A stretch of 53,277 bases of DNA, from the NCBI GenBank assembly GCA_016875095.1, contig VGSG01000017.1, positions 1 through 53,277 of the forward strand. Reading direction: 5' to 3'. Made by a program: the position numbers and the translations under genes. Position 1 is the first letter of the stretch; the number at the start of each line of letters is the position of its first letter. Shown here piece after piece: positions 1 to 53,277 of the stretch. Source of the DNA: Deltaproteobacteria bacterium. GTDB lineage: Bacteria; Desulfobacterota; Desulfomonilia; Desulfomonilales; Desulfomonilaceae. Under the pieces are notes generated by a model. It did no database searches and was not told the DNA's origin. It saw nothing but the letters and a program-made list of their open reading frames with translations.

Positions 1-1037
1 CACAGCGGCGAGGTGAATGGAATACTCCAGCTCCCCCCGATGACCCAAACCGATCTGTTCAACGACGCGTCATACTTGACAAGAGCGGCGCCGAGATCCA
101 CCAACGGCGCAAGGGGAGGCGCCAACGCGAAGGCCGTGCCCTCAACGTCTACCCTAACGGCGGCCTCCAGATAACTCCACTCACCAAATAACCCCAACTC
201 CCCTCCAAACGCCTTGGTCGAGTACCGTGCAAAGACCTCAAGGAACTTGGAAGAGGCGAAAGACCCGTTGAAGATGCTCCACGAGAGTTGGCGTCCTGCC
301 CCAACGATTGGGAAGTTAACATTATCGTTGGAAGATCCTTGGCTGTATGCGGTTCCGGGCACATAGGGAAACCCTTGAATCCCCACCAGGAGGCTACCGT
401 AGTCCAGCACCAGTCCCACCAACGGAATGTAGCTGACGAAGGTAGCGTCCCCAGTATCAGTGCCGGATGCCACTATCTCCCTGATGTTGCGAGCATTCAG
501 GGCGATGGACAGGTTATCATAACGGAATCCGCCCAACAGGAATGCGTTGGATGTCAACCCGTACCTCACCGCAGCCTCCGCGGTCCACCATTGGGTCTTG
601 CCGTCCCACGTCTTATCTCCGGTGGCGCCACCGGGAAACACGGCAAATATTTTCGCGACCTGATCACCCGCGGGGATAAAGTAGGTGGCTCCCAGGAGAA
701 GCCCCATTCGTTCCCCAAAGGGGACTGACGCCAGACCTCCGAGTCTCACACCCTGCAACGGGTAATTCCCCTTGGTGTCCTCAGAATTCCCGTCGGTCGG
801 ACCAGCGGCCACGTAATTGACCGACACTCCGCGACCGCCGAACACATATCCTGCCGTAAGAACGAAACCGGTCGTGACCGGGTTACCATTTGATGGTTGC
901 ACCCCCAAAATGCTTTGACTGGAGAGGAACCCAAGGCTTCCGCTCGGCGTCGCGCCGAACTCCTGGGAAAAGCCTGGGCACGCAAAGGCGAAACAAAACA
1001 GAACGACTCCCACAGCCGCGATTACTCTTGCTTTCAT
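1..1037 (-). CDS. Outer-membrane beta-barrel protein, 3' end cut by window edge
   Basis: Reading the minus strand from the ATG at 1037 gives an open frame with no stop down to base 1, so the C-terminus lies outside the window. Residues 1-25 form a signal peptide: a short basic start, a hydrophobic run and a probable cut after FSQ. The following ~320 visible residues alternate polar and hydrophobic positions and are rich in Gly, Tyr, Phe and Trp, with repeated strand-turn patterns such as VRLGGLASVPFGERMGLLLG. That is what an outer-membrane barrel looks like. No ligand or family can be assigned. A G-rich stretch 8 bases before the ATG could act as ribosome-binding site. It is transcribed away from the DUF364 gene, with 322 bases between them. 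A soluble periplasmic beta protein is a less likely alternative. Confidence 0.72.
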   Translation of the reverse strand, partial: MKARVIAAVGVVLFCFAFACPGFSQEFGATPSGSLGFLSSQSILGVQPSNGNPVTTGFVLTAGYVFGGRGVSVNYVAAGPTDGNSEDTKGNYPLQGVRLGGLASVPFGERMGLLLGATYFIPAGDQVAKIFAVFPGGATGDKTWDGKTQWWTAEAAVRYGLTSNAFLLGGFRYDNLSIALNARNIREIVASGTDTGDATFVSYIPLVGLVLDYGSLLVGIQGFPYVPGTAYSQGSSNDNVNFPIVGAGRQLSWSIFNGSFASSKFLEVFARYSTKAFGGELGLFGEWSYLEAAVRVDVEGTAFALAPPLAPLVDLGAALVKYDASLNRSVWVIGGSWSIPFTSPL

Positions 1038-1359
1038 CAACACATCCCCCCCTGCGGTTCGCTAGGGGCGATCCGCAGGTCCCTCTAAAGCTGAAATTCG
1101 AATATGAGCCCGTATGCTGCTAGAGATACCACGCCCGTATGCCCTTCACAAGAGAAAAAGCGTCGTGTCTTATGATCCTCCGCCCAACAAATCGATGAAG
1201 GAGTCGATCGAAGAATCCAAATTCGGTCATTTGACATGTAGGGTATTGTGCCAATATGTTCGACTCATTATAACCACCTGTGAAGGTCGCTGGGGTATCA
1301 TTCATTTGCCTTAACCGAATAATCCCGCAGCAATATTTTCATAGACAAAGAGGTGAGGC
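1038..1359. other. Divergent intergenic region
   Basis: No gene is supported in these 322 bases. They separate the barrel gene from the DUF364 gene. A 10-base direct repeat, GCCCGTATGC, lies at 1108-1117 and 1133-1142, with starts 25 bases apart. A plus-strand promoter with an inverted repeat follows at 1231-1260. The repeat spacing would put both copies on nearly the same helix face, which suggests a regulator site, but this is inference. Confidence 0.5.
1231..1260 (+). promoter_or_regulatory. Sigma-70 promoter with operator-like inverted repeat
   Basis: TTGACA at 1231-1236 is a perfect -35 box. After 18 bases comes TATGTT at 1255-1260 (4 of 6 matches to the -10 consensus). The spacer holds the inverted repeat TATTG-TGC-CAATA (1244-1256), which overlaps the -10 box, a common place for a repressor. 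The next gene is the DUF364 protein at 1360. The regulator is unknown; ArsR or NikR, encoded just downstream, are candidates only by proximity. Confidence 0.45.
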
Positions 1360-2184
1360 ATGGGCGTGCTCGGAGAGGCGGCTGCCATCGCAAGAGAGAG
1401 ATTGGGGCATGAAGCGGAGGATCTCACCGTAGACCGTCTGGTCGTCGGCCTGTTCTTCACGGGTGTCAAGTTATCCAACGGAGCCGCTGGAGTAAGTTTC
1501 ACTCCCATAAAAGAAATCCCGGAAGCCGTCTGCTGCCCGACCTCCGCTGCCAGGGCCTTTGATCCGACGCGCGTTCGCGGGACCAAGGTGAAGAGCCTTC
1601 TGGGCGCATTGAAATCCAAGGAGCCAATTAAGACCGCGGTTGCAATCGCGGCTCTCAATGCCCTTAGCGCAACATGCTGGACGCGAGGGTTGACCGGCGG
1701 ACATGCCGTGAAGGAGCGAATGGACGCGCTTGAAGCCGTCAAGATGCCTCGCGACAAGTCAGTGGCCCTGGTGGGAGCATTCATACCCACTCTGAGAGCG
1801 CTCAAGAAGCGCGGCGGCCAATGGTGGGTTGTTGAGCAGGACCCACGCACTCTCCGCGAAGACGAACTGACTCATTACGTTCCGGCCGAGCAGTCAGACG
1901 AGGTTATCCGACAAGCGGATGTCCTGATAGTGACGGGCGTGACGCTTATTAACCATACGCTGGAGCCGATCCTCCGCTCAGCAAAAGCCGGCGCGGAAAT
2001 CGCCGTAATAGGACCGACCGCGAGCCTGCTTCCTGAACCTCTGTTCCGACGCGGGGTGCGAGTAGTGGGCGGCGTGCGAGTCAACAAGCCGGATGAAGTT
2101 CTCGATGTGTTGGCATCGGGCGGATCAGGATATCACCTCTTCGACGATCTCGCGGTGCGGATCGTTATCGAACGTGAGCCATAG
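1360..2184 (+). CDS. DUF364-family protein, putative heavy-metal chelation
   Basis: This 274-residue cytosolic protein resembles the DUF364 family with its DUF4213 N-terminal partner. The N-terminal part (about 1-110) contains the family-like GLFFTGVKLSNGAAGVSFTP stretch. The C-terminal half (about 130-265) looks like a Rossmann-type fold with VLIVTGVTLINHTLEPIL and AEIAVIGPTASLLPEPLF. The family is often called putative heavy-metal chelating; its reaction is not established. Cysteines near residues 53-54 (VCCPTS) and about 107 could bind metal. The ATG is preceded by GAGGTGAGG at proper spacing. The downstream neighbours ArsR and NikR both belong to families that often sense metals, which supports a metal-linked or tetrapyrrole/cofactor-linked role without proving it. 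Confidence 0.75.
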   Translation: MGVLGEAAAIARERLGHEAEDLTVDRLVVGLFFTGVKLSNGAAGVSFTPIKEIPEAVCCPTSAARAFDPTRVRGTKVKSLLGALKSKEPIKTAVAIAALNALSATCWTRGLTGGHAVKERMDALEAVKMPRDKSVALVGAFIPTLRALKKRGGQWWVVEQDPRTLREDELTHYVPAEQSDEVIRQADVLIVTGVTLINHTLEPILRSAKAGAEIAVIGPTASLLPEPLFRRGVRVVGGVRVNKPDEVLDVLASGGSGYHLFDDLAVRIVIEREP

Positions 2185-2228
2185 CCCTTATGCCCGGGGA
2201 ATGAAGAGCGTTGCGCGGAAAAAGTTTC

Positions 2229-2266
2229 TTGACGGAACGAGTATATTCAGATATATCTATATATAG
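2229..2266 (+). promoter_or_regulatory. AT-rich promoter with two overlapping palindromes
   Basis: TTGACG (2229-2234), a 17-base spacer and TATATC (2252-2257) fit a sigma-70 promoter. Over the -10 region lie two perfect 10-base palindromes sharing two bases: AGATATATCT (2249-2258) and CTATATATAG (2257-2266). The ArsR-family repressor gene lies downstream, and autoregulation through such AT-rich palindromes is common in that family. That this is its operator is inference. Confidence 0.45.
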
Positions 2267-2274
2267 AATGAAGA

Positions 2275-2409
2275 GGCGGGACTCCCGCGTATGAAGCCTG
2301 GACCGCTCCAGGTTCGCCGGGAGGATAAGGAGCAGCAGTGGAGATCTGGATACTTGTTCTTGCACTTGCTGGGTGGTTTGTCCTGAACCGGTGGATACTC
2401 CCGCGTATG
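2275..2409 (+). repeat. Leader hairpins and a 13-base direct repeat
   Basis: Two small hairpins follow the promoter: GCGGGA-C-TCCCGC at 2275-2287 and CCTGGA-CCGC-TCCAGG at 2297-2312. The 13-mer ACTCCCGCGTATG occurs at 2281-2293 and again at 2397-2409, the second copy inside the small peptide gene. These could shape the leader mRNA or be protein-binding sites. No known riboswitch was recognised. Confidence 0.35.
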
Positions 2410-2424
2410 GGGGTTTCCACCTGA
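2338..2424 (+). CDS. 28-residue single-helix membrane peptide
   Basis: A GTG start at 2338 opens a 28-codon frame ending with TGA at 2422-2424. It is preceded by AAGGAG five bases upstream, a near-ideal ribosome-binding site. The product starts MEIWILVLALAGWF, a hydrophobic stretch long enough for one membrane helix (residues 3-21). It ends in a short basic tail, NRWILPRMGVST, so the C-terminus is probably cytoplasmic. It sits between the promoter at 2229 and the ArsR gene, so it is likely co-transcribed with the repressor. Small hydrophobic proteins of this kind are easily missed by annotation. The function is not known; the ribosome-binding site, helix and operon position argue it is translated. 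Confidence 0.55.
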   Translation: MEIWILVLALAGWFVLNRWILPRMGVST

Positions 2425-2515
2425 ATGAGCGCCTCATGCGCTCCCGGTCCCGGGAACGAGAGCAAGAATCGTGAAGAGGGGAAGATCGAAAGACCAGGGC
2501 AGGGGTGATAGAGAG

Positions 2516-2896
2516 ATGGCAGCGCTGGAAACCGACGTGAGCAGTCCAACTTCTGAGGAGATGGACAGGCTTTTTGCGGAAATAAAGAAGAAGGATTTCA
2601 GCGAAAGAGCCGGTATTTTCAAGGCGCTCGGACACCCCATTCGCCTGAAGATCGTGTACGGTCTCGTGAAGGTCGGGGGCTGCAACGTGAAGAACATGCA
2701 GGCGTGCCTCGGACTGAACCAAGCCACTGTGTCACAACACCTCATCCATTTGAAGAGCCGAGGCGTGATTCAATCAACTCGCCAAGGTTTGGAAATGATC
2801 TATACCGTTACCAATCCGGTGGCCCAGTGCATAATCGAGAGCATCGAAGAGCAAGAAAAACAGGCGGAAGAACCAAAAGTTAAAGCCGTGGGCTAA
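2516..2896 (+). CDS. ArsR/SmtB-family transcriptional repressor
   Basis: This is a 126-residue winged-helix regulator. The ArsR core runs from about residue 33 to 100, with FKALGHPIRLKIVYGL as the first helices, LNQATVSQHLIHLKSRGV as the recognition helix-turn-helix, and VIQSTRQGLEMIYTV as the beta wing. Cys56, Cys64 and Cys105 could sense thiols, metals or redox state, but the classical ELCVCDL arsenic box is absent. I chose the ATG at 2516 because it follows AGGGGTGAT, close to the full anti-Shine-Dalgarno complement. A GTG at 2471 would add 15 residues but has a weak site. It follows the membrane micropeptide and precedes nikR. It probably controls the palindromic promoter at 2229. Confidence 0.85.
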   Translation: MAALETDVSSPTSEEMDRLFAEIKKKDFSERAGIFKALGHPIRLKIVYGLVKVGGCNVKNMQACLGLNQATVSQHLIHLKSRGVIQSTRQGLEMIYTVTNPVAQCIIESIEEQEKQAEEPKVKAVG

Positions 2897-2999
2897 CGGC
2901 GGCCCGGGTTGGCCGCCCTTCGCCCGAGTCCATTTCGATTCACAATTGTCGATTTTCGCGACAGACCCACCTCAACGGCGCTATTCCCCAAAACCGAGT

Positions 3000-3028
3000 C
3001 TGGCAATTCGGCCCTATTCATGTATACT
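3000..3028 (+). promoter_or_regulatory. Promoter for nikR
   Basis: CTGGCA (3000-3005), 17 bases and TATACT (3023-3028) give a plausible sigma-70 promoter, 70 bases before the nikR ATG. The -10 box matches 5 of 6 consensus positions. No clear NikR operator (GTGTTAC half-sites) was found here. Confidence 0.4.
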
Positions 3029-3097
3029 TGCTTTTTATTCCCGACCGCGCTCAGGGCGCCAGGGGGTAACTGCCCACGTAATTGGAAGGAAAGAGTA

Positions 3098-3517
3098 ATG
3101 GCTGACTTGGTCAGGTTTGGGGTATCGATTCCGGACGACCTGCTGGAAAAATTCGATTCTCTGATCGTAGGCCAGGGGTACACCAACCGGTCTGAGGCGA
3201 TCAGAGATCTGATTAGGGACAGACTTGTTGAAAACCAGTGGACCGCGTCCGATCACGAGGTCGTGGGCACGGTTACGGTGGTGTACGATCACGAGCGGAG
3301 CGAACTAGCGCAGAAGCTCACGGAGATACAGCACAAGAAGCATCAGCTCATCATATCTGCGGTCCACGTCCACCTGGACGCGCATAACTGCCTGGAAGTG
3401 CTCATCATGCGGGGAAGCTCGGATGACGTGAGAAAAGTTGGGGAGTTGCTCATATCGACCCGTGGAGTGAAACACGGGAAGATCACCATGACGACCACCG
3501 GCTCGGAAATTGAGTAA
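3098..3517 (+). CDS. nikR: Nickel-responsive regulator NikR
   Basis: This 139-residue protein has the full NikR layout. An N-terminal ribbon-helix-helix DNA-binding domain (about 1-48, [18 protein letters not shown]) is followed by the ACT-like C-terminal domain that tetramerises and binds Ni(II). All four nickel ligands known from E. coli NikR (His76, His87, His89, Cys95) are present at constant offset: His79, His90, His92 and Cys98. It should therefore be a real nickel sensor that represses uptake or related genes when nickel is abundant. The ATG at 3098 follows AAGGAAAGAG at suitable spacing. Its own promoter lies at 3000-3028. No nickel transporter is next to it, so its targets lie elsewhere or are neighbours such as the DUF364 gene. 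Confidence 0.93.
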
Positions 3518-3635
3518 TTCTCATCGCGTTTGGCAGATTCCCGCTGCCGCATTGGAGCGCTCCGGTGAGCCATAGTCCACGAACGCCGCACATCCCGGGG
3601 CCCTTTGGGTCACCGAGCGCGACCTCTGAATTGAA

Positions 3636-4694
3636 TCACATATAAACTCTGGAATAAGGAATAGGGCGAGCATCCTTGCTCGAGGGAGGGGGAACGAGGA
3701 GTTGCAGGTCAACCCTGGTCCAGGAGTAGTCCGCATTCAGTTCGCGCAGCTTGCCGTCCGCAGGGGGCAACGAGTGCTCGTTGTGCTTGTAGGTCACCAA
3801 GAAAATGCCCACGCCGTAATGGGGTGTTTTTTCAAGTAAATAGGTCGAGACGAACTGCTTTTCACGCATTCCCACCGCCCTTGCCAGCTCGCGCAGGTCC
3901 TTTGGGGTTATAGGAATAAGGACGTACTTCTGAATGCCGCTTTCGGACAAGCGGTACAGCGTCCGGGCTTCCGCCGATGACACGTAGACGGTGGATATGA
4001 AGTCAAATTGGGCCATGAACTGCTTTGCTACCAGCGCAGCGGTCCGTCTCCCTCCGGCGGAGTGGTGGAAGCCGTAGTATTCGTAGAGCTTTTGTTGGAG
4101 GGCGTCCGCCAATCTTTCGCCCTTTTCATAGAGGTCTTTGGAGATGTATCTCAGGCGTCGGGCCAGGTCCTCGGCCGCATCAGCCACCGGCCAATCTATC
4201 CGCACGTGGAAGTGGGAGAGCGCAAAGCGGTATCTGGACTTGAGCGTGTGGTCTCGCTGGATGAGGACCGCGAAGTCGGATTCGAGCAGATGCGTGAGCA
4301 GCCCTGGGAAGTCCGTGTCATCGAAGAAACGCATTCGTTGCTGAAAGACATCCCGCAGGTCAAAAGGGGCCAAGCTCGCCACGTTTTCTTTGGTAGCTTT
4401 GTTCGAGTCGAAAAACCGGATGTGATTCCTACACTCAGGGGGGACGGCTTCTTCATTGAAGACCGCCATGAAGTGGCGCTGTTCCGCACACTCGGGGGAA
4501 ACAACCCTGGCGCGGGGCTTCAGTTCGCGCATCTCTACGAAAGGATACTCCTTTCCCGTCTCTCTAAACGCGGTGTACGATTTCACCAGGGATTCATGGA
4601 CCAGGAGCGCGTCCAATTCGTCTCGGAGAAAAAAATAGAGGCATCGACGGTAGCGTTCGTTCCATGAAATCTCATTCCGCCCCAGAAAGGACAT
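3636..4694 (-). CDS. Unrecognised 352-residue cytosolic protein
   Basis: I do not recognise this family. The protein is soluble, charged and without signal peptide or membrane helices. Stretches such as WNERYRRCLYFFLRDELDAL near the start and LARRLRYISKDLYEKGERLA in the middle are likely helical. Segments such as KYVLIPITPKDL and YGVGIFLVTYKHNE look like beta strands of a C-terminal alpha/beta domain. The frame is open further upstream, but the ATG at 4694 follows GAGGAG at good spacing. A second ATG at about 4727 lacks a good site, and longer starts would run into the divergent S1 gene. TTGAGT/TAACGT boxes at 4729-4757 could be its promoter. It is divergent from the S1-domain gene and convergent with nikR. 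Confidence 0.7.
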   Translation of the reverse strand: MSFLGRNEISWNERYRRCLYFFLRDELDALLVHESLVKSYTAFRETGKEYPFVEMRELKPRARVVSPECAEQRHFMAVFNEEAVPPECRNHIRFFDSNKATKENVASLAPFDLRDVFQQRMRFFDDTDFPGLLTHLLESDFAVLIQRDHTLKSRYRFALSHFHVRIDWPVADAAEDLARRLRYISKDLYEKGERLADALQQKLYEYYGFHHSAGGRRTAALVAKQFMAQFDFISTVYVSSAEARTLYRLSESGIQKYVLIPITPKDLRELARAVGMREKQFVSTYLLEKTPHYGVGIFLVTYKHNEHSLPPADGKLRELNADYSWTRVDLQLLVPPPSSKDARPIPYSRVYM

Positions 4695-4728
4695 TGGCTC
4701 CTCGTCTCTTTTTGGTAATGACATTCTC

Positions 4729-4757
4729 ACGTTATCACAAGATCGATCACGACTCAA
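4729..4757 (-). promoter_or_regulatory. Weak promoter candidate for the 352-residue gene
   Basis: On the minus strand, TTGAGT (4752-4757) and TAACGT (4729-4734) are separated by 17 bases and lie 35 bases before the chosen start. The -10 box is poor (3 of 6 matches), so this is tentative. Confidence 0.25.
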
Positions 4758-4825
4758 CGGACCGGCGTCTCCGTCACGTTGGGGACAAAGCTTCATCGCG
4801 AGACCGGCCCTGAGGGACGCTCGTC

Positions 4826-4854
4826 TTGAAAGGGGCCAAGAAAACAGGTAACAA
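4826..4854 (+). promoter_or_regulatory. Promoter candidate for the S1-domain gene
   Basis: TTGAAA (4826-4831), 17 bases and TAACAA (4849-4854) precede the ATG at 4887 by 32 bases. The -35 box is good and the -10 box weak. Confidence 0.3.
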
Positions 4855-4886
4855 TAGAAAAAACCCGATGGACGAAAGGACTTGGC

Positions 4887-6380
4887 ATGGTAGACCAGGA
4901 CTCGACCCGCTCCCGGCTGGGCCGCGGGACGTCTTCCGAGGCTGAAGGCTGGTCGGACGGAGCCGTGGAGGACCAGCATGATGATTTTGCGGAGCTCTTG
5001 AACGCGAACGAGTCCCTCCGGGACATAGTGGTTCAGAAAGACGCGAAAACAGAAGGAACGATCGTGTCAATCGGCCAAGAATGGATCTTCGTTGATATAG
5101 GCGCTAAGACCGAAGGAGTGATTGCCCGAGAAGACCTGTTGGATGAAGAGAGAAATCTTTCCGTGGCGGTAGGCGATAGCTTGACTGCTTATGTGGTGAG
5201 CACCCGAGACGGGGAAATCCGCCTGAGCGTCAAAATGACCGCGGCAGCCGGCGAGGAGGCATTCCGAGACGCCTACCGAGCTGGAATTCCGGTGGAAGGG
5301 GTGGTAAAGGGCGAACGGAAAGGCGGCTATACCGTTTCTGTCTTCGGGAAGGAGACCTTTTGCCCCTATTCTCAGATGGATTTGCGGGCCGGCGGGAAAC
5401 CCGAGGATTACATCAACAAGCGCTTCGCATTCCGTATTACTGAATATTCTGAAAGAGGCCGCAATGTGGTGCTCTCAAGGCGGGAGATCCTCCAAGAGGA
5501 TCGGGAGCTGCAGCTTGCTCAATTGCGTCAGACCTTGGAGGTAGGCGATGTGCTGGAGGGCGTTGTAAAGAAATTAGCCAAATTCGGCGCTTTCGTGGAC
5601 ATTGGCGGCGCAGAGGGACTCATCCCCCTCTCCGAATTGTCTTGGCGCCGGGTAGAAGATCCGGCTGAAGTCCTGCAAGTGGGCCAGCGGCTCAACGTGA
5701 AGGTCCTGAGTATTGATTGGGGAAACGGCCGCATCTCCCTGAGTCGCAAGCAGACCCTCGATGATCCGTGGCTCACGGTTGCGGATCGCTTCCCTGAAGG
5801 GAAGAGCGTGCTGGGCAGAGTGACGCGGCTGGCAAACTTTGGGGCGTTCGTGGAATTGGAGCCTGGGGTGGAAGGGCTGGTGCATATTTCGGAAATCGGA
5901 GCAGGTCGGAGGATAAGCCACCCCCGAGAGGCGCTCAATGAAGGAGATCAGGTGGAAGTGCGGGTTCTTTCGTCGGACCCGGCGTCTCGGCGCATCAGTC
6001 TTGAAATGCAAAAGCCCGATGCGCAGGGCTCTGAGGAATACGCGCGACTGAATCCAGGGGATGTGGTTCAGGGAACCGTGGAAGCTGTGAAAGACTACGG
6101 CGTCTTTGTCAGCTTACCCGGCGGAAGGACCGGCCTGCTTCATGTATCCGAGATCGCGGACGGCAGGACGGGAGATTTGAGGAGGCGCTTTGCCGCAGGC
6201 GAAGCGCTTGACGTTGAAGTGCTGAGCGTCGATCCGGACAGCAATAAGATCTCTTTGAGCGCCAGAAGTCTGAAGGAACGCCGGGAAGAGTCCCAGTTCA
6301 AGGATTTCAAGCGTAGCGGAGCGGGAGGTGATTCGCTTGGCACGCTCGGTGACATTCTCAAGGACAAGCTAAGAAAATAG
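4887..6380 (+). CDS. Five-domain S1 RNA-binding protein, ribosomal protein S1-like
   Basis: This 497-residue protein is built from five consecutive S1 (OB-fold) RNA-binding domains: about 41-110, 122-190, 206-275, 291-362 and 377-450. Each has the typical VxGxVxxxxxxGxFVxxGxxEGLxHxSE pattern. The third to fifth (KKLAKFGAFVDIGGAEGLIP, TRLANFGAFVELEPGVEGLV, EAVKDYGVFVSLPGGRTGLL) are the most canonical and the second the most divergent. Bacterial S1 usually has six domains, so this is either a shortened S1 or an S1 paralogue that binds mRNA on the 30S subunit. The first 40 residues are acidic and disordered, and the last 40 are charged. The ATG follows AAGGA at six bases. It lies directly upstream of the ABC exporter genes. 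Confidence 0.88.
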   Translation: MVDQDSTRSRLGRGTSSEAEGWSDGAVEDQHDDFAELLNANESLRDIVVQKDAKTEGTIVSIGQEWIFVDIGAKTEGVIAREDLLDEERNLSVAVGDSLTAYVVSTRDGEIRLSVKMTAAAGEEAFRDAYRAGIPVEGVVKGERKGGYTVSVFGKETFCPYSQMDLRAGGKPEDYINKRFAFRITEYSERGRNVVLSRREILQEDRELQLAQLRQTLEVGDVLEGVVKKLAKFGAFVDIGGAEGLIPLSELSWRRVEDPAEVLQVGQRLNVKVLSIDWGNGRISLSRKQTLDDPWLTVADRFPEGKSVLGRVTRLANFGAFVELEPGVEGLVHISEIGAGRRISHPREALNEGDQVEVRVLSSDPASRRISLEMQKPDAQGSEEYARLNPGDVVQGTVEAVKDYGVFVSLPGGRTGLLHVSEIADGRTGDLRRRFAAGEALDVEVLSVDPDSNKISLSARSLKERREESQFKDFKRSGAGGDSLGTLGDILKDKLRK

Positions 6381-6434
6381 ATCTCTGGGGGCTGCGTCTC
6401 CGGAGCATCGAGGAGGCTCGCCTCGGCTCACACC

Positions 6435-7421
6435 ATAATCACGGTCGCAGGTCTCACAAAGAGGTTCGGCCACACAACCGCCCTGGACAACGTCGATTTG
6501 GGAATCGAACAGGGGGAATTATTTGGTCTCCTGGGTCCTAATGGCGCGGGCAAAACCACCCTTATCAGCGTTCTCTCCACCATTGTCAGGCCGACTACGG
6601 GCCACGCCACGGTTTGCGGGCATGACGTGGGCCGCGATCAGGATGCGGTTCGCAAGTGTATCGGCGTGGTATTCCAAGATCCGAGCCTGGACGACGAACT
6701 CACCGGCGAGGAAAACCTGGATTTTCACGGAAGGCTTTACGGAATTGACGCGGAAACGAGGGCGCGGCGCATTGACGAGGTGTTGGATCTTGTGGAGCTT
6801 ATCGACCGCCGCCACGACTTGGTGAAGACCTATTCGGGAGGAATGCGGAGGAGGCTGGAAATTGCCCGAGGGCTCCTGCATAGGCCGGAAGTTCTGTTCC
6901 TCGATGAACCTACCCTGGGTCTTGACCCCCAGACCAGACGCAGAATTTGGAACCATATCCTGGACCTCAAGGACTCGTATGGCACGACGATCATCCTGAC
7001 TACCCATTACATGGACGAGGCCGATCAGCTCTGCTCTCGGATAGCCATTATCGACCACGGCAAGATTATCGCTTTGGACACCCCGGAGGCTATGAAGGCA
7101 GCCCTTGGCGGGGATCTGCTCGAACTGGGAATCGCCGATCCCGATCCGGAATTCGTCAAGACGATCCGGAGCGTCCCAGAGGTTGCCCAAGTGTCGGTTC
7201 AGGAAGACAAACTCATGGTAACGGTTGAAAATGGAGAATCCTTCATACCAAGGCTCCTCTCCTACGCTCATGACCACGATGCGCCCATAGGATGGGTGTC
7301 TATGAGAAAGCCGAATCTGGAGGACGTGTTCATCAACCTCACCGGGCGTGAAATCAGGGACGAGGCTATCAAAGAGCCCGGCGACCGCATACGGATTTTC
7401 CTGAGGCGAAAGAACAAATGA
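6435..7421 (+). CDS. ABC-2 exporter ATPase, DrrA/CcmA type
   Basis: This is the nucleotide-binding subunit of an ABC-2 exporter. It shows Walker A (LLGPNGAGKTTL), the Q-loop region (VVFQDPSLDDELTGEENL), the ABC signature (YSGGMRRRLEIARGLLHRP), Walker B (VLFLDEPTLGLDPQ) and the H-loop (ILTTHYMDEADQLC). The C-terminal region ending RKPNLEDVFINLTGRE is typical of DrrA-type drug or polysaccharide exporters. The start is odd. Homology requires the protein to begin around ITVAGLTKRFG, but there is no ATG, GTG or TTG in frame between the upstream stop at 6378-6380 and the TTG at 6498, which would delete the first strand. I place the start at the ATA at 6435 (ATC at 6438 is equivalent). The stop overlaps the permease start (ATGA). 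Confidence 0.85.
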   Translation: MITVAGLTKRFGHTTALDNVDLGIEQGELFGLLGPNGAGKTTLISVLSTIVRPTTGHATVCGHDVGRDQDAVRKCIGVVFQDPSLDDELTGEENLDFHGRLYGIDAETRARRIDEVLDLVELIDRRHDLVKTYSGGMRRRLEIARGLLHRPEVLFLDEPTLGLDPQTRRRIWNHILDLKDSYGTTIILTTHYMDEADQLCSRIAIIDHGKIIALDTPEAMKAALGGDLLELGIADPDPEFVKTIRSVPEVAQVSVQEDKLMVTVENGESFIPRLLSYAHDHDAPIGWVSMRKPNLEDVFINLTGREIRDEAIKEPGDRIRIFLRRKNK

Positions 7422-8173
7422 ATTTCATCGGGACGGTCTATACGCTTTGGCTAAGAGAGACTACCCGGTTCAAGCGGAACAAGAGTCGGCTGATCGGGTC
7501 CATGGCCTTGCCGCTTTTGTTCCTCGTGGTTCTAGGGGCCGGTTTCGGTGGTTTTTTCCGCTACCGCGGCAATGTCAGCTACATGGAGTTCATCGGCCCG
7601 GGGATTGTGGGCATGTCGCTGCTCTTCTCATCCATGTTCGGCGGCCTCAGCGTGCTCTGGGACAAGCAATTCGGCTTTCTCAAGGAGATCCTGGTCGCGC
7701 CGGTGAGTCGGGTGGGCATCATGGCGGGCATTACTCTCGGCAACGTGACCACGTCCATGCTCAAGGCGCTTGTCTTCCTGGTCGCTCTGTTGCTCACCGG
7801 GTTGGTAAGGGTCGATTTTACGGGGATACTGCTTGCGATGCTTTTCATGGTTCTCATTTCCGCTTCATTTGTGGCGCTTGGTATCGCGTTTGCCTCTCGT
7901 ATGAGCGACCCGCACGGGTTTCAGTTGATAATGAATTTCCTGATCATGCCGGTCTTCTTTCTTTCGGGCGCGCTCTTTCCCCTGGAAGGTCTCCCTGGCT
8001 GGCTAACCGTGCTGACATACCTTGACCCACTAACCTACGGCATTGACGGGTTACGATTTGCCTTTGGCGGGCCGCACCAGTTTTCTCCTCTGATGAATCT
8101 AGTAGTTCTGGTCAGCTTCCTCGGAACCACCACGGTGGTGGGTGTGGCGCTTTTCAAGAGAATGACTGCGTGA
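7418..8173 (+). CDS. ABC-2 type exporter permease, DrrB type
   Basis: This 251-residue membrane protein has six predicted helices. The first is at about 26-46 (LIGSMALPLLFLVVLGAG) and the last near 225-245. The ABC-2 family signature region lies in the fourth and fifth helices, with FQLIMNFLIMPVFFLSGALF followed by PLEGLPGWL and YLDPLTYGIDGLR. It forms the membrane half of the exporter with the ATPase just upstream, sharing an ATGA overlap that implies coupled translation. The family exports drugs, lipids or glycoconjugates; the substrate here cannot be read from the sequence. No other genes of the transporter are adjacent downstream. Confidence 0.9.
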   Translation: MNFIGTVYTLWLRETTRFKRNKSRLIGSMALPLLFLVVLGAGFGGFFRYRGNVSYMEFIGPGIVGMSLLFSSMFGGLSVLWDKQFGFLKEILVAPVSRVGIMAGITLGNVTTSMLKALVFLVALLLTGLVRVDFTGILLAMLFMVLISASFVALGIAFASRMSDPHGFQLIMNFLIMPVFFLSGALFPLEGLPGWLTVLTYLDPLTYGIDGLRFAFGGPHQFSPLMNLVVLVSFLGTTTVVGVALFKRMTA

Positions 8174-8546
8174 CGGACCTTGAAGGGGCCGCCCTTACAG
8201 GGTGGAAAGAAAGTCCTCGTAGAATGTGTTACGCTAAGCGAACCGCATCAATGGAGCCAAGACCGCGACCGATTCGGTTCCCGCCGGGACGCGGGTTCAC
8301 CGCAGCCTGCATGCTGCGCTCATCTAACCGATGAGGGACCCAATGAATGGCGGCAAACCTTCTTCCGCTTGATAGCGACCAGTTCATCGACCACATTCAG
8401 AATAATGGCAATCCCTGATAGATCAACGTTGGTCCCGGTCCATCTGCAGGCTCGATTCGATTAAGCCGAGAAAATATGAGGAAGTTCCCAGACGACGACC
8501 TGAAACGGGGCCGACCGGAAAGATAGAGCCGGACAGGAGGAGAATC
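8174..8546. other. Intergenic region without a supported gene
   Basis: I see no convincing gene in these 373 bases between the exporter permease and the toxin-antitoxin pair. A 23-codon frame starting at the ATG at 8347 has no good ribosome-binding site. A frame spanning 8180-8464 has no recognisable product. The strong ribosome-binding site GGACAGGAGGAG at the right end belongs to the antitoxin. Confidence 0.5.
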
Positions 8547-8759
8547 ATGGAGAATACGGAATTCGGAGAAGTGCTCGACGCTGTGGGCAAGTTATCCCCG
8601 GACGAACAGGAGACGTTGCTCGTTATCGTCCGGCATCGATTAGCCGAGCAGAGACGAAAGAGGTTGTTGCAGGATATTCAAGAGGCTACGGAAGATTTTG
8701 CGCAAGGTCGATGTGATCCCACCACCGTCGAAGATCTCATGAAAGACATACATTCGTGA
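8547..8759 (+). CDS. Antitoxin of a RelE/YafQ-type toxin-antitoxin pair
   Basis: This is a 70-residue, mostly helical protein. The part GKLSPDEQETLLVIVRHRLA (residues 13-32) followed by a basic linker and DIQEATEDFAQGRCDPTT matches small antitoxins that travel with YafQ/RelE-like mRNA interferases in many bacteria. The C-terminal third would wrap the toxin. It does not contain an obvious ribbon-helix-helix or Phd domain. The ATG follows GGAGGAG. Its stop overlaps the GTG start of the toxin (GTGA), the usual antitoxin-toxin arrangement that makes antitoxin first. It would normally also bind its own promoter. Confidence 0.75.
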   Translation: MENTEFGEVLDAVGKLSPDEQETLLVIVRHRLAEQRRKRLLQDIQEATEDFAQGRCDPTTVEDLMKDIHS

Positions 8760-9169
8760 AGCGCACACTGATTCGCTCCAACGCCCTTGTTAGCGATGCT
8801 AAGCGCCTTGTCAAGAAGCGCCCGGACGTGGCGGACGACCTTCGGGTGGCGCTACAATTGTTATCAGAAGATGCCTTGCATCCCAAGTTGAGGACTCATA
8901 AGCTGAAAGGAGACCTTGAGGGCTCGTGGGCCGCAAGCGCAGGTTACGATTTGAGGATTGTATCTCAAATGGTTGATTATAAGGGCTCCGAGACAATTCT
9001 CTTGCAGACGGTGGGACCCACGATGAAGTATACTGAAGGTCCGACGGCGTTTGTATGGAGCACGCAGGATACGTTTCTTCCGAGAGACGTGGGAGAAAAC
9101 CTCATCCCACCGGGCTCTACTGAGAGGAGGCCACAGGGAGGCTATCGGCGGGCTCACCGGACGACTTGA
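8756..9169 (+). CDS. RelE/YafQ-family toxin, probably frameshifted near its 3' end
   Basis: The first ~88 residues match a RelE/ParE-fold mRNA interferase: FVSDAKRLV-like start (NALVSDAKRLVKKRPDV), the core LRTHKLKGDLEGSWAASAGYDLRIV and strand ETILLQTVG. Family members of this type are about 90 residues and end shortly after the glycine with a motif like GTHDEVY. Here the frame instead continues for 48 unrelated residues and runs into the convergent ChaN-like gene. In the +2 frame, bases 9013-9036 encode exactly GTHDEVY and then TGA. A single-base loss near 9013-9018 therefore explains the tail. The conserved C-terminal residues are needed for catalysis in YafQ-like toxins, so the toxin is probably inactive, unless this is a sequencing error. 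GTG start, coupled to the antitoxin. Confidence 0.7.
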   Translation: MKRTLIRSNALVSDAKRLVKKRPDVADDLRVALQLLSEDALHPKLRTHKLKGDLEGSWAASAGYDLRIVSQMVDYKGSETILLQTVGPTMKYTEGPTAFVWSTQDTFLPRDVGENLIPPGSTERRPQGGYRRAHRTT

Positions 9170-10118
9170 GCGGCAAGATGTGCAGGTAATCCGCGATGGG
9201 CACGCGGATGAACTTCAGGTCCTGGTGAGTAATGGTAATAGGCGCGGCAAGCTCTTTCTCCTTTTCGGACAACACCAGCTCGCCGCTCTCGGATAGCAGC
9301 ACAATCCGATAAGTCAGGCCATTGAGCTTTTCCGTGCGTTCGGGGATGCCGAATCCATAGCTCACATGGCCGGTCCCCGCGATCACCACCATGATTCGGT
9401 CCTGCCCTTCAGGCGATTTCAGAAACCTGTCCACCGCGTGCGCCATGGTCGCGTCTCGCAGCGCCTGGGCAAGGATAATATTGGTCAGCGCTTTCTCGTG
9501 GAATGCCTTGTGGACTCGTAGACGAATGTTGAGTAGGCGCTCGTGAAACGGATTTATCTGATCGACGTCCGCGGGTATCTGCTGTCGTTCCGCGTCGGAA
9601 AGGCCTTCCATGCCCTCGCGGGCTATCTTCTTGACGATGCGGTCGTCTGCGTTGAGGCCACGTATGGGGATTCTCATCTTCTTGGCGAGCATGAGGACGG
9701 GCTCATAGTCGGCCAGGTTGGTCCAGCGCTCGCGGCCCAGTTCATTGATGAGGCTGTCCACTCCGCCCGGTCCCTGGCGCCATTTGTCCAGAACGGGCTG
9801 CTGGCTCTCCGCGAACATCTCCATCCCGAGAGCGAGGCTACTTTTCCTTTCCACAAGTCCTTTGAGGAGATCCGCCTGCGCCTCATGGTGTCGAGCAACC
9901 GTGTGGAACTCGCCAATGTACACGATACGAACCGTGGCGAGATCGTCGATCATCTCTTCCATGGGGACCGGCTCACCCATCAGCGCATCAACAATGATCG
10001 GTTGACCCGCGGCCATGATCAAAACGGGCGCGCAAACGAGCGCGGCCAAGAACCCAGCGACTCGCGCGAGCGAACGGACAAGCAGACGCGTGGTAGCAAT
10101 ATTCTCACGGTTTACCAA
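9117..10118 (-). CDS. ChaN-like haem-binding-type protein (DUF399)
   Basis: This 333-residue protein has a hydrophobic N-terminal segment (about 17-37) that acts as signal peptide or membrane anchor, then a ChaN/DUF399 domain. The family hallmark YIGEFHTVARHHEAQADLL is at about 71-89, GLNADDRIVKKIAREG lies in the middle, and VVIAGTGHVSYGFGIPER near the end. Members belong to the Tiki-like superfamily. ChaN of Campylobacter binds haem, while other members may be peptidases, so the activity here is open. There is no lipobox cysteine, unlike ChaN lipoproteins. The start is a TTG at 10118, supported by AGGAG four bases upstream, and it overlaps the stop of the acylphosphatase gene. Confidence 0.78.
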   Translation of the reverse strand: MVNRENIATTRLLVRSLARVAGFLAALVCAPVLIMAAGQPIIVDALMGEPVPMEEMIDDLATVRIVYIGEFHTVARHHEAQADLLKGLVERKSSLALGMEMFAESQQPVLDKWRQGPGGVDSLINELGRERWTNLADYEPVLMLAKKMRIPIRGLNADDRIVKKIAREGMEGLSDAERQQIPADVDQINPFHERLLNIRLRVHKAFHEKALTNIILAQALRDATMAHAVDRFLKSPEGQDRIMVVIAGTGHVSYGFGIPERTEKLNGLTYRIVLLSESGELVLSEKEKELAAPITITHQDLKFIRVPIADYLHILPLKSSGEPADSLPVASSQ

Positions 10119-10408
10119 TAGTCTCCTCTCACGTATGCGATCTGGAAGTCGCTCGATTCGCCCTGGGGCGCTTCTTCAGTTACCTCCACACGCTCGACGC
10201 GGCTCCCTGGCGACCCGCGTCGACACCATTCCACCATTCGGGTCACGTTTTCCGCAACCCCTTCGAAGACCGCCTCCACACGACCGTCCGGAAGGTTCCT
10301 CACCCAGCCGCCCACTCCGGCCTGTTGTGCGGCGTGTCTGGTATAAGCTCGAAACGCGACGCCCTGCACCATGCCGGATATGAGCACTCTGCGACGTGCT
10401 GTGGTCAT
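10112..10408 (-). CDS. acyP: Acylphosphatase
   Basis: This is a small 98-residue enzyme that hydrolyses carboxyl-phosphate bonds such as acetyl phosphate or carbamoyl phosphate. The family motif GMVQGVAFR (with the phosphate-binding Arg) is at about 12-20, and GWVRNLPDGRVEAVFEG (with the catalytic Asn) at about 33-50. Length fits the usual 90-100 residues. The frame is open another 21 codons upstream, but the homologous protein begins at MTTARRR, so I use the ATG at 10408 with GGGAG upstream. It is the first gene of a two-gene unit with the ChaN-like gene, which it overlaps by seven bases. It lies 79 bases downstream of ligA. Confidence 0.92.
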   Translation of the reverse strand: MTTARRRVLISGMVQGVAFRAYTRHAAQQAGVGGWVRNLPDGRVEAVFEGVAENVTRMVEWCRRGSPGSRVERVEVTEEAPQGESSDFQIAYVRGDYW

Positions 10409-10487
10409 GTTCTTATGCTCCCTTGAAGCAATCGAAAACCGGAAATCTTGCCGGTCGGGAAAACGCTCCACACGAATGCCGAGCGGT

Positions 10488-12965
<2,478 letters not shown>

Positions 12966-14159
12966 ATGCGGTTGCACAGGAAGATCTTCGTGGTTGGGAT
13001 GATCTGCCTGACCTTCACGGCCGCGGCGTTCGCCGCGGAGGTCCCGGGAGTGACCGACAAAGAGGTGGTGGTAGGAGTGACCACTCCCCTGTCGGGACCC
13101 GCCGCTCTCTGGGGCGTGACCGGTCTGGGGATGAAAGCGTGGGCGGACTATGTTAACGATCAGGGAGGAGTTCATGGCCGCAAGATCAAGCTGATCATCA
13201 AAGATGACGCCTACAACCCGACGCGAGGCATGGCCAATCTCCAGGAGATGAAAGGGCAGGTCTTCGCGTTCTGCGGCGTGCTGGGCACGGCCACGTGTCA
13301 TGCTGCCAAGGACTTTTTCGGTGACAACAAGATTCCTTTGGTCACGGCGTACGCAAATGTGCGGATATGGCCTGAACTGTCCGCGGAAAAGAGGAAGTAC
13401 GTATTCATTTCTTACCCCGACTACCGTGAAGAGGCCACGCATCTCGCGAAGTACGCGGTGGAAAAGCTCGGAAGCAAAAAGATTGCTCTGTTCTATCAGA
13501 ACGACGACTACGGAAAGAACGCGATACAGGGTCTCAATGATGCCGTTGCCGCAATGCCCGGCAAGGCGGAAGTCGTGACCACCGTGCCGTTCGAGATGGG
13601 AGAACGGGCTCTGGGGGCCCATGCGCTGAAGCTCAAGGAATCAGGCGCGGACACGCTGTTGATCTACCCCACACCCACCCACGGGGCGCTCATACTCAAA
13701 GAGATAGCCAAGATCGATTATCGGCCCAAGGTTCTGTTCTCCTTCCCCCTTGGCGACCCGATCATGTACACCTTCGCCGGTGAGGTCTGGGAAGGGGTCT
13801 ACCTTTCATTGCCGGGTAACGTGAACATACCGGGAGTAGAGCCTGAGGCGGACAAGGTGGCGGAGATCCTGGTGAAATATGATCCGAAAATCAAGGGCAA
13901 GGAGTACCTGGGCCTCTTTGGCGCTGTGTCCATGATGCAACTGGTGGAAGGACTGAAAAACGCGGGAAAAGATCTCACGGTCGAGAATTTCATCAAAGGC
14001 ATGGAGAAGATCAAAGATTTCAGGCCGGAGGGCCTTGGGGCCCCCGTGAATTACGCCCCGGATCGCAGGCACGGGCAGAATGCGGTGAGGGTCGGCCGGG
14101 CGGAAAAGGGCAAGCACGTGCCTCTGGAGAAGTTCGTGGAATTCAAGCCGCTGTTCTAA
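12966..14159 (+). CDS. Branched-chain-acid type ABC transporter substrate-binding protein
   Basis: This 397-residue periplasmic binding protein belongs to the LivK/HAAT class (type 1 fold). Residues 1-24 form a signal peptide ending AFA-AE. The mature protein begins VPGVTDKEVVVGVTTPLSGP, the usual first strand and ligand loop. YVNDQGGVHGRKIKLIIKDD and FYQNDDYGKNAIQGL are further family hallmarks. It would deliver a carboxylic acid or amino acid to a LivHMGF-type membrane complex. It stands alone on the plus strand, convergent with the liv operon, so it may be a second binding protein for that transporter. The ATG follows a GGGGGATGAG stretch. The ligand cannot be told from sequence. Confidence 0.88.
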   Translation: MRLHRKIFVVGMICLTFTAAAFAAEVPGVTDKEVVVGVTTPLSGPAALWGVTGLGMKAWADYVNDQGGVHGRKIKLIIKDDAYNPTRGMANLQEMKGQVFAFCGVLGTATCHAAKDFFGDNKIPLVTAYANVRIWPELSAEKRKYVFISYPDYREEATHLAKYAVEKLGSKKIALFYQNDDYGKNAIQGLNDAVAAMPGKAEVVTTVPFEMGERALGAHALKLKESGADTLLIYPTPTHGALILKEIAKIDYRPKVLFSFPLGDPIMYTFAGEVWEGVYLSLPGNVNIPGVEPEADKVAEILVKYDPKIKGKEYLGLFGAVSMMQLVEGLKNAGKDLTVENFIKGMEKIKDFRPEGLGAPVNYAPDRRHGQNAVRVGRAEKGKHVPLEKFVEFKPLF

Positions 14160-14233
14160 CCTCTAACCCGGGGCTCGCTTCTTTTTCATAGGAAGAGAAG
14201 CGCGCTTCACAGAGCGGTCATTCCCGGGAAAAA

Positions 14234-14268
14234 GAGAGAGGCGGCGCGTGACCAATGCCGCCTCTCTT
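14234..14268. terminator. Bidirectional rho-independent terminator
   Basis: An 11-base perfect stem AGAGAGGCGGC / GCCGCCTCTCT (14235-14245 and 14257-14267) encloses an 11-base loop. Read on the minus strand it is followed by a run of five T, so it best terminates the liv operon. On the plus strand it is followed by a weaker T/C tract and could also end the binding-protein gene. Confidence 0.75.
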
Positions 14269-14289
14269 CTTGCGTGTGATTGGCGCCGA

Positions 14290-14910
14290 TTACTTCTTCT
14301 CGGCAGCCTTTCCGAACTTACCTGAGAAGTTGGTTCGAAGCTCCTTGCCGTCTTCTGTTTTGAAAACGGCGCTCCCATCTTTAACTTCGACCGGGAAATC
14401 GAAGTCGGAGATGGCATCAAACCATTTCTTTACCAGCTCTGGGGCCTTCTTCCCCATTTTCGCGGCGCGCTCGACCCACTCGGACCCCACGCTCAGCGAT
14501 CCTATGGTCGGATTCGCCTCATTGGTGGCAACGACCCTTAGAAAGTTGGTCTTTCCCGCCGGGATCCACATATCCTCATATGCGGTAACCGTATTCACGT
14601 CAAAGCCGTCGAACGCGATAGTGAACGTCAGCTCGTCCAACATGATGGGAACCTTGTTGGAGTTCGTTATCTTGAGGATGTAGGCGGTGTTCAGTGTGGC
14701 GGTATACCCGGCCGCCATGACCTTGTCCTCGGTCTTCGTGGGGTCGTCTTTGGTCGGAACCGCGATCTTGGGGCTGATGAAGAAGGGCTGAATGCTGGCC
14801 ACCTCGACGCGCTCCAAAGCGATCTTTGGCGGATCGACAGCGAGGGCCGGCATGACTGCAAATACCGAAGTCACGAGCGCAATAGCGCATATTTTCCATA
14901 CCTTGCTCAT
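14290..14910 (-). CDS. Secreted LEA14-like protein
   Basis: This 206-residue protein has a clear signal peptide (residues 1-24, cut after ALA). The middle (about 60-130) has the pattern of LEA14/WHy-like beta-sandwich domains: AYILKITNSNKVPIMLDELTF followed by PAGKTNFLRVVATNE. In other bacteria such domains occur in stress-related periplasmic or lipoproteins of unclear role. The last 70 residues are charged and helical, then a short strand pair. It lies 27 bases after livF and just before the terminator, so it is the last gene of the liv operon. Why a desiccation-type domain should travel with an acid transporter is not known. AAGGAGGGG precedes the ATG. Confidence 0.65.
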   Translation of the reverse strand: MSKVWKICAIALVTSVFAVMPALAVDPPKIALERVEVASIQPFFISPKIAVPTKDDPTKTEDKVMAAGYTATLNTAYILKITNSNKVPIMLDELTFTIAFDGFDVNTVTAYEDMWIPAGKTNFLRVVATNEANPTIGSLSVGSEWVERAAKMGKKAPELVKKWFDAISDFDFPVEVKDGSAVFKTEDGKELRTNFSGKFGKAAEKK

Positions 14911-14937
14911 GGTCCCCTCCTTGGTCTTGAAGGCATG

Positions 14938-15744
14938 TTAGGTTAACCATCGTTTGCGGCGTTTGTAGTGCTTGACGTCACGGAAACTCTTTCTGCCCCC
15001 CACATCGGTGAGCCCTAAATAGAAGTCCCTGATGTCCGGGTTCTCCTTGAGCTTTTCCGAGGTGTCGTCCATGACGATACGGCCGTTTTCCATCACGTAC
15101 GCGTGAGGGGCTACGGTTAGGGCGAGCTTAACGTTCTGCTCGACAAGCAAGATGGGAATTCCTTCCTGCTTGTTGAGCCTCTGGATGATCTCGAAGATCT
15201 CTTTAATGAGCAGCGGCGCCAGACCCATAGAGGGCTCGTCCAAGAGCATAAGCCTAGGCATGGCCATCATGGCCCGGCCGATGACGCACATCTGTTGTTC
15301 TCCACCGCTCACAAAGCCCGCTATCACGTTCCTCCGTTCTTTCAAACGGGGGAAGTACTTGAAAACCATGTCCAGCCGCTCTTTCAGCCCCGTCGGCCGC
15401 AGATGCCCACCGACGAGCAGATTCTCCTCCACGGTGAGATGATCGAAGACGCGCCGCCCTTCGATTATCTGAAAAACGCCTCTCTTGGAGATCTCTTCGG
15501 CCTCGAGCCTGTGTATCCTTTCTCCCAAGAACTCAATCGCGCCGTCTGTGATTTCACCGTCTTCATGTTTGAGCAGGCCGGATACCGCCTTAAGGGTGGT
15601 GCTCTTGCCCGCGCCGTTGGCGCCCAGCAAGGCTACGATCCCACCCGCAGGGACCTCGATGGAGATTCCCTTGAGAACTAGGATAACTTCGTGATAGCGG
15701 ACTTCGATGTTGCTGATCTTCAAGATCGTGTTGTTTTCGCCCAC
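14938..15744 (-). CDS. livF: Branched-chain-acid ABC transporter ATPase LivF
   Basis: This 268-residue ATPase of the HAAT family has Walker A (LLGANGAGKSTTL), the family-specific IIEGRRVFDHLTVEENL, the signature VSGGEQQMCVIGRAMMAMP, Walker B (LMLLDEPSMGLAP) and the H-loop (ILLVEQNVKLAL). LivF pairs with LivG to drive import. Compared with E. coli LivF (237) it has a ~30-residue basic C-terminal extension rich in Lys and Arg. The GTG start at 15744 follows GGGAGGAA. It is in the same operon as livGHMK, 87 bases after livK. Confidence 0.92.
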   Translation of the reverse strand: MGENNTILKISNIEVRYHEVILVLKGISIEVPAGGIVALLGANGAGKSTTLKAVSGLLKHEDGEITDGAIEFLGERIHRLEAEEISKRGVFQIIEGRRVFDHLTVEENLLVGGHLRPTGLKERLDMVFKYFPRLKERRNVIAGFVSGGEQQMCVIGRAMMAMPRLMLLDEPSMGLAPLLIKEIFEIIQRLNKQEGIPILLVEQNVKLALTVAPHAYVMENGRIVMDDTSEKLKENPDIRDFYLGLTDVGGRKSFRDVKHYKRRKRWLT

Positions 15745-15831
15745 AGTCCGTTCCTCCCACGCCTGATCAAGTGTGACGTCGTCTGCTGCAGGATTCCGGG
15801 GCAGCGCAATCCGCCCCTTCGCTTCGTCCCG

Positions 15832-17106
15832 CTACCATCCGAGCCAACTCATCCACTTGTCGGCGAACTTCTTTTTCATGTCGATCTGTTCCAGCAACTG
15901 GATCTTTCCGTCTTTGATTATGTAGATCATCGAAACACTGCTTGGGCGATGATCGGTATCGGTATACGTAACAGGCGGCCTGCCCAAGGCGCCCTTTACG
16001 CCGAAGGGCTGCCAGTCTCTGAAGGTTTCAAACGCAGCCAGAATCGCCGGTCCCGCGGGCTTGCCCCGAACAATGGGCTCCTTCTTGTCCGCGATGGCGA
16101 GAGCGTCCCGAATCATTCCGAATTTTACCCACGCCTGCACGGTCCTTATGTCACGCTTCTCCTTCGGCACCGTGGGATTGATCTTCTGCGCGTACTCCAT
16201 CACCTCTTTCATCATAGGAACATCCATGCCGAAAAAGGCGCAAGCCGCGGCTCCGATCACTCCCTCGCCCGCCTTGCCGGTCATGCGAACGAGGTTCTGG
16301 TCGAAGCCCCAGTTGTTCACGATATGATCTGCGCCGAGCTGCAGCGCATACCCGTCCTTTACAGCCGTTGCCACGGACATGGTGGTGTTGCCGTGCCAGA
16401 TGATGGTGGGTTCTTCCGCCTTGGCCGCCAGAACCTGGCTCTTAGTGTCAAGCGCCGTCAAAGAGACGTCCTGGTCTTTTCCTACTTCCATGCCCAGCAG
16501 AGCGGCTTGATCTTTGATGGCCTTAATGGGAGCGCTGGCATAGGGGGACGCAAACATGTAGAAGCAGACCAATTTCGGCTTCTTTCCGGCTTCACGAGCC
16601 TTTTTCCACTTTTCGTCCTTCATCCATATGTTGTCATACCAGGACGTGAGGCAAGCTCGCGCATTCGTTGAGTAGTCGGTGCCATAGACAAAATTGTACG
16701 GGGTCTTCTTGGGATCGCACAAATGCCCTGAGAACGAATCGGACAGGGCGACCATCTGGTCCTTGTTTACGGTCGGCGAGAGAGCTTCCGTATCGCCCGT
16801 GCCCCATTGGCTGAGCATGGCGATTTTGTCGAAGTCTCTGAATCTCTTGTAAATCGTGATGGCCTCGGGGACACGGTATCCGTAGTCGTACAGCAACAGC
16901 TTCATCTTCTTACCGTTTATCCCACCGCGGTCATTGATGTAGGCCACGCATTCTCTGATTCCGAGAGCCATGTCCTTGCCCACGTCCGATGTCGCGCCCG
17001 TCAAATCGTTTATCGAACCAACCACGATCTCTTGTTGCGCAAACGCGGGTGAGCAGAGAAAGATGAAGAACAGGGCCACTCCCAGGATCAGCCTTCCCTT
17101 CTTCAT
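15832..17106 (-). CDS. livK: Branched-chain-acid ABC transporter substrate-binding protein
   Basis: This is a 424-residue periplasmic binding protein. The signal peptide occupies residues 1-24 (cut FAQ-QE). The mature protein begins with IVVGSINDLTGATSDVGKD, the LivK first-strand and ligand-loop pattern, and continues YINDRGGINGKKMKLLLYDY. The frame is open further upstream, but MKKGRLILG at 17106 is the signal peptide start and follows GGGAGG. Several loops (SQWGTGDTEALSP, HGNTTMSVATAV) resemble binding proteins linked to aromatic or fatty acid uptake more than LivJ, but ligand prediction is uncertain. It lies between livM and livF. Confidence 0.9.
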   Translation of the reverse strand: MKKGRLILGVALFFIFLCSPAFAQQEIVVGSINDLTGATSDVGKDMALGIRECVAYINDRGGINGKKMKLLLYDYGYRVPEAITIYKRFRDFDKIAMLSQWGTGDTEALSPTVNKDQMVALSDSFSGHLCDPKKTPYNFVYGTDYSTNARACLTSWYDNIWMKDEKWKKAREAGKKPKLVCFYMFASPYASAPIKAIKDQAALLGMEVGKDQDVSLTALDTKSQVLAAKAEEPTIIWHGNTTMSVATAVKDGYALQLGADHIVNNWGFDQNLVRMTGKAGEGVIGAAACAFFGMDVPMMKEVMEYAQKINPTVPKEKRDIRTVQAWVKFGMIRDALAIADKKEPIVRGKPAGPAILAAFETFRDWQPFGVKGALGRPPVTYTDTDHRPSSVSMIYIIKDGKIQLLEQIDMKKKFADKWMSWLGW

Positions 17107-17220
17107 GATGTACCTCCCTCTCATGAGTAGTGATGTCGCGAAAGAACTTCGCCAAGGTCGATGTCCACCTTCATCTTCGGTATTGCCCGGCACCCCCTTT
17201 CAATCTTCAATCCGGAACCG

Positions 17221-18348
17221 TTAGTGGCCCTTTCCGGTATAGGAGAAGGGCCATAGATTGAAATAGTTTTTCAACTGCCAGTACCTGTACGCAAGCCCAT
17301 TGGGCTCGTACATCAGGAAGAAAATAATCGCCATACCGAACGCGGCTTCCTTGAAGAAGATGATCTTGGTCGTTACCCAACCGAGGTGAGGATACGATTC
17401 CATCAACACGCCGCTCAAGCCGAGCACGCCCATTTCCAGCAGCTTGAAGACCATGACCACAAAAATGGATCCGAATACAATCCCTTGTATGCTTCCCACT
17501 CCCCCGATAAGAATGATTCCGACCCATAGGAGCGAGAAAAACCACTCATAGTGCTCAGGGCTCACAAAAGAGAGCGCGGTGATGTAGAAGGCGCCTGCCA
17601 CTCCGCCAAAGAACCCGGCCACGAAAAAGGCGAGCAGCTTGTACCAAACGATGTTCACGCCCATAGTCTCAGCGGCGATATCGTTGTCACGGATCGCAAC
17701 CCAAGCCCGTCCAAGCCTGGAACGCGCGATGTTGCCCATAGCCAACAAGCAAAGCGCAACCAGAAAGACCGAGAGATAATAGATCTTCGTGTCAGAGTCT
17801 ATCAGCCAGGGGCCGACCTTGATGGTGCCGGGCGGCAACGAGAAATAGTGCCCACGACCGCCGATCTGGCTTACATATTGGGTAATTACCAGAGGGACCG
17901 TCACCCACTGCGCAGCCATGGTGGTCATGATCAGGTAGAACCCTTTGACCCTGGCCGAGGGCAGTCCGAAGAGCACGGACCAAATGCCCGCGAGCAAGCC
18001 CGCGCAGATCAAACTGATCGGATAGGCAAGTCCCGCGTCAACAATGGGTTGAGGCCACGGAAGGAAGAGAACCATCATGGAGCTGCAATACGCGCCCACG
18101 GCCACGAAAGCCGCGTGCCCAAGAGTGATCTGGCCGCAATAGCCGATGAGAAGCTGCACTCCCAACGCGGCAAGAATGTAGTAGTTTATAGTGTAGGCCA
18201 CACTCATCCATTCACCCGACACCAGATAGGGTAGGGCGAGCGCAAGAACCACCATGAGAACCATCTTCCCTTTGATGAAGGGGGTTCTCCACCATTTCTG
18301 CTCTTCGCGATAAGAGTCGAAATAAGATCCGCAGGGAAGATAACTCAT
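17221..18348 (-). CDS. livM: Branched-chain-acid ABC transporter permease LivM
   Basis: This 375-residue inner-membrane permease carries about nine hydrophobic helices, starting with MVLMVVLALALPYLVSG (residues 29-45). The LivM signatures LIGYCGQITLGHAAFVAVGAY and AIRDNDIAAETMGVNIVWYKLLAFF (the coupling-helix region touching LivG/LivF) are present, as is GGVGSIQGIVFGSI near the end. Together with LivH it forms the membrane channel for import. It starts three bases after livH ends, so the two are co-translated. The ~40-residue N-terminal stretch before the first helix is longer than in some homologues. Confidence 0.93.
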   Translation of the reverse strand: MSYLPCGSYFDSYREEQKWWRTPFIKGKMVLMVVLALALPYLVSGEWMSVAYTINYYILAALGVQLLIGYCGQITLGHAAFVAVGAYCSSMMVLFLPWPQPIVDAGLAYPISLICAGLLAGIWSVLFGLPSARVKGFYLIMTTMAAQWVTVPLVITQYVSQIGGRGHYFSLPPGTIKVGPWLIDSDTKIYYLSVFLVALCLLAMGNIARSRLGRAWVAIRDNDIAAETMGVNIVWYKLLAFFVAGFFGGVAGAFYITALSFVSPEHYEWFFSLLWVGIILIGGVGSIQGIVFGSIFVVMVFKLLEMGVLGLSGVLMESYPHLGWVTTKIIFFKEAAFGMAIIFFLMYEPNGLAYRYWQLKNYFNLWPFSYTGKGH

Positions 18349-18351
18349 CGG

Positions 18352-19281
18352 TTAAACCCTCTCTATCCTTTCCCAGCCCCACAGACCAAATGGCTTGAAA
18401 AGGAGGAAGATGACCATAAACACGAAAGGCCCCACTTCTTTGATCGTCACAGGCCACCAGAAATCGGGGAAATATATCTTCAGAAGCGTCAAGCCTCCGT
18501 CCGACAAGTTCTGGAGGAGCCCGATGGTTATGCCGCCCACAATGGCCCCGGGGACGGAGTTCAGCCCGCCGAAAACCACAACGGGAAGGACCAGCAACCC
18601 CAGCAAGCTCACCGAGTAGTTCAACCCGTTGATATTCCCCAAGAGGCTACCGCCCACGCCAGCGGCCATGAATGCGATAGCCCATGCAAGGGCGTAGACG
18701 AATTTCGCGCTCACTCCCAGAGAGAGCGCGGCCATCTCATCATCGGCGCAAGCTTGCATGGCCAGGCCCCAACGCGTGTACTTGAAAAAAAGGACGAATA
18801 TCACCATAAGGATCATAGCGGCGATAAAGCTCCAGAAGTATACTTCACCGACCGCTATGCCAAAGATGTGCATAGGATCCACCGAGAAGATGCGAGGGAG
18901 AAAGACCTGGGTATCCGTGTCCCAAACGATGAAGACCATCCCCTTAAAGAAAAACGAGAGCCCCACCGTTACCATGATTACCGCCAGAATAGGCTCTCCG
19001 ATCATCTTCCGCAGGAATATCCGCTCGGTCAGTCGGCCAAGTATAAAGCCCACCACAAGCGTCAAGGCCAGCGAAAGCATGAACGCGGACGCAACGGACA
19101 TTTGCTCGCAAAACCGCAAGTAAAACGAAAGGCAAACGTACCCACCGATTAGTGTCAGCTCGCCCATGGCCAGGTTCAATACTCCTGAACACTTGTAAAT
19201 GAGCACCCAGCCCAGGGCGACCAGCGCATAGATGGATCCAACCATTATCCCCGTCATTACCAGTTGCAGGAATAGGTCCAT
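18352..19281 (-). CDS. livH: Branched-chain-acid ABC transporter permease LivH
   Basis: This is a 309-residue inner-membrane permease with about eight helices. Characteristic segments are YALVALGWVLIYKCSGVLNLAMG near the N-terminus, MQACADDEMAALSLGVSAK (the loop that contacts the ATPase) and VFGGLNSVPGAIVGGITIGL near the end. It is the partner of LivM. The start follows directly on the upstream acyl-CoA synthetase gene (three bases between stop and start), showing that synthetase and transporter are made together. Confidence 0.93.
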   Translation of the reverse strand: MDLFLQLVMTGIMVGSIYALVALGWVLIYKCSGVLNLAMGELTLIGGYVCLSFYLRFCEQMSVASAFMLSLALTLVVGFILGRLTERIFLRKMIGEPILAVIMVTVGLSFFFKGMVFIVWDTDTQVFLPRIFSVDPMHIFGIAVGEVYFWSFIAAMILMVIFVLFFKYTRWGLAMQACADDEMAALSLGVSAKFVYALAWAIAFMAAGVGGSLLGNINGLNYSVSLLGLLVLPVVVFGGLNSVPGAIVGGITIGLLQNLSDGGLTLLKIYFPDFWWPVTIKEVGPFVFMVIFLLFKPFGLWGWERIERV

Positions 19282-19284
19282 TGG

Positions 19285-21243
19285 CTATTTCCCTCCATCC
19301 CGCGGCACGTCTTTGATGCGGATGTCCGCCCTAATCTGCACGACGCGACCGTCCTCGTAGGTGATATTGGTGTCCATGTGCATCATCTCTTGGCCCGGCG
19401 TGTACAAGGCGTCTATGATGTCCTTGTACCGGTTTTCCACAAAAGCCCGACGGATCTTTCTCGTGCGGGTCAGTTCGTCGTCGTCCGCGTCGAATTCTTT
19501 GTAAAGATTGGCGAATCTAACTATCTTCGCAGGCTCGGGCAATGTCCGGTTCACCTCTTTTATGGGCCCCACAACCAGGTCATACACCTGGGGCAATTGA
19601 GAGAGCTCCTGGTAACTGGTGTAATTAATGCCGTGATCTTCCGCCCATTTCCCAACCGTGGCATAGTCGATACAAAGAATGGCCGTGACAAAGGGCCTTT
19701 CATGCCCCACAATCAACGCATCCCTCAGGTACGGGCTGAACTTGAGACGCGCCTCGAGGAACTGCGGCGAGGACTTGCTCTTGTCGCTCAGGATCATGAT
19801 GTCCTTGGTTCGATCAAAGACCACCAAGTGCCCGTCTTCGTCGATGAAGCCCGTGTCTCCCGAGTAGAGCCAAGCGTCTTTGAGCGTCTTCGCCGTCTCT
19901 TCCGGCATCTTATAATAGCCCTTAAAGACTGACGGGCTTGTTGAGATGATCTCTCCACTCTCGGTGATACGCACTTCGGTCTGCGGAATAGGCTTACCTA
20001 CTGTGTCAAACTTGATGTCGTCATCCCGGTGGACCACAGAAATCCCTGCGATCTCAGTCTGGCCGTAGATCTGCTTGAGGTTCACGCCGATGGCGTGGAA
20101 GAAGCGGAAATGGTCCGGTCCCATGGCCGCGCCGCCCGTGTATGCGTGCCTAACGCGGCTCAGACCCAGGTGGTCGCGAATCTTCTGGTAGCACGCCAGG
20201 TTTGCCAGGGCCCGAAGAAACTTGAGGTAAGAGGGAACGCCCTTTTTCTCGAACTTGCGCTCCGCGGTGGCATAGCCGATGCGCATGGCCAGTTCGTAGA
20301 TCTTACGTTTGAGCCAGCTTGCGTCCAGATACTTGACCTGAACCGTCCTGGTAAACTGCTCGTAAAGCCGAGGAGGAGCAAACATGACGTGCGGGCCGAC
20401 CTCCCGGACGTTGACTTGGGCTGTCTCCGGTTCTTCGGGGAAATTGATGGTGAATCCCACCTGGAGTCCGCAGGATATCGACATCATTTGCTCGCCGATC
20501 CAGGCAAAGGGAAGATAGGAAACGAAATCATCAGACGGGCGGCAAGGATCGACCGTCATGAGATTTCGCCCCATGGTGAGCATATTGTAGTGAGTGAGCA
20601 GCGCTCCTTTGGGTTTAGCGGTCGTGCCTGAAGTGTAGAAAAGCAGGCAGATGTCGTGGCCTTGTCCCTGATTCACGAGCCTCTCGAAAAGCTCCGGATC
20701 CTCGTTGTCCAACTCCCCTCCCAGTTCAATCACCCTCTCCAGGCTGATCAGCATGGGATCATCGTAGTGCCGCATTCCCTTGGGATCGTCCCAGATAATC
20801 CTCTCAAGCTTCGGGCACCGATCCCGTATGGCTAGGGCCTTGTCCACCTCTTCTTGGCCCTCAGCGATGTAGAACTTGGCGTCGGAATGGTCCACAATGT
20901 ACTGGACTTCTTCCATGAGACAGTCCTGGAACAGCCAAGCCGCCACGCCGCCACCGCACATGGTTGCCATTTCGGTCCAGAGGGCTTCGGGCCGATTGTC
21001 GCCGATGAGGATAACCTTGTCTTCTCGCTGGAGCCCGAGCTTGACCATGCCCAGCGTTATGAGCTTGACGCGATCAAGATAATCAGCCCACGTCACCGGC
21101 CGGAAGATCCCGAACTCTTTTTCCCTCATAGCGACTTTGCCCGTTCCGAACTTCTTGCACTGTCGGACAAAGAGTTTGGGCAGGGTCAAATCGTCGGTTA
21201 TTTCAATCTCTTTGAAATAGCTCAGTTCATCTGCGGCTGACAT
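19285..21243 (-). CDS. AMP-forming acyl-CoA synthetase (FadD/FAA1-like)
   Basis: This 652-residue enzyme would activate a carboxylic acid to its CoA ester using ATP. It has the AMP-binding P-loop LLFYTSGTTAKPKGALLTH, the QIYGQTEIAG adenylation motif, the YSGDTGFIDEDGHLVVFDRTKD hinge, and SDKSKSSPQFLEARLKFSPYL near the C-terminal lysine region. The overall layout (long insert before the P-loop, ~650 residues) fits long-chain-type synthetases. The frame is open upstream, but the ATG at 21243 follows GTGGAGGATC and overlaps the livG stop by 17 bases. Its place inside the liv operon suggests it activates the acid that the transporter imports. The substrate is not readable. Confidence 0.9.
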   Translation of the reverse strand: MSAADELSYFKEIEITDDLTLPKLFVRQCKKFGTGKVAMREKEFGIFRPVTWADYLDRVKLITLGMVKLGLQREDKVILIGDNRPEALWTEMATMCGGGVAAWLFQDCLMEEVQYIVDHSDAKFYIAEGQEEVDKALAIRDRCPKLERIIWDDPKGMRHYDDPMLISLERVIELGGELDNEDPELFERLVNQGQGHDICLLFYTSGTTAKPKGALLTHYNMLTMGRNLMTVDPCRPSDDFVSYLPFAWIGEQMMSISCGLQVGFTINFPEEPETAQVNVREVGPHVMFAPPRLYEQFTRTVQVKYLDASWLKRKIYELAMRIGYATAERKFEKKGVPSYLKFLRALANLACYQKIRDHLGLSRVRHAYTGGAAMGPDHFRFFHAIGVNLKQIYGQTEIAGISVVHRDDDIKFDTVGKPIPQTEVRITESGEIISTSPSVFKGYYKMPEETAKTLKDAWLYSGDTGFIDEDGHLVVFDRTKDIMILSDKSKSSPQFLEARLKFSPYLRDALIVGHERPFVTAILCIDYATVGKWAEDHGINYTSYQELSQLPQVYDLVVGPIKEVNRTLPEPAKIVRFANLYKEFDADDDELTRTRKIRRAFVENRYKDIIDALYTPGQEMMHMDTNITYEDGRVVQIRADIRIKDVPRDGGK

Positions 21244-22027
21244 ACAGATCCTCCACCTCACCCAGGTAGGCCTTGATGACTTCCGGGTCCTCCTGGACTT
21301 CCTCGGGGGTCCCTTCGGCAATCTTTACGCCGAAGTTCAGGGTCATGACTCGGTCCGAGAGGTCCATCACGACTCCCATGTCGTGTTCCACGAGCACGCA
21401 CGTAACTTTCCAACGCTCATCCTCGTTGATGTCCAGGATGAATCGGGCCATATCCTCGACTTCTTCCAGGTTGAGGCCGGCGAGCGGTTCGTCGAGGAGG
21501 ATAACCTCCGGTTGCAACGCAAGGGCGCGTGCGAGCTCGATCCTCTTCTGTAGCCCGTATGGGAGCATGCCCGTCACTTCGTTGCGCACGGCCTCGATTT
21601 CGAGTAGATCGATAATCTCCTCTTCGATGAATCGCCGGGCCCGGATTTCTTCCCGTTGGGTTTTTCCCCAATATATGCTGGAACTTATAATTCCGGATTT
21701 GAGGTGCATATGCCGGCCCAATCTGATGTTATCCAGCACAGTCATGCCACCGAAGAGCTCAATCTTCTGGAAGGTGCGCGAAATTCCGAGTTCAGCGCGT
21801 CGGTGAGGAGAAAGGTGGGTGATCTCCCGGCCCTTGAAGAAGAGGGTACCTTTTTGAGGCCGGTACAGGCCGTTGATGCAGTTCATCATGCAGGTCTTGC
21901 CGGCTCCGTTGGGGCCTATGATGGAAAAGATCTCGCCTTTCCTTACTTCGAAGCTGACATTAACGAGAGCGGCAACCCCATGGAAGGAAAGATAGACGTT
22001 CTTGGCTTCGAGTATGACTTCGGACAT
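21227..22027 (-). CDS. livG: Branched-chain-acid ABC transporter ATPase LivG
   Basis: This is a 266-residue ATPase and the first gene of the liv operon. It contains Walker A (IIGPNGAGKTCMMN), the LivG-specific ISRTFQKIELFGGMTVLDNI Q-loop region, a signature region in which the usual LSGGQ is replaced by LPYGLQKRIELARALALQP (also common in LivG), Walker B (VILLDEPLAGLN) and the H-loop (CVLVEHDMGVVMDL). Walker A carries Cys-Met in place of the usual Thr-Leu after GKT. It pairs with LivF. A good promoter lies at 22164-22192, 137 bases upstream. Confidence 0.94.
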   Translation of the reverse strand: MSEVILEAKNVYLSFHGVAALVNVSFEVRKGEIFSIIGPNGAGKTCMMNCINGLYRPQKGTLFFKGREITHLSPHRRAELGISRTFQKIELFGGMTVLDNIRLGRHMHLKSGIISSSIYWGKTQREEIRARRFIEEEIIDLLEIEAVRNEVTGMLPYGLQKRIELARALALQPEVILLDEPLAGLNLEEVEDMARFILDINEDERWKVTCVLVEHDMGVVMDLSDRVMTLNFGVKIAEGTPEEVQEDPEVIKAYLGEVEDLYVSRR

Positions 22028-22163
22028 TCAGATCCCCTTCTGCGTGCTCCGACACAGTATTCGAGCCCTTCGGCGCTCTATCCAGACGCTTCTGGCAGGC
22101 TATTCCTGACAAGGGAATGACGAACATGAGAACCGTGTAGTTTGTCTGCCGATGAGAGTCCTC

Positions 22164-22192
22164 ACGATAACAAAACCGAGAGAACCGGTCAA
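22164..22192 (-). promoter_or_regulatory. Promoter for the liv-synthetase operon
   Basis: On the minus strand TTGACC (22187-22192, 5 of 6), 17 bases and TATCGT (22164-22169, 4 of 6) form a good sigma-70 promoter. Transcription would begin near 22157, giving a leader of about 130 bases before livG. Confidence 0.5.
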
Positions 22193-22609
22193 GCTTTACT
22201 CGTTCACCCCCGTTAAGTAGACCAGCGCTGCGTTTGTGGCCTGGTCGGGGCCGCGTTAAACGGATTCCCGCGCGACCCGGTTCCTCGTGAGCGACTGTCT
22301 TAACGCAATCTGCCTCCTAGGCACACGCGTGACGGCTGTCTTTTCACTTTTTTCAATGCTTCCCGCACTGCGCCGGCGGCATAGAAAGCCGTCTCCGGAC
22401 CTTTCCCGATCAGCTCCGCTCTTTTTGTCCTTAAAGTGGCGCGGGCGCGCCGCGCTCAAGCGCGGAGAGCATCCGGTATCGGTTGTTAGCCAAACCCAGA
22501 TGGAAGCGCTCTGATTGACTTCCTCGCGGTCCGACCCGCAGCCTGTAGATAACATGCGGGCGTGGGCGGTTAGATCCGCTGAATCGCGCCAAGAAAAGGA
22601 GAAAGGGGA

Positions 22610-22629
22610 CCTGTGGGCTGTTCCACAGG
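22610..22629. repeat. Perfect 7-base inverted repeat
   Basis: CCTGTGG at 22610-22616 and CCACAGG at 22623-22629 flank a six-base loop. There is no T-tract, so it is more likely a protein-binding site or a structured RNA element than a terminator. Confidence 0.35.
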
Positions 22630-22781
22630 ACCGGTATTGGGAGCTAGTCTACAGCCGGACCATACCCGCTCCTACGTTTTCGCCCAACCGATAAACCCTC
22701 TGATGACACCACGCGGCGAACGACGGGACGGTCGAAAGCGAGGAAGCCTCGCCTATCCGCTTGATCATGGATAAAGTGATG

Positions 22782-22830
22782 TTGAAAAGTCAAGGCCAAA
22801 AGTGGTATACGTTACTCAATTCCTTTGAGT
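22782..22830 (+). promoter_or_regulatory. Promoter and operator-like repeat for the crotonase operon
   Basis: TTGAAA (22782-22787), 18 bases and TATACG (22806-22811) make a plausible promoter. Just behind it lies ACTCAA-TTCCT-TTGAGT (22814-22819 and 22825-22830), an inverted repeat over the transcription start, as expected for a repressor site. The cognate regulator is not in the window neighbourhood. Confidence 0.38.
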
Positions 22831-22975
22831 CGGCTTGATCTTCCCCTATTGCCTTACCTTGGAATCGATGGTTCAGCTCAGAGCACGAACCGCGCTGGTG
22901 AGCGGATAGGGGCGCGGCGGCCGCGTCCGCGTGCCTCCGGTGTCGGGGCGGCAGGACTTATCGTAAGGAGATATC

Positions 22976-23767
22976 ATGGGTGACGAGAACACACTCTTGA
23001 AAGAAGTCAAGGACGGCATCTTGACCCTTACTATCAACCGACCGGAAGCCTTGAATTGCTTCAACATGGAGTTGTTGGAGACTTTCGGCCGTACCCTGGC
23101 GGAGATCGCGTTTGACCGGGACGTGAGGGTCGTCATTATGACAGGGTCCACAGCGGGCAAGAACGCGTTCAGCACCGGCGCGGACCTCAAAGAGCGAGCC
23201 GGCATGACTCAGGACCAGGTGCGGGTCTATATTCAGACGATCCGGAACGTGTTCACCGGTGTGGAAGAGCTTCCCAAGCCGGTCATAGCAGCGGTGAACG
23301 GGTACGCCTTCGGCGGGGGGCTGGAACTCGCATTGGCCTGCGACTTGAGGATCGCGGCGAGCAGCGCGCAGGTCGGCCTCACGGAGACGAGTCTTGCAGT
23401 GATCCCGGGAGCTGGCGGCACGCAGCGATTGCCTCGCGTGGTCGGCGTGGCTCGGGCCAAAGAGATGATCCTTCGCGCCAGAAGGATCTCTGCTCAAGAG
23501 GGACTTGAAATAGGACTATTCCTCGAAGTGGTCGAGCCGGAAAACCTTCTGAACCGGACTATGGAGATCGCCGGCGAGATTGCTGCAAACGGGCCTGTCG
23601 CGCTCGCGCAGGCAAAGTACGCTATAAATAAGGGGGTGGAAGTAAGCCTTCCGGTCGGCTTGGCAATTGAATCGAACGCGTATGCGGTCACCATTCCGAC
23701 CAAGGATAGAATTGAGGGATTGACCGCGTTTCGAGAAAAGAGAAAACCCGTCTACACAGGAGAATGA
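22976..23767 (+). CDS. Enoyl-CoA hydratase/crotonase, possibly methylglutaconyl-CoA hydratase
   Basis: This 263-residue crotonase-fold enzyme adds water to an enoyl-CoA. Both catalytic glutamates are present: Glu117 in GYAFGGGLELALACDLRIA and Glu137 in GLTETSLAVIPGAGGTQRLPR. The oxyanion-hole stretch AFSTGADLKER is at about 64-74. The GGGLEL and IPGAGGTQRL forms resemble AUH/LiuC-type methylglutaconyl-CoA hydratases, and the next two genes (HMG-CoA-lyase-like and acetoacetyl-CoA synthetase) would act directly after such a step. A general short-chain hydratase cannot be excluded. The ATG at 22976 follows TAAGGAG. The stop overlaps the region of the next start, so the genes are translationally coupled. 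Confidence 0.9.
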   Translation: MGDENTLLKEVKDGILTLTINRPEALNCFNMELLETFGRTLAEIAFDRDVRVVIMTGSTAGKNAFSTGADLKERAGMTQDQVRVYIQTIRNVFTGVEELPKPVIAAVNGYAFGGGLELALACDLRIAASSAQVGLTETSLAVIPGAGGTQRLPRVVGVARAKEMILRARRISAQEGLEIGLFLEVVEPENLLNRTMEIAGEIAANGPVALAQAKYAINKGVEVSLPVGLAIESNAYAVTIPTKDRIEGLTAFREKRKPVYTGE

Positions 23768-23769
23768 CA

Positions 23770-24921
23770 ATGAATCTGACGAGCGCTCGCCACGAATTGA
23801 ACTATCCCAAGAAAGTTCACATCGGAGACATCACGGTCCGGGACGGCTTCCAGCACGAAGAGATCTGGATTCCGACGGAGGCAAAGCTCTACTACGCCGA
23901 AGAGCTGATCCTTTCAGGCGTCAAGCATGTGGAAGTGACCAATTTCGGAAATCCCGCGCTCATGCCTCAATTCAAGGACGCAGAAATCCTTTTGAAGCAA
24001 CTGCGCGACTCAAAGAAACTCTCTCGAGGCGGGGTGAATTGGTCCGACGTCACCCTGACCGTCGTCACGATCCGTGAAAAGTCGGTGGATCGCGCGGTGG
24101 AGGCGCGCAAGGAGGGGTGGGGTCCTGACAGGATCCTCATGATGGTCTCCACGGACGAACAGCATCATTTCGCGAACTCCGGGACCACCTTGCCGGACTA
24201 TTGGGAGGAATCCAAGAGGTCCATTGAGAAAGCCGCGGACGTTGGTATGAAGATGTGTGGAACCGTCTCCACCATCTGGGGTTCGCCCATTTCAGGGCCC
24301 ACTCCATTGGAAGAAGCAGTGGAGTTTACCAAGCGCTGGCTGGAAATCGGCGCGGCCGACATCGAGCATGCGGACCATGACGGAAGCGCTCCTCCCAATC
24401 AGGTGTACAAGTATTTCTCCATGATCATGGAGGAAATGCCCGATCCAAACCTTCATTTGGCGCACTTCCACGTGACGCGCGGCTGGGGCACGGCAAATGT
24501 GCTGGCTGCGCTCCAGGCCGGAATCGAGAAATTCGAGGGCACAATCGGGGGGCTGGGAGGTCAGCCGGCTAACTTCCTCGATCGGGTGCCGGTGGCAGGC
24601 ACAGGCGAATACTACTATGTGGACCCGAACGTGGTCGGCCTTCAATCCATTGAAGATATGGTCGTCATGATGGACGAGATGGGCATCGAGACGGGCATTG
24701 ACGTGGATCGACTCCTACGCCTGGGTAAGATGATGGAAAAGACAATCGGACGACGGCTCAGGTCTGAAGCCATTCTGAATGGACGAATTCCAAAGCGTCC
24801 GAGGGAAGAGTTCAAGCGGAAGGGATTGGAGCAAGTCAAGAAGAAACTCGGCGAAGCCCCCGGGCAAAAATTCCCCGCTAGCTGGCCTGAAAAGGCGACA
24901 TACACCGTAAAGAAAGGCTGA
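23770..24921 (+). CDS. HMG-CoA-lyase-like DRE-TIM metallolyase
   Basis: This 383-residue protein has a DRE-TIM barrel as in HMG-CoA lyase, which splits 3-hydroxy-3-methylglutaryl-CoA into acetyl-CoA and acetoacetate. The metal site is kept: Arg24-Asp25 in ITVRDGFQHE and His232/His234 in LAHFHVTRG. Two expected features differ. The HCHDT-like motif lacks its Asp (HFHVT). The glycine-rich loop GLGGQPAN has Gln265 where HMG-CoA lyases have a catalytic Cys (GLGGCP). So it may act on another substrate or by a variant mechanism. At ~383 residues it is longer than the usual ~300, with a charged tail of about 60. I use the second ATG (23770), seven bases after AGGAGA; the first (23764) is too close to it. 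Confidence 0.8.
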   Translation: MNLTSARHELNYPKKVHIGDITVRDGFQHEEIWIPTEAKLYYAEELILSGVKHVEVTNFGNPALMPQFKDAEILLKQLRDSKKLSRGGVNWSDVTLTVVTIREKSVDRAVEARKEGWGPDRILMMVSTDEQHHFANSGTTLPDYWEESKRSIEKAADVGMKMCGTVSTIWGSPISGPTPLEEAVEFTKRWLEIGAADIEHADHDGSAPPNQVYKYFSMIMEEMPDPNLHLAHFHVTRGWGTANVLAALQAGIEKFEGTIGGLGGQPANFLDRVPVAGTGEYYYVDPNVVGLQSIEDMVVMMDEMGIETGIDVDRLLRLGKMMEKTIGRRLRSEAILNGRIPKRPREEFKRKGLEQVKKKLGEAPGQKFPASWPEKATYTVKKG

Positions 24922-25008
24922 CGGATTCGAAGGTTCGGAGGTCCTATCTTCACTGGGTCTCTGACGCCAACCCTGTATATCCACCGATCCCAAGGAGGAG
25001 GAAGCAGC

Positions 25009-26958
25009 ATGGAACCCCTGTGGGCGCCCTCGGAAGAGCGGAAGAAAAACGCCAACGTCACTCGATTCATCAAGCGCGTCAATGAGAAGCACTCTCTCAA
25101 TATCGACGGGTACCATGCTCTTTACGACTGGTCCATCACGAAGAGAGAAGATTTCTGGACGTCGGTATGGGAATTCTGTGATGTGATCGCATCCCGACGC
25201 TGGGACACCGTCCTTGAAGACTCTCCCACCATGATGGGAGCGAAGTGGTTTTCCGGCGCTCGCCTGAACTTCGCTGAGAATCTGCTCCGCTACAGAGACG
25301 ATCATGTCGCGCTGATGTTTAGAGGCGAGGGGCAAGGGCTCCAGAGCATGACCTACGCTCAGCTCTACGACGAAGCCGCTCGCCTGGCAAAATCATTGCG
25401 GGACGCAGGTGTCAAGACCGGGGATCGGGTCGTGGGCTATATGCCCAATATGATGCAGACCATCGCGGCGATGCTGGCCGCCACCAGTATCGGCGCGATC
25501 TGGTCTTCATGCTCGCCCGATTTCGGCATCAAAGGGGTCTTGGACAGATTCGGCCAGATTCAGCCGAAGATCCTCTTTACTGCGGATGGGTACCTGTACA
25601 CCGGGAAGACCTTCAGCTCCTTGGATAAGGTGGCGGGAATCGTTAAGGACGTCCCCAGCGTCGAAAAAGTGGTGGTTGTCCCGTATGCGAGTCAGAATCC
25701 CGACCTGAGCGGGATTCCCAACGCGATCCACTACAAGGACTTCATGTCCAAGGAGAGCGGTCTGAAGATTCAGTTCGAGCAACTCCCGTTCGATCATCCG
25801 CTTTACATCATGTATTCGTCAGGCACTACCGGACTCCCCAAGTGCATGGTGCACGGCGCGGGCGGCACGTTGCTGCAACACCTGAAGGAACATGTTCTGC
25901 ACGTGGATCTGAAGCGAGAGGACAAGATCTATTACTTCACCACGCTGGGATGGATGATGTGGAACTGGCTGGTGAGCGCTCTCGCGGTGGGATCAACGGT
26001 TATCCTGTACGATGGATCACCGTTTCATCCTGACGCGGGCGCGATCTTCCAGTTAGCGCAGGATACGAAGATGACCATCTTCGGCACCGGCGCGCCGTAC
26101 ATAGCGGCATTGGAGAAGTCCGGTCTCAAACCAAAAGAGAAGTACGACGTGTCCAGCTTGAAGACCATGTGCTCGACCGCGTCCCCGCTTCCGGAAGAAG
26201 GCTTCCGCTTCGTGTATGAACACGTGAAGAGCGATATCAACCTCGCATCCATTTCCGGGGGCACGGACATCATCTCCTGTTTCGCGCTCGGATCCCCTCT
26301 TTTGCCGGTTTACGCGGGCGAGCTGCAATGCCGCGGCCTTGGAATGAAGGTAGAGGCATACGATTCCGACGGAAAGCCGATCATCGGTCGCACAGGCGAG
26401 CTGGTCTGCACCGCGTCTTTCCCCTCCATGCCGATCTACTTCTGGAACGATCCTGACGGCGGGAAGTACAAGAAAGCCTATTTTGACGTGTTCCCGAATG
26501 TATGGACCCACGGGGACTTCGTCGAAATCACTCCGCACGGCGGCGTCAAGATCTTCGGCCGTTCCGACGCCACTTTGAATCCGTCCGGCGTCCGAATCGG
26601 CACGGCTGAAATCTATGCGGTGGTGGAAGGCCTGGACGAAGTGATTAGTAGCGTGGTGGTAGGTCAGCCGTGGCAAAACGATGTCCGGGTGGTGCTCTTC
26701 GTGAAGCTGGCTCAGGGCGTTCAGTTGGACGACGCTTTGGTGAAGAAGATCAAGACTGTGATTCGGGAGCAATGTTCTCCGCGTCACATGCCCGCGAAGA
26801 TCATCCAGGTGACGGACATCCCGGTCACTCTAAACAACAAGAAGGTGGAAATCGCGGTCCGGAACATGATCGAAGGCAAGCCCGTTACGAACAGGGACGC
26901 GCTGGCCAATCCCGAGGCCCTGGAGCAGTTCGCGAACGTCCCGGAACTCCGGACCTGA
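25009..26958 (+). CDS. Acetoacetyl-CoA synthetase
   Basis: This 649-residue AMP-forming synthetase would activate acetoacetate to acetoacetyl-CoA. Family landmarks are the N-terminal ACAS domain (WFSGARLNFAENLL at about 81-94), IGAIWSSCSPDFGIKGVLDRF, the P-loop YIMYSSGTTGLPKCMVHG, TTLGWMMWNWLVSALAVG, and GRSDATLNPSGVRIGTAEIY. The C-terminal VTLNNKKVEIAVRNMIEG contains the expected catalytic lysine region. Length fits the family. A strong AAGGAGGAGGAA precedes the ATG. As third gene after the crotonase and the lyase, it would salvage the acetoacetate released by the lyase and feed it to thiolase. The three form a coherent end to leucine/isovaleryl-CoA oxidation. Confidence 0.93.
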   Translation: MEPLWAPSEERKKNANVTRFIKRVNEKHSLNIDGYHALYDWSITKREDFWTSVWEFCDVIASRRWDTVLEDSPTMMGAKWFSGARLNFAENLLRYRDDHVALMFRGEGQGLQSMTYAQLYDEAARLAKSLRDAGVKTGDRVVGYMPNMMQTIAAMLAATSIGAIWSSCSPDFGIKGVLDRFGQIQPKILFTADGYLYTGKTFSSLDKVAGIVKDVPSVEKVVVVPYASQNPDLSGIPNAIHYKDFMSKESGLKIQFEQLPFDHPLYIMYSSGTTGLPKCMVHGAGGTLLQHLKEHVLHVDLKREDKIYYFTTLGWMMWNWLVSALAVGSTVILYDGSPFHPDAGAIFQLAQDTKMTIFGTGAPYIAALEKSGLKPKEKYDVSSLKTMCSTASPLPEEGFRFVYEHVKSDINLASISGGTDIISCFALGSPLLPVYAGELQCRGLGMKVEAYDSDGKPIIGRTGELVCTASFPSMPIYFWNDPDGGKYKKAYFDVFPNVWTHGDFVEITPHGGVKIFGRSDATLNPSGVRIGTAEIYAVVEGLDEVISSVVVGQPWQNDVRVVLFVKLAQGVQLDDALVKKIKTVIREQCSPRHMPAKIIQVTDIPVTLNNKKVEIAVRNMIEGKPVTNRDALANPEALEQFANVPELRT

Positions 26959-27053
26959 TTGCGCAGGCGCCGAGATCCATGCGGGGAGCCTTTCACGGCC
27001 GGAGGGGTTCCTCGCCGCATTTCAGATCGTCGGCAAGTAAATCTCTTTCGTCT

Positions 27054-27575
27054 TCAAGCTGCGGGGGATGGGCAGAGCTTGCGGAGTTCGCACGCGGGAC
27101 AGTGGCCGCCCAGCCAAACGTAGTCAAAGTATTCCGCGAACGGTCGGCATTCCTGCTCGTTTTCGCACAGGAAGCCGATCTCGAAGTTCCTCTTGTTCGG
27201 GCCTTTGGCGCCGATTCCTGCGCCCGTGAGGTTGGGGCTTCCAACCAGGGCTGCGCAACCGTCCACGATGAACATCTTCGCGTGCATCCGGATGCAGTGC
27301 AGGAATTCAACCCCGGCGCTGAGGCGCCCTTTTCCGTCCAGTTGTTCGTACCGTTCGCGAAAAGGCTTGGAGGGCAATTCAGCGTGAATGATCCGAAATG
27401 AGACCCCCTGGTTTACCAGAATCGCCATCAGGTCCACGAATGACATGAAGCGGCCACGATAGAGCAGTCCGGTCCCCTTTATGTTCGCGGTTGATATCCA
27501 GACGAACCCCTTTGCCGCGACCAAGTGGGTCTGAGTGAACCTATCGTAGATCTCGCGGTCGAGGACCGTCTTCAT
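27054..27575 (-). CDS. Single-HKD phospholipase D-superfamily protein with cysteine tail
   Basis: This 173-residue protein has one PLD-type catalytic motif, His98-x-Lys100-x4-Asp105, in RMHAKMFIVDGCAALVGSPN, followed by LTGAGIGAKGPNKRNFEIGF. Single-motif members usually dimerise to build the active site and include nucleases such as Nuc and the DUF1669-like group. The C-terminus has cysteines at 137, 143, 159, 162 and 168. The last three, in HCPACELRKLC, follow a C-x2-C-x5-C pattern like the iron-sulfur staples of RecB-family nucleases, so a zinc or [4Fe-4S] site is possible (inference). No signal peptide is evident. It is convergent with acetoacetyl-CoA synthetase and has no obvious operon partner. 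Confidence 0.78.
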   Translation of the reverse strand: MKTVLDREIYDRFTQTHLVAAKGFVWISTANIKGTGLLYRGRFMSFVDLMAILVNQGVSFRIIHAELPSKPFRERYEQLDGKGRLSAGVEFLHCIRMHAKMFIVDGCAALVGSPNLTGAGIGAKGPNKRNFEIGFLCENEQECRPFAEYFDYVWLGGHCPACELRKLCPSPAA

Positions 27576-27666
27576 GGGGTGTTGTCGATCGAGGCACGCT
27601 TTATTGCTGTCACACTATGGCGAACGGCATCGAGAATTGCCCCAAGAATCATCCCTCCCCTTTCCC

Positions 27667-27834
27667 ATAGGCGTTTAAATAAGGAATAGGCCTCTGTGAT
27701 AACAAAGCCTTATCACCCTCCCCCTTCCCCCTCCCATCGAGGGAGGGGGGTCTGGAAACCCTCTCCCCTGGCGGGAGAGGGCAGGGTGAGGGGGAATGTC
27801 CGACGCCAGAGGCCAATCCTATTTTAACGCCTAT
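27667..27834. mobile_element. MITE-like 168-bp element with ~29-base terminal inverted repeats
   Basis: The left end (27667-27696) begins ATAGGCGTTTAAATAAGG and the right end (27807-27834), read in reverse complement, begins ATAGGCGTTAAAATAGG. Both end in GGCCTCTG before the core, about 24 of 30 positions matching. The core contains two G/C-rich hairpins of the kind seen again at 27838-27906 and 38728-38803. The 9-mer CCCTTTCCC flanks the element at 27658-27666 and 27838-27846, though three bases separate the right copy from the end, so a target duplication is only possible. No transposase is encoded, so it would be non-autonomous. Confidence 0.6.
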
Positions 27835-27837
27835 GCC

Positions 27838-27906
27838 CCCTTTCCCCCGCCCATTAAAGGAGAGGGCTGCAAGACCCCCCTCCCCTGGCGGGAGAGAGGA
27901 GGGTGA
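27838..27906. repeat. GC-rich double-hairpin repeat, copy 2
   Basis: The sequence CCCCTCCCCTGGCGGGAGAG and its upstream CCCATTAAAGGAGAGGG resemble the core of the neighbouring inverted-repeat element and the copy at 38728-38803. This is a REP-like intergenic family of about 70-80 bases, probably spread through the genome. Confidence 0.6.
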
Positions 27907-27949
27907 GCTTTATTCAAGAGCGCCGATCTCGATTCAGTCTAGTATAGGT

Positions 27950-28249
27950 CTACTTCTCGGCCGCGGCGTAGCGAACGGCCATTGCCCATGCTTGTCGTCT
28001 TTCCAATTCTTTGTCCAGTTCCATACCGGGAAGCGCGGCAACGAGCACTTCGGATTTGTCCTCGTCCAGGATAAGTCGCCAGAGTTCCACTTTGCCTTCC
28101 GCGGCCAACTCCAGCATGGCCTCTTCGACCCGGCGCATTTCAGATTCGTCCATCTCGCCCCCGACTATGGCGAGGACGGCCCGAGCGGTGGTCCAGCCCG
28201 GTCCTTCGAGTTTGATCAGCACTGCCTTCTTGAGTTCTTCGTTGGCCAT
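27950..28249 (-). CDS. Small hypothetical protein, 99 residues
   Basis: I do not recognise this family. It is a soluble, mostly helical protein: residues 3-25 (EELKKAVLIKLEGPGWTTAR) and 35-58 (ESEMRRVEEAMLELAAEGK) look like helices of a winged-helix-like fold, followed by a beta hairpin (KVELWRLILDEDKSEVLVAAL). The last 20 residues are helical. The strong ribosome-binding site CAGGAGGAA before the ATG supports expression. No cysteine, signal peptide or membrane segment is present. Neighbours give no clue: repeats downstream and the rnf promoter region upstream, on the other strand. Confidence 0.65.
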   Translation of the reverse strand: MANEELKKAVLIKLEGPGWTTARAVLAIVGGEMDESEMRRVEEAMLELAAEGKVELWRLILDEDKSEVLVAALPGMELDKELERRQAWAMAVRYAAAEK

Positions 28250-28617
28250 GTGGTTCCTCCTGGCCGGCTCTCATAGCACGAATCCGGCGCCAGGTCTAAT
28301 GCCGGTTCGTTGTGAGGATCGGGACCTTTTTCCGTTGCGACCAATGCGAGGCGCTCATGCATTCCCAAGCTGCGGATTTTGGCCGGGAAAGTCTTGACAC
28401 GGCCGCCGCACAATATTATCTTTGAGCGCTGTATCAGCGTCGCGGTTCCACGCGAACCTGTCCCCCCTGTTTAGGGCAGAGCATTTGAGCAATCTCACAT
28501 CGATGGATGGCGCAGGCAGGCCGTGAGGGGCCCTGCAAACGGGAGTGGTTCGAGGCCGTCGTATCCTTCCCGAGCTTTCGTCCGCGAACCTGAGCGCGCA
28601 TCCGAGAAAGAGCAGAA
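28250..28617. other. Divergent region upstream of rnf
   Basis: These 368 bases between the 99-residue gene and rnfC hold no supported gene. A promoter lies at 28394-28422, leaving a leader of roughly 190 bases before rnfC. I found no known riboswitch in this leader. The rest shows nothing recognisable. Confidence 0.5.
28394..28422 (+). promoter_or_regulatory. Promoter for the rnf operon
   Basis: A perfect -35 TTGACA (28394-28399), 17 bases and TATCTT (28417-28422, 4 of 6) form a good sigma-70 promoter. Transcription would start near 28430, some 190 bases before rnfC. Confidence 0.55.
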
Positions 28618-29943
28618 ATGGCAGGACTAACGTTTTCCAAAGGTGGAGTCCACCCGGAAGAACACAAGGAATTGACCGAGCGCCTCGCGATTGAGGAAAT
28701 GCCGCCTCCCGCGCAGGTTGCGCTCCCGCTCTCCATGCACTTCGGCGCGATTGCGCAGCCGGTGGTCAAGAAGAAGCAAGAGGTTCAAGAGGGCGAAGTG
28801 ATTGCTGTGGTGGAAAAGGGACTGGGAGCGCCGATCCATAGCAGCGTCACCGGAACGGTCAAGACTGTCGAACCGCGGCCGCATCCGACCATGGTTCGAT
28901 GCGATGCAATCATCATCGACCGTGATCCGGCGGCGGCCCCCCGAAAGTACGAGCGTGAGAACTGGACCACACTCTCACGAGAACAGCTCCTGGCGCGGGT
29001 AAAGGACGCAGGCATCGTGGGACTGGGCGGCGCTGGATTTCCCACGGCCGTCAAGTTGTCTCCTCCGCCCACAGCAAAGATGGATCTGCTCATTCTGAAC
29101 GGCGCGGAGTGCGAACCGTACCTCACCACGGATCACCGGATCATGTTGGAACATCCGGAACAGGTGGTGGAAGGCGCCAAGATCATGGTGAAAATCCTTG
29201 GGATCAAGAAAGGCGTTATCGGCGTTGAGCTGAACAAGCCCGACGCGATCAATGCGCTCCAGAAGGCCCTGAAGGTTTCCGACGGGCATGACGAAGGGGA
29301 AATAGCCGTTCAGGGCGTGCAAGTTAAGTATCCCCAAGGTTCTGAGAAACAGTTGATCTACTCGCTCACCAAGAGGTCGGTTCCCGGAGGCGGCTTGCCG
29401 TTCGACGTGGGGGTGATCGTCCAGAATATCTCCACTACAGTGGCGGTCTACGAAGCCGTAACTATGAACAAACCACTCTACGAAAAGGTGATGACCGTAT
29501 CAGGACGTGCCATTAAGCGGCCGGCGAACATCAAGGTAAAGGTCGGCACGGTCCTCTCCGACGTGGTTGAATACCTGGGCGGGGTCTCCGACGATCTGCT
29601 CAAGATAGTTTCCGGTGGGCCCATGATGGGATTTGCCATGTCCAGCATGGATGTCCCTGTGGTGAAGACCACATCGGGTGTGTTGTTCCTAAATAGCAAA
29701 GAGACGAGCATAGGGCCTTACGGTCCGTGCATTCACTGCGGTTGGTGCCTGCAGGCGTGTCCGATGGGTTTGGCTCCCAAGGAGATAGGGATCTACGTGG
29801 AAGCGGGCAAAGGTCACCTGACCGAGCGATTCGGAATTATGGAATGCTTTGAGTGCGGGTGCTGCGCGTACGTGTGCCCGGCCAAGCGACCCTTGGTGCA
29901 GTTTTGCCGCCTTGCCAAGATAGGCGTCAAGAGAGGCTCCTGA
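28618..29943 (+). CDS. rnfC: Rnf complex subunit RnfC
   Basis: This is the 441-residue peripheral subunit of the Rnf ferredoxin:NAD+ oxidoreductase, which binds NAD(H) and FMN on the cytoplasmic side. The barrel-sandwich N-terminus (about 1-110) contains GGVHPEEHKELT. The flavin/NAD region includes VGLGGAGFPTAVKL and NGAECEPYLTTDHR. Near the C-terminus are two [4Fe-4S] motifs, CIHCGWCLQACP and CFECGCCAYVCP, each followed by the expected distal Cys-Pro. The protein ends soon after, without the Ala/Lys-rich extension of E. coli RnfC. The start site AGAAAGAGC is a weak ribosome-binding site. First gene of rnfCDGEAB. Confidence 0.95.
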   Translation: MAGLTFSKGGVHPEEHKELTERLAIEEMPPPAQVALPLSMHFGAIAQPVVKKKQEVQEGEVIAVVEKGLGAPIHSSVTGTVKTVEPRPHPTMVRCDAIIIDRDPAAAPRKYERENWTTLSREQLLARVKDAGIVGLGGAGFPTAVKLSPPPTAKMDLLILNGAECEPYLTTDHRIMLEHPEQVVEGAKIMVKILGIKKGVIGVELNKPDAINALQKALKVSDGHDEGEIAVQGVQVKYPQGSEKQLIYSLTKRSVPGGGLPFDVGVIVQNISTTVAVYEAVTMNKPLYEKVMTVSGRAIKRPANIKVKVGTVLSDVVEYLGGVSDDLLKIVSGGPMMGFAMSSMDVPVVKTTSGVLFLNSKETSIGPYGPCIHCGWCLQACPMGLAPKEIGIYVEAGKGHLTERFGIMECFECGCCAYVCPAKRPLVQFCRLAKIGVKRGS

Positions 29944-30081
29944 TAGCGACGCCGACCATCGAGTAAGACAGGGAGCTGCTCATCGTAAGAGCGCTCCACC
30001 GAAGGCTTGGCTACTTACTGATTTCATAGAGTTTCATGGGAGGGTAGGACCATAGAAACGCAAGCGCAACAATATCCCGCT

Positions 30082-31116
30082 ATGGAACCCCAGTGGGCCG
30101 TATCCATATCGCCCCATATCAGACAGACGCAGACAACAGCCGGGATCATGTGGACCGTATCCGGTTCGCTGATACCGGTGTTGTTGCTGTCGATCTATAA
30201 CTTCGGCCTGCGGAGCTTGTTTATCACTCTCTCCAGTGTGATCTCATGCGTGGTGGTCGAGGCGATCTGCCAGAGAGCGCTGGGAAGACCGATTTCGGTG
30301 AAGGACGGGAGCGCTGTCCTGACAGGCATTCTGCTCGCGTTCGTCATTCCTCCCGGTGTGCCCTACTGGCTGCCGATCATCGGGGCTGTGGCCGCCATCT
30401 TCATCAACAAGCAACTCATGGGAGGCCTGGGCTTTAACGTATGGAACCCCGCGCTCGTAGGACGCGCGCTCCTCACCGCAGCCTTCCCGGTGTACATGAC
30501 CGCTGCGTGGATCCCCTCGCGTGAGGTGAGCCACGTGCCGATTCTTAACTACATCTGGGGAGGTTTAGACGGAGTTTCGACCGCGACCCCGCTCTACGTG
30601 CTCCGGCACTACGGCATGGAGGCGCTCACGAAGCAATTCGGCGATCTGCCGGTGATCTACACGAACTTCCTGCTCGGTTTCAAGCCGGGTTGTATCGGCG
30701 AGACATCCGCGGTGCTCATCCTGCTCGGTGGGCTGTTCCTGATGGCGCGCGGCATAATCACCTGGCCGATCCCGGTTTCTACGCTGGCGAGCGTAGCGGT
30801 CATCAGTTGGGTATTCGGCGGCGAAACATGGCTCAGCGGCCCGGTCCTGGTGCATCTCCTTTCCGGCGGCGTGATACTTGGGGCCTTTTATATGGCTACG
30901 GACTACGTGACGTCGCCATCGCTCAAAACCGCGCAGATTATCTTCGGCATAGGAGTGGGGGGCCTCACCATGCTCATTCGCCTCAAGGGAGGTTATCCCG
31001 AGGGAGTCTGCTATGCGATTCTGCTCATGAACTGCCTCACACCCGCGCTGAATGAATGGTTCAGGCCGGAGAGGTTCGCGCCTCCCAAGCAGGCGCCTGT
31101 CGCGGCAGCCAAGTAG
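30082..31116 (+). CDS. rnfD: Rnf complex subunit RnfD
   Basis: This is a 344-residue membrane subunit with nine or ten helices. The RnfD start pattern SPHIRQTQTTAGIMW is at about 9-23, FNVWNPALVGRALL in the middle, and DYVTSPSLKTAQIIFG near the end. The DGVSTATPL motif supplies the threonine that carries a covalently bound FMN in RnfD/NqrB. It conducts ions and electrons across the membrane. The ATG at 30082 gives the usual distance to SPHIR but has no ribosome-binding site. A good one, GGGAGG, lies at 30038-30043, spaced for an in-frame ATA at 30052. The gap to rnfC is 138 bases with no other gene. Confidence 0.93.
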   Translation: MEPQWAVSISPHIRQTQTTAGIMWTVSGSLIPVLLLSIYNFGLRSLFITLSSVISCVVVEAICQRALGRPISVKDGSAVLTGILLAFVIPPGVPYWLPIIGAVAAIFINKQLMGGLGFNVWNPALVGRALLTAAFPVYMTAAWIPSREVSHVPILNYIWGGLDGVSTATPLYVLRHYGMEALTKQFGDLPVIYTNFLLGFKPGCIGETSAVLILLGGLFLMARGIITWPIPVSTLASVAVISWVFGGETWLSGPVLVHLLSGGVILGAFYMATDYVTSPSLKTAQIIFGIGVGGLTMLIRLKGGYPEGVCYAILLMNCLTPALNEWFRPERFAPPKQAPVAAAK

Positions 31117-31141
31117 GTTGTTTGGTTCACGAGGGTTTTTC

Positions 31142-32050
31142 ATGAAGGAAATCATTAAGATCACTATGAGCCTTACCGGCGTGTGCATAGGAGCCGCGCT
31201 CATCCTGGGCGCGGTGTACACTCAGACCGAAGGACCACGCCAAAAAATAGAAATGAAGCAGAACGAAGAGGTGATCCAGGGGCTGCTCGGATATGGTCAT
31301 GGGAAACACGCCCCGTCCGATCTCGTAGTGCGCCGGATCGACCGGTATGTGGTCCAGGAGCCGAAAGGACAGACCCTTCTCGGGTACGTGCTGCCGGTAA
31401 AGGATGGGAAATTCACGATTGCTCTGCTGGATCTCGAAGGCAAGCCCGCGGACAAGGTGCCGGTCACCGCTACCGCTGCTGAGTTGGAAAACAAAGCGAC
31501 CCGGAACGCAGCCGTGAAGGCGGCTCTCCCAAAGGGCTCTGACGCCACGTACGCGGACACGTACTATATCGCAGACCAGGGCGGAAAGAGGCTTGGGTAT
31601 GTACTCCCCGGGAAAACGCAAGGTTTCAAAACCTTTATCAAGCTCATGGTCTCGCTTGACCCCAATTTCACGGTTACGGGCGTGGCCATTACCGAATCGG
31701 AAGAGGATCCCGGGTTGGGAGCCGAGATTCAACAGGACTACTTCAGGAACCAGTTCGTGGGGAAGACACAAGAACAGTTGACGAAGCTCAAGGTGATCAA
31801 AGAACCGCTTCCCGACAAATACTTCGACGTGCTCGATCCTCTCAGGGCGAAGAAACTGAGGATCAAAGCAGAAGAGATCAAGAAAATCAAGGAGAAACAC
31901 CTCCAAGACGATATCTACGCCTTGACCGGCGCGACAATTTCGAGCCGAGCAGTCACGAGTGGCGTCCAAGATACGGTGAAGAAATTCACCTATAGATTTG
32001 ATTTGTTGAAAAAAGCTGTCGAGCAGGAAAGAATTCCCGTCGCCTTTTAA
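31142..32050 (+). CDS. rnfG: Rnf complex subunit RnfG
   Basis: This 302-residue protein has one N-terminal membrane helix (about 5-26) and a large periplasmic part. An FMN is bound covalently to the threonine of the LTGATISSRAVTSGV motif at about 266-280, as in RnfG and NqrC. TESEEDPGLGAEIQ is the usual second landmark of the FMN-binding domain. It is longer than E. coli RnfG (206 residues), with an insert of about 80 residues between helix and FMN domain that includes RIDRYVVQEPKGQTLLGYVL. The frame is open upstream, but the ATG at 31142 is the membrane-helix start and follows GAGGG. It overlaps nothing and lies 25 bases after rnfD. Confidence 0.94.
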   Translation: MKEIIKITMSLTGVCIGAALILGAVYTQTEGPRQKIEMKQNEEVIQGLLGYGHGKHAPSDLVVRRIDRYVVQEPKGQTLLGYVLPVKDGKFTIALLDLEGKPADKVPVTATAAELENKATRNAAVKAALPKGSDATYADTYYIADQGGKRLGYVLPGKTQGFKTFIKLMVSLDPNFTVTGVAITESEEDPGLGAEIQQDYFRNQFVGKTQEQLTKLKVIKEPLPDKYFDVLDPLRAKKLRIKAEEIKKIKEKHLQDDIYALTGATISSRAVTSGVQDTVKKFTYRFDLLKKAVEQERIPVAF

Positions 32051-32062
32051 CGGAGGAACACG

Positions 32063-32683
32063 GTGAGCAGATATCCAGATCTTATCTGGCGCGGCCTAAT
32101 TCCTGAGAACCCCATATTTAGGCTCGCGCTGAGCATGTGTCCCGCGGTCGCGGTGACCGTTAACGTGCAGAACGGTGTCATGCTTGGCCTGGCGGTGGTC
32201 TTTGTGCAAGTGATGTCAAGCTGCACGGTTGCGATCTTCCGGGGGTTCATCCATCCGCGGATCCGGATACCGGCCTACGTGCTGATCATTGCGCTTTGGG
32301 TGAGCGTCGTGGACATGGTTCTTCCCGTGATTAACCCAGCCATCTATGAGCAGGTCAAGCTCTTCGTGAAGCTGATTGTGGTCTTCGCGATCATCATTTC
32401 CCGCTTGGAGCTGTTTGCTTCCAAAGAGCCCCTGATCCCCTCCTTTTTTGATGGGCTGGGGATGGGGCTGGGATTTCTCTTGGGGCTTTGTCTTATCGGC
32501 GCCATTCGCGAGCTCTCGGGAACCGGTCAGCTTCTCGGGTTCGACATCCTGGGATTCAAGCCGCTACTCGTCATGATCCTACCCGCAGGAGGGTTCTTCG
32601 TGATCGGGTTCATCATGGCCGCATTCAACTATATCGAATACAAGCTTACGGGTAAGATCCCCACTTCCGGCGGAGGTCACTGA
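32063..32683 (+). CDS. rnfE: Rnf complex subunit RnfE, with one cluster cysteine missing
   Basis: This 206-residue, six-helix membrane subunit pairs with RnfA. Family landmarks are IPENPIFRLALSMCPAVAVT near the start, RIPAYVLIIALWVSVVDM, and DGLGMGLGFLLGLCLIGAIREL. In Rnf and the related Nqr complexes, RnfE/NqrD and RnfA/NqrE each give two Cys to an intramembrane [2Fe-2S] cluster. Cys26 here matches the first. The second normally sits in a VNC/TNC-(I/L)xxGRAEAFA motif. Here the aligned stretch is VVFAIIISRLELFAS, so Ala109 replaces the cysteine and GRAE becomes SRLE. Cys54 is an extra membrane cysteine. Starts with GTG after GGAGGAA, 12 bases past rnfG; it ends one base before rnfA. Confidence 0.92.
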   Translation: MSRYPDLIWRGLIPENPIFRLALSMCPAVAVTVNVQNGVMLGLAVVFVQVMSSCTVAIFRGFIHPRIRIPAYVLIIALWVSVVDMVLPVINPAIYEQVKLFVKLIVVFAIIISRLELFASKEPLIPSFFDGLGMGLGFLLGLCLIGAIRELSGTGQLLGFDILGFKPLLVMILPAGGFFVIGFIMAAFNYIEYKLTGKIPTSGGGH

Positions 32684-32684
32684 T

Positions 32685-33638
32685 ATGAAGACCTTCCGAC
32701 TCATCACAATAGCTTTTATGGCCGCGGGGTTGCTCTGCCTGGGCGCTTCCCCGATTCTTGCCGATTTCACCAAAGACGGTTCGTTCAAAAAGGACAAGCA
32801 GATAGAACTCGACTTCGGCATCCCGGTGGATGAGAGTTGGGCGCGGGAGCTGTCAAACTACTCGGTGTATGAGAAGCCGGATCCGGATATCCGGACGCCG
32901 GTGGAAGCCGCGCAACTCGATCCACAAAGACTTAGGGTGACCTTGACCTTTAAAGAAGCGCTGAATCAGGCCGCGCAATACGTCGTCGAAGTCAAAGACG
33001 TCACTTCCGGCGGGAAGCCCATCGGAAGCGGGCGATTCCTCGTGAAGAAGAGTCGGGCGTCGGTGATGATGGGGATAATCTTAGGGGCCATGCTGATCAA
33101 CAACTTCGTTTTTACTAAGTATTTGGGATTGTGCATCTTTTTCGGAGTATCACAGAAGCGGGAAACCGCGATCGGCATGGGAATCACCTTCACCATCGTC
33201 ATGGTGCTCAGCGCGTTCTTCTGTTGGGCGCTCTACCAACACGTCTTGACCACACTGCGCTTGGACTTTCTCAAGATCATCGTCTTCATCGGTACGACGG
33301 CCATATTCGTGCAAGCGGTGGATACGGTGTTGCGCAAGGTGAACCCGTACCTCTTCAAGCGGTTGGGTGTCTACCTCGTGCTGATCGTCACCAACTGCAT
33401 CATTCTCGCGGTCCCCCTGATCAATGCGGACAGCGGGTATAACGCGGCAGAGAGCGTAAGCGAGGGTATCGGCGCAGGAGTCGGCTTCGCAATAGCGTTG
33501 TTTCTCATGGCGTGCGTCAGAGAGCGGCTGGAGGTGTGCCGAGTGCCTCCCACGTTTGCCGGGTTGCCGATTGCGTTCATCGTGGCGGGCCTGTTTGCCT
33601 TGGCGTTTCTCGGTTTTTCAGGGCTCGTGGTTTTCTGA
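32685..33638 (+). CDS. rnfA: RnfA fused to an N-terminal secreted Ig-like (Big_5-type) domain
   Basis: RnfA is normally about 190 residues with six helices. Here the protein has 317. Residues 1-26 are a signal peptide (cut ILA-DF). Residues 36-120 form a domain like bacterial SbsA/Big_5 Ig domains: QIELDFGIPVDESWARELSN, then LRVTLTFKEALNQAAQYVVE and KDVTSGGKPI. The RnfA part starts near 125, with INNFVFTKYLGLCIFFGVSQ and IVTNCIILAVPL, so both cluster cysteines are there (Cys150, Cys238). The fusion is not a frameshift artefact: one open frame, with GGAGGTCAC before the ATG and none needed inside. The Ig domain would sit in the periplasm and might contact RnfG or cytochromes (inference). Confidence 0.92.
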   Translation: MKTFRLITIAFMAAGLLCLGASPILADFTKDGSFKKDKQIELDFGIPVDESWARELSNYSVYEKPDPDIRTPVEAAQLDPQRLRVTLTFKEALNQAAQYVVEVKDVTSGGKPIGSGRFLVKKSRASVMMGIILGAMLINNFVFTKYLGLCIFFGVSQKRETAIGMGITFTIVMVLSAFFCWALYQHVLTTLRLDFLKIIVFIGTTAIFVQAVDTVLRKVNPYLFKRLGVYLVLIVTNCIILAVPLINADSGYNAAESVSEGIGAGVGFAIALFLMACVRERLEVCRVPPTFAGLPIAFIVAGLFALAFLGFSGLVVF

Positions 33639-33714
33639 GTATTTTAGTGTATAATCAACAAAGTGAGTGTGCGCCGCGACGGGATCCGCGGCCCCTCTGA
33701 GAGGTGTTCATATT

Positions 33715-34629
33715 ATGGAAAGCGCGTGGACCACGGCCGGGTACGGCCTGGCATTCTTCATTATTTTCGGCGCGGTCTGCGGTGTCGTGCTGGCTTACGC
33801 GGCGAAGCGCTTCGCGGTCCAGATCGACCCGAAGATCGAAGCGGTCAGGGCTTGTCTTCCGGGCGCAAATTGCGGCGCGTGCGGCTTTGCGGGATGCGAA
33901 TCTTACGCGGAGGCGGTTGTCACCATACCCGATGTTCCCGTGAACAAATGCGCTCCCGGCAAAGGCGACGTCGCGTGCAAAGTTGCGGAAATAACCGGCA
34001 AGCAGGCGGCAGAGGCGGGTGAAGTGATTTCTGTGTTGCGTTGCTCCAAGAATGAGGGCGGCGTGAAACGGAAGCATTCATACGTGGGCTTTGACACCTG
34101 CACTGGAGCGAATCTTGCCTTTGGCGGTCCCTGGGAATGCGACTTCGCGTGTATCGGTTACGGCGACTGCGAAACCGCGTGCCCGTTCCACGCGATCCAT
34201 ATGCATGATGGGATGCCGGTGATCGACCCGGAAACCTGCACCGGGTGCGGTGTTTGTGTGAAGATGTGCCCAAAGAGCGTGCTCCAGCTTGTGCCCAAGG
34301 ATGCCCCGGTCTCTGTGCCATGCAGCACAAAGGACAAAGGCAAGGAAGTTACAAACGTCTGCTCCGCGGGATGCATCCATTGCCTAGCGTGCACGAGGAA
34401 GGCCAAGGATGTGGTGAACCTGATCAACGATCGCATCGAGATCGATTATCCCAACCTCACCGAGCAGATGGCTAAGGACGCGGTCTGGGCGTGCAATCGC
34501 CAATTCATTTTCCGATACCGCGATCCTGAACAGCAAGCCAAGGCCGTTGAGCAAATAAAGGCAGAGCAAGCCGCAAAGAAAGCCGCGGCCGCAGCCAAGA
34601 AAGCCGCGGAAGAGACCGCGGAAGCTTGA
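33715..34629 (+). CDS. rnfB: Rnf complex subunit RnfB
   Basis: This 304-residue iron-sulfur subunit is the likely entry point for ferredoxin electrons. It has an N-terminal membrane helix (about 6-28). Next comes the [4Fe-4S] domain with LPGANCGACGFAGCESYAEA and the distal VNKCAPGK. Ferredoxin-like [4Fe-4S] motifs follow: ACIGYGDCETACP, CTGCGVCVKMCP and a further cysteine set SAGCIHCLACTRK. It ends in an Ala/Lys-rich helix with repeated AAKKAA, common in RnfB/C tails. The frame is open upstream; the ATG at 33715 follows GAGAGGTG and begins the membrane helix. A perfect -10 box TATAAT (33650-33655) lies in the 76-base gap after rnfA, but without a good -35. Confidence 0.95.
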   Translation: MESAWTTAGYGLAFFIIFGAVCGVVLAYAAKRFAVQIDPKIEAVRACLPGANCGACGFAGCESYAEAVVTIPDVPVNKCAPGKGDVACKVAEITGKQAAEAGEVISVLRCSKNEGGVKRKHSYVGFDTCTGANLAFGGPWECDFACIGYGDCETACPFHAIHMHDGMPVIDPETCTGCGVCVKMCPKSVLQLVPKDAPVSVPCSTKDKGKEVTNVCSAGCIHCLACTRKAKDVVNLINDRIEIDYPNLTEQMAKDAVWACNRQFIFRYRDPEQQAKAVEQIKAEQAAKKAAAAAKKAAEETAEA

Positions 34630-34681
34630 TTCCCGCCCTCGTTTGAAGCGCCCGCCGAGGTCGCTTGAACGCTCCGTTGGG

Positions 34682-36070
34682 TCAAGGCGTCGGCTGGGAG
34701 CACAAACGATCCACGTCGATGCCGTGCTTTTTGATCAGACTCCAGACGGTCTGACGGCTCACCCCCAAAACACGGGCCGCATCCCCTCGCTTACCCTTAG
34801 CGACAATGAGAGCGTCGATGAGGCGCTCCTTGCTCGTTCTCCGCATTGCGGCGTTGTGAGCCGGCGCAAGAGGAGTGTGGGAGGCGCGGGTCAGTTCCGG
34901 CAAATCGCCTCTTGAAATGGTGTCCCCGGCGCACACCACGAGAGCATACTCGATGACATTGATAAGCTCTCGAATGTTTCCCGGCCAATTATAGCGGGTC
35001 AGGACTTCCATAGCCTCCCGGTCCACTCCTGTGATGCATTTGCCGGTTCGCGCGGAGATCTGTCGAATGAAGTGGCTTACCAACAGAGGCACGTCTCCCG
35101 GCCGTTCACGGAGAGGAGGGACTACGATAGGGATCACGTTGAGTCTGTAAAAAAGATCGTCCCGGAACAAGCCTCTCGCCATGAGCGCTCTCAAGTCTCG
35201 GTGGGTGGCCGCGATGATGCGGACATCGATCGGCACGGGTCGATAGTCGCCAACTCGTTCCACCTCCTTTTGCTCGATGACTCGCAAAAGCTTCACCTGG
35301 ATGGATAGCGGCACGTCACCGATCTCGTCCAGGAAGATGTCGCCCGTATGGGCGGCTTCGAACCTACCTTTGGTAGTCCTGTCCGCTCCTGTGTAAGCTC
35401 CCCTGACATGTCCGAACAGCTCGCTCTCCAGCAGTGATTCGCTCAGCGCCGCACAGCTCACCCGGATAAAAGGCCCCTTGCTCTTTTTGCCAAGCCGGTG
35501 GATCGCTGCAGCCACCAGTTCCTTGCCCGTGCCGCTCTCTCCGTACATGAGGACCGGAGCGTCCGACGTGGCGGCCTTGCTCATAAGATCAAACAAGGTT
35601 CGCATCTGCGGCGATGTTCCGACGATCCCGTGGAACCCGTAACGCTCACAGAGCAAGTTCCGCAAGTGAAGCACCTCTTTCTCGGTCTGCCGCAATCTCG
35701 TCAGATCGCTTTGAACCTCAACCGCGCACAGAGAGTGCCCTTCGGGGTCAGGGATCACTCGGGCGTTCTTGAGCACTGTGACCAGCGTGCCGTCCTTCCG
35801 TTTTAGCGAGCAGTGCTTGTCAATAAGATGGCCTTCTTTGAATAGGGAGCAGGGGCCTTGCTGCTCTTTCCCAGGCATCCGCGGGCAGCAGTCAAAGTCG
35901 AGCACGGAGCAGCGCCGGCCCACCAGCTCATCATGGGAAAAACCGGTCAAGAGTTCCATCGCGCGGTTTATGAACACGATCTTGCCCCCTTCCTCTATGA
36001 GCATGAGCCCTTCGGTCATGGTGTCGAGGATCGTTTTCCAGAAGACAGGATCGCTTTGAAGTCTGAACAT
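34682..36070 (-). CDS. Sigma-54-dependent activator with cysteine-rich PAS domain
   Basis: This 462-residue regulator has an N-terminal PAS domain (about 8-120), a central AAA+ sigma-54 activation domain (about 148-375) and a C-terminal Fis-type helix-turn-helix (about 420-455, GDAARVLGVSRQTVWSLIKK). The AAA+ part shows Walker A GESGTGKE (177-184), the sigma-54-contact loop GAYTGA (224-229) and Walker B FLDEIGDVP. The PAS domain has five cysteines at 54, 61, 62, 74 and 87, including DCCPRMPGKEQQGPC, suggesting a metal, Fe-S or thiol redox sensor (inference). The gene is divergent from a small membrane-protein gene that has a sigma-54 promoter, so it likely controls that gene. No receiver domain, so no partner kinase is needed. 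Confidence 0.95.
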   Translation of the reverse strand: MFRLQSDPVFWKTILDTMTEGLMLIEEGGKIVFINRAMELLTGFSHDELVGRRCSVLDFDCCPRMPGKEQQGPCSLFKEGHLIDKHCSLKRKDGTLVTVLKNARVIPDPEGHSLCAVEVQSDLTRLRQTEKEVLHLRNLLCERYGFHGIVGTSPQMRTLFDLMSKAATSDAPVLMYGESGTGKELVAAAIHRLGKKSKGPFIRVSCAALSESLLESELFGHVRGAYTGADRTTKGRFEAAHTGDIFLDEIGDVPLSIQVKLLRVIEQKEVERVGDYRPVPIDVRIIAATHRDLRALMARGLFRDDLFYRLNVIPIVVPPLRERPGDVPLLVSHFIRQISARTGKCITGVDREAMEVLTRYNWPGNIRELINVIEYALVVCAGDTISRGDLPELTRASHTPLAPAHNAAMRRTSKERLIDALIVAKGKRGDAARVLGVSRQTVWSLIKKHGIDVDRLCSQPTP

Positions 36071-36377
36071 CGGCCGCCTCCCAATACTTGGGCTCCGGTT
36101 CTTCGAGGTTAAGATGAGCGTAAAGAGATGTCAAGCTGTTACGTGGTGGTTTACCTTTGCAGATGAGGCAACTTCAGGCAAGGGCCCGCGGAGCTATGCG
36201 AGCGCGCGAATGCACGTGGCATAGAAGTTGCCTCGCGCGCAATGGCGCCTGGGCTTTGCTCAAGTGAACGGATCATTGGGACTGCGAGACGCTTCGCGAA
36301 GAGGTGGGAAGCAGATTGAAGGGCCCCAAAGCGCTTGCAGCGATGGAGGGCAAACCTGAGCGCCAAAGGAGGGGCAA
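36071..36377. other. Divergent control region between the sigma-54 activator and a small membrane gene
   Basis: These 307 bases hold no gene. They contain a sigma-54 promoter and an 11-base inverted repeat, listed separately. Downstream, the leader to the membrane-protein ATG is about 135 bases and shows nothing else that I recognise. Confidence 0.6.
36165..36234 (+). promoter_or_regulatory. Sigma-54 promoter overlapped by an 11-base inverted repeat
   Basis: TGGCAT (36217-36222), five bases and TTGC (36228-36231) fit the -24/-12 sigma-54 consensus with exact GG-GC spacing. A perfect inverted repeat, GAGGCAACTTC at 36165-36175 and GAAGTTGCCTC at 36224-36234, has its right arm on the -12 box. 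The arms start 59 bases apart. The left arm may be the activator site and the right arm could let the activator or a repressor compete with polymerase. The flanking activator gene is the obvious candidate regulator. Confidence 0.6.
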
Positions 36378-36665
36378 ATGACAGAGCATGGAAGCGCGCT
36401 GAAAAGAGCTGCGATGAAAATGGGAGCGTGGATGCTTATCGGTGGAGCGCTGATCCTTGGGCCGATAGGCTTTCTGTTGATCTGCGCTCTTGCCTACGCC
36501 ATGTACTTCTCGAATTTCGCCTTGGGCGTGGTATGCATCATGGTGCTGGCATCGCCTTTGGTCTTCTTGGGGCTATGGGCGCTGCTGGGCGGAGCTGCGC
36601 TTATCGCGGAAGGAGCCGGTGCGCGGGACGTTGTGGGGGTTGAGGCTGAGGCCGAAGTCACCTGA
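36378..36665 (+). CDS. Small two-helix membrane protein
   Basis: I do not recognise this family. The 95-residue protein has two hydrophobic segments, about 17-43 (AWMLIGGALILGPIGFLLIC) and 47-75 (NFALGVVCIMVLASPLVFLG), between a basic N-terminus and an acidic tail (GVEAEAEVT). By the positive-inside rule, both ends face the cytoplasm. AAGGAGGGG precedes the ATG, and a sigma-54 promoter lies ~150 bases upstream. The cytochrome gene follows 253 bases downstream on the same strand. It may be a helper of that cytochrome or a membrane signal partner of the activator, which is inference from position only. Confidence 0.7.
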   Translation: MTEHGSALKRAAMKMGAWMLIGGALILGPIGFLLICALAYAMYFSNFALGVVCIMVLASPLVFLGLWALLGGAALIAEGAGARDVVGVEAEAEVT

Positions 36666-36862
36666 TTGCAGGAGTCGGGGCTGGACGCGCGTCTCGTTGA
36701 ATGCCTAGAGCAACATAGTATTTCGACGACAGATGAGGCGCTCTAAGGCCCCGCGCCTTGTCTTGCCCGCGCCTAAGCAAACAGAGAGACGGACCGTCTT
36801 GCGGAGAGAAGCTAGGCTTTTCTACGGGAGTGGACGTCTTTTTTTGTTTTGATGGGCGCTCA

Positions 36863-36891
36863 TTGACATGCGTCCGTGTTGACTCTACCTT
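36863..36891 (+). promoter_or_regulatory. Promoter candidate for the cytochrome gene
   Basis: A perfect -35 TTGACA (36863-36868), 17 bases and TACCTT (36886-36891, 3 of 6) lie 27 bases before the cytochrome ATG. A weak -10 suggests an activator may be needed. A T-run at 36836-36845 just upstream is not preceded by a clear stem. Confidence 0.33.
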
Positions 36892-36918
36892 GGCGGCAAC
36901 CCCACCGAGAAAAGGTAT

Positions 36919-38646
36919 ATGAAATCGGAACGAGCCTCTCAGTTGCTCTGCATGGTTACCTGTCTGACGCTGGTCGTGGTAGGTATGTGCGGAGCGGAGG
37001 ATCCGTTCCTGACCACAGAAGAATGCCTCGCGTGTCACGGACAAAAGGATCTGAAATCACGCCGAGGAATAAGCCGATATATCGATCCCGAGCGATACGG
37101 GAAATCGGTTCACGGAGCCCAAGTTGTGGGGTGCGCTTCGTGCCACACGGGTATCACTGAGATCGATCGGCGGGCCAGAATTCCCCATCCGGCCCCTTCC
37201 GATCCAAATTGCAGTCAGTGTCACCCGCGGGTGTTTGAGGAATACTCACGGAGTCTGCACGCGCAAGTATCGAAGAAACTTTGCTATTCATGCCACAGTC
37301 CGCATTACAGCGTTTCTTTCCGCCATTTGTCCGGGGCTGACAGGAAGGCGATCTGCCTCAAATGCCACGATGCCTGGAGGACCCATCGCTGGCTCCCCCA
37401 GATGAACCTTCATTTCGATTACCTCGAATGCACTTCATGCCATGCGCTGAACGCTGAGATCGGGATTATCTTCTCCTTGGTCGAAGGGACTGAGGGACCA
37501 CAGGAGCATGTCCTGGACTACCGCCGACTCGTACGTTTCATTGAGCCCGGAAGAAAAGGGATTACTGAAACACTGGACCGGGACGCCGACGGAAAGATTT
37601 CCGACGAGGAACTCCAAGCATTTATGAACCGCCTGAAAGAACAGGGCATGCCAGAAGCTGCGCTCCGAGCGCGAATTCTGGTCCTTAAGCCGAGCCACAA
37701 TTTTTCCGCCCGAGGAGAGCAGACGCGAAACTGCTTGCTGTGTCATTCGACGGGAGCGCCTTTTTATTCCAAGCTTCTGCTGAAGTTACCCGAAGAAGAC
37801 GGAGGATTCAGGACCGTGCCTCTGGACAAAGGCTTTCTCGCGCGACCCGGGCAACGGCCATTCATGGAGGATGTCTATCTCCTGGGGGAGTCCAAGATCC
37901 GTAAAGAGGATTTGGAGGAAGTGCTCTCAATCGTCCGCAGAATAGGCTTCAAGTGGATTGACGTAATCGGAGTCTTCATAGCTGTTTTCAGTCTTTGCGC
38001 GGTCGGTTTTCACGCCCTGCTCATCTTCCTGACCAGGAAAGCGCGAGGAGCTCTGCCGCGATCCTTAACCATCGAACCTCTTCCGTTGCCGGTGCGGGTC
38101 TGGCATTGGTTGCACGGTTTGTGCGTGATCGTGTTGGCGTTTAGCGGGATTCAGTTGAGGCTTCCGGATGTCTTCCCCATATTCGCTTCCTTCCTCAACG
38201 CGGTGAATCTCCACAACCTGTGCGGGCTGTTAGTGGTAGTGGATTACGTGTTTTGGCTGGCGTATCACCTTGTCAAGCGAGAATTCAGGGCTCGATTCCT
38301 TATTTCACCTATCGGTTTCTTTCGAGACGTCGCGGAGACTCTTCACTACTACGGGTATGTGATCTTCACAGGGGAAACGAATCCCGAGAGCAGCGCGCGG
38401 CGCTATCCATTTGATCCAGTGGAACGGATGTTCTATTTGGCGGTCATGCTGGTTCTCGTTCCAATCCAGATCATGACCGGCTTGATGCTGTACGACGTGC
38501 AGACGATGCAGCCGGCCATCGTTGCTCTGGGAGGGCTACGCGTCGTGGACGCGGCGCATCTCCTGGTCGGCTACTTGATAGTCTCTTCAATGATTCTGCA
38601 CTGTTACTTCCACACACTGAAGAAGTACGGTCGGCTGGCAGCTTGA
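36919..38646 (+). CDS. Seven-haem cytochrome c fused to membrane cytochrome b (CbcL-like)
   Basis: This 575-residue protein has a signal sequence (1-26), a periplasmic part with seven CxxCH haem c sites (36-40, 72-76, 98-102, 122-126, 146-150, 171-175, 272-276), and a C-terminal b-type cytochrome domain with four or five helices (about 340-565). Likely haem b histidines are in VRVWHWLHGLC, NLHNLCGLLVV and SSMILHCYFHTL, as in HydC/FdnI-type proteins. The layout matches Geobacter CbcL, which passes menaquinol electrons to periplasmic carriers. Between haem sites 6 and 7 is an insert with a canonical EF-hand loop, Asp220-Glu231 (DRDADGKISDEE), implying Ca2+ binding; I do not know this in CbcL. 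The sigma-54 activator and small membrane protein upstream may regulate it. Confidence 0.9.
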   Translation: MKSERASQLLCMVTCLTLVVVGMCGAEDPFLTTEECLACHGQKDLKSRRGISRYIDPERYGKSVHGAQVVGCASCHTGITEIDRRARIPHPAPSDPNCSQCHPRVFEEYSRSLHAQVSKKLCYSCHSPHYSVSFRHLSGADRKAICLKCHDAWRTHRWLPQMNLHFDYLECTSCHALNAEIGIIFSLVEGTEGPQEHVLDYRRLVRFIEPGRKGITETLDRDADGKISDEELQAFMNRLKEQGMPEAALRARILVLKPSHNFSARGEQTRNCLLCHSTGAPFYSKLLLKLPEEDGGFRTVPLDKGFLARPGQRPFMEDVYLLGESKIRKEDLEEVLSIVRRIGFKWIDVIGVFIAVFSLCAVGFHALLIFLTRKARGALPRSLTIEPLPLPVRVWHWLHGLCVIVLAFSGIQLRLPDVFPIFASFLNAVNLHNLCGLLVVVDYVFWLAYHLVKREFRARFLISPIGFFRDVAETLHYYGYVIFTGETNPESSARRYPFDPVERMFYLAVMLVLVPIQIMTGLMLYDVQTMQPAIVALGGLRVVDAAHLLVGYLIVSSMILHCYFHTLKKYGRLAA

Positions 38647-38727
38647 AACCACGCGGGTCTGATCTCGTCTTAATGGTGGGATGGAAAGCTGCGCTGAGAT
38701 CTGGGCCTTTGGATTAGGCTGGAATCC

Positions 38728-38803
38728 TCCTCTCCCTTCCCTCTCCCGCCAGGCGAGAGGGTTTTAGGACCCCTCCCTTGATGGGAAGGAGAAGGGGGAG
38801 GGT
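38728..38803. repeat. GC-rich double-hairpin repeat, copy 3
   Basis: The segment contains CCTCTCCCGCCAGGCGAGAG followed by CCCTCCCTTGATGGGAAGG and GAAGGGGGAGGGTGA. It is the reverse complement type of the repeats at 27716-27800 and 27838-27906. It lies between convergent genes and may double as a terminator structure. Outside it, the rest of 38647-38912 has no gene. Confidence 0.6.
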
Positions 38804-38912
38804 GACCTTTCGCGCAAATCTCAATGCCGTTCACTGGAGCTTGGAGGTGAGGCGCGCCGGCGAGACGGCTCCACACTGAGAAACCACCTCACCGGCATCG
38901 AGGAAGTAAGCG

Positions 38913-40964
38913 TCAGAGCATGAAAAAGACCTTTTGGAGTATCTTGGGCGTGTACCCTTCGATGTCCAGGTAGAAGGTGATGCCGCCGTTGAAGAACGGC
39001 CAGCCCGCTCCCAGGATGAGCGCGGTGTCTATGTCCTTGGGATCGGGCACGATCTTCTCTTTGAGCATCAGGTCCACCTCAACGGTCAGGTTGCTCAAGA
39101 TGCGATCCACAATCTCTTCCTTAACGAATTCCTTGGCCCCTTTGTCAGCCCATATTTCAGCGACCTTGGGCATGAGTTCCTTTTCAGGACCCATCCCCTG
39201 ATAGATCTGTGTAACACCCACTTCCACGAGCTTTCTGAAGCGCACGTTGTCCGGGAAGCGATCCGGCCAAGCTTCGTGTAGGGTTTCGCCCACGTGAAAC
39301 GCGACCGCAGGCCCGACCAGGCCGAGGAGGTCGAACGGCGCCATTGGCAGTCCCAAAGTGAGCACCGCTTCATCCACCTGCTGGAAAGAGGCGCCTTCAT
39401 CAACCATCTCAAAGCAATCGCTGAGCAGCCTGGTGAGCAGTCGGTTGACCACGAATCCGGGAGAATCCTTCACCAGGATCGCGTTCTTCTTAAGTTTCTT
39501 AGCGAGGTCAAAGGCTGTGGCCAGCGTCAGCTCATCGGTCTTATCGCCTCGGATGATCTCCAGTAGCGGCATCATCGCGACAGGATTGAAGAAATGGAAC
39601 CCGACCATCCGCTCGGATCGCTTCAGCTTGGATCCCATTTCCGCTATCGAAAGGCTGGAAGTGTTTGTGGCCAGGATACACTCATGGGAGACCACTTCCT
39701 CAACCTCTGCGAAGACCTGTTGCTTCACGGCCATGTTCTCGAACACGGCCTCGATCACGAAGTCGCAGTCAGCAAAGTCCTTGTATTCCAAAGTGGGAAT
39801 GAGCAGGCGCTTCAGGTGCTCGCCTTTCGCCTGAGTGAGCCGTCCCTTGCTCACGAGCGAGGCCAGTTCGCCATGCACATAGCCGACACCTTTGTCCAAG
39901 AACTCTTGTTTGATATCCTTCATGACGACCGGAACGCCCACTCGGCGCAAGAAGAGAACAGCCAACTGCGAGGCCATAAGCCCGGCGCCGATCAGCCCGA
40001 TCTTGTTGATTTTGTTGGGCTTGATATCCTTGGGCTGGCCGACGGGTTTCTTGGCGCGGCGCTGAATCAAATCGAAACTGTAAATCGACGCCTTGCAATG
40101 GCGGCTCTTGATCAGGTCACCGAGGGCCTTATCCTCTTCCGCGAAACATTCATCGAGGCTTTTCTCGAGGTTGGACGCGTTTTCCACCAGTTTGAGCGCA
40201 CGATATGGCGCAGGCGCGGCTCCATGAACGCGGAAGTCGATAAAGGTTCGAGCCGCGTCCACGTGGTTTTGGAGTCGGGAGCAATCGGGCGGCTTGCGTT
40301 CGATCTTCTCTTTTCCTTCGATAATGTCTTCGAGAAAGGCCAGGGACTCGTCAAAGAACTCCGCGGCCTCGAACAATCGGTCTGCAAGACCCATTTCATA
40401 AGCTTTGGTCCCGTCGATCATTCGGTTCTGGTTGAGGGAATTGTACACGATCAGCTCAAGGGCCTTCTCAGAACCGATGAGTCGAGGAGTCAGCGTGCAG
40501 CCGCCCCATCCCGGCACAAGGCCCAGGAAACATTCAGGAAATCCGATTGCGGTAACCGCCTTGGATACGGTGCGGTAATCACAGTACAAGGATATTTCCA
40601 AACCGCCCCCGAGAGCCACGCCGTTGACCGCAGCGAGGGTAGGGAAGGGAAGAACCATGATCCTCTTCATGGTGGCGTGCCCCGCGGCTCCGGCTTTACG
40701 ACCCTGCTCGAAGGTGTTCACAAAAGGCATCTGGGTCAGGTCCGCGCCCGCGGCGAATATGTAATGCTTTCCGCAGAGCATCATCCCCTTGAGGTCCTTC
40801 TGGGCCCCAATGAAATCAAGCGCCTGGTTTAGGGATTCCAGGGCTTGTTCGCTGAACGTGGTGGGCTTCTTGTAGTCTTCGCCGTTATCCATGGTGAGGA
40901 TGGCGATCTTGCCTACCCGCGAGCTGTATATGTTCGTGTAGAAACGTGTCGGTGCATCAGCCAT
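38913..40964 (-). CDS. Fused enoyl-CoA hydratase / 3-hydroxyacyl-CoA dehydrogenase (FadB-type)
   Basis: This 683-residue enzyme carries two beta-oxidation steps. The N-terminal crotonase domain (about 1-265) has VNGVALGGGLEISLYCD and FPECFLGLVPGWGGCTL, with both catalytic glutamates. The NAD-binding 3-hydroxyacyl-CoA dehydrogenase domain begins at about 325 with KIGLIGAGLMASQLAVLF. VIEAVFENMAVKQQVF, TNTSSLSIAEMGSKL and the catalytic GFHFFNPVAMMPLLEII follow. The C-terminal dimerisation part contains KDSPGFVVNRLLTRLLSDCF. The glycine loop has Ala-Ser where most FadB have Gly, a mild variation. Last gene of the operon after acyl-CoA dehydrogenase and thiolase; 133 bases separate it from thiolase. 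Confidence 0.94.
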   Translation of the reverse strand: MADAPTRFYTNIYSSRVGKIAILTMDNGEDYKKPTTFSEQALESLNQALDFIGAQKDLKGMMLCGKHYIFAAGADLTQMPFVNTFEQGRKAGAAGHATMKRIMVLPFPTLAAVNGVALGGGLEISLYCDYRTVSKAVTAIGFPECFLGLVPGWGGCTLTPRLIGSEKALELIVYNSLNQNRMIDGTKAYEMGLADRLFEAAEFFDESLAFLEDIIEGKEKIERKPPDCSRLQNHVDAARTFIDFRVHGAAPAPYRALKLVENASNLEKSLDECFAEEDKALGDLIKSRHCKASIYSFDLIQRRAKKPVGQPKDIKPNKINKIGLIGAGLMASQLAVLFLRRVGVPVVMKDIKQEFLDKGVGYVHGELASLVSKGRLTQAKGEHLKRLLIPTLEYKDFADCDFVIEAVFENMAVKQQVFAEVEEVVSHECILATNTSSLSIAEMGSKLKRSERMVGFHFFNPVAMMPLLEIIRGDKTDELTLATAFDLAKKLKKNAILVKDSPGFVVNRLLTRLLSDCFEMVDEGASFQQVDEAVLTLGLPMAPFDLLGLVGPAVAFHVGETLHEAWPDRFPDNVRFRKLVEVGVTQIYQGMGPEKELMPKVAEIWADKGAKEFVKEEIVDRILSNLTVEVDLMLKEKIVPDPKDIDTALILGAGWPFFNGGITFYLDIEGYTPKILQKVFFML

Positions 40965-41097
40965 GACGCCTCCTTATGCTCGGAACTGCCGTTCCCCGGA
41001 AGTATGACGGTCATTGCCACGAGAGCGCGGGCGGGACCCTTGAAACGGGCTGCGCGGCTTGAAGGCCTGACGCCCGCAAGAATCAACGTGGCGGCCG

Positions 41098-42360
41098 TTA
41101 GTCTTTCTTCTTGTCTTTCTCTTTCTTTTCCTTCTCTTTTTTTGACTCTTTCTTCTCGTCGTTCTCAGGCTTGTCCTTCCGAGTCTTGTTCTTCCAGACC
41201 ACCGCTCCTCCCTGGCCGAGGCCCACGCACAGCGTGGTCAGGCCGTACTTCACATCCGGACGCTCCATGAACCCGTGCATGAGATGACACGCCAGCCTCA
41301 CTCCGGAGGAAGCGAGCGGATGACCGAACGCAATTGCGCCGCCATAAATGTTGAGCCGGGGGTCGTCAGGAATCGTGAATCCAAACTCCTTCATGAACGC
41401 GACGCACTGCACCGCAAAGGCTTCATTGAGTTCGACCAGCCCGATGTCATCCATGGTGAGCTCCGCTACTTGCAGCGCTTTCTTTGTCGCAGGGATCGGC
41501 CCTATGCCCATCACCTCAGGCTGGACACCCGCATAGGCAAACGATTCCATTTGCATCTTGTAATCAACGCCAAGGTCGTCAGCCACCTCCTTGGCCATAA
41601 GGAGGCATCCTGCGGCGCCGTCGTTCAATCCCGATGAGTTACCGGCCGTAACTTTGCCCATGACCCGGAAAGGCGTGCGCAATTCGGCGAGTTTCTCCAT
41701 GGTGGTTTCGGGCCGAGGCTGTTCATCCTTGTCCGCCACCTTCCATCCTTCTTTGGTGTATACAGTCATGGGGACGATCATTTCCGCGATCTTGCCGGAT
41801 TCAATGGCCGTGGCCGCTTTTTGCTGCGAGCACAGCGCATATTCATCGGCCATTTCCTTGCCGATCTCAGGAAACATGTCATGGAGGTTCTCTGCGGTAG
41901 CTCCCATGGACATAGCGCTCTCGTCCACCAGTTTGTCGGTAAGGAAACGCGGGTTGGGATCGGCGGTCGATCCCATGGGATGGTGGCCCATGTGCTCCAC
42001 TCCGCCGGCTATGGCAACGTCGCAAGCGCCGAGCGCGATTTCGGACGCCGCGGTTGTTAGGGCGCTCATACCGCCGGCGCACATACGATCGATGGAAAAC
42101 CCGGCCGTTGTAACGGGCAGTCCGGCAAGGATGACGGAAGTGCGACCGAGCGTGAGGCCCTGGTCCTTCTCTTGGCAGAAGGCGGCCCAAGCGTTCTCTT
42201 CGATCATCTCAGGCTTGACCTTTGGATTACGCCTCATCAGCTCTCTGATCACCTTCACCACCATGTCATCGGCCCTGGTGTGCCAGAAGATCCCCTTCTC
42301 GCCGGCTCGCCCGAATGCAGTCCGTATCGCGTCAACCAAGACAACTTTTCGTGCTTTCAT
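41098..42360 (-). CDS. Thiolase (acetyl-CoA acyltransferase) with Lys/Glu-rich tail
   Basis: This 420-residue thiolase splits 3-ketoacyl-CoA into acetyl-CoA and a shortened acyl-CoA. Catalytic residues are visible: nucleophile Cys94 in SIDRMCAGGMSALTT, VELNEAFAVQ, His in GGAIAFGHPLASSG, and Cys in LTTLCVGLGQGGAVVW. Normal thiolases end within a few residues of that last motif. Here a charged, low-complexity tail of about 30 residues follows, made of Lys, Glu and Asp (for example KKEKEKKEKDKKKD). It is in frame and ends at the gene's own stop. The tail could bind membranes, nucleic acid or partner enzymes (inference). ATG at 42360 follows GGAG; longer starts lie inside acyl-CoA dehydrogenase. 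Confidence 0.94.
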   Translation of the reverse strand: MKARKVVLVDAIRTAFGRAGEKGIFWHTRADDMVVKVIRELMRRNPKVKPEMIEENAWAAFCQEKDQGLTLGRTSVILAGLPVTTAGFSIDRMCAGGMSALTTAASEIALGACDVAIAGGVEHMGHHPMGSTADPNPRFLTDKLVDESAMSMGATAENLHDMFPEIGKEMADEYALCSQQKAATAIESGKIAEMIVPMTVYTKEGWKVADKDEQPRPETTMEKLAELRTPFRVMGKVTAGNSSGLNDGAAGCLLMAKEVADDLGVDYKMQMESFAYAGVQPEVMGIGPIPATKKALQVAELTMDDIGLVELNEAFAVQCVAFMKEFGFTIPDDPRLNIYGGAIAFGHPLASSGVRLACHLMHGFMERPDVKYGLTTLCVGLGQGGAVVWKNKTRKDKPENDEKKESKKEKEKKEKDKKKD

Positions 42361-42389
42361 ATGAGAACTCCGATTGGATTGAATGAGGT

Positions 42390-44249
42390 CTAGAAGAGCG
42401 CGAAAGACTCTTCCGGGAGATCGATAGCGGACCGCTCCCCGCTCATGATGGCGCGAGCTTTGCCTTTTGCAAGCGAGAGAAAGGTGTTGGCAAAAAACTC
42501 GGCCGATGCGACCTTCCCTCGATAGAAAGCCGCGCTGCGGTTGGTCATGAGCACTTCGGCTTTCTTTTCCGGGGTGTCCGCCTTGGAGTCGCCATAGATC
42601 TCTTCCAGTCTTCGATCGGCTATTACGGCCTGCCACAGGAGCATGAAGCCAACCGCAACATCACCGAAAAGATCGAGATAGGGGCTGGCGTAAAGTATCG
42701 GTATCATGAAGTCTTCAGTGATACTCTTCAGGCCGAAATAGCGGGTGACCTCAATGAGCTGAGATCGGGCCGCGTCAAAAGGTTCAACGATGTCTTTGAG
42801 TCGATAATTCTTCTTGGCGTTCCGCAGCAGATTGCCGGTCTCTTCGACGATCGCCTTGAAGAGAGCCCCTTGTTTGACCGCGAGCTTACGGCCGACCAGA
42901 TCGAGAGCCTGAACGCCGTTAGTGCCTTCGTATATGGAGGTAATCTTGCTGTCACGCAGGAATTGTTCCACCGGGTATTCACGGCAATAGCCGTAGCCAC
43001 CATGAATCTGAATCGCGTACTCCGTGACACGAAAGCCCAAATCGGAAGTCCACGCCTTGCATATGGGGATTAAAATATCCAGAAAACCGTGATACTTGGC
43101 AACCTCCGCCTCGTCTTTGGCTGAACGCACCCGATCTTCGCAGTACGCCGCGTAGTAAATGAGCGCTCGAACCCCTTCCGTAACGCTCTTCATCCACATG
43201 AGCATTCGGCGCACGTCGGGGTGCTGGATAATGGGGACTTTCGGCGCGGTGGGGTCTCTCATGGCGATGATCTCGGGGCCTTGCACTCGTTCTTTTGCGT
43301 ACCTGAGGGCGTGCATATACGCGGCGCTGGCCTGGCTGAGGGCCTGGATACCTACGGCGAGCCGAGCCTCGTTCATCATGTCGAACATGATCCTCATGCC
43401 CTCATTCTCGCCCCCGAGCAGATATCCGACGCAATTCTCCTTCTCGCCGAAGTTGAGCGCGCAAGTGGCTGATCCGTGAATTCCCAGCTTCTTCTCGATG
43501 GCCGCGGTAATCACGTCGTTGTCAACCAGCGCTCCGTTCTCGATCCTCTTCTTCGGAACGATGAATATGCTGATCCCTTTGGTCCCGGCAGGTCCACCCT
43601 CAATCCGCGCGAGCACCATGTGGATGATGTTCTCGGTCAGATCGTGGTCTCCCGACGAAATAAATATCTTGTTCCCCACAATGGAAAAGGCGCCGTCAGG
43701 TCTGCGAACGGCCTTGGTGCGCAGCGCGCCCACATCGGTGCCGGCTTGGGGCTCCGTGAGGCACATGGTGCCTCCCCATTCGCCCGTCAACATTTTGTCC
43801 ATGTACGAGCGCCGCTGTTCTTCAGTGCCGTACTTCTCGACGAGACGCGCGGCGCCCACGGTGAGACCGGGGTACATGAGCAGGGCCTGATTCGCGGCGA
43901 TAAACATCTCACTCGACGCTACCGAGAGCACCGTCGGGAATCCCTGACCGCCGGATTCAGGATCAACCGCGAGCGCAGGCCAACCGCCTTCCACAAAGAG
44001 CCGGTACGCGTTGTGGAAGGACTCGGGAACTTTCACCTGCCCGCTTTCCAGCTTGACGCCGATTTGATCTCCATCCGCGTTGGTGGGCCAAATTTCGTTC
44101 TCCGCAAGCTTCTGGGCCGCGTCCAAGACCATGTCAAACATCTCGCGAGAATACTCGGCATATTTGGGAGTTTCGCACAACTCTTCGAGTCGTAACTGCT
44201 CGTAGAGCACGAATTTTACGTCGCGCTCGTCAACCAGAAGATTGGCCAT
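42390..44249 (-). CDS. Acyl-CoA dehydrogenase, long form (DmdC-like)
   Basis: This is a 619-residue flavoprotein dehydrogenase. It has the N-terminal helical domain, the FAD-contacting beta part with CLTEPQAGTDVGALRTKAV and FISSGDHDL, and the C-terminal four-helix domain with MDGT-like SIYEGTNGVQALDLVGRKL (about 468-486). A further ~130-residue C-terminal domain gives a length near 600, typical of the group that includes 3-methylmercaptopropionyl-CoA dehydrogenase and many anaerobe fatty-acyl enzymes. The substrate is not readable. First gene of the beta-oxidation operon, 29 bases before thiolase. Electrons would go to ETF, which is not in this window. TTG/ATG choice: ATG at 44249 after GGAGGGAAA. 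Confidence 0.93.
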   Translation of the reverse strand: MANLLVDERDVKFVLYEQLRLEELCETPKYAEYSREMFDMVLDAAQKLAENEIWPTNADGDQIGVKLESGQVKVPESFHNAYRLFVEGGWPALAVDPESGGQGFPTVLSVASSEMFIAANQALLMYPGLTVGAARLVEKYGTEEQRRSYMDKMLTGEWGGTMCLTEPQAGTDVGALRTKAVRRPDGAFSIVGNKIFISSGDHDLTENIIHMVLARIEGGPAGTKGISIFIVPKKRIENGALVDNDVITAAIEKKLGIHGSATCALNFGEKENCVGYLLGGENEGMRIMFDMMNEARLAVGIQALSQASAAYMHALRYAKERVQGPEIIAMRDPTAPKVPIIQHPDVRRMLMWMKSVTEGVRALIYYAAYCEDRVRSAKDEAEVAKYHGFLDILIPICKAWTSDLGFRVTEYAIQIHGGYGYCREYPVEQFLRDSKITSIYEGTNGVQALDLVGRKLAVKQGALFKAIVEETGNLLRNAKKNYRLKDIVEPFDAARSQLIEVTRYFGLKSITEDFMIPILYASPYLDLFGDVAVGFMLLWQAVIADRRLEEIYGDSKADTPEKKAEVLMTNRSAAFYRGKVASAEFFANTFLSLAKGKARAIMSGERSAIDLPEESFALF

Positions 44250-44284
44250 TCCTTGTTTCCCTCCTTATGCGTATGAACACTGAT

Positions 44285-44308
44285 GCTGAATGTTTGCTGG
44301 AATTCAGC
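44285..44308. promoter_or_regulatory. Operator-like inverted repeat upstream of acyl-CoA dehydrogenase
   Basis: GCTGAAT at 44285-44291 and ATTCAGC at 44302-44308 are separated by 10 bases, giving a 24-base dyad in the leader, 36 bases before the start. Size and place suit a TetR-type fatty-acid regulator, but none is encoded nearby. Confidence 0.35.
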
Positions 44309-44352
44309 GCCGCGCCACAGACAGAGGGCCGCAGCTCATGCCGCCTCTCTCC

Positions 44353-44381
44353 GTGATATGCCCTCAGTCGTGCACAGGCAA
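44353..44381 (-). promoter_or_regulatory. Promoter candidate for the beta-oxidation operon
   Basis: On the minus strand TTGCCT (44376-44381), 17 bases and TATCAC (44353-44358) each match 4 of 6 consensus positions. Transcription would begin near 44346, upstream of the inverted repeat. Confidence 0.33.
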
Positions 44382-44467
44382 TCCGCGCATGCGTCGGTCA
44401 CCCGGACGCAAGGCTGAGACCGTGAGCGCGAGACGGCGAATGATATTTCTGCCTTGTTCCATAGGAA

Positions 44468-44482
44468 GCCGGATCATCCGGC
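44468..44482. repeat. Perfect 15-base palindrome
   Basis: GCCGGAT and ATCCGGC flank a single C. Neither side has a T-tract. It could be a regulator site or a small transposable repeat end. Confidence 0.3.
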
Positions 44483-44666
44483 AGGGTTAGACACACGACA
44501 ATCCGGTTGCCCCAATGATCCCATGCTTCATCCGCGCCTGAATCCCCATAAGTACTAAAGATACCTCAATTGCTCTCTCCTACGCAACGGTTTTGGACTG
44601 CTTTCTCATTTCGATCAATGAAGGGTTACGATCCGCTCTGTCGCCACCACTATCGGACCGATCTCA

Positions 44667-44675
44667 TGCTATAAC
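44667..44675 (+). promoter_or_regulatory. Extended -10 promoter of the TPR gene
   Basis: TGCTATAAC contains the TGn extension and a -10 box matching 5 of 6 positions. No good -35 is present, as is usual for extended -10 promoters. The start of transcription would be near 44682, 68 bases before the ATG. Confidence 0.42.
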
Positions 44676-44749
44676 AAAGACAATGGTAAGCCCCTGGCTT
44701 TGCCGGGGTCATCCAACTCCTTCAGCCACACTTCGGGAGATTCTGTGTC

Positions 44750-45622
44750 ATGACCTGGGAAGAACTGAACAAGAAAGCCGTGGAACTCTTCCAGCAGGGT
44801 TCTTATGCGCAGGCCATGCAGGCGGGGGAAGAAGCGGTGGTCGCGGCGGAATCGGAGTTTGGAGCCGATGATCCCCGGCTGGCCCGAAGCCTGAATAACT
44901 TAGCCGAGATGTATCGAGCGCGAGCGGATTATTCGCGCGCTGAGCCTTTATGGAGGCGGGCCCTGGAAATACGGGAAGCGGCCCTGGGAAAGTATCACCC
45001 CGACGTCGCGGTGTCGCTCAATAACCTTGCGGGCGCGGCGTTCGAACAGGGCCGGTGCGACGTGGCGGAAAGGCTGCTCGACCGGGCCTTGAGGATCCTT
45101 GAAAAAACCTTAGGCCGCGATCACCCCGACGTGGCGACAACACTCGACAACATAGCGGCCCTTTATCGCGCCCAGGGCAAGATACCGGGGACGGTTCCCT
45201 TATATAGGAGGGCGCTGACCATCCGGGAGAATGCCTTGGGGCCCGACCACCCGGAGGTGGGCCTCACCCTTAATGCGCTCGCGGGGCTGTATTACTCCGA
45301 GAGCCGGTACGCTGACGCAGAACCCCTTTATCGGCGAGCCCTACAGGTCGCGGAGAAGAACTTCGGCCCTCATCATCTTCATGTGGCAAGTTCTCTCAAT
45401 AGCCTTGCCGCGACTCTGACCGGGCTGGGAAGATTTCAAGAGGCCGAACCTCTCCTCTTGAGAGCCCAGCAAATCATTGAGACCAATTTGGGCGAAAAGC
45501 ATCCCGAGGCCGCAGCAGGTCTGGAAAATGTGGCTGAATTCTACGACGGGATCGACAAACCCGAGGAAGCTGCAAAGTTTAGGAAAAAAGCTGCTGAGAT
45601 CTTGGCCGGCCGTGGCCCATGA
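44750..45622 (+). CDS. Kinesin-light-chain-type TPR protein
   Basis: This 290-residue soluble protein is made of 42-residue TPR units of the kinesin-light-chain type. They follow ...AExLxRRALxIxExxLGxxHPDVAxSLNNLAxLYxxQGxY, with six well-formed units from about residue 10 to 262 and a partial last one. Examples are LGKYHPDVAVSLNNLAGAAF and LGPDHPEVGLTLNALAGLYY. No signal peptide, catalytic domain or NB-ARC domain is attached, so it is a stand-alone scaffold for protein contacts. The partner is unknown. It has its own promoter and is convergent with moaC, with only four bases between stops. Confidence 0.9.
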   Translation: MTWEELNKKAVELFQQGSYAQAMQAGEEAVVAAESEFGADDPRLARSLNNLAEMYRARADYSRAEPLWRRALEIREAALGKYHPDVAVSLNNLAGAAFEQGRCDVAERLLDRALRILEKTLGRDHPDVATTLDNIAALYRAQGKIPGTVPLYRRALTIRENALGPDHPEVGLTLNALAGLYYSESRYADAEPLYRRALQVAEKNFGPHHLHVASSLNSLAATLTGLGRFQEAEPLLLRAQQIIETNLGEKHPEAAAGLENVAEFYDGIDKPEEAAKFRKKAAEILAGRGP

Positions 45623-45626
45623 CCCC

Positions 45627-46109
45627 TTATTCAGTGGTCCTCACAAAGTGACCGGAACGGCCTCCTGATTTTTCCATAAGCCGAATGTCCGATATGACCA
45701 TTTCTCGATCGACGGCTTTGCACATGTCGTAAATGGTTAGGCCCGCGACCGCGACAGCGGTCAGCGCTTCCATTTCGACGCCTGTGCGAGCGTCCACCTT
45801 CACCTTGGCTTCGATTTCGACAACAGAACGACCGCGATCAGGGACAAAGTCCACATTGACGGATACGAGCGGCAACGGATGAGCGAGAGGGATGAGGTTC
45901 GAGGTCTTCTTGGCCGCCATGATGGCCGCGATCCGGGCGACACCCAGAACGTCTCCCTTAGTCGCTTTACCCGTAATGATGAGGTCCAGCGTTTCGGGCT
46001 TCATGCGGACTTCGCCCCGCGCGGACGCTTCCCTGTGGGTGACCTCTTTCTCGCCCACATCAACCATGCGGGCTTGTCCACGTTCGTCAAAGTGGGTGAA
46101 TTCAGCCAT
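45627..46109 (-). CDS. moaC: Cyclic pyranopterin monophosphate synthase MoaC
   Basis: This 160-residue enzyme makes cyclic pyranopterin monophosphate in molybdenum/tungsten cofactor synthesis, acting after MoaA. The family motifs are complete: [18 protein letters not shown] near the start, [31 protein letters not shown] and [25 protein letters not shown]. Lys and His active-site residues sit in [11 protein letters not shown] and DMCKAVD. Length fits. It lies 45 bases after hisD in the same direction, though the two pathways are unrelated. Other moa genes are not in the window. The presence of molybdo- or tungsto-enzymes such as formate dehydrogenases is implied. Confidence 0.96.
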
Positions 46110-46154
46110 GAAGTCTTCTCCCGGTCAAGCCGAAATCTGCTATGCGCCGCGTGC

Positions 46155-47480
46155 TCAGGTTTTCGGCGGGGGCCAATCCTTCTCCAGCCTATGCTCCAAC
46201 GCTGCCGCGTGCGCTGCGAAGCCTTCGTAACGGGCGAGCATAAGGGTCTTCGGAGCAAGTTTTTGGAAGCCCTCTGCCGAAACCCTTGAAAACGACATCC
46301 GCCTGGTGAAATCTCTCACAGACAAAGCCGAAGCGGTCCTCGCAAACCCCGATGTGGGAAGAATCGCGTTGGGACCTATCGAGTAATTGGCCAATGTGCC
46401 GGGAGTGTACGGCCCAAGGAGCGCTTCGCCCGCGTACTTGATCTGATCGAGCACCTCTTCAGGCTCGCGGGTTAGAACCTGCAGGTGCTCGGGCGCGAAC
46501 CCGTTGATGAATTCCACTGCCGCGTCTCGTGACGGAGCTAACACCACACCGCCGCTGGAGGACAAGACCGCTTCACAAAAAGACCGCCTTTCTTCAGGCA
46601 ATGATTTCAGTTGACGAGGTATTAGTTCCAGAGCCTTTCGGGCGAGATCGGGATCGGTGGTCACCAGATAAGCGGACGAATCAGGACCATGTTCCGCCTC
46701 GATGAGCAGATCCACGACGGCAGTGAGGGGATCCACCGAGTCATCCGCGAGCACAATGGCCTCACTGGGACCCGCGGGAAGGCCCGTATCCACGACTGAG
46801 GCAAGCAGTTGTTTTGCCGCCAACACGTATCCCGAACCCGGGCCCACGATCTTATCCACACGAGGTATGGTCTCGGCGCCGAACGCCAGGGCAGCGATGG
46901 CCTGGACGCCTCCGACGGCAAAGACAGTGTCGATTCCGATCATGCGGGCGGCCGCAATGGTGGCCTTGTCAGCCTTGCCCGAGCGATCGGGAGGGGTCAC
47001 CACCACAATCTTCTTCACTCCGGCTACTCGCGCGGGAACGCCGGCCATCATCATCATCGACGGGAATGACCCCTTGCCCCGCGGGATGTACAAACCGACC
47101 GCGGCAAGAGGAATCACTTTTTCACCGGCCCAAATCCCCGGCATGATTTCCATTTCCCAGGTTTCCGGTTCGGACTGGCGCTCGTGGAACTTCCTGATGT
47201 TAGCAATGGACACTTCCATAGCGTCTCTCAGATCCGGTGGAAGGTCGCGAACGGCCTGATCCATTTCGTCAAGTGGCACGCGGAAAGCCGACGGCTTCAT
47301 ATCGGCGCCGTCAAAACGTTTGGTAAGGTCGCTGACCGCAGCGTCCCCCCGGGTTCGCACATAGTCAATCAGGGGTTTCACCCGCGCCATGAGATCGCTG
47401 AAGTCCACCGCGGCGCGGCGATAGAGTTCCTCGATTTGAGATGCGGTCATGTCTTGCAGCACAAAGTAGTTGATCTTCAT
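46155..47480 (-). CDS. hisD: Histidinol dehydrogenase
   Basis: This 441-residue zinc enzyme oxidises histidinol to histidine, the last step of histidine synthesis, using two NAD+. Landmarks are GEKVIPLAAVGLYIPRGKGS, the NAD-binding VDKIVGPGSGYVLAAKQLL, the zinc/catalytic FAPEHLQVLTREPEE (Glu-His) and GPNAILPTSGFARTASALSV. Length fits the family (about 430). It starts at ATG 47480 after GAGGCAGG. No other his genes are close, so it is separated from the his operon, a frequent arrangement in this group. An extended -10 promoter is seen at 47589-47597. Confidence 0.96.
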   Translation of the reverse strand: MKINYFVLQDMTASQIEELYRRAAVDFSDLMARVKPLIDYVRTRGDAAVSDLTKRFDGADMKPSAFRVPLDEMDQAVRDLPPDLRDAMEVSIANIRKFHERQSEPETWEMEIMPGIWAGEKVIPLAAVGLYIPRGKGSFPSMMMMAGVPARVAGVKKIVVVTPPDRSGKADKATIAAARMIGIDTVFAVGGVQAIAALAFGAETIPRVDKIVGPGSGYVLAAKQLLASVVDTGLPAGPSEAIVLADDSVDPLTAVVDLLIEAEHGPDSSAYLVTTDPDLARKALELIPRQLKSLPEERRSFCEAVLSSSGGVVLAPSRDAAVEFINGFAPEHLQVLTREPEEVLDQIKYAGEALLGPYTPGTLANYSIGPNAILPTSGFARTASALSVRDFTRRMSFSRVSAEGFQKLAPKTLMLARYEGFAAHAAALEHRLEKDWPPPKT

Positions 47481-47588
47481 GCCTGCCTCGTTCAGCGCCG
47501 GTTATCGAGATGCCGCAACGGCATGTAACTTCGGAAGGGTTTCCGGGAAAGAGTGCGGCTCATGGTGGCACGGAACATGCGCTTGGTC

Positions 47589-47597
47589 AATATAGCA
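47589..47597 (-). promoter_or_regulatory. Extended -10 promoter for hisD
   Basis: On the minus strand the sequence reads TGCTATATT: a TGn extension and a -10 box with 5 of 6 matches. No -35 of note. Transcription would start near 47582, about 100 bases before hisD. Confidence 0.4.
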
Positions 47598-47636
47598 TCC
47601 GTTCGGGCCTTGTGAGTTTAATTACGCGGGGAAGGG

Positions 47637-47775
47637 TGTCATTGCGAGTCCCGCGGGACGCGGCACGAAGCAATCTCAGTGCATAAGGCCCGATATTCCA
47701 GGTAAGACGAGCATCTTGCCCGTCATTTAGTGACAGGCGGGACGCCTGTCCCACCACTCACTCCTCGCAATGACA
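47637..47775. repeat. REP-like element with TGTCATTGCGAG ends
   Basis: The 12-mer TGTCATTGCGAG (47637-47648) recurs inverted at 47764-47775, framing 139 bases. Inside is a perfect hairpin GACAGGCG-GGA-CGCCTGTC (47732-47750). Such ends and the GACAGGCGGGACGCCTGTC core are widespread intergenic repeats in Deltaproteobacteria-like genomes. No coding capacity. Confidence 0.65.
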
Positions 47776-47844
47776 GGTGGAGTGCATTGCACTCTCGCAC
47801 ACGACGGAATTCCTATTTCAGTCTCGTCTTGAGCGGACCGCGCC

Positions 47845-47873
47845 TTTTCACTCCCGGCTATTTGAGTTATTAT
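47845..47873 (+). promoter_or_regulatory. Promoter for the CxxCxxCC-domain gene
   Basis: TTTTCA (47845-47850), 17 bases and TATTAT (47868-47873, 5 of 6) form a plausible sigma-70 promoter, 36 bases before the ATG at 47910. Confidence 0.42.
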
Positions 47874-47909
47874 CACCTGCGACCCGGCTTGGATTTCCAA
47901 TTCGACACC

Positions 47910-48848
47910 ATGAGACAGTCTATGGACAAATACGAAGGCAGGACAGAGGAAGATATTTTCATTAGTGAGTTGCTCGGTGAGGCTCGCGAGATTCTCCAAA
48001 AGGTCGGTTCGCCCACTCCTCCCCGGATTTTGCTTGAAGGGATTATCAAGGAACTTCAGGCCCTTGGTCCAGAGGACGCACGGGAAGAGGATCGGTCGGA
48101 AGAAGAGATCTGGAGCCAAATACGTGGGCGGATTGTTCGGGCCGCATACGCCACGCGCCCATACTGCATTCGCTGCGGAACGTGCTGCGCTTCAGGCAGC
48201 CCCACTCTCGTAGACAAAGATATCGAGCTGTTCTTCAAAGGAGTCCTGACACCCGAGCGCGTGGAAACACTCCGAAAAGGAGATATGGCCTATTCCAACA
48301 TTACCGAAGACGCCGCTCCCCTCGAAGACGAAGCCGTCAAGATCAAGGAAAAGCCAAATACCAAGACATGCGTCTTTCTCGACGAGAAAGAACGGGCTTG
48401 CCTCATCTACGAATTCCGGCCGGTCCAGTGCCGTCGCCAGGAATGCTGGAACCCGGACAACTCACAGGGCATCGAAGATCTTCCCAAGCTGACCAGGAGG
48501 CCGCTCCTGGAACCCACAGGAGTGCTCTGGGAGATCATCCAACGGCATGAAGAGCGCTGCTCGCACGACGAGTTGCGCCGCGTGATTGCACGTCTGGCAG
48601 GCACCAAGGGTCAGACCGTGGATCAGGTCCTGGACATGTTGCGGTTCGACGAACATGTCCGAGAATTCGCAGCGGAACACTTCAAGCTGACGCCGGACAG
48701 CTTCGATTTCTTGTTCGGCAGACCTATTCGGCAAACCATTCACATTTATGGGCTTGCGGTGAAGGATCAACCGGACGGTACATTTCTCCTCACCACCACT
48801 GATGAGGAAATGCGGTCGGCAAAGACCCGTGATCACCAATCCTTGTAG
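47910..48848 (+). CDS. CxxCxxCC-domain (YkgJ family) metal-binding protein
   Basis: This 312-residue cytosolic protein has the YkgJ-type zinc/iron-chelating domain. The first cysteine group is in YCIRCGTCCASGSP (about 87-100), with the second pair in CLIYEFRPVQCRRQECW (about 166-182). YkgJ-like proteins bind Zn or a Fe-S cluster; the function is unknown. The N-terminal ~80 residues are acidic and helical, and the C-terminal ~120 have no known domain (QTIHIYGLAVKDQ near the end). The frame is open far upstream through a repeat element, so I use the first Met after the promoter (47910); another at 47922 is possible. Its end overlaps by 16 bases with the convergent glycosyltransferase gene. Confidence 0.8.
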   Translation: MRQSMDKYEGRTEEDIFISELLGEAREILQKVGSPTPPRILLEGIIKELQALGPEDAREEDRSEEEIWSQIRGRIVRAAYATRPYCIRCGTCCASGSPTLVDKDIELFFKGVLTPERVETLRKGDMAYSNITEDAAPLEDEAVKIKEKPNTKTCVFLDEKERACLIYEFRPVQCRRQECWNPDNSQGIEDLPKLTRRPLLEPTGVLWEIIQRHEERCSHDELRRVIARLAGTKGQTVDQVLDMLRFDEHVREFAAEHFKLTPDSFDFLFGRPIRQTIHIYGLAVKDQPDGTFLLTTTDEEMRSAKTRDHQSL

Positions 48849-50473
48849 AAGAGCGATCGCGGACCGAGTCGCACGGGTGAGAACGGATTGAAATCAAGTC
48901 CTCGACACACATAAACCTCTCTGATGCTCTCGCCATGGTACTGAACGTGGTAAGTCGGCAAAGCTTCCACCTGTCGGAAATTCTCGTACACCGTGACTCG
49001 CCCGGGCGCTGATGGAATGAGCGGCTTGGGCGACACGAAAACAATCGACCGACCCTTGAGGTCGTCAAAGGAAGGGGACCAAACATCAAATTGGGTCGGC
49101 CGCTTCCACGGCGCGAGGTATCGAACCTTGGGATTTCCCGGGACGTTGAATTCCAGCAGCGCGCAGAGCTGATAGCTGTCCGCGGCGATGACGCCATCCG
49201 GCTTGGCCAGCTTTCCGACGTGAGCGCCAAGCTCTTTCCAGCCTCTTGTCTCCCAGACGATGCGGTCGGTCTTGCCAAGCTTCTTCTCCAAGCCAGCCGG
49301 AAGCAGCCCTAACCACGCGTGCAGCGCCACCAGAACAGACGGCGCGACTGCCACAAGAACCGCCCACCGCAAATATGAACGATTGATCCGCGACAAAAAG
49401 CGACTTTGCCGATCGGCTTGGGCTCGGGCAATCATCTCCACGGCGAGGATCGCCGCGGGAGGGTACCCGACAAAAGCCCAGTTGGCTTCCATATGCCCGA
49501 AGAATGCAAGGATCCCGAAGAGGAAGAGGGGCAAAGAAAAAGTGAGTAAGAGCAAGATCTTGGGGTCGCGGCGCTGAACGTCGGGGACCAGACTTGAGCC
49601 CACCGCAGCAACCAGCGCTCCGTAGAAAAGGGGTGAGACCACGAGAATCTGCGCAAGATGATAGGTGATTCCGTCCGATATACGAGTCCAAGGCGACTGC
49701 GCGCCTGATCCGATAAAGAGAATGTGATGCAAGGAAGCCCAATCGTGTCGCACATTCCACCAGATGATGGGCAGCGTGAAAGCAGCCGCAATCAGCGCGG
49801 CGAGCCACGGCTCTCGCCGAAACAAGAACTTCCGATGCCGGCTGCTCAGGAGAAGGAAGAGCAGCGCCGAAAGCGCTACCAACACGCCCGTGTACTTGCT
49901 TTGTATGGCAAGTCCCGATGTGAGCCCCATCAGAAAAAACCAGCGACTATTCTCGCTGTCGATGAATCGAACCGCGGCCCAGAGGGTCGCCAGCCAAAAG
50001 AACAATAAGGCATTGTCGTGGATGGCGGCGCTTCCTCCTAGGAGAGCCACAGGAGCGAGATTCACAACAAGAGCGCACAGCAGGGCCCGCAGCCTGTCTC
50101 CAAAGAGGCCAAAACTGATCCGATAGACGAGATAGCTGCTCCACAGGGAAAGAACGAGAAACGGAAAGCGCACGGAAAACGGTGTGTATTCCCCGAACAA
50201 CCACGTTGAGAAGCGGATAAGATAAGCCACTCCGCCGGAATTGTCGAAATATGACCAATCCAAGCGTCTGGACCATGCCCAATAGCTGCACTCGTCGGGA
50301 ATCAGATTAAAGGCCCACGCGAATGTGAAACGCCATGCGATGACGGCTACGAGTCCCAACGCTATCCACGCCGCGCCACGCGCGGAGCCTCTCTGAGCCC
50401 CCTCTTGCGACGTCTCTTCGGGCTCGCGGTTCATGCCCCGCCCATCGTCGTGCGCCTCATCGATCTGCCCCAC
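48833..50473 (-). CDS. Family-39 glycosyltransferase (ArnT/PMT-like membrane protein)
   Basis: This 546-residue membrane glycosyltransferase has eleven or so helices. It begins with a short charged segment and a helix at about 34-54. The first periplasmic loop has the catalytic acidic motif IPDECSYWAWSRRLDWSYFD, matching the Asp-Glu region of ArnT/PMT proteins that use polyprenyl-phosphate sugars. The luminal domain (about 410-546) is soluble. Likely targets are lipid A, an S-layer glycoprotein or another periplasmic acceptor; the sugar is not known. The GTG at 50473 starts four bases after the CDF gene's stop; an ATG at 50434 (MNREPEETSQ) is an alternative start. It follows the CDF exporter in the same direction. 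Confidence 0.87.
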   Translation of the reverse strand: MGQIDEAHDDGRGMNREPEETSQEGAQRGSARGAAWIALGLVAVIAWRFTFAWAFNLIPDECSYWAWSRRLDWSYFDNSGGVAYLIRFSTWLFGEYTPFSVRFPFLVLSLWSSYLVYRISFGLFGDRLRALLCALVVNLAPVALLGGSAAIHDNALLFFWLATLWAAVRFIDSENSRWFFLMGLTSGLAIQSKYTGVLVALSALLFLLLSSRHRKFLFRREPWLAALIAAAFTLPIIWWNVRHDWASLHHILFIGSGAQSPWTRISDGITYHLAQILVVSPLFYGALVAAVGSSLVPDVQRRDPKILLLLTFSLPLFLFGILAFFGHMEANWAFVGYPPAAILAVEMIARAQADRQSRFLSRINRSYLRWAVLVAVAPSVLVALHAWLGLLPAGLEKKLGKTDRIVWETRGWKELGAHVGKLAKPDGVIAADSYQLCALLEFNVPGNPKVRYLAPWKRPTQFDVWSPSFDDLKGRSIVFVSPKPLIPSAPGRVTVYENFRQVEALPTYHVQYHGESIREVYVCRGLDFNPFSPVRLGPRSLFYKDW

Positions 50474-50477
50474 GGAC

Positions 50478-51416
50478 CTACTGCGCCACGCGGTCGTTCA
50501 GGGCGCATGTTGTTCCCGCCCTGCACACCGGACCTTCAGCCCCAGCCCGCATTTCATGAGTGGCTTCAAGCTGAAGAGTCGTGTGATCGATCCGGAACCG
50601 CTCCCACAGCAATCCGTTCAGTCGCTTAAGCACCGCGGTGTGGTCAGGTTCCGTCTCAGCGAGCACCACATGAGCTGAAAGCGCGTGACGGTCACTGGTT
50701 ATGCTCCAGACGTGCAGATCGTAGATGCAGCAGACGCCTTGCTCTTGGATCAGGGTTTGCTCGATTTCGCGAATGTTGAGACCGGCCGGCGCCCCCTCCA
50801 TAAGAATTTGAACGGAGTCCCGAACCAGTCCCCAGGACGAGGAGAGCACCAGGGCGCCGATGAGGAAGCTGGCAAACGGGTCAACCCAGTTGGCGCCTGT
50901 GATTATTATGATTGCGCCGGCCACACCGGCGCCCAACGAACCGAAAGCATCCGCAGACACGTGCAGAAACGCTCCTCGAATGTTGAGGTTGTCCTTACGG
51001 CTCTCAAAGAGGAGCGCTGCCATGGCGAGATTCACCCCAAGTCCCACCAGAGCCACCACCAGCATCCCACCGCCTTGAACCGCGGGAGGCGAAACAAGGC
51101 GGTGGACCGCCTCGTAACAGATAACCGCGACGATAGCCCACAGAATCAGACCATTGAGAAGCGCCGCCAAGATCTCGGTGCGGCGGAATCCGAACGTATG
51201 CGTGGCTGTCGGGGCTCTCTTTCCAAACTGGAACGCGAGCCAGGCAAGCGCCAGGGCCACCATGTCCGAAAACATGTGTCCTGCGTCCGCCAGCAAGGCC
51301 AGTGAATTGAAGACGAGACCGCCAACGACCTCGGCCACCATGTACAATGCGGTGATCACCAAGGCTATTGCCAGTCGGCGCTCAAATTTGAGGTGGTCGT
51401 GAGTGTGTTCATGCAT
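50478..51416 (-). CDS. CDF-family metal cation exporter (CzcD/ZitB-like)
   Basis: This 312-residue exporter pumps Zn2+ or similar divalent ions out of the cytoplasm in exchange for protons. It has a histidine-rich start (MHEHTHDH), six helices and a cytoplasmic C-terminal domain. The metal-site motifs are LADAGHMFSDMVAL in helix 2 (HxxxD) and LHVSADAFGS in helix 5 (HxxxD), the pattern of Zn/Cd exporters rather than Mn exporters (DxxxD). DLHVWSITSDRHALSAHVVL is the C-terminal domain landmark. The C-terminal tail has Cys pairs that may bind metal. The ATG at 51416 begins the His-rich tail; GGAGA lies 14 bases away, slightly far. The frame upstream is open but not needed. Confidence 0.92.
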   Translation of the reverse strand: MHEHTHDHLKFERRLAIALVITALYMVAEVVGGLVFNSLALLADAGHMFSDMVALALAWLAFQFGKRAPTATHTFGFRRTEILAALLNGLILWAIVAVICYEAVHRLVSPPAVQGGGMLVVALVGLGVNLAMAALLFESRKDNLNIRGAFLHVSADAFGSLGAGVAGAIIIITGANWVDPFASFLIGALVLSSSWGLVRDSVQILMEGAPAGLNIREIEQTLIQEQGVCCIYDLHVWSITSDRHALSAHVVLAETEPDHTAVLKRLNGLLWERFRIDHTTLQLEATHEMRAGAEGPVCRAGTTCALNDRVAQ

Positions 51417-51560
51417 CAGCGTGTTGGTATCTCCAATATGGAATTGCCATGCTGTAACGAGTCGCACGATCGCAAGCACGAAAGATATTCCTATAGTTAA
51501 CACAGAACGGCGATTTGAGAAGAGAGCATTTTCGTGTGATGAAGTCCTTTGTTCTCAGCG

Positions 51561-51588
51561 TTGACGCGTCCGGTCTGAAGTTGATACT
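51561..51588 (+). promoter_or_regulatory. Promoter candidate for mntP
   Basis: TTGACG (51561-51566), 16 bases and GATACT (51583-51588, 4 of 6) lie about 160 bases before the mntP ATG, leaving a long leader. Confidence 0.33.
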
Positions 51589-51613
51589 GTGCGGCCTATC
51601 ACTGCTCGTGAGA

Positions 51614-51677
51614 GCGAATGAGGCTGCGGGGAGCCTTCCGGCGCGGTCAAAGAATCCGTCGGGAGCCTCATTTTCGC
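51614..51677 (+). ncRNA. Structured leader upstream of mntP
   Basis: AATGAGGCT (51617-51625) pairs perfectly with AGCCTCATT (51664-51672), extended by GCG/CGC with a two-base bulge. The enclosed 38 bases start GCGGGGAG, similar to the GGGGAG start of the manganese-sensing yybP-ykoY riboswitch that controls mntP in E. coli. The remaining consensus (about 100 bases with conserved internal loops) is not found. So this is a leader structure of possible regulatory role, not an assigned riboswitch. Confidence 0.3.
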
Positions 51678-51746
51678 TGCCTGGAGCGCGCGCCGAGGCC
51701 ACGACCTCTGACGATCTGTTCTTGCTAATTCAATATTGGAGTTGCC

Positions 51747-52307
51747 ATGGATGATCTTTCACTTGTGGGCACTTCAGTTGCTCTGGGAGCGGATGCCTTT
51801 GCGGTGGCAACCGCTGTGGGCGCGGGCTTACCTGCCTTGACTAGTCGTCACTTCTTTCGACTTATCTGGCACTTCGGTCTTTTTCAGGCATTGATGACAA
51901 CCTTGGGCTGGTTTGGAGGGGAAGGCCTCTCGCTCTTCATGATGGGAATCAATTGTTGGATCGCTTTTGGGTTATTGTGCTGCCTGGGCGGCAAGATGAT
52001 CATTGAATCCCGCCACGCGGAAAGACGGGCCGAGGGTTATGACCCCACGAGAGGCTGGAGCCTGGTGGGCTTGTCGGTAGCAACCAGCCTCGATGCGCTC
52101 GCCGTTGGCGTGAGCCTGAGTCTGATCGGTGAGACCATCTGGCGGCCGGCTCTCTTGATTGGCCTGGCCGCGCTCGTTATGACGTACATCGGGATGCGGC
52201 TTGGCAGCCAAGGAGGCGCTTATCTGGGCAGATGGGCGGAATTGGCGGGCGGCATAATACTCGTGCTCATCGGCGTGCGAATTCTTGTTGAGCATCTGGG
52301 AACATAG
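51747..52307 (+). CDS. mntP: Manganese efflux pump MntP
   Basis: This 186-residue inner-membrane protein has six helices and belongs to the MntP (YebN) family, which exports Mn2+. The family motifs are ALGADAFAVATAVGAGLP in helix 1 and ATSLDALAVGVSLSLIG in the second half, giving the two acidic-residue halves of the Mn site (GADAxAV and SxDAxxVG). Length matches E. coli MntP (188). The ATG follows TTGGAG at six bases. It is divergent from the CDF exporter and directly upstream of a manganese-type binding protein, so the region balances metal uptake and export. Confidence 0.93.
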   Translation: MDDLSLVGTSVALGADAFAVATAVGAGLPALTSRHFFRLIWHFGLFQALMTTLGWFGGEGLSLFMMGINCWIAFGLLCCLGGKMIIESRHAERRAEGYDPTRGWSLVGLSVATSLDALAVGVSLSLIGETIWRPALLIGLAALVMTYIGMRLGSQGGAYLGRWAELAGGIILVLIGVRILVEHLGT

Positions 52308-52332
52308 GTCGTATGCTGAAAACCGTCACGGA

Positions 52333-52351
52333 CCCGAACCCGGGTTTCGGG
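52333..52351 (+). repeat. Hairpin between mntP and the binding-protein gene
   Basis: CCCGAA (52333-52338) pairs with TTCGGG (52346-52351) around CCCGGGT. No T-tract follows, so it probably does not end transcription fully and may allow read-through to the next gene. Confidence 0.3.
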
Positions 52352-52416
52352 CTGGGAGACCAGATCTATTGATCCGCGGCTGGACACGCATTTCCGAGCG
52401 CATAAGAGGCGTTATC

Positions 52417-53277
52417 GTGGCAAAACTGCTAGTGATCACGGCTTGTCTCGCGTTCATCGCGCCGGGCGTCTCGGACGCCCGGGAATCCTCACGGACCGAT
52501 TTCAGCGATCGCAAGCCGCTGCTGGTTTGTTCCACGACCCAGATAGCTGATTTCACTCGTCAGATCGTCGGAAATCAGTGCGATGTCCGATGCATTCTGG
52601 CTCCTGGAGCTGACCCACATACCTATATGCCTACCCCGGGAGATGCGCAACTCACGCTGAAGGCTGATTTGTGTCTCCAGAACGGCCTCCATCTGGAGGG
52701 CAAGAACTGGATGGCCACCCTCGCTCGTGATGCAGGCAAGCCGCTCGTCACTTGTACAGACGGAATCAAGCCGATCATGCTGGAACAGGGGGGCGAGAAG
52801 ATCAACGACCCTCATAGCTGGTTCACACCTCGCAACGCGGCCGTGTACGTGAATAACATTGTGAGAGCAGTCTCGGAGCTCGATCCCGTAGGTAAGTCGG
52901 AGTACGAAGCACGCGCGCGGCTCTATTTGCAGCAGCTTCGAGCGCTGGACTCGTGGATTCGGGAGCAATTCAACGTGATTCCTCCTCACAAGCGTATTCT
53001 GGTGACGAGTCACGATGCGTTCAATTACTTTGCTGAAGAGTATGGGTTCAAGAACCGGGCGCCTGTCGGATGGTCCACGGGAGCGGAAATCGGGGCGGGC
53101 ATGACCCCTGATCGGCGAAAACAAGTAATTGAGTCAATACGGGAATTTGGAGTGAAAGCCGTCTTTGTGGAGACAAGCGTGAATCCCAAGCTCGTCCGCG
53201 AGATCGCGACCGATGCAGGAGTCAAGATCGGTGGCTCGCTCTATTCCGATTCGATGGGCGAATCGGGATCCGCGGGC
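52417..53277 (+). CDS. Manganese/zinc ABC transporter substrate-binding protein (cluster A-I), 3' end cut
   Basis: The frame runs open from a GTG at 52417 through base 53277, 287 residues, and the C-terminus lies beyond the window. Residues 1-21 form a signal peptide. Four metal-ligand motifs of the TroA/MntC group are visible: GADPHTYMPTP (His), INDPHSWFTPR (His), VFVETSVNP (Glu) and SLYSDSMG (Asp). A His-His-Glu-Asp set is typical of Mn/Fe binders, whereas Zn binders (ZnuA) carry three His. It would deliver metal to an ABC importer whose genes should follow. I chose GTG because it has AGAGG seven bases upstream; a TTG at 52369 would add 16 residues. Neighbouring mntP supports a manganese role. 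Confidence 0.88.
   Translation, partial: MAKLLVITACLAFIAPGVSDARESSRTDFSDRKPLLVCSTTQIADFTRQIVGNQCDVRCILAPGADPHTYMPTPGDAQLTLKADLCLQNGLHLEGKNWMATLARDAGKPLVTCTDGIKPIMLEQGGEKINDPHSWFTPRNAAVYVNNIVRAVSELDPVGKSEYEARARLYLQQLRALDSWIREQFNVIPPHKRILVTSHDAFNYFAEEYGFKNRAPVGWSTGAEIGAGMTPDRRKQVIESIREFGVKAVFVETSVNPKLVREIATDAGVKIGGSLYSDSMGESGSAG

Follow-up and report, generated by a model that had tools for sequence, protein, structure and literature searches.

We found that, in a sample of 395 genomes of the Desulfobacterota, a Cys-to-Ala replacement at the intramembrane [2Fe-2S] site of RnfE and a remodelled RnfG are confined to the same 13 genomes, in all of which RnfA carries an additional Ig-like domain at its N-terminus. 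This variant of the Rnf energy-converting ion pump belongs to a widespread branch of bacteria related to sulfate reducers, and its route for electrons through the membrane seems to have been rebuilt. The changes in RnfE and RnfG are the larger finding; both lie outside the rnfA gene to which the initial annotation of this DNA was limited and were missed there.

A complete rnf operon encodes a long RnfA

The window, meaning the whole stretch of DNA analysed here, comprises 53,277 nt of contig VGSG01000017.1 from a Deltaproteobacteria bacterium of the Desulfomonilaceae (assembly GCA_016875095.1). All six rnf genes are present in one operon, in the order rnfC-D-G-E-A-B:

28618..29943, + strand, rnfC, above the NCBIfam cut-off
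30082..31116, + strand, rnfD, above the NCBIfam cut-off
31142..32050, + strand, rnfG, enlarged, 302 aa (canonical about 200)
32063..32683, + strand, rnfE, variant type, PF02508 E 1e-51
32685..33638, + strand, rnfA, long form, 317 aa, PF02508 E 4e-51
33715..34629, + strand, rnfB, above the NCBIfam cut-off

The start of rnfG was set at ATG 31142 by alignment with relatives; the longest ORF begins at 31052, inside rnfD. The long rnfA lies directly 3' of rnfE, with its ATG 8 nt past a GGAGG, and positions 32685-33638 form one frame encoding a signal peptide, a beta-sandwich of about 95 residues, a short linker and a complete RnfA. This confirmed the continuous frame with a good ribosome-binding site that had been read from the sequence initially. 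A chance ORF or a frame artefact was ruled out, as the architecture is kept in 84 distinct relatives.

When the curated NCBIfam cut-offs were applied, RnfC, RnfD and RnfB of the window passed, while RnfA (TIGR01943, 200.8 against 229.3), RnfE (TIGR01948, 171.2 against 213.4) and RnfG (TIGR01947, 87 against 102) fell short; RnfE passed the RsxE subfamily model NF009070. The complex does not belong to the Na+-NQR, since RnfB and RnfC pass the Rnf cut-offs and the NqrA models do not pass.

A PAS/AAA sigma54-type regulator (34682-36070, - strand) adjoins the operon, and nearby (36919-38646, + strand) lies the gene for a large protein that has membrane helices at its C-terminus and several haem motifs of the CxxCH type; both were recognised by eye.

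The N-terminal domain of RnfA is predicted to fold independently

The long RnfA is divided as follows:

32685..32762, + strand, signal peptide, residues 1-26, predicted cleavage after ILA26
32763..33047, + strand, putative periplasmic Big_5/SbsC-like Ig domain, residues 27-121
32877..32891, + strand, PDPDI motif, residues 65-69, best-conserved loop of the domain
33048..33065, + strand, linker from the Ig domain to RnfA TM1, residues 122-127 (about 6)
33066..33635, + strand, RnfA core, residues 128-317, PF02508 over residues 129-314

The signal peptide (residues 1-26) was called as type I by eye, with cleavage predicted between SPILA and DF. A lipobox-like GC closes the signal peptide of about 30 Desulfobacterales relatives; that of the others looks type I. 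The lipobox gives independent evidence that the Ig domain is exported and, combined with the linker to TM1, suggests that the domain is tethered at both ends in those species. By structural alignment, the RnfA core shares 46% identity with RnfA in the A. woodii structure; in that structure L22 (TM1a) is extracellular and K32, located just after TM1, contacts the cytosolic B8 cluster (PMC11889175), which places the RnfA N-terminus outside. The periplasmic domain on an N-out RnfA postulated at the outset fits this placement, and an N-out variant RnfA with its Ig domain on the periplasmic side is supported by the comparison.

The SbsA/Big_5 pattern noted in the initial annotation was borne out in part. 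Pfam Big_5 matched the domain of the window itself with 17.0 bits (E 0.01), below the gathering cut-off of 23.6, but it matched the domains of 35 of 47 relatives (best E 1.3e-6). A profile of the Ig domain searched against the PDB retrieved the S-layer proteins Sap (E 2e-5) and SbsC (E 8e-4). AlphaFold2, run on the domain alone with a domain alignment, returned seven strands spanning residues 28-120 with a mean pLDDT of 91.6 and a pTM of 0.83, and the nearest solved fold was SbsC 4uic (Z 15.5 over 99 residues), followed by CopC proteins (Z about 6-9). The secreted Ig-like domain is thus predicted to be an independent fold of the SbsC type, in line with what had been proposed. In the prediction of full-length RnfA, made as a single chain, the membrane part was of low quality. 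The beta-sandwich is common to the SbsC/Sap S-layer Ig (Big_5) domains, the CopC-like domains and the RnfA domain; unlike the others, that of RnfA stands alone as one domain and is fused to a subunit of a redox pump. CopC-like metal binding was discarded as a candidate function, the window domain having neither of the His positions seen in other relatives.

As the nearest folds are S-layer Ig and CopC-like domains, the Ig domain could dock a partner outside the complex, such as a periplasmic cytochrome c3, peptidoglycan or the surface layer, and RnfG would then play no special part. Relatives of sulfate reducers possess periplasmic cytochromes, and this general knowledge would also suit such a partner. 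However, no multihaem cytochrome gene is consistently present in the variant rnf operons compared, which weakens the cytochrome link put forward initially, and the tie to TM1 of about 6 residues, with the apparent N-terminal lipid in the roughly 30 Desulfobacterales relatives, would hold the domain at the membrane, which argues against the cell-wall tie. Moreover, the Ig domain was found only alongside an enlarged and altered RnfG, so that among the partners first suggested RnfG gains support, although indirectly. We consider an outside partner unlikely.

Among relatives, the dN/dS of the Ig domain, about 0.29, lies between those of the RnfA core (0.11) and the signal peptide (0.58). The Ig domain is under purifying selection, and it evolves at about 3 times the rate of the core. 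Within the domain the PDPDI loop hardly varies (P67, D68 and I69 are invariant across 71 sequences) while the remainder drifts. One explanation would be an assembly or stability device: signal peptide and domain together would secure the N-out insertion of RnfA and make the RnfA/E dimer more stable, taking no direct part in electron transfer. The joint occurrence of signal peptide and domain would agree with it, as would the roughly threefold faster evolution, expected of a structural add-on; on the contrary, a near-invariant loop in a drifting domain points to a specific contact, and canonical RnfA inserts without any Ig domain. We judge such a device improbable.

RnfE has lost one of the four cysteine ligands

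The positions of the intramembrane [2Fe-2S] site in the window are:

32138..32140, + strand, RnfE Cys26 (= C25), [2Fe-2S] ligand, kept in 80/80 readable sequences
32384..32389, + strand, RnfE Phe108-Ala109, replacing canonical Asn107-Cys108 (A. woodii numbering)
33132..33134, + strand, RnfA Cys150 (= A. woodii C25), [2Fe-2S] ligand, kept in 82/82
33396..33398, + strand, RnfA Cys238 (= A. woodii C113), [2Fe-2S] ligand, kept in 82/82

The intramembrane [2Fe-2S] cluster has four ligands, among them RnfE Cys108 (PMC11889175), and the Rnf cofactors were termed strictly conserved in a 2025 review (PMC12174285). In the variant, the position of the fourth ligand holds Ala, as part of the Phe-Ala pair seen in 81/81 RnfE sequences but in 0/35 canonical ones (Cys in 35/35). 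This is the most striking of the residue switches between the two groups, and the alignment with solved structures has no gap at the Phe-Ala site. With three of the four Cys of the cluster kept and Ala at the C108 position, we file the complex as a variant and not as a member of the canonical Rnf. The other three Cys are conserved without exception in the readable sequences, suggesting that the metal site of RnfA/E is probably retained. A compensating Cys both new and universal was not found in variant RnfA, RnfE or RnfG; Q49, S24 and H64 of RnfE are candidate new ligands. In A. woodii, mutation of the cluster cysteines abolished growth and activity and removed two irons (PMC11889175), and the single replacement C29A in NqrD gave an enzyme devoid of the cluster (PMC10643135). 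RnfE R67 and E115, the Na+-related ion pair of A. woodii, are kept in 81/81 variant sequences.

RnfG is enlarged and its flavin pocket is changed

The corresponding features of RnfG in the window are:

31259..31555, + strand, insert 1, about 80 extra residues, between the TM helix and the FMN domain
31628..31630, + strand, Lys at the NqrC Trp146 position, K/R in 79/79
31706..31708, + strand, Asp at the NqrC Thr173 position, D in 79/79, canonical T in 35/35
31802..31900, + strand, insert 2, about 30 extra residues, ahead of the TGAT flavin-attachment motif
31934..31936, + strand, Thr of the TGAT motif, covalent FMN site, kept

RnfG has about 300 residues in every variant operon, compared to about 200 in the canonical ones. 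No convincing domain match was found for the insert in Pfam or the PDB, but 25 residues of it (within 31259-31555) resemble the adjacent strand of the FMN domain (E 6e-4), which hints at a partial internal duplication. Thr173 and Trp146 of NqrC were described as stabilising the flavin N5, with Thr173 in contact with N5 (PMC9325719), and the RnfG Asp was assigned to Thr173 by alignment; canonical proteins mostly have Gly at the Trp146 position. The covalent FMN threonines are present in both RnfG and RnfD of the variant. The major contact of RnfG is the RnfA/E cavity (PMC11889175).

The variant Rnf has a single origin

Long RnfA was found in 18/18 genomes of the same family, the window genome included, and was absent in the sampled sister family of the class. 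When 84,980 genomes were scanned, the best 80 of 122 matching loci were examined and all 80 encoded the long form, in Desulfomonile, Desulfobacterales and Desulfobulbales relatives; named carriers are Desulfonema magnum 4be13 (Desulfobacterales) and, among the Desulfobulbales relatives, Desulfofustis glycolicus DSM 9705 and Desulforhopalus. The relatives are represented for the most part by metagenome-assembled genomes. Long RnfA is a trait of a clade and is not unique to the window genome; a recent insertion private to it was ruled out by this spread over the family and further loci. Complete rnf operons are present in Desulfobulbales relatives (L076-L111), while a published legend (S9 Fig of PMC10553843) gives Rnf as absent from Desulfobulbales; BLASTP may have overlooked the variant there owing to its divergence.

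The phylum, the only one surveyed systematically, was sampled with the 395 genomes, 148 of which carry Rnf/Nqr subunits. The Ig-domain profile matched 14 of the 395, that is 13 RnfA fusions and one unrelated repeat protein in a genome without Rnf. The RnfG insert profile retrieved the same 13 genomes plus one marginal match (E 0.0045), and the variant RnfE profile scored 269-335 bits in these 13 and at most 184 in all others. Some carriers also possess a canonical Rnf. The long form is thus carried by 13 of the 148 Rnf/Nqr-bearing genomes. No report of a long RnfA, of the RnfE Cys loss or of an enlarged RnfG was found in the open-access literature searched. In 38 further operons of the phylum, 36 had a short RnfA and two were divergent members of the variant (L142, L143).

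We also looked for positions that are conserved within each group but occupied by a different residue, comparing 79-82 variant with 35-36 canonical sequences. Results showed 8 such switches in RnfA, 12 in RnfE, 2 in RnfG and 2 mild ones in RnfD, with 0 in RnfB and 0 in RnfC. In a tree of RnfA core, RnfE and RnfD, from which the Ig domain was left out, the 29 sampled variant operons were separated from the rest by a branch supported at SH-aLRT 100; their stem was long, at 0.98 changes per site. The variant Rnf has a single origin and forms one clade among the sampled members. The co-occurrence of its traits therefore represents one event followed by long joint retention, and not repeated independent gains. 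In a comparison of evolutionary rates, the Ig domain had its largest partial correlations with RnfD (0.40) and the RnfG insert (0.22), the value for RnfD being the higher, and about 0 with the RnfA core; all were weak and without a proper null.

A single origin would also be expected if the Ig domain were a tolerated passenger, fused once in an ancestor and unrelated to the changes in RnfE and RnfG, and the fast evolution of the domain would be in agreement. We regard this as very improbable, considering that the domain is retained in all 18 genomes of the family and across three large groups, that its dN/dS of about 0.29 and its invariant residues speak for constraint, and that no variant operon without it occurs in the sample.

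Comparison with known Rnf and NQR complexes

The variant has in common with the canonical Rnf of A. woodii, C. tetanomorphum and A. vinelandii the six subunits, the inverted RnfA/E pair, three cluster Cys, the flavin threonines, the RnfE R67-E115 pair and the RnfB, RnfC and RnfD modules. It differs by the exported Ig domain on RnfA, by an RnfG that exceeds the canonical one by about 100 residues and has D/K in its flavin pocket, by Ala and Phe for RnfE Cys108 and Asn107, and by RnfA positions E88, now Asp, and T110, now mostly Ile/Val (A. woodii numbering). The T110G mutant of A. woodii RnfA did not grow (PMC11889175). The Na+-NQR of Vibrio cholerae has a homologous NqrB-E core and the NqrC flavin shuttle, but carries NqrF/NqrA where the window has RnfB/RnfC, keeps all four Cys, and its NqrE has no Ig domain.

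Desulfococcus multivorans was described with two Rnf types, A. woodii-type and Tol2-type, split by RnfB and RnfC (PMC5109826). The Tol2-type Rnf of Desulfobacteraceae (PMC5109826) occurs in the same bacteria, at times in the same genome, as the variant, but differs from it by RnfB (about 700 aa) and RnfC; in the Tol2-shaped operons sampled, RnfA and RnfG are short and none of the four cluster Cys is missing. Tol2-type operons correspond to loci L133-L136, L140, L141, L146, L148, L150, L156, L157 and L162, and in many of them a gene for a 4-8 haem cytochrome adjoins rnfC.

An in-frame TGA in rnfB of relatives

In 26/78 RnfBs of variant operons, an in-frame TGA occupies a Cys codon of the B8 [4Fe-4S] motif (GAQ*GGCGF), as in L045:6059, L050:6080, L061:6170, L074:6308 and 22 others. 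The other 52/78 have TGC/TGT at this codon and none has TAA/TAG; the window has TGC (33871-33873). A tRNA-Sec scored over the cut-off in 6/8 genomes with TGA-containing rnfB that were checked, while a search for SECIS in these relatives by simple folding energies failed to separate TGA from Cys forms. The TGA-containing RnfB is a candidate selenocysteine protein.

A model for the variant Rnf

According to the literature, electrons pass from RnfB to the RnfA/E cluster; they are taken up next by the FMN of RnfG, and this swings over to RnfD. In the variant, the signal peptide would export the RnfA N-terminus, which would fold in the periplasm as a Big_5/SbsC-type Ig domain. About 6 residues from TM1, this domain would lie where the RnfA/E dimer opens to the periplasm and where RnfG, with its FMN head, would pick up the electron. 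The domain may guide or lock the enlarged RnfG during the step from RnfA/E to RnfG. The RnfA/E site with three Cys and the RnfG pocket with Asp and Lys/Arg would represent a coordinated rebuild, possibly with altered cofactor chemistry. Considering the enlarged RnfG, the altered flavin pocket and the altered cluster together, guidance or locking of RnfG by the Ig domain is the simplest reading. We favour, at slightly better than even confidence, a variant Rnf of single origin in which the Ig domain docks or guides the enlarged RnfG and the transmembrane electron step was rebuilt as a coordinated set. The cytoplasmic modules RnfB and RnfC are unchanged, as is most of RnfD, suggesting that the exchange of electrons between ferredoxin and NAD, together with ion pumping, is probably maintained in the variant.

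A bolder and more tentative proposal, which we hold to be less likely than not, is that the variant is a separate class of Rnf. Its intramembrane relay would be a three-Cys centre whose fourth ligand is not Cys, or else a different cofactor; in RnfG, the flavin N5 would lie beside Asp, and the Ig domain and the RnfG insert would gate this step. If true, its potentials, and possibly its proton coupling, would be unlike those of all known Rnf/NQR.

In conclusion, this is a conserved natural lineage in which Ala stands at one ligand position of the cluster, the flavin pocket is altered and two periplasmic parts have been added, carried by bacteria that are important for sulfur and carbon cycling. 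It offers a ready-made test of how the cluster couples electron transfer to ion pumping.
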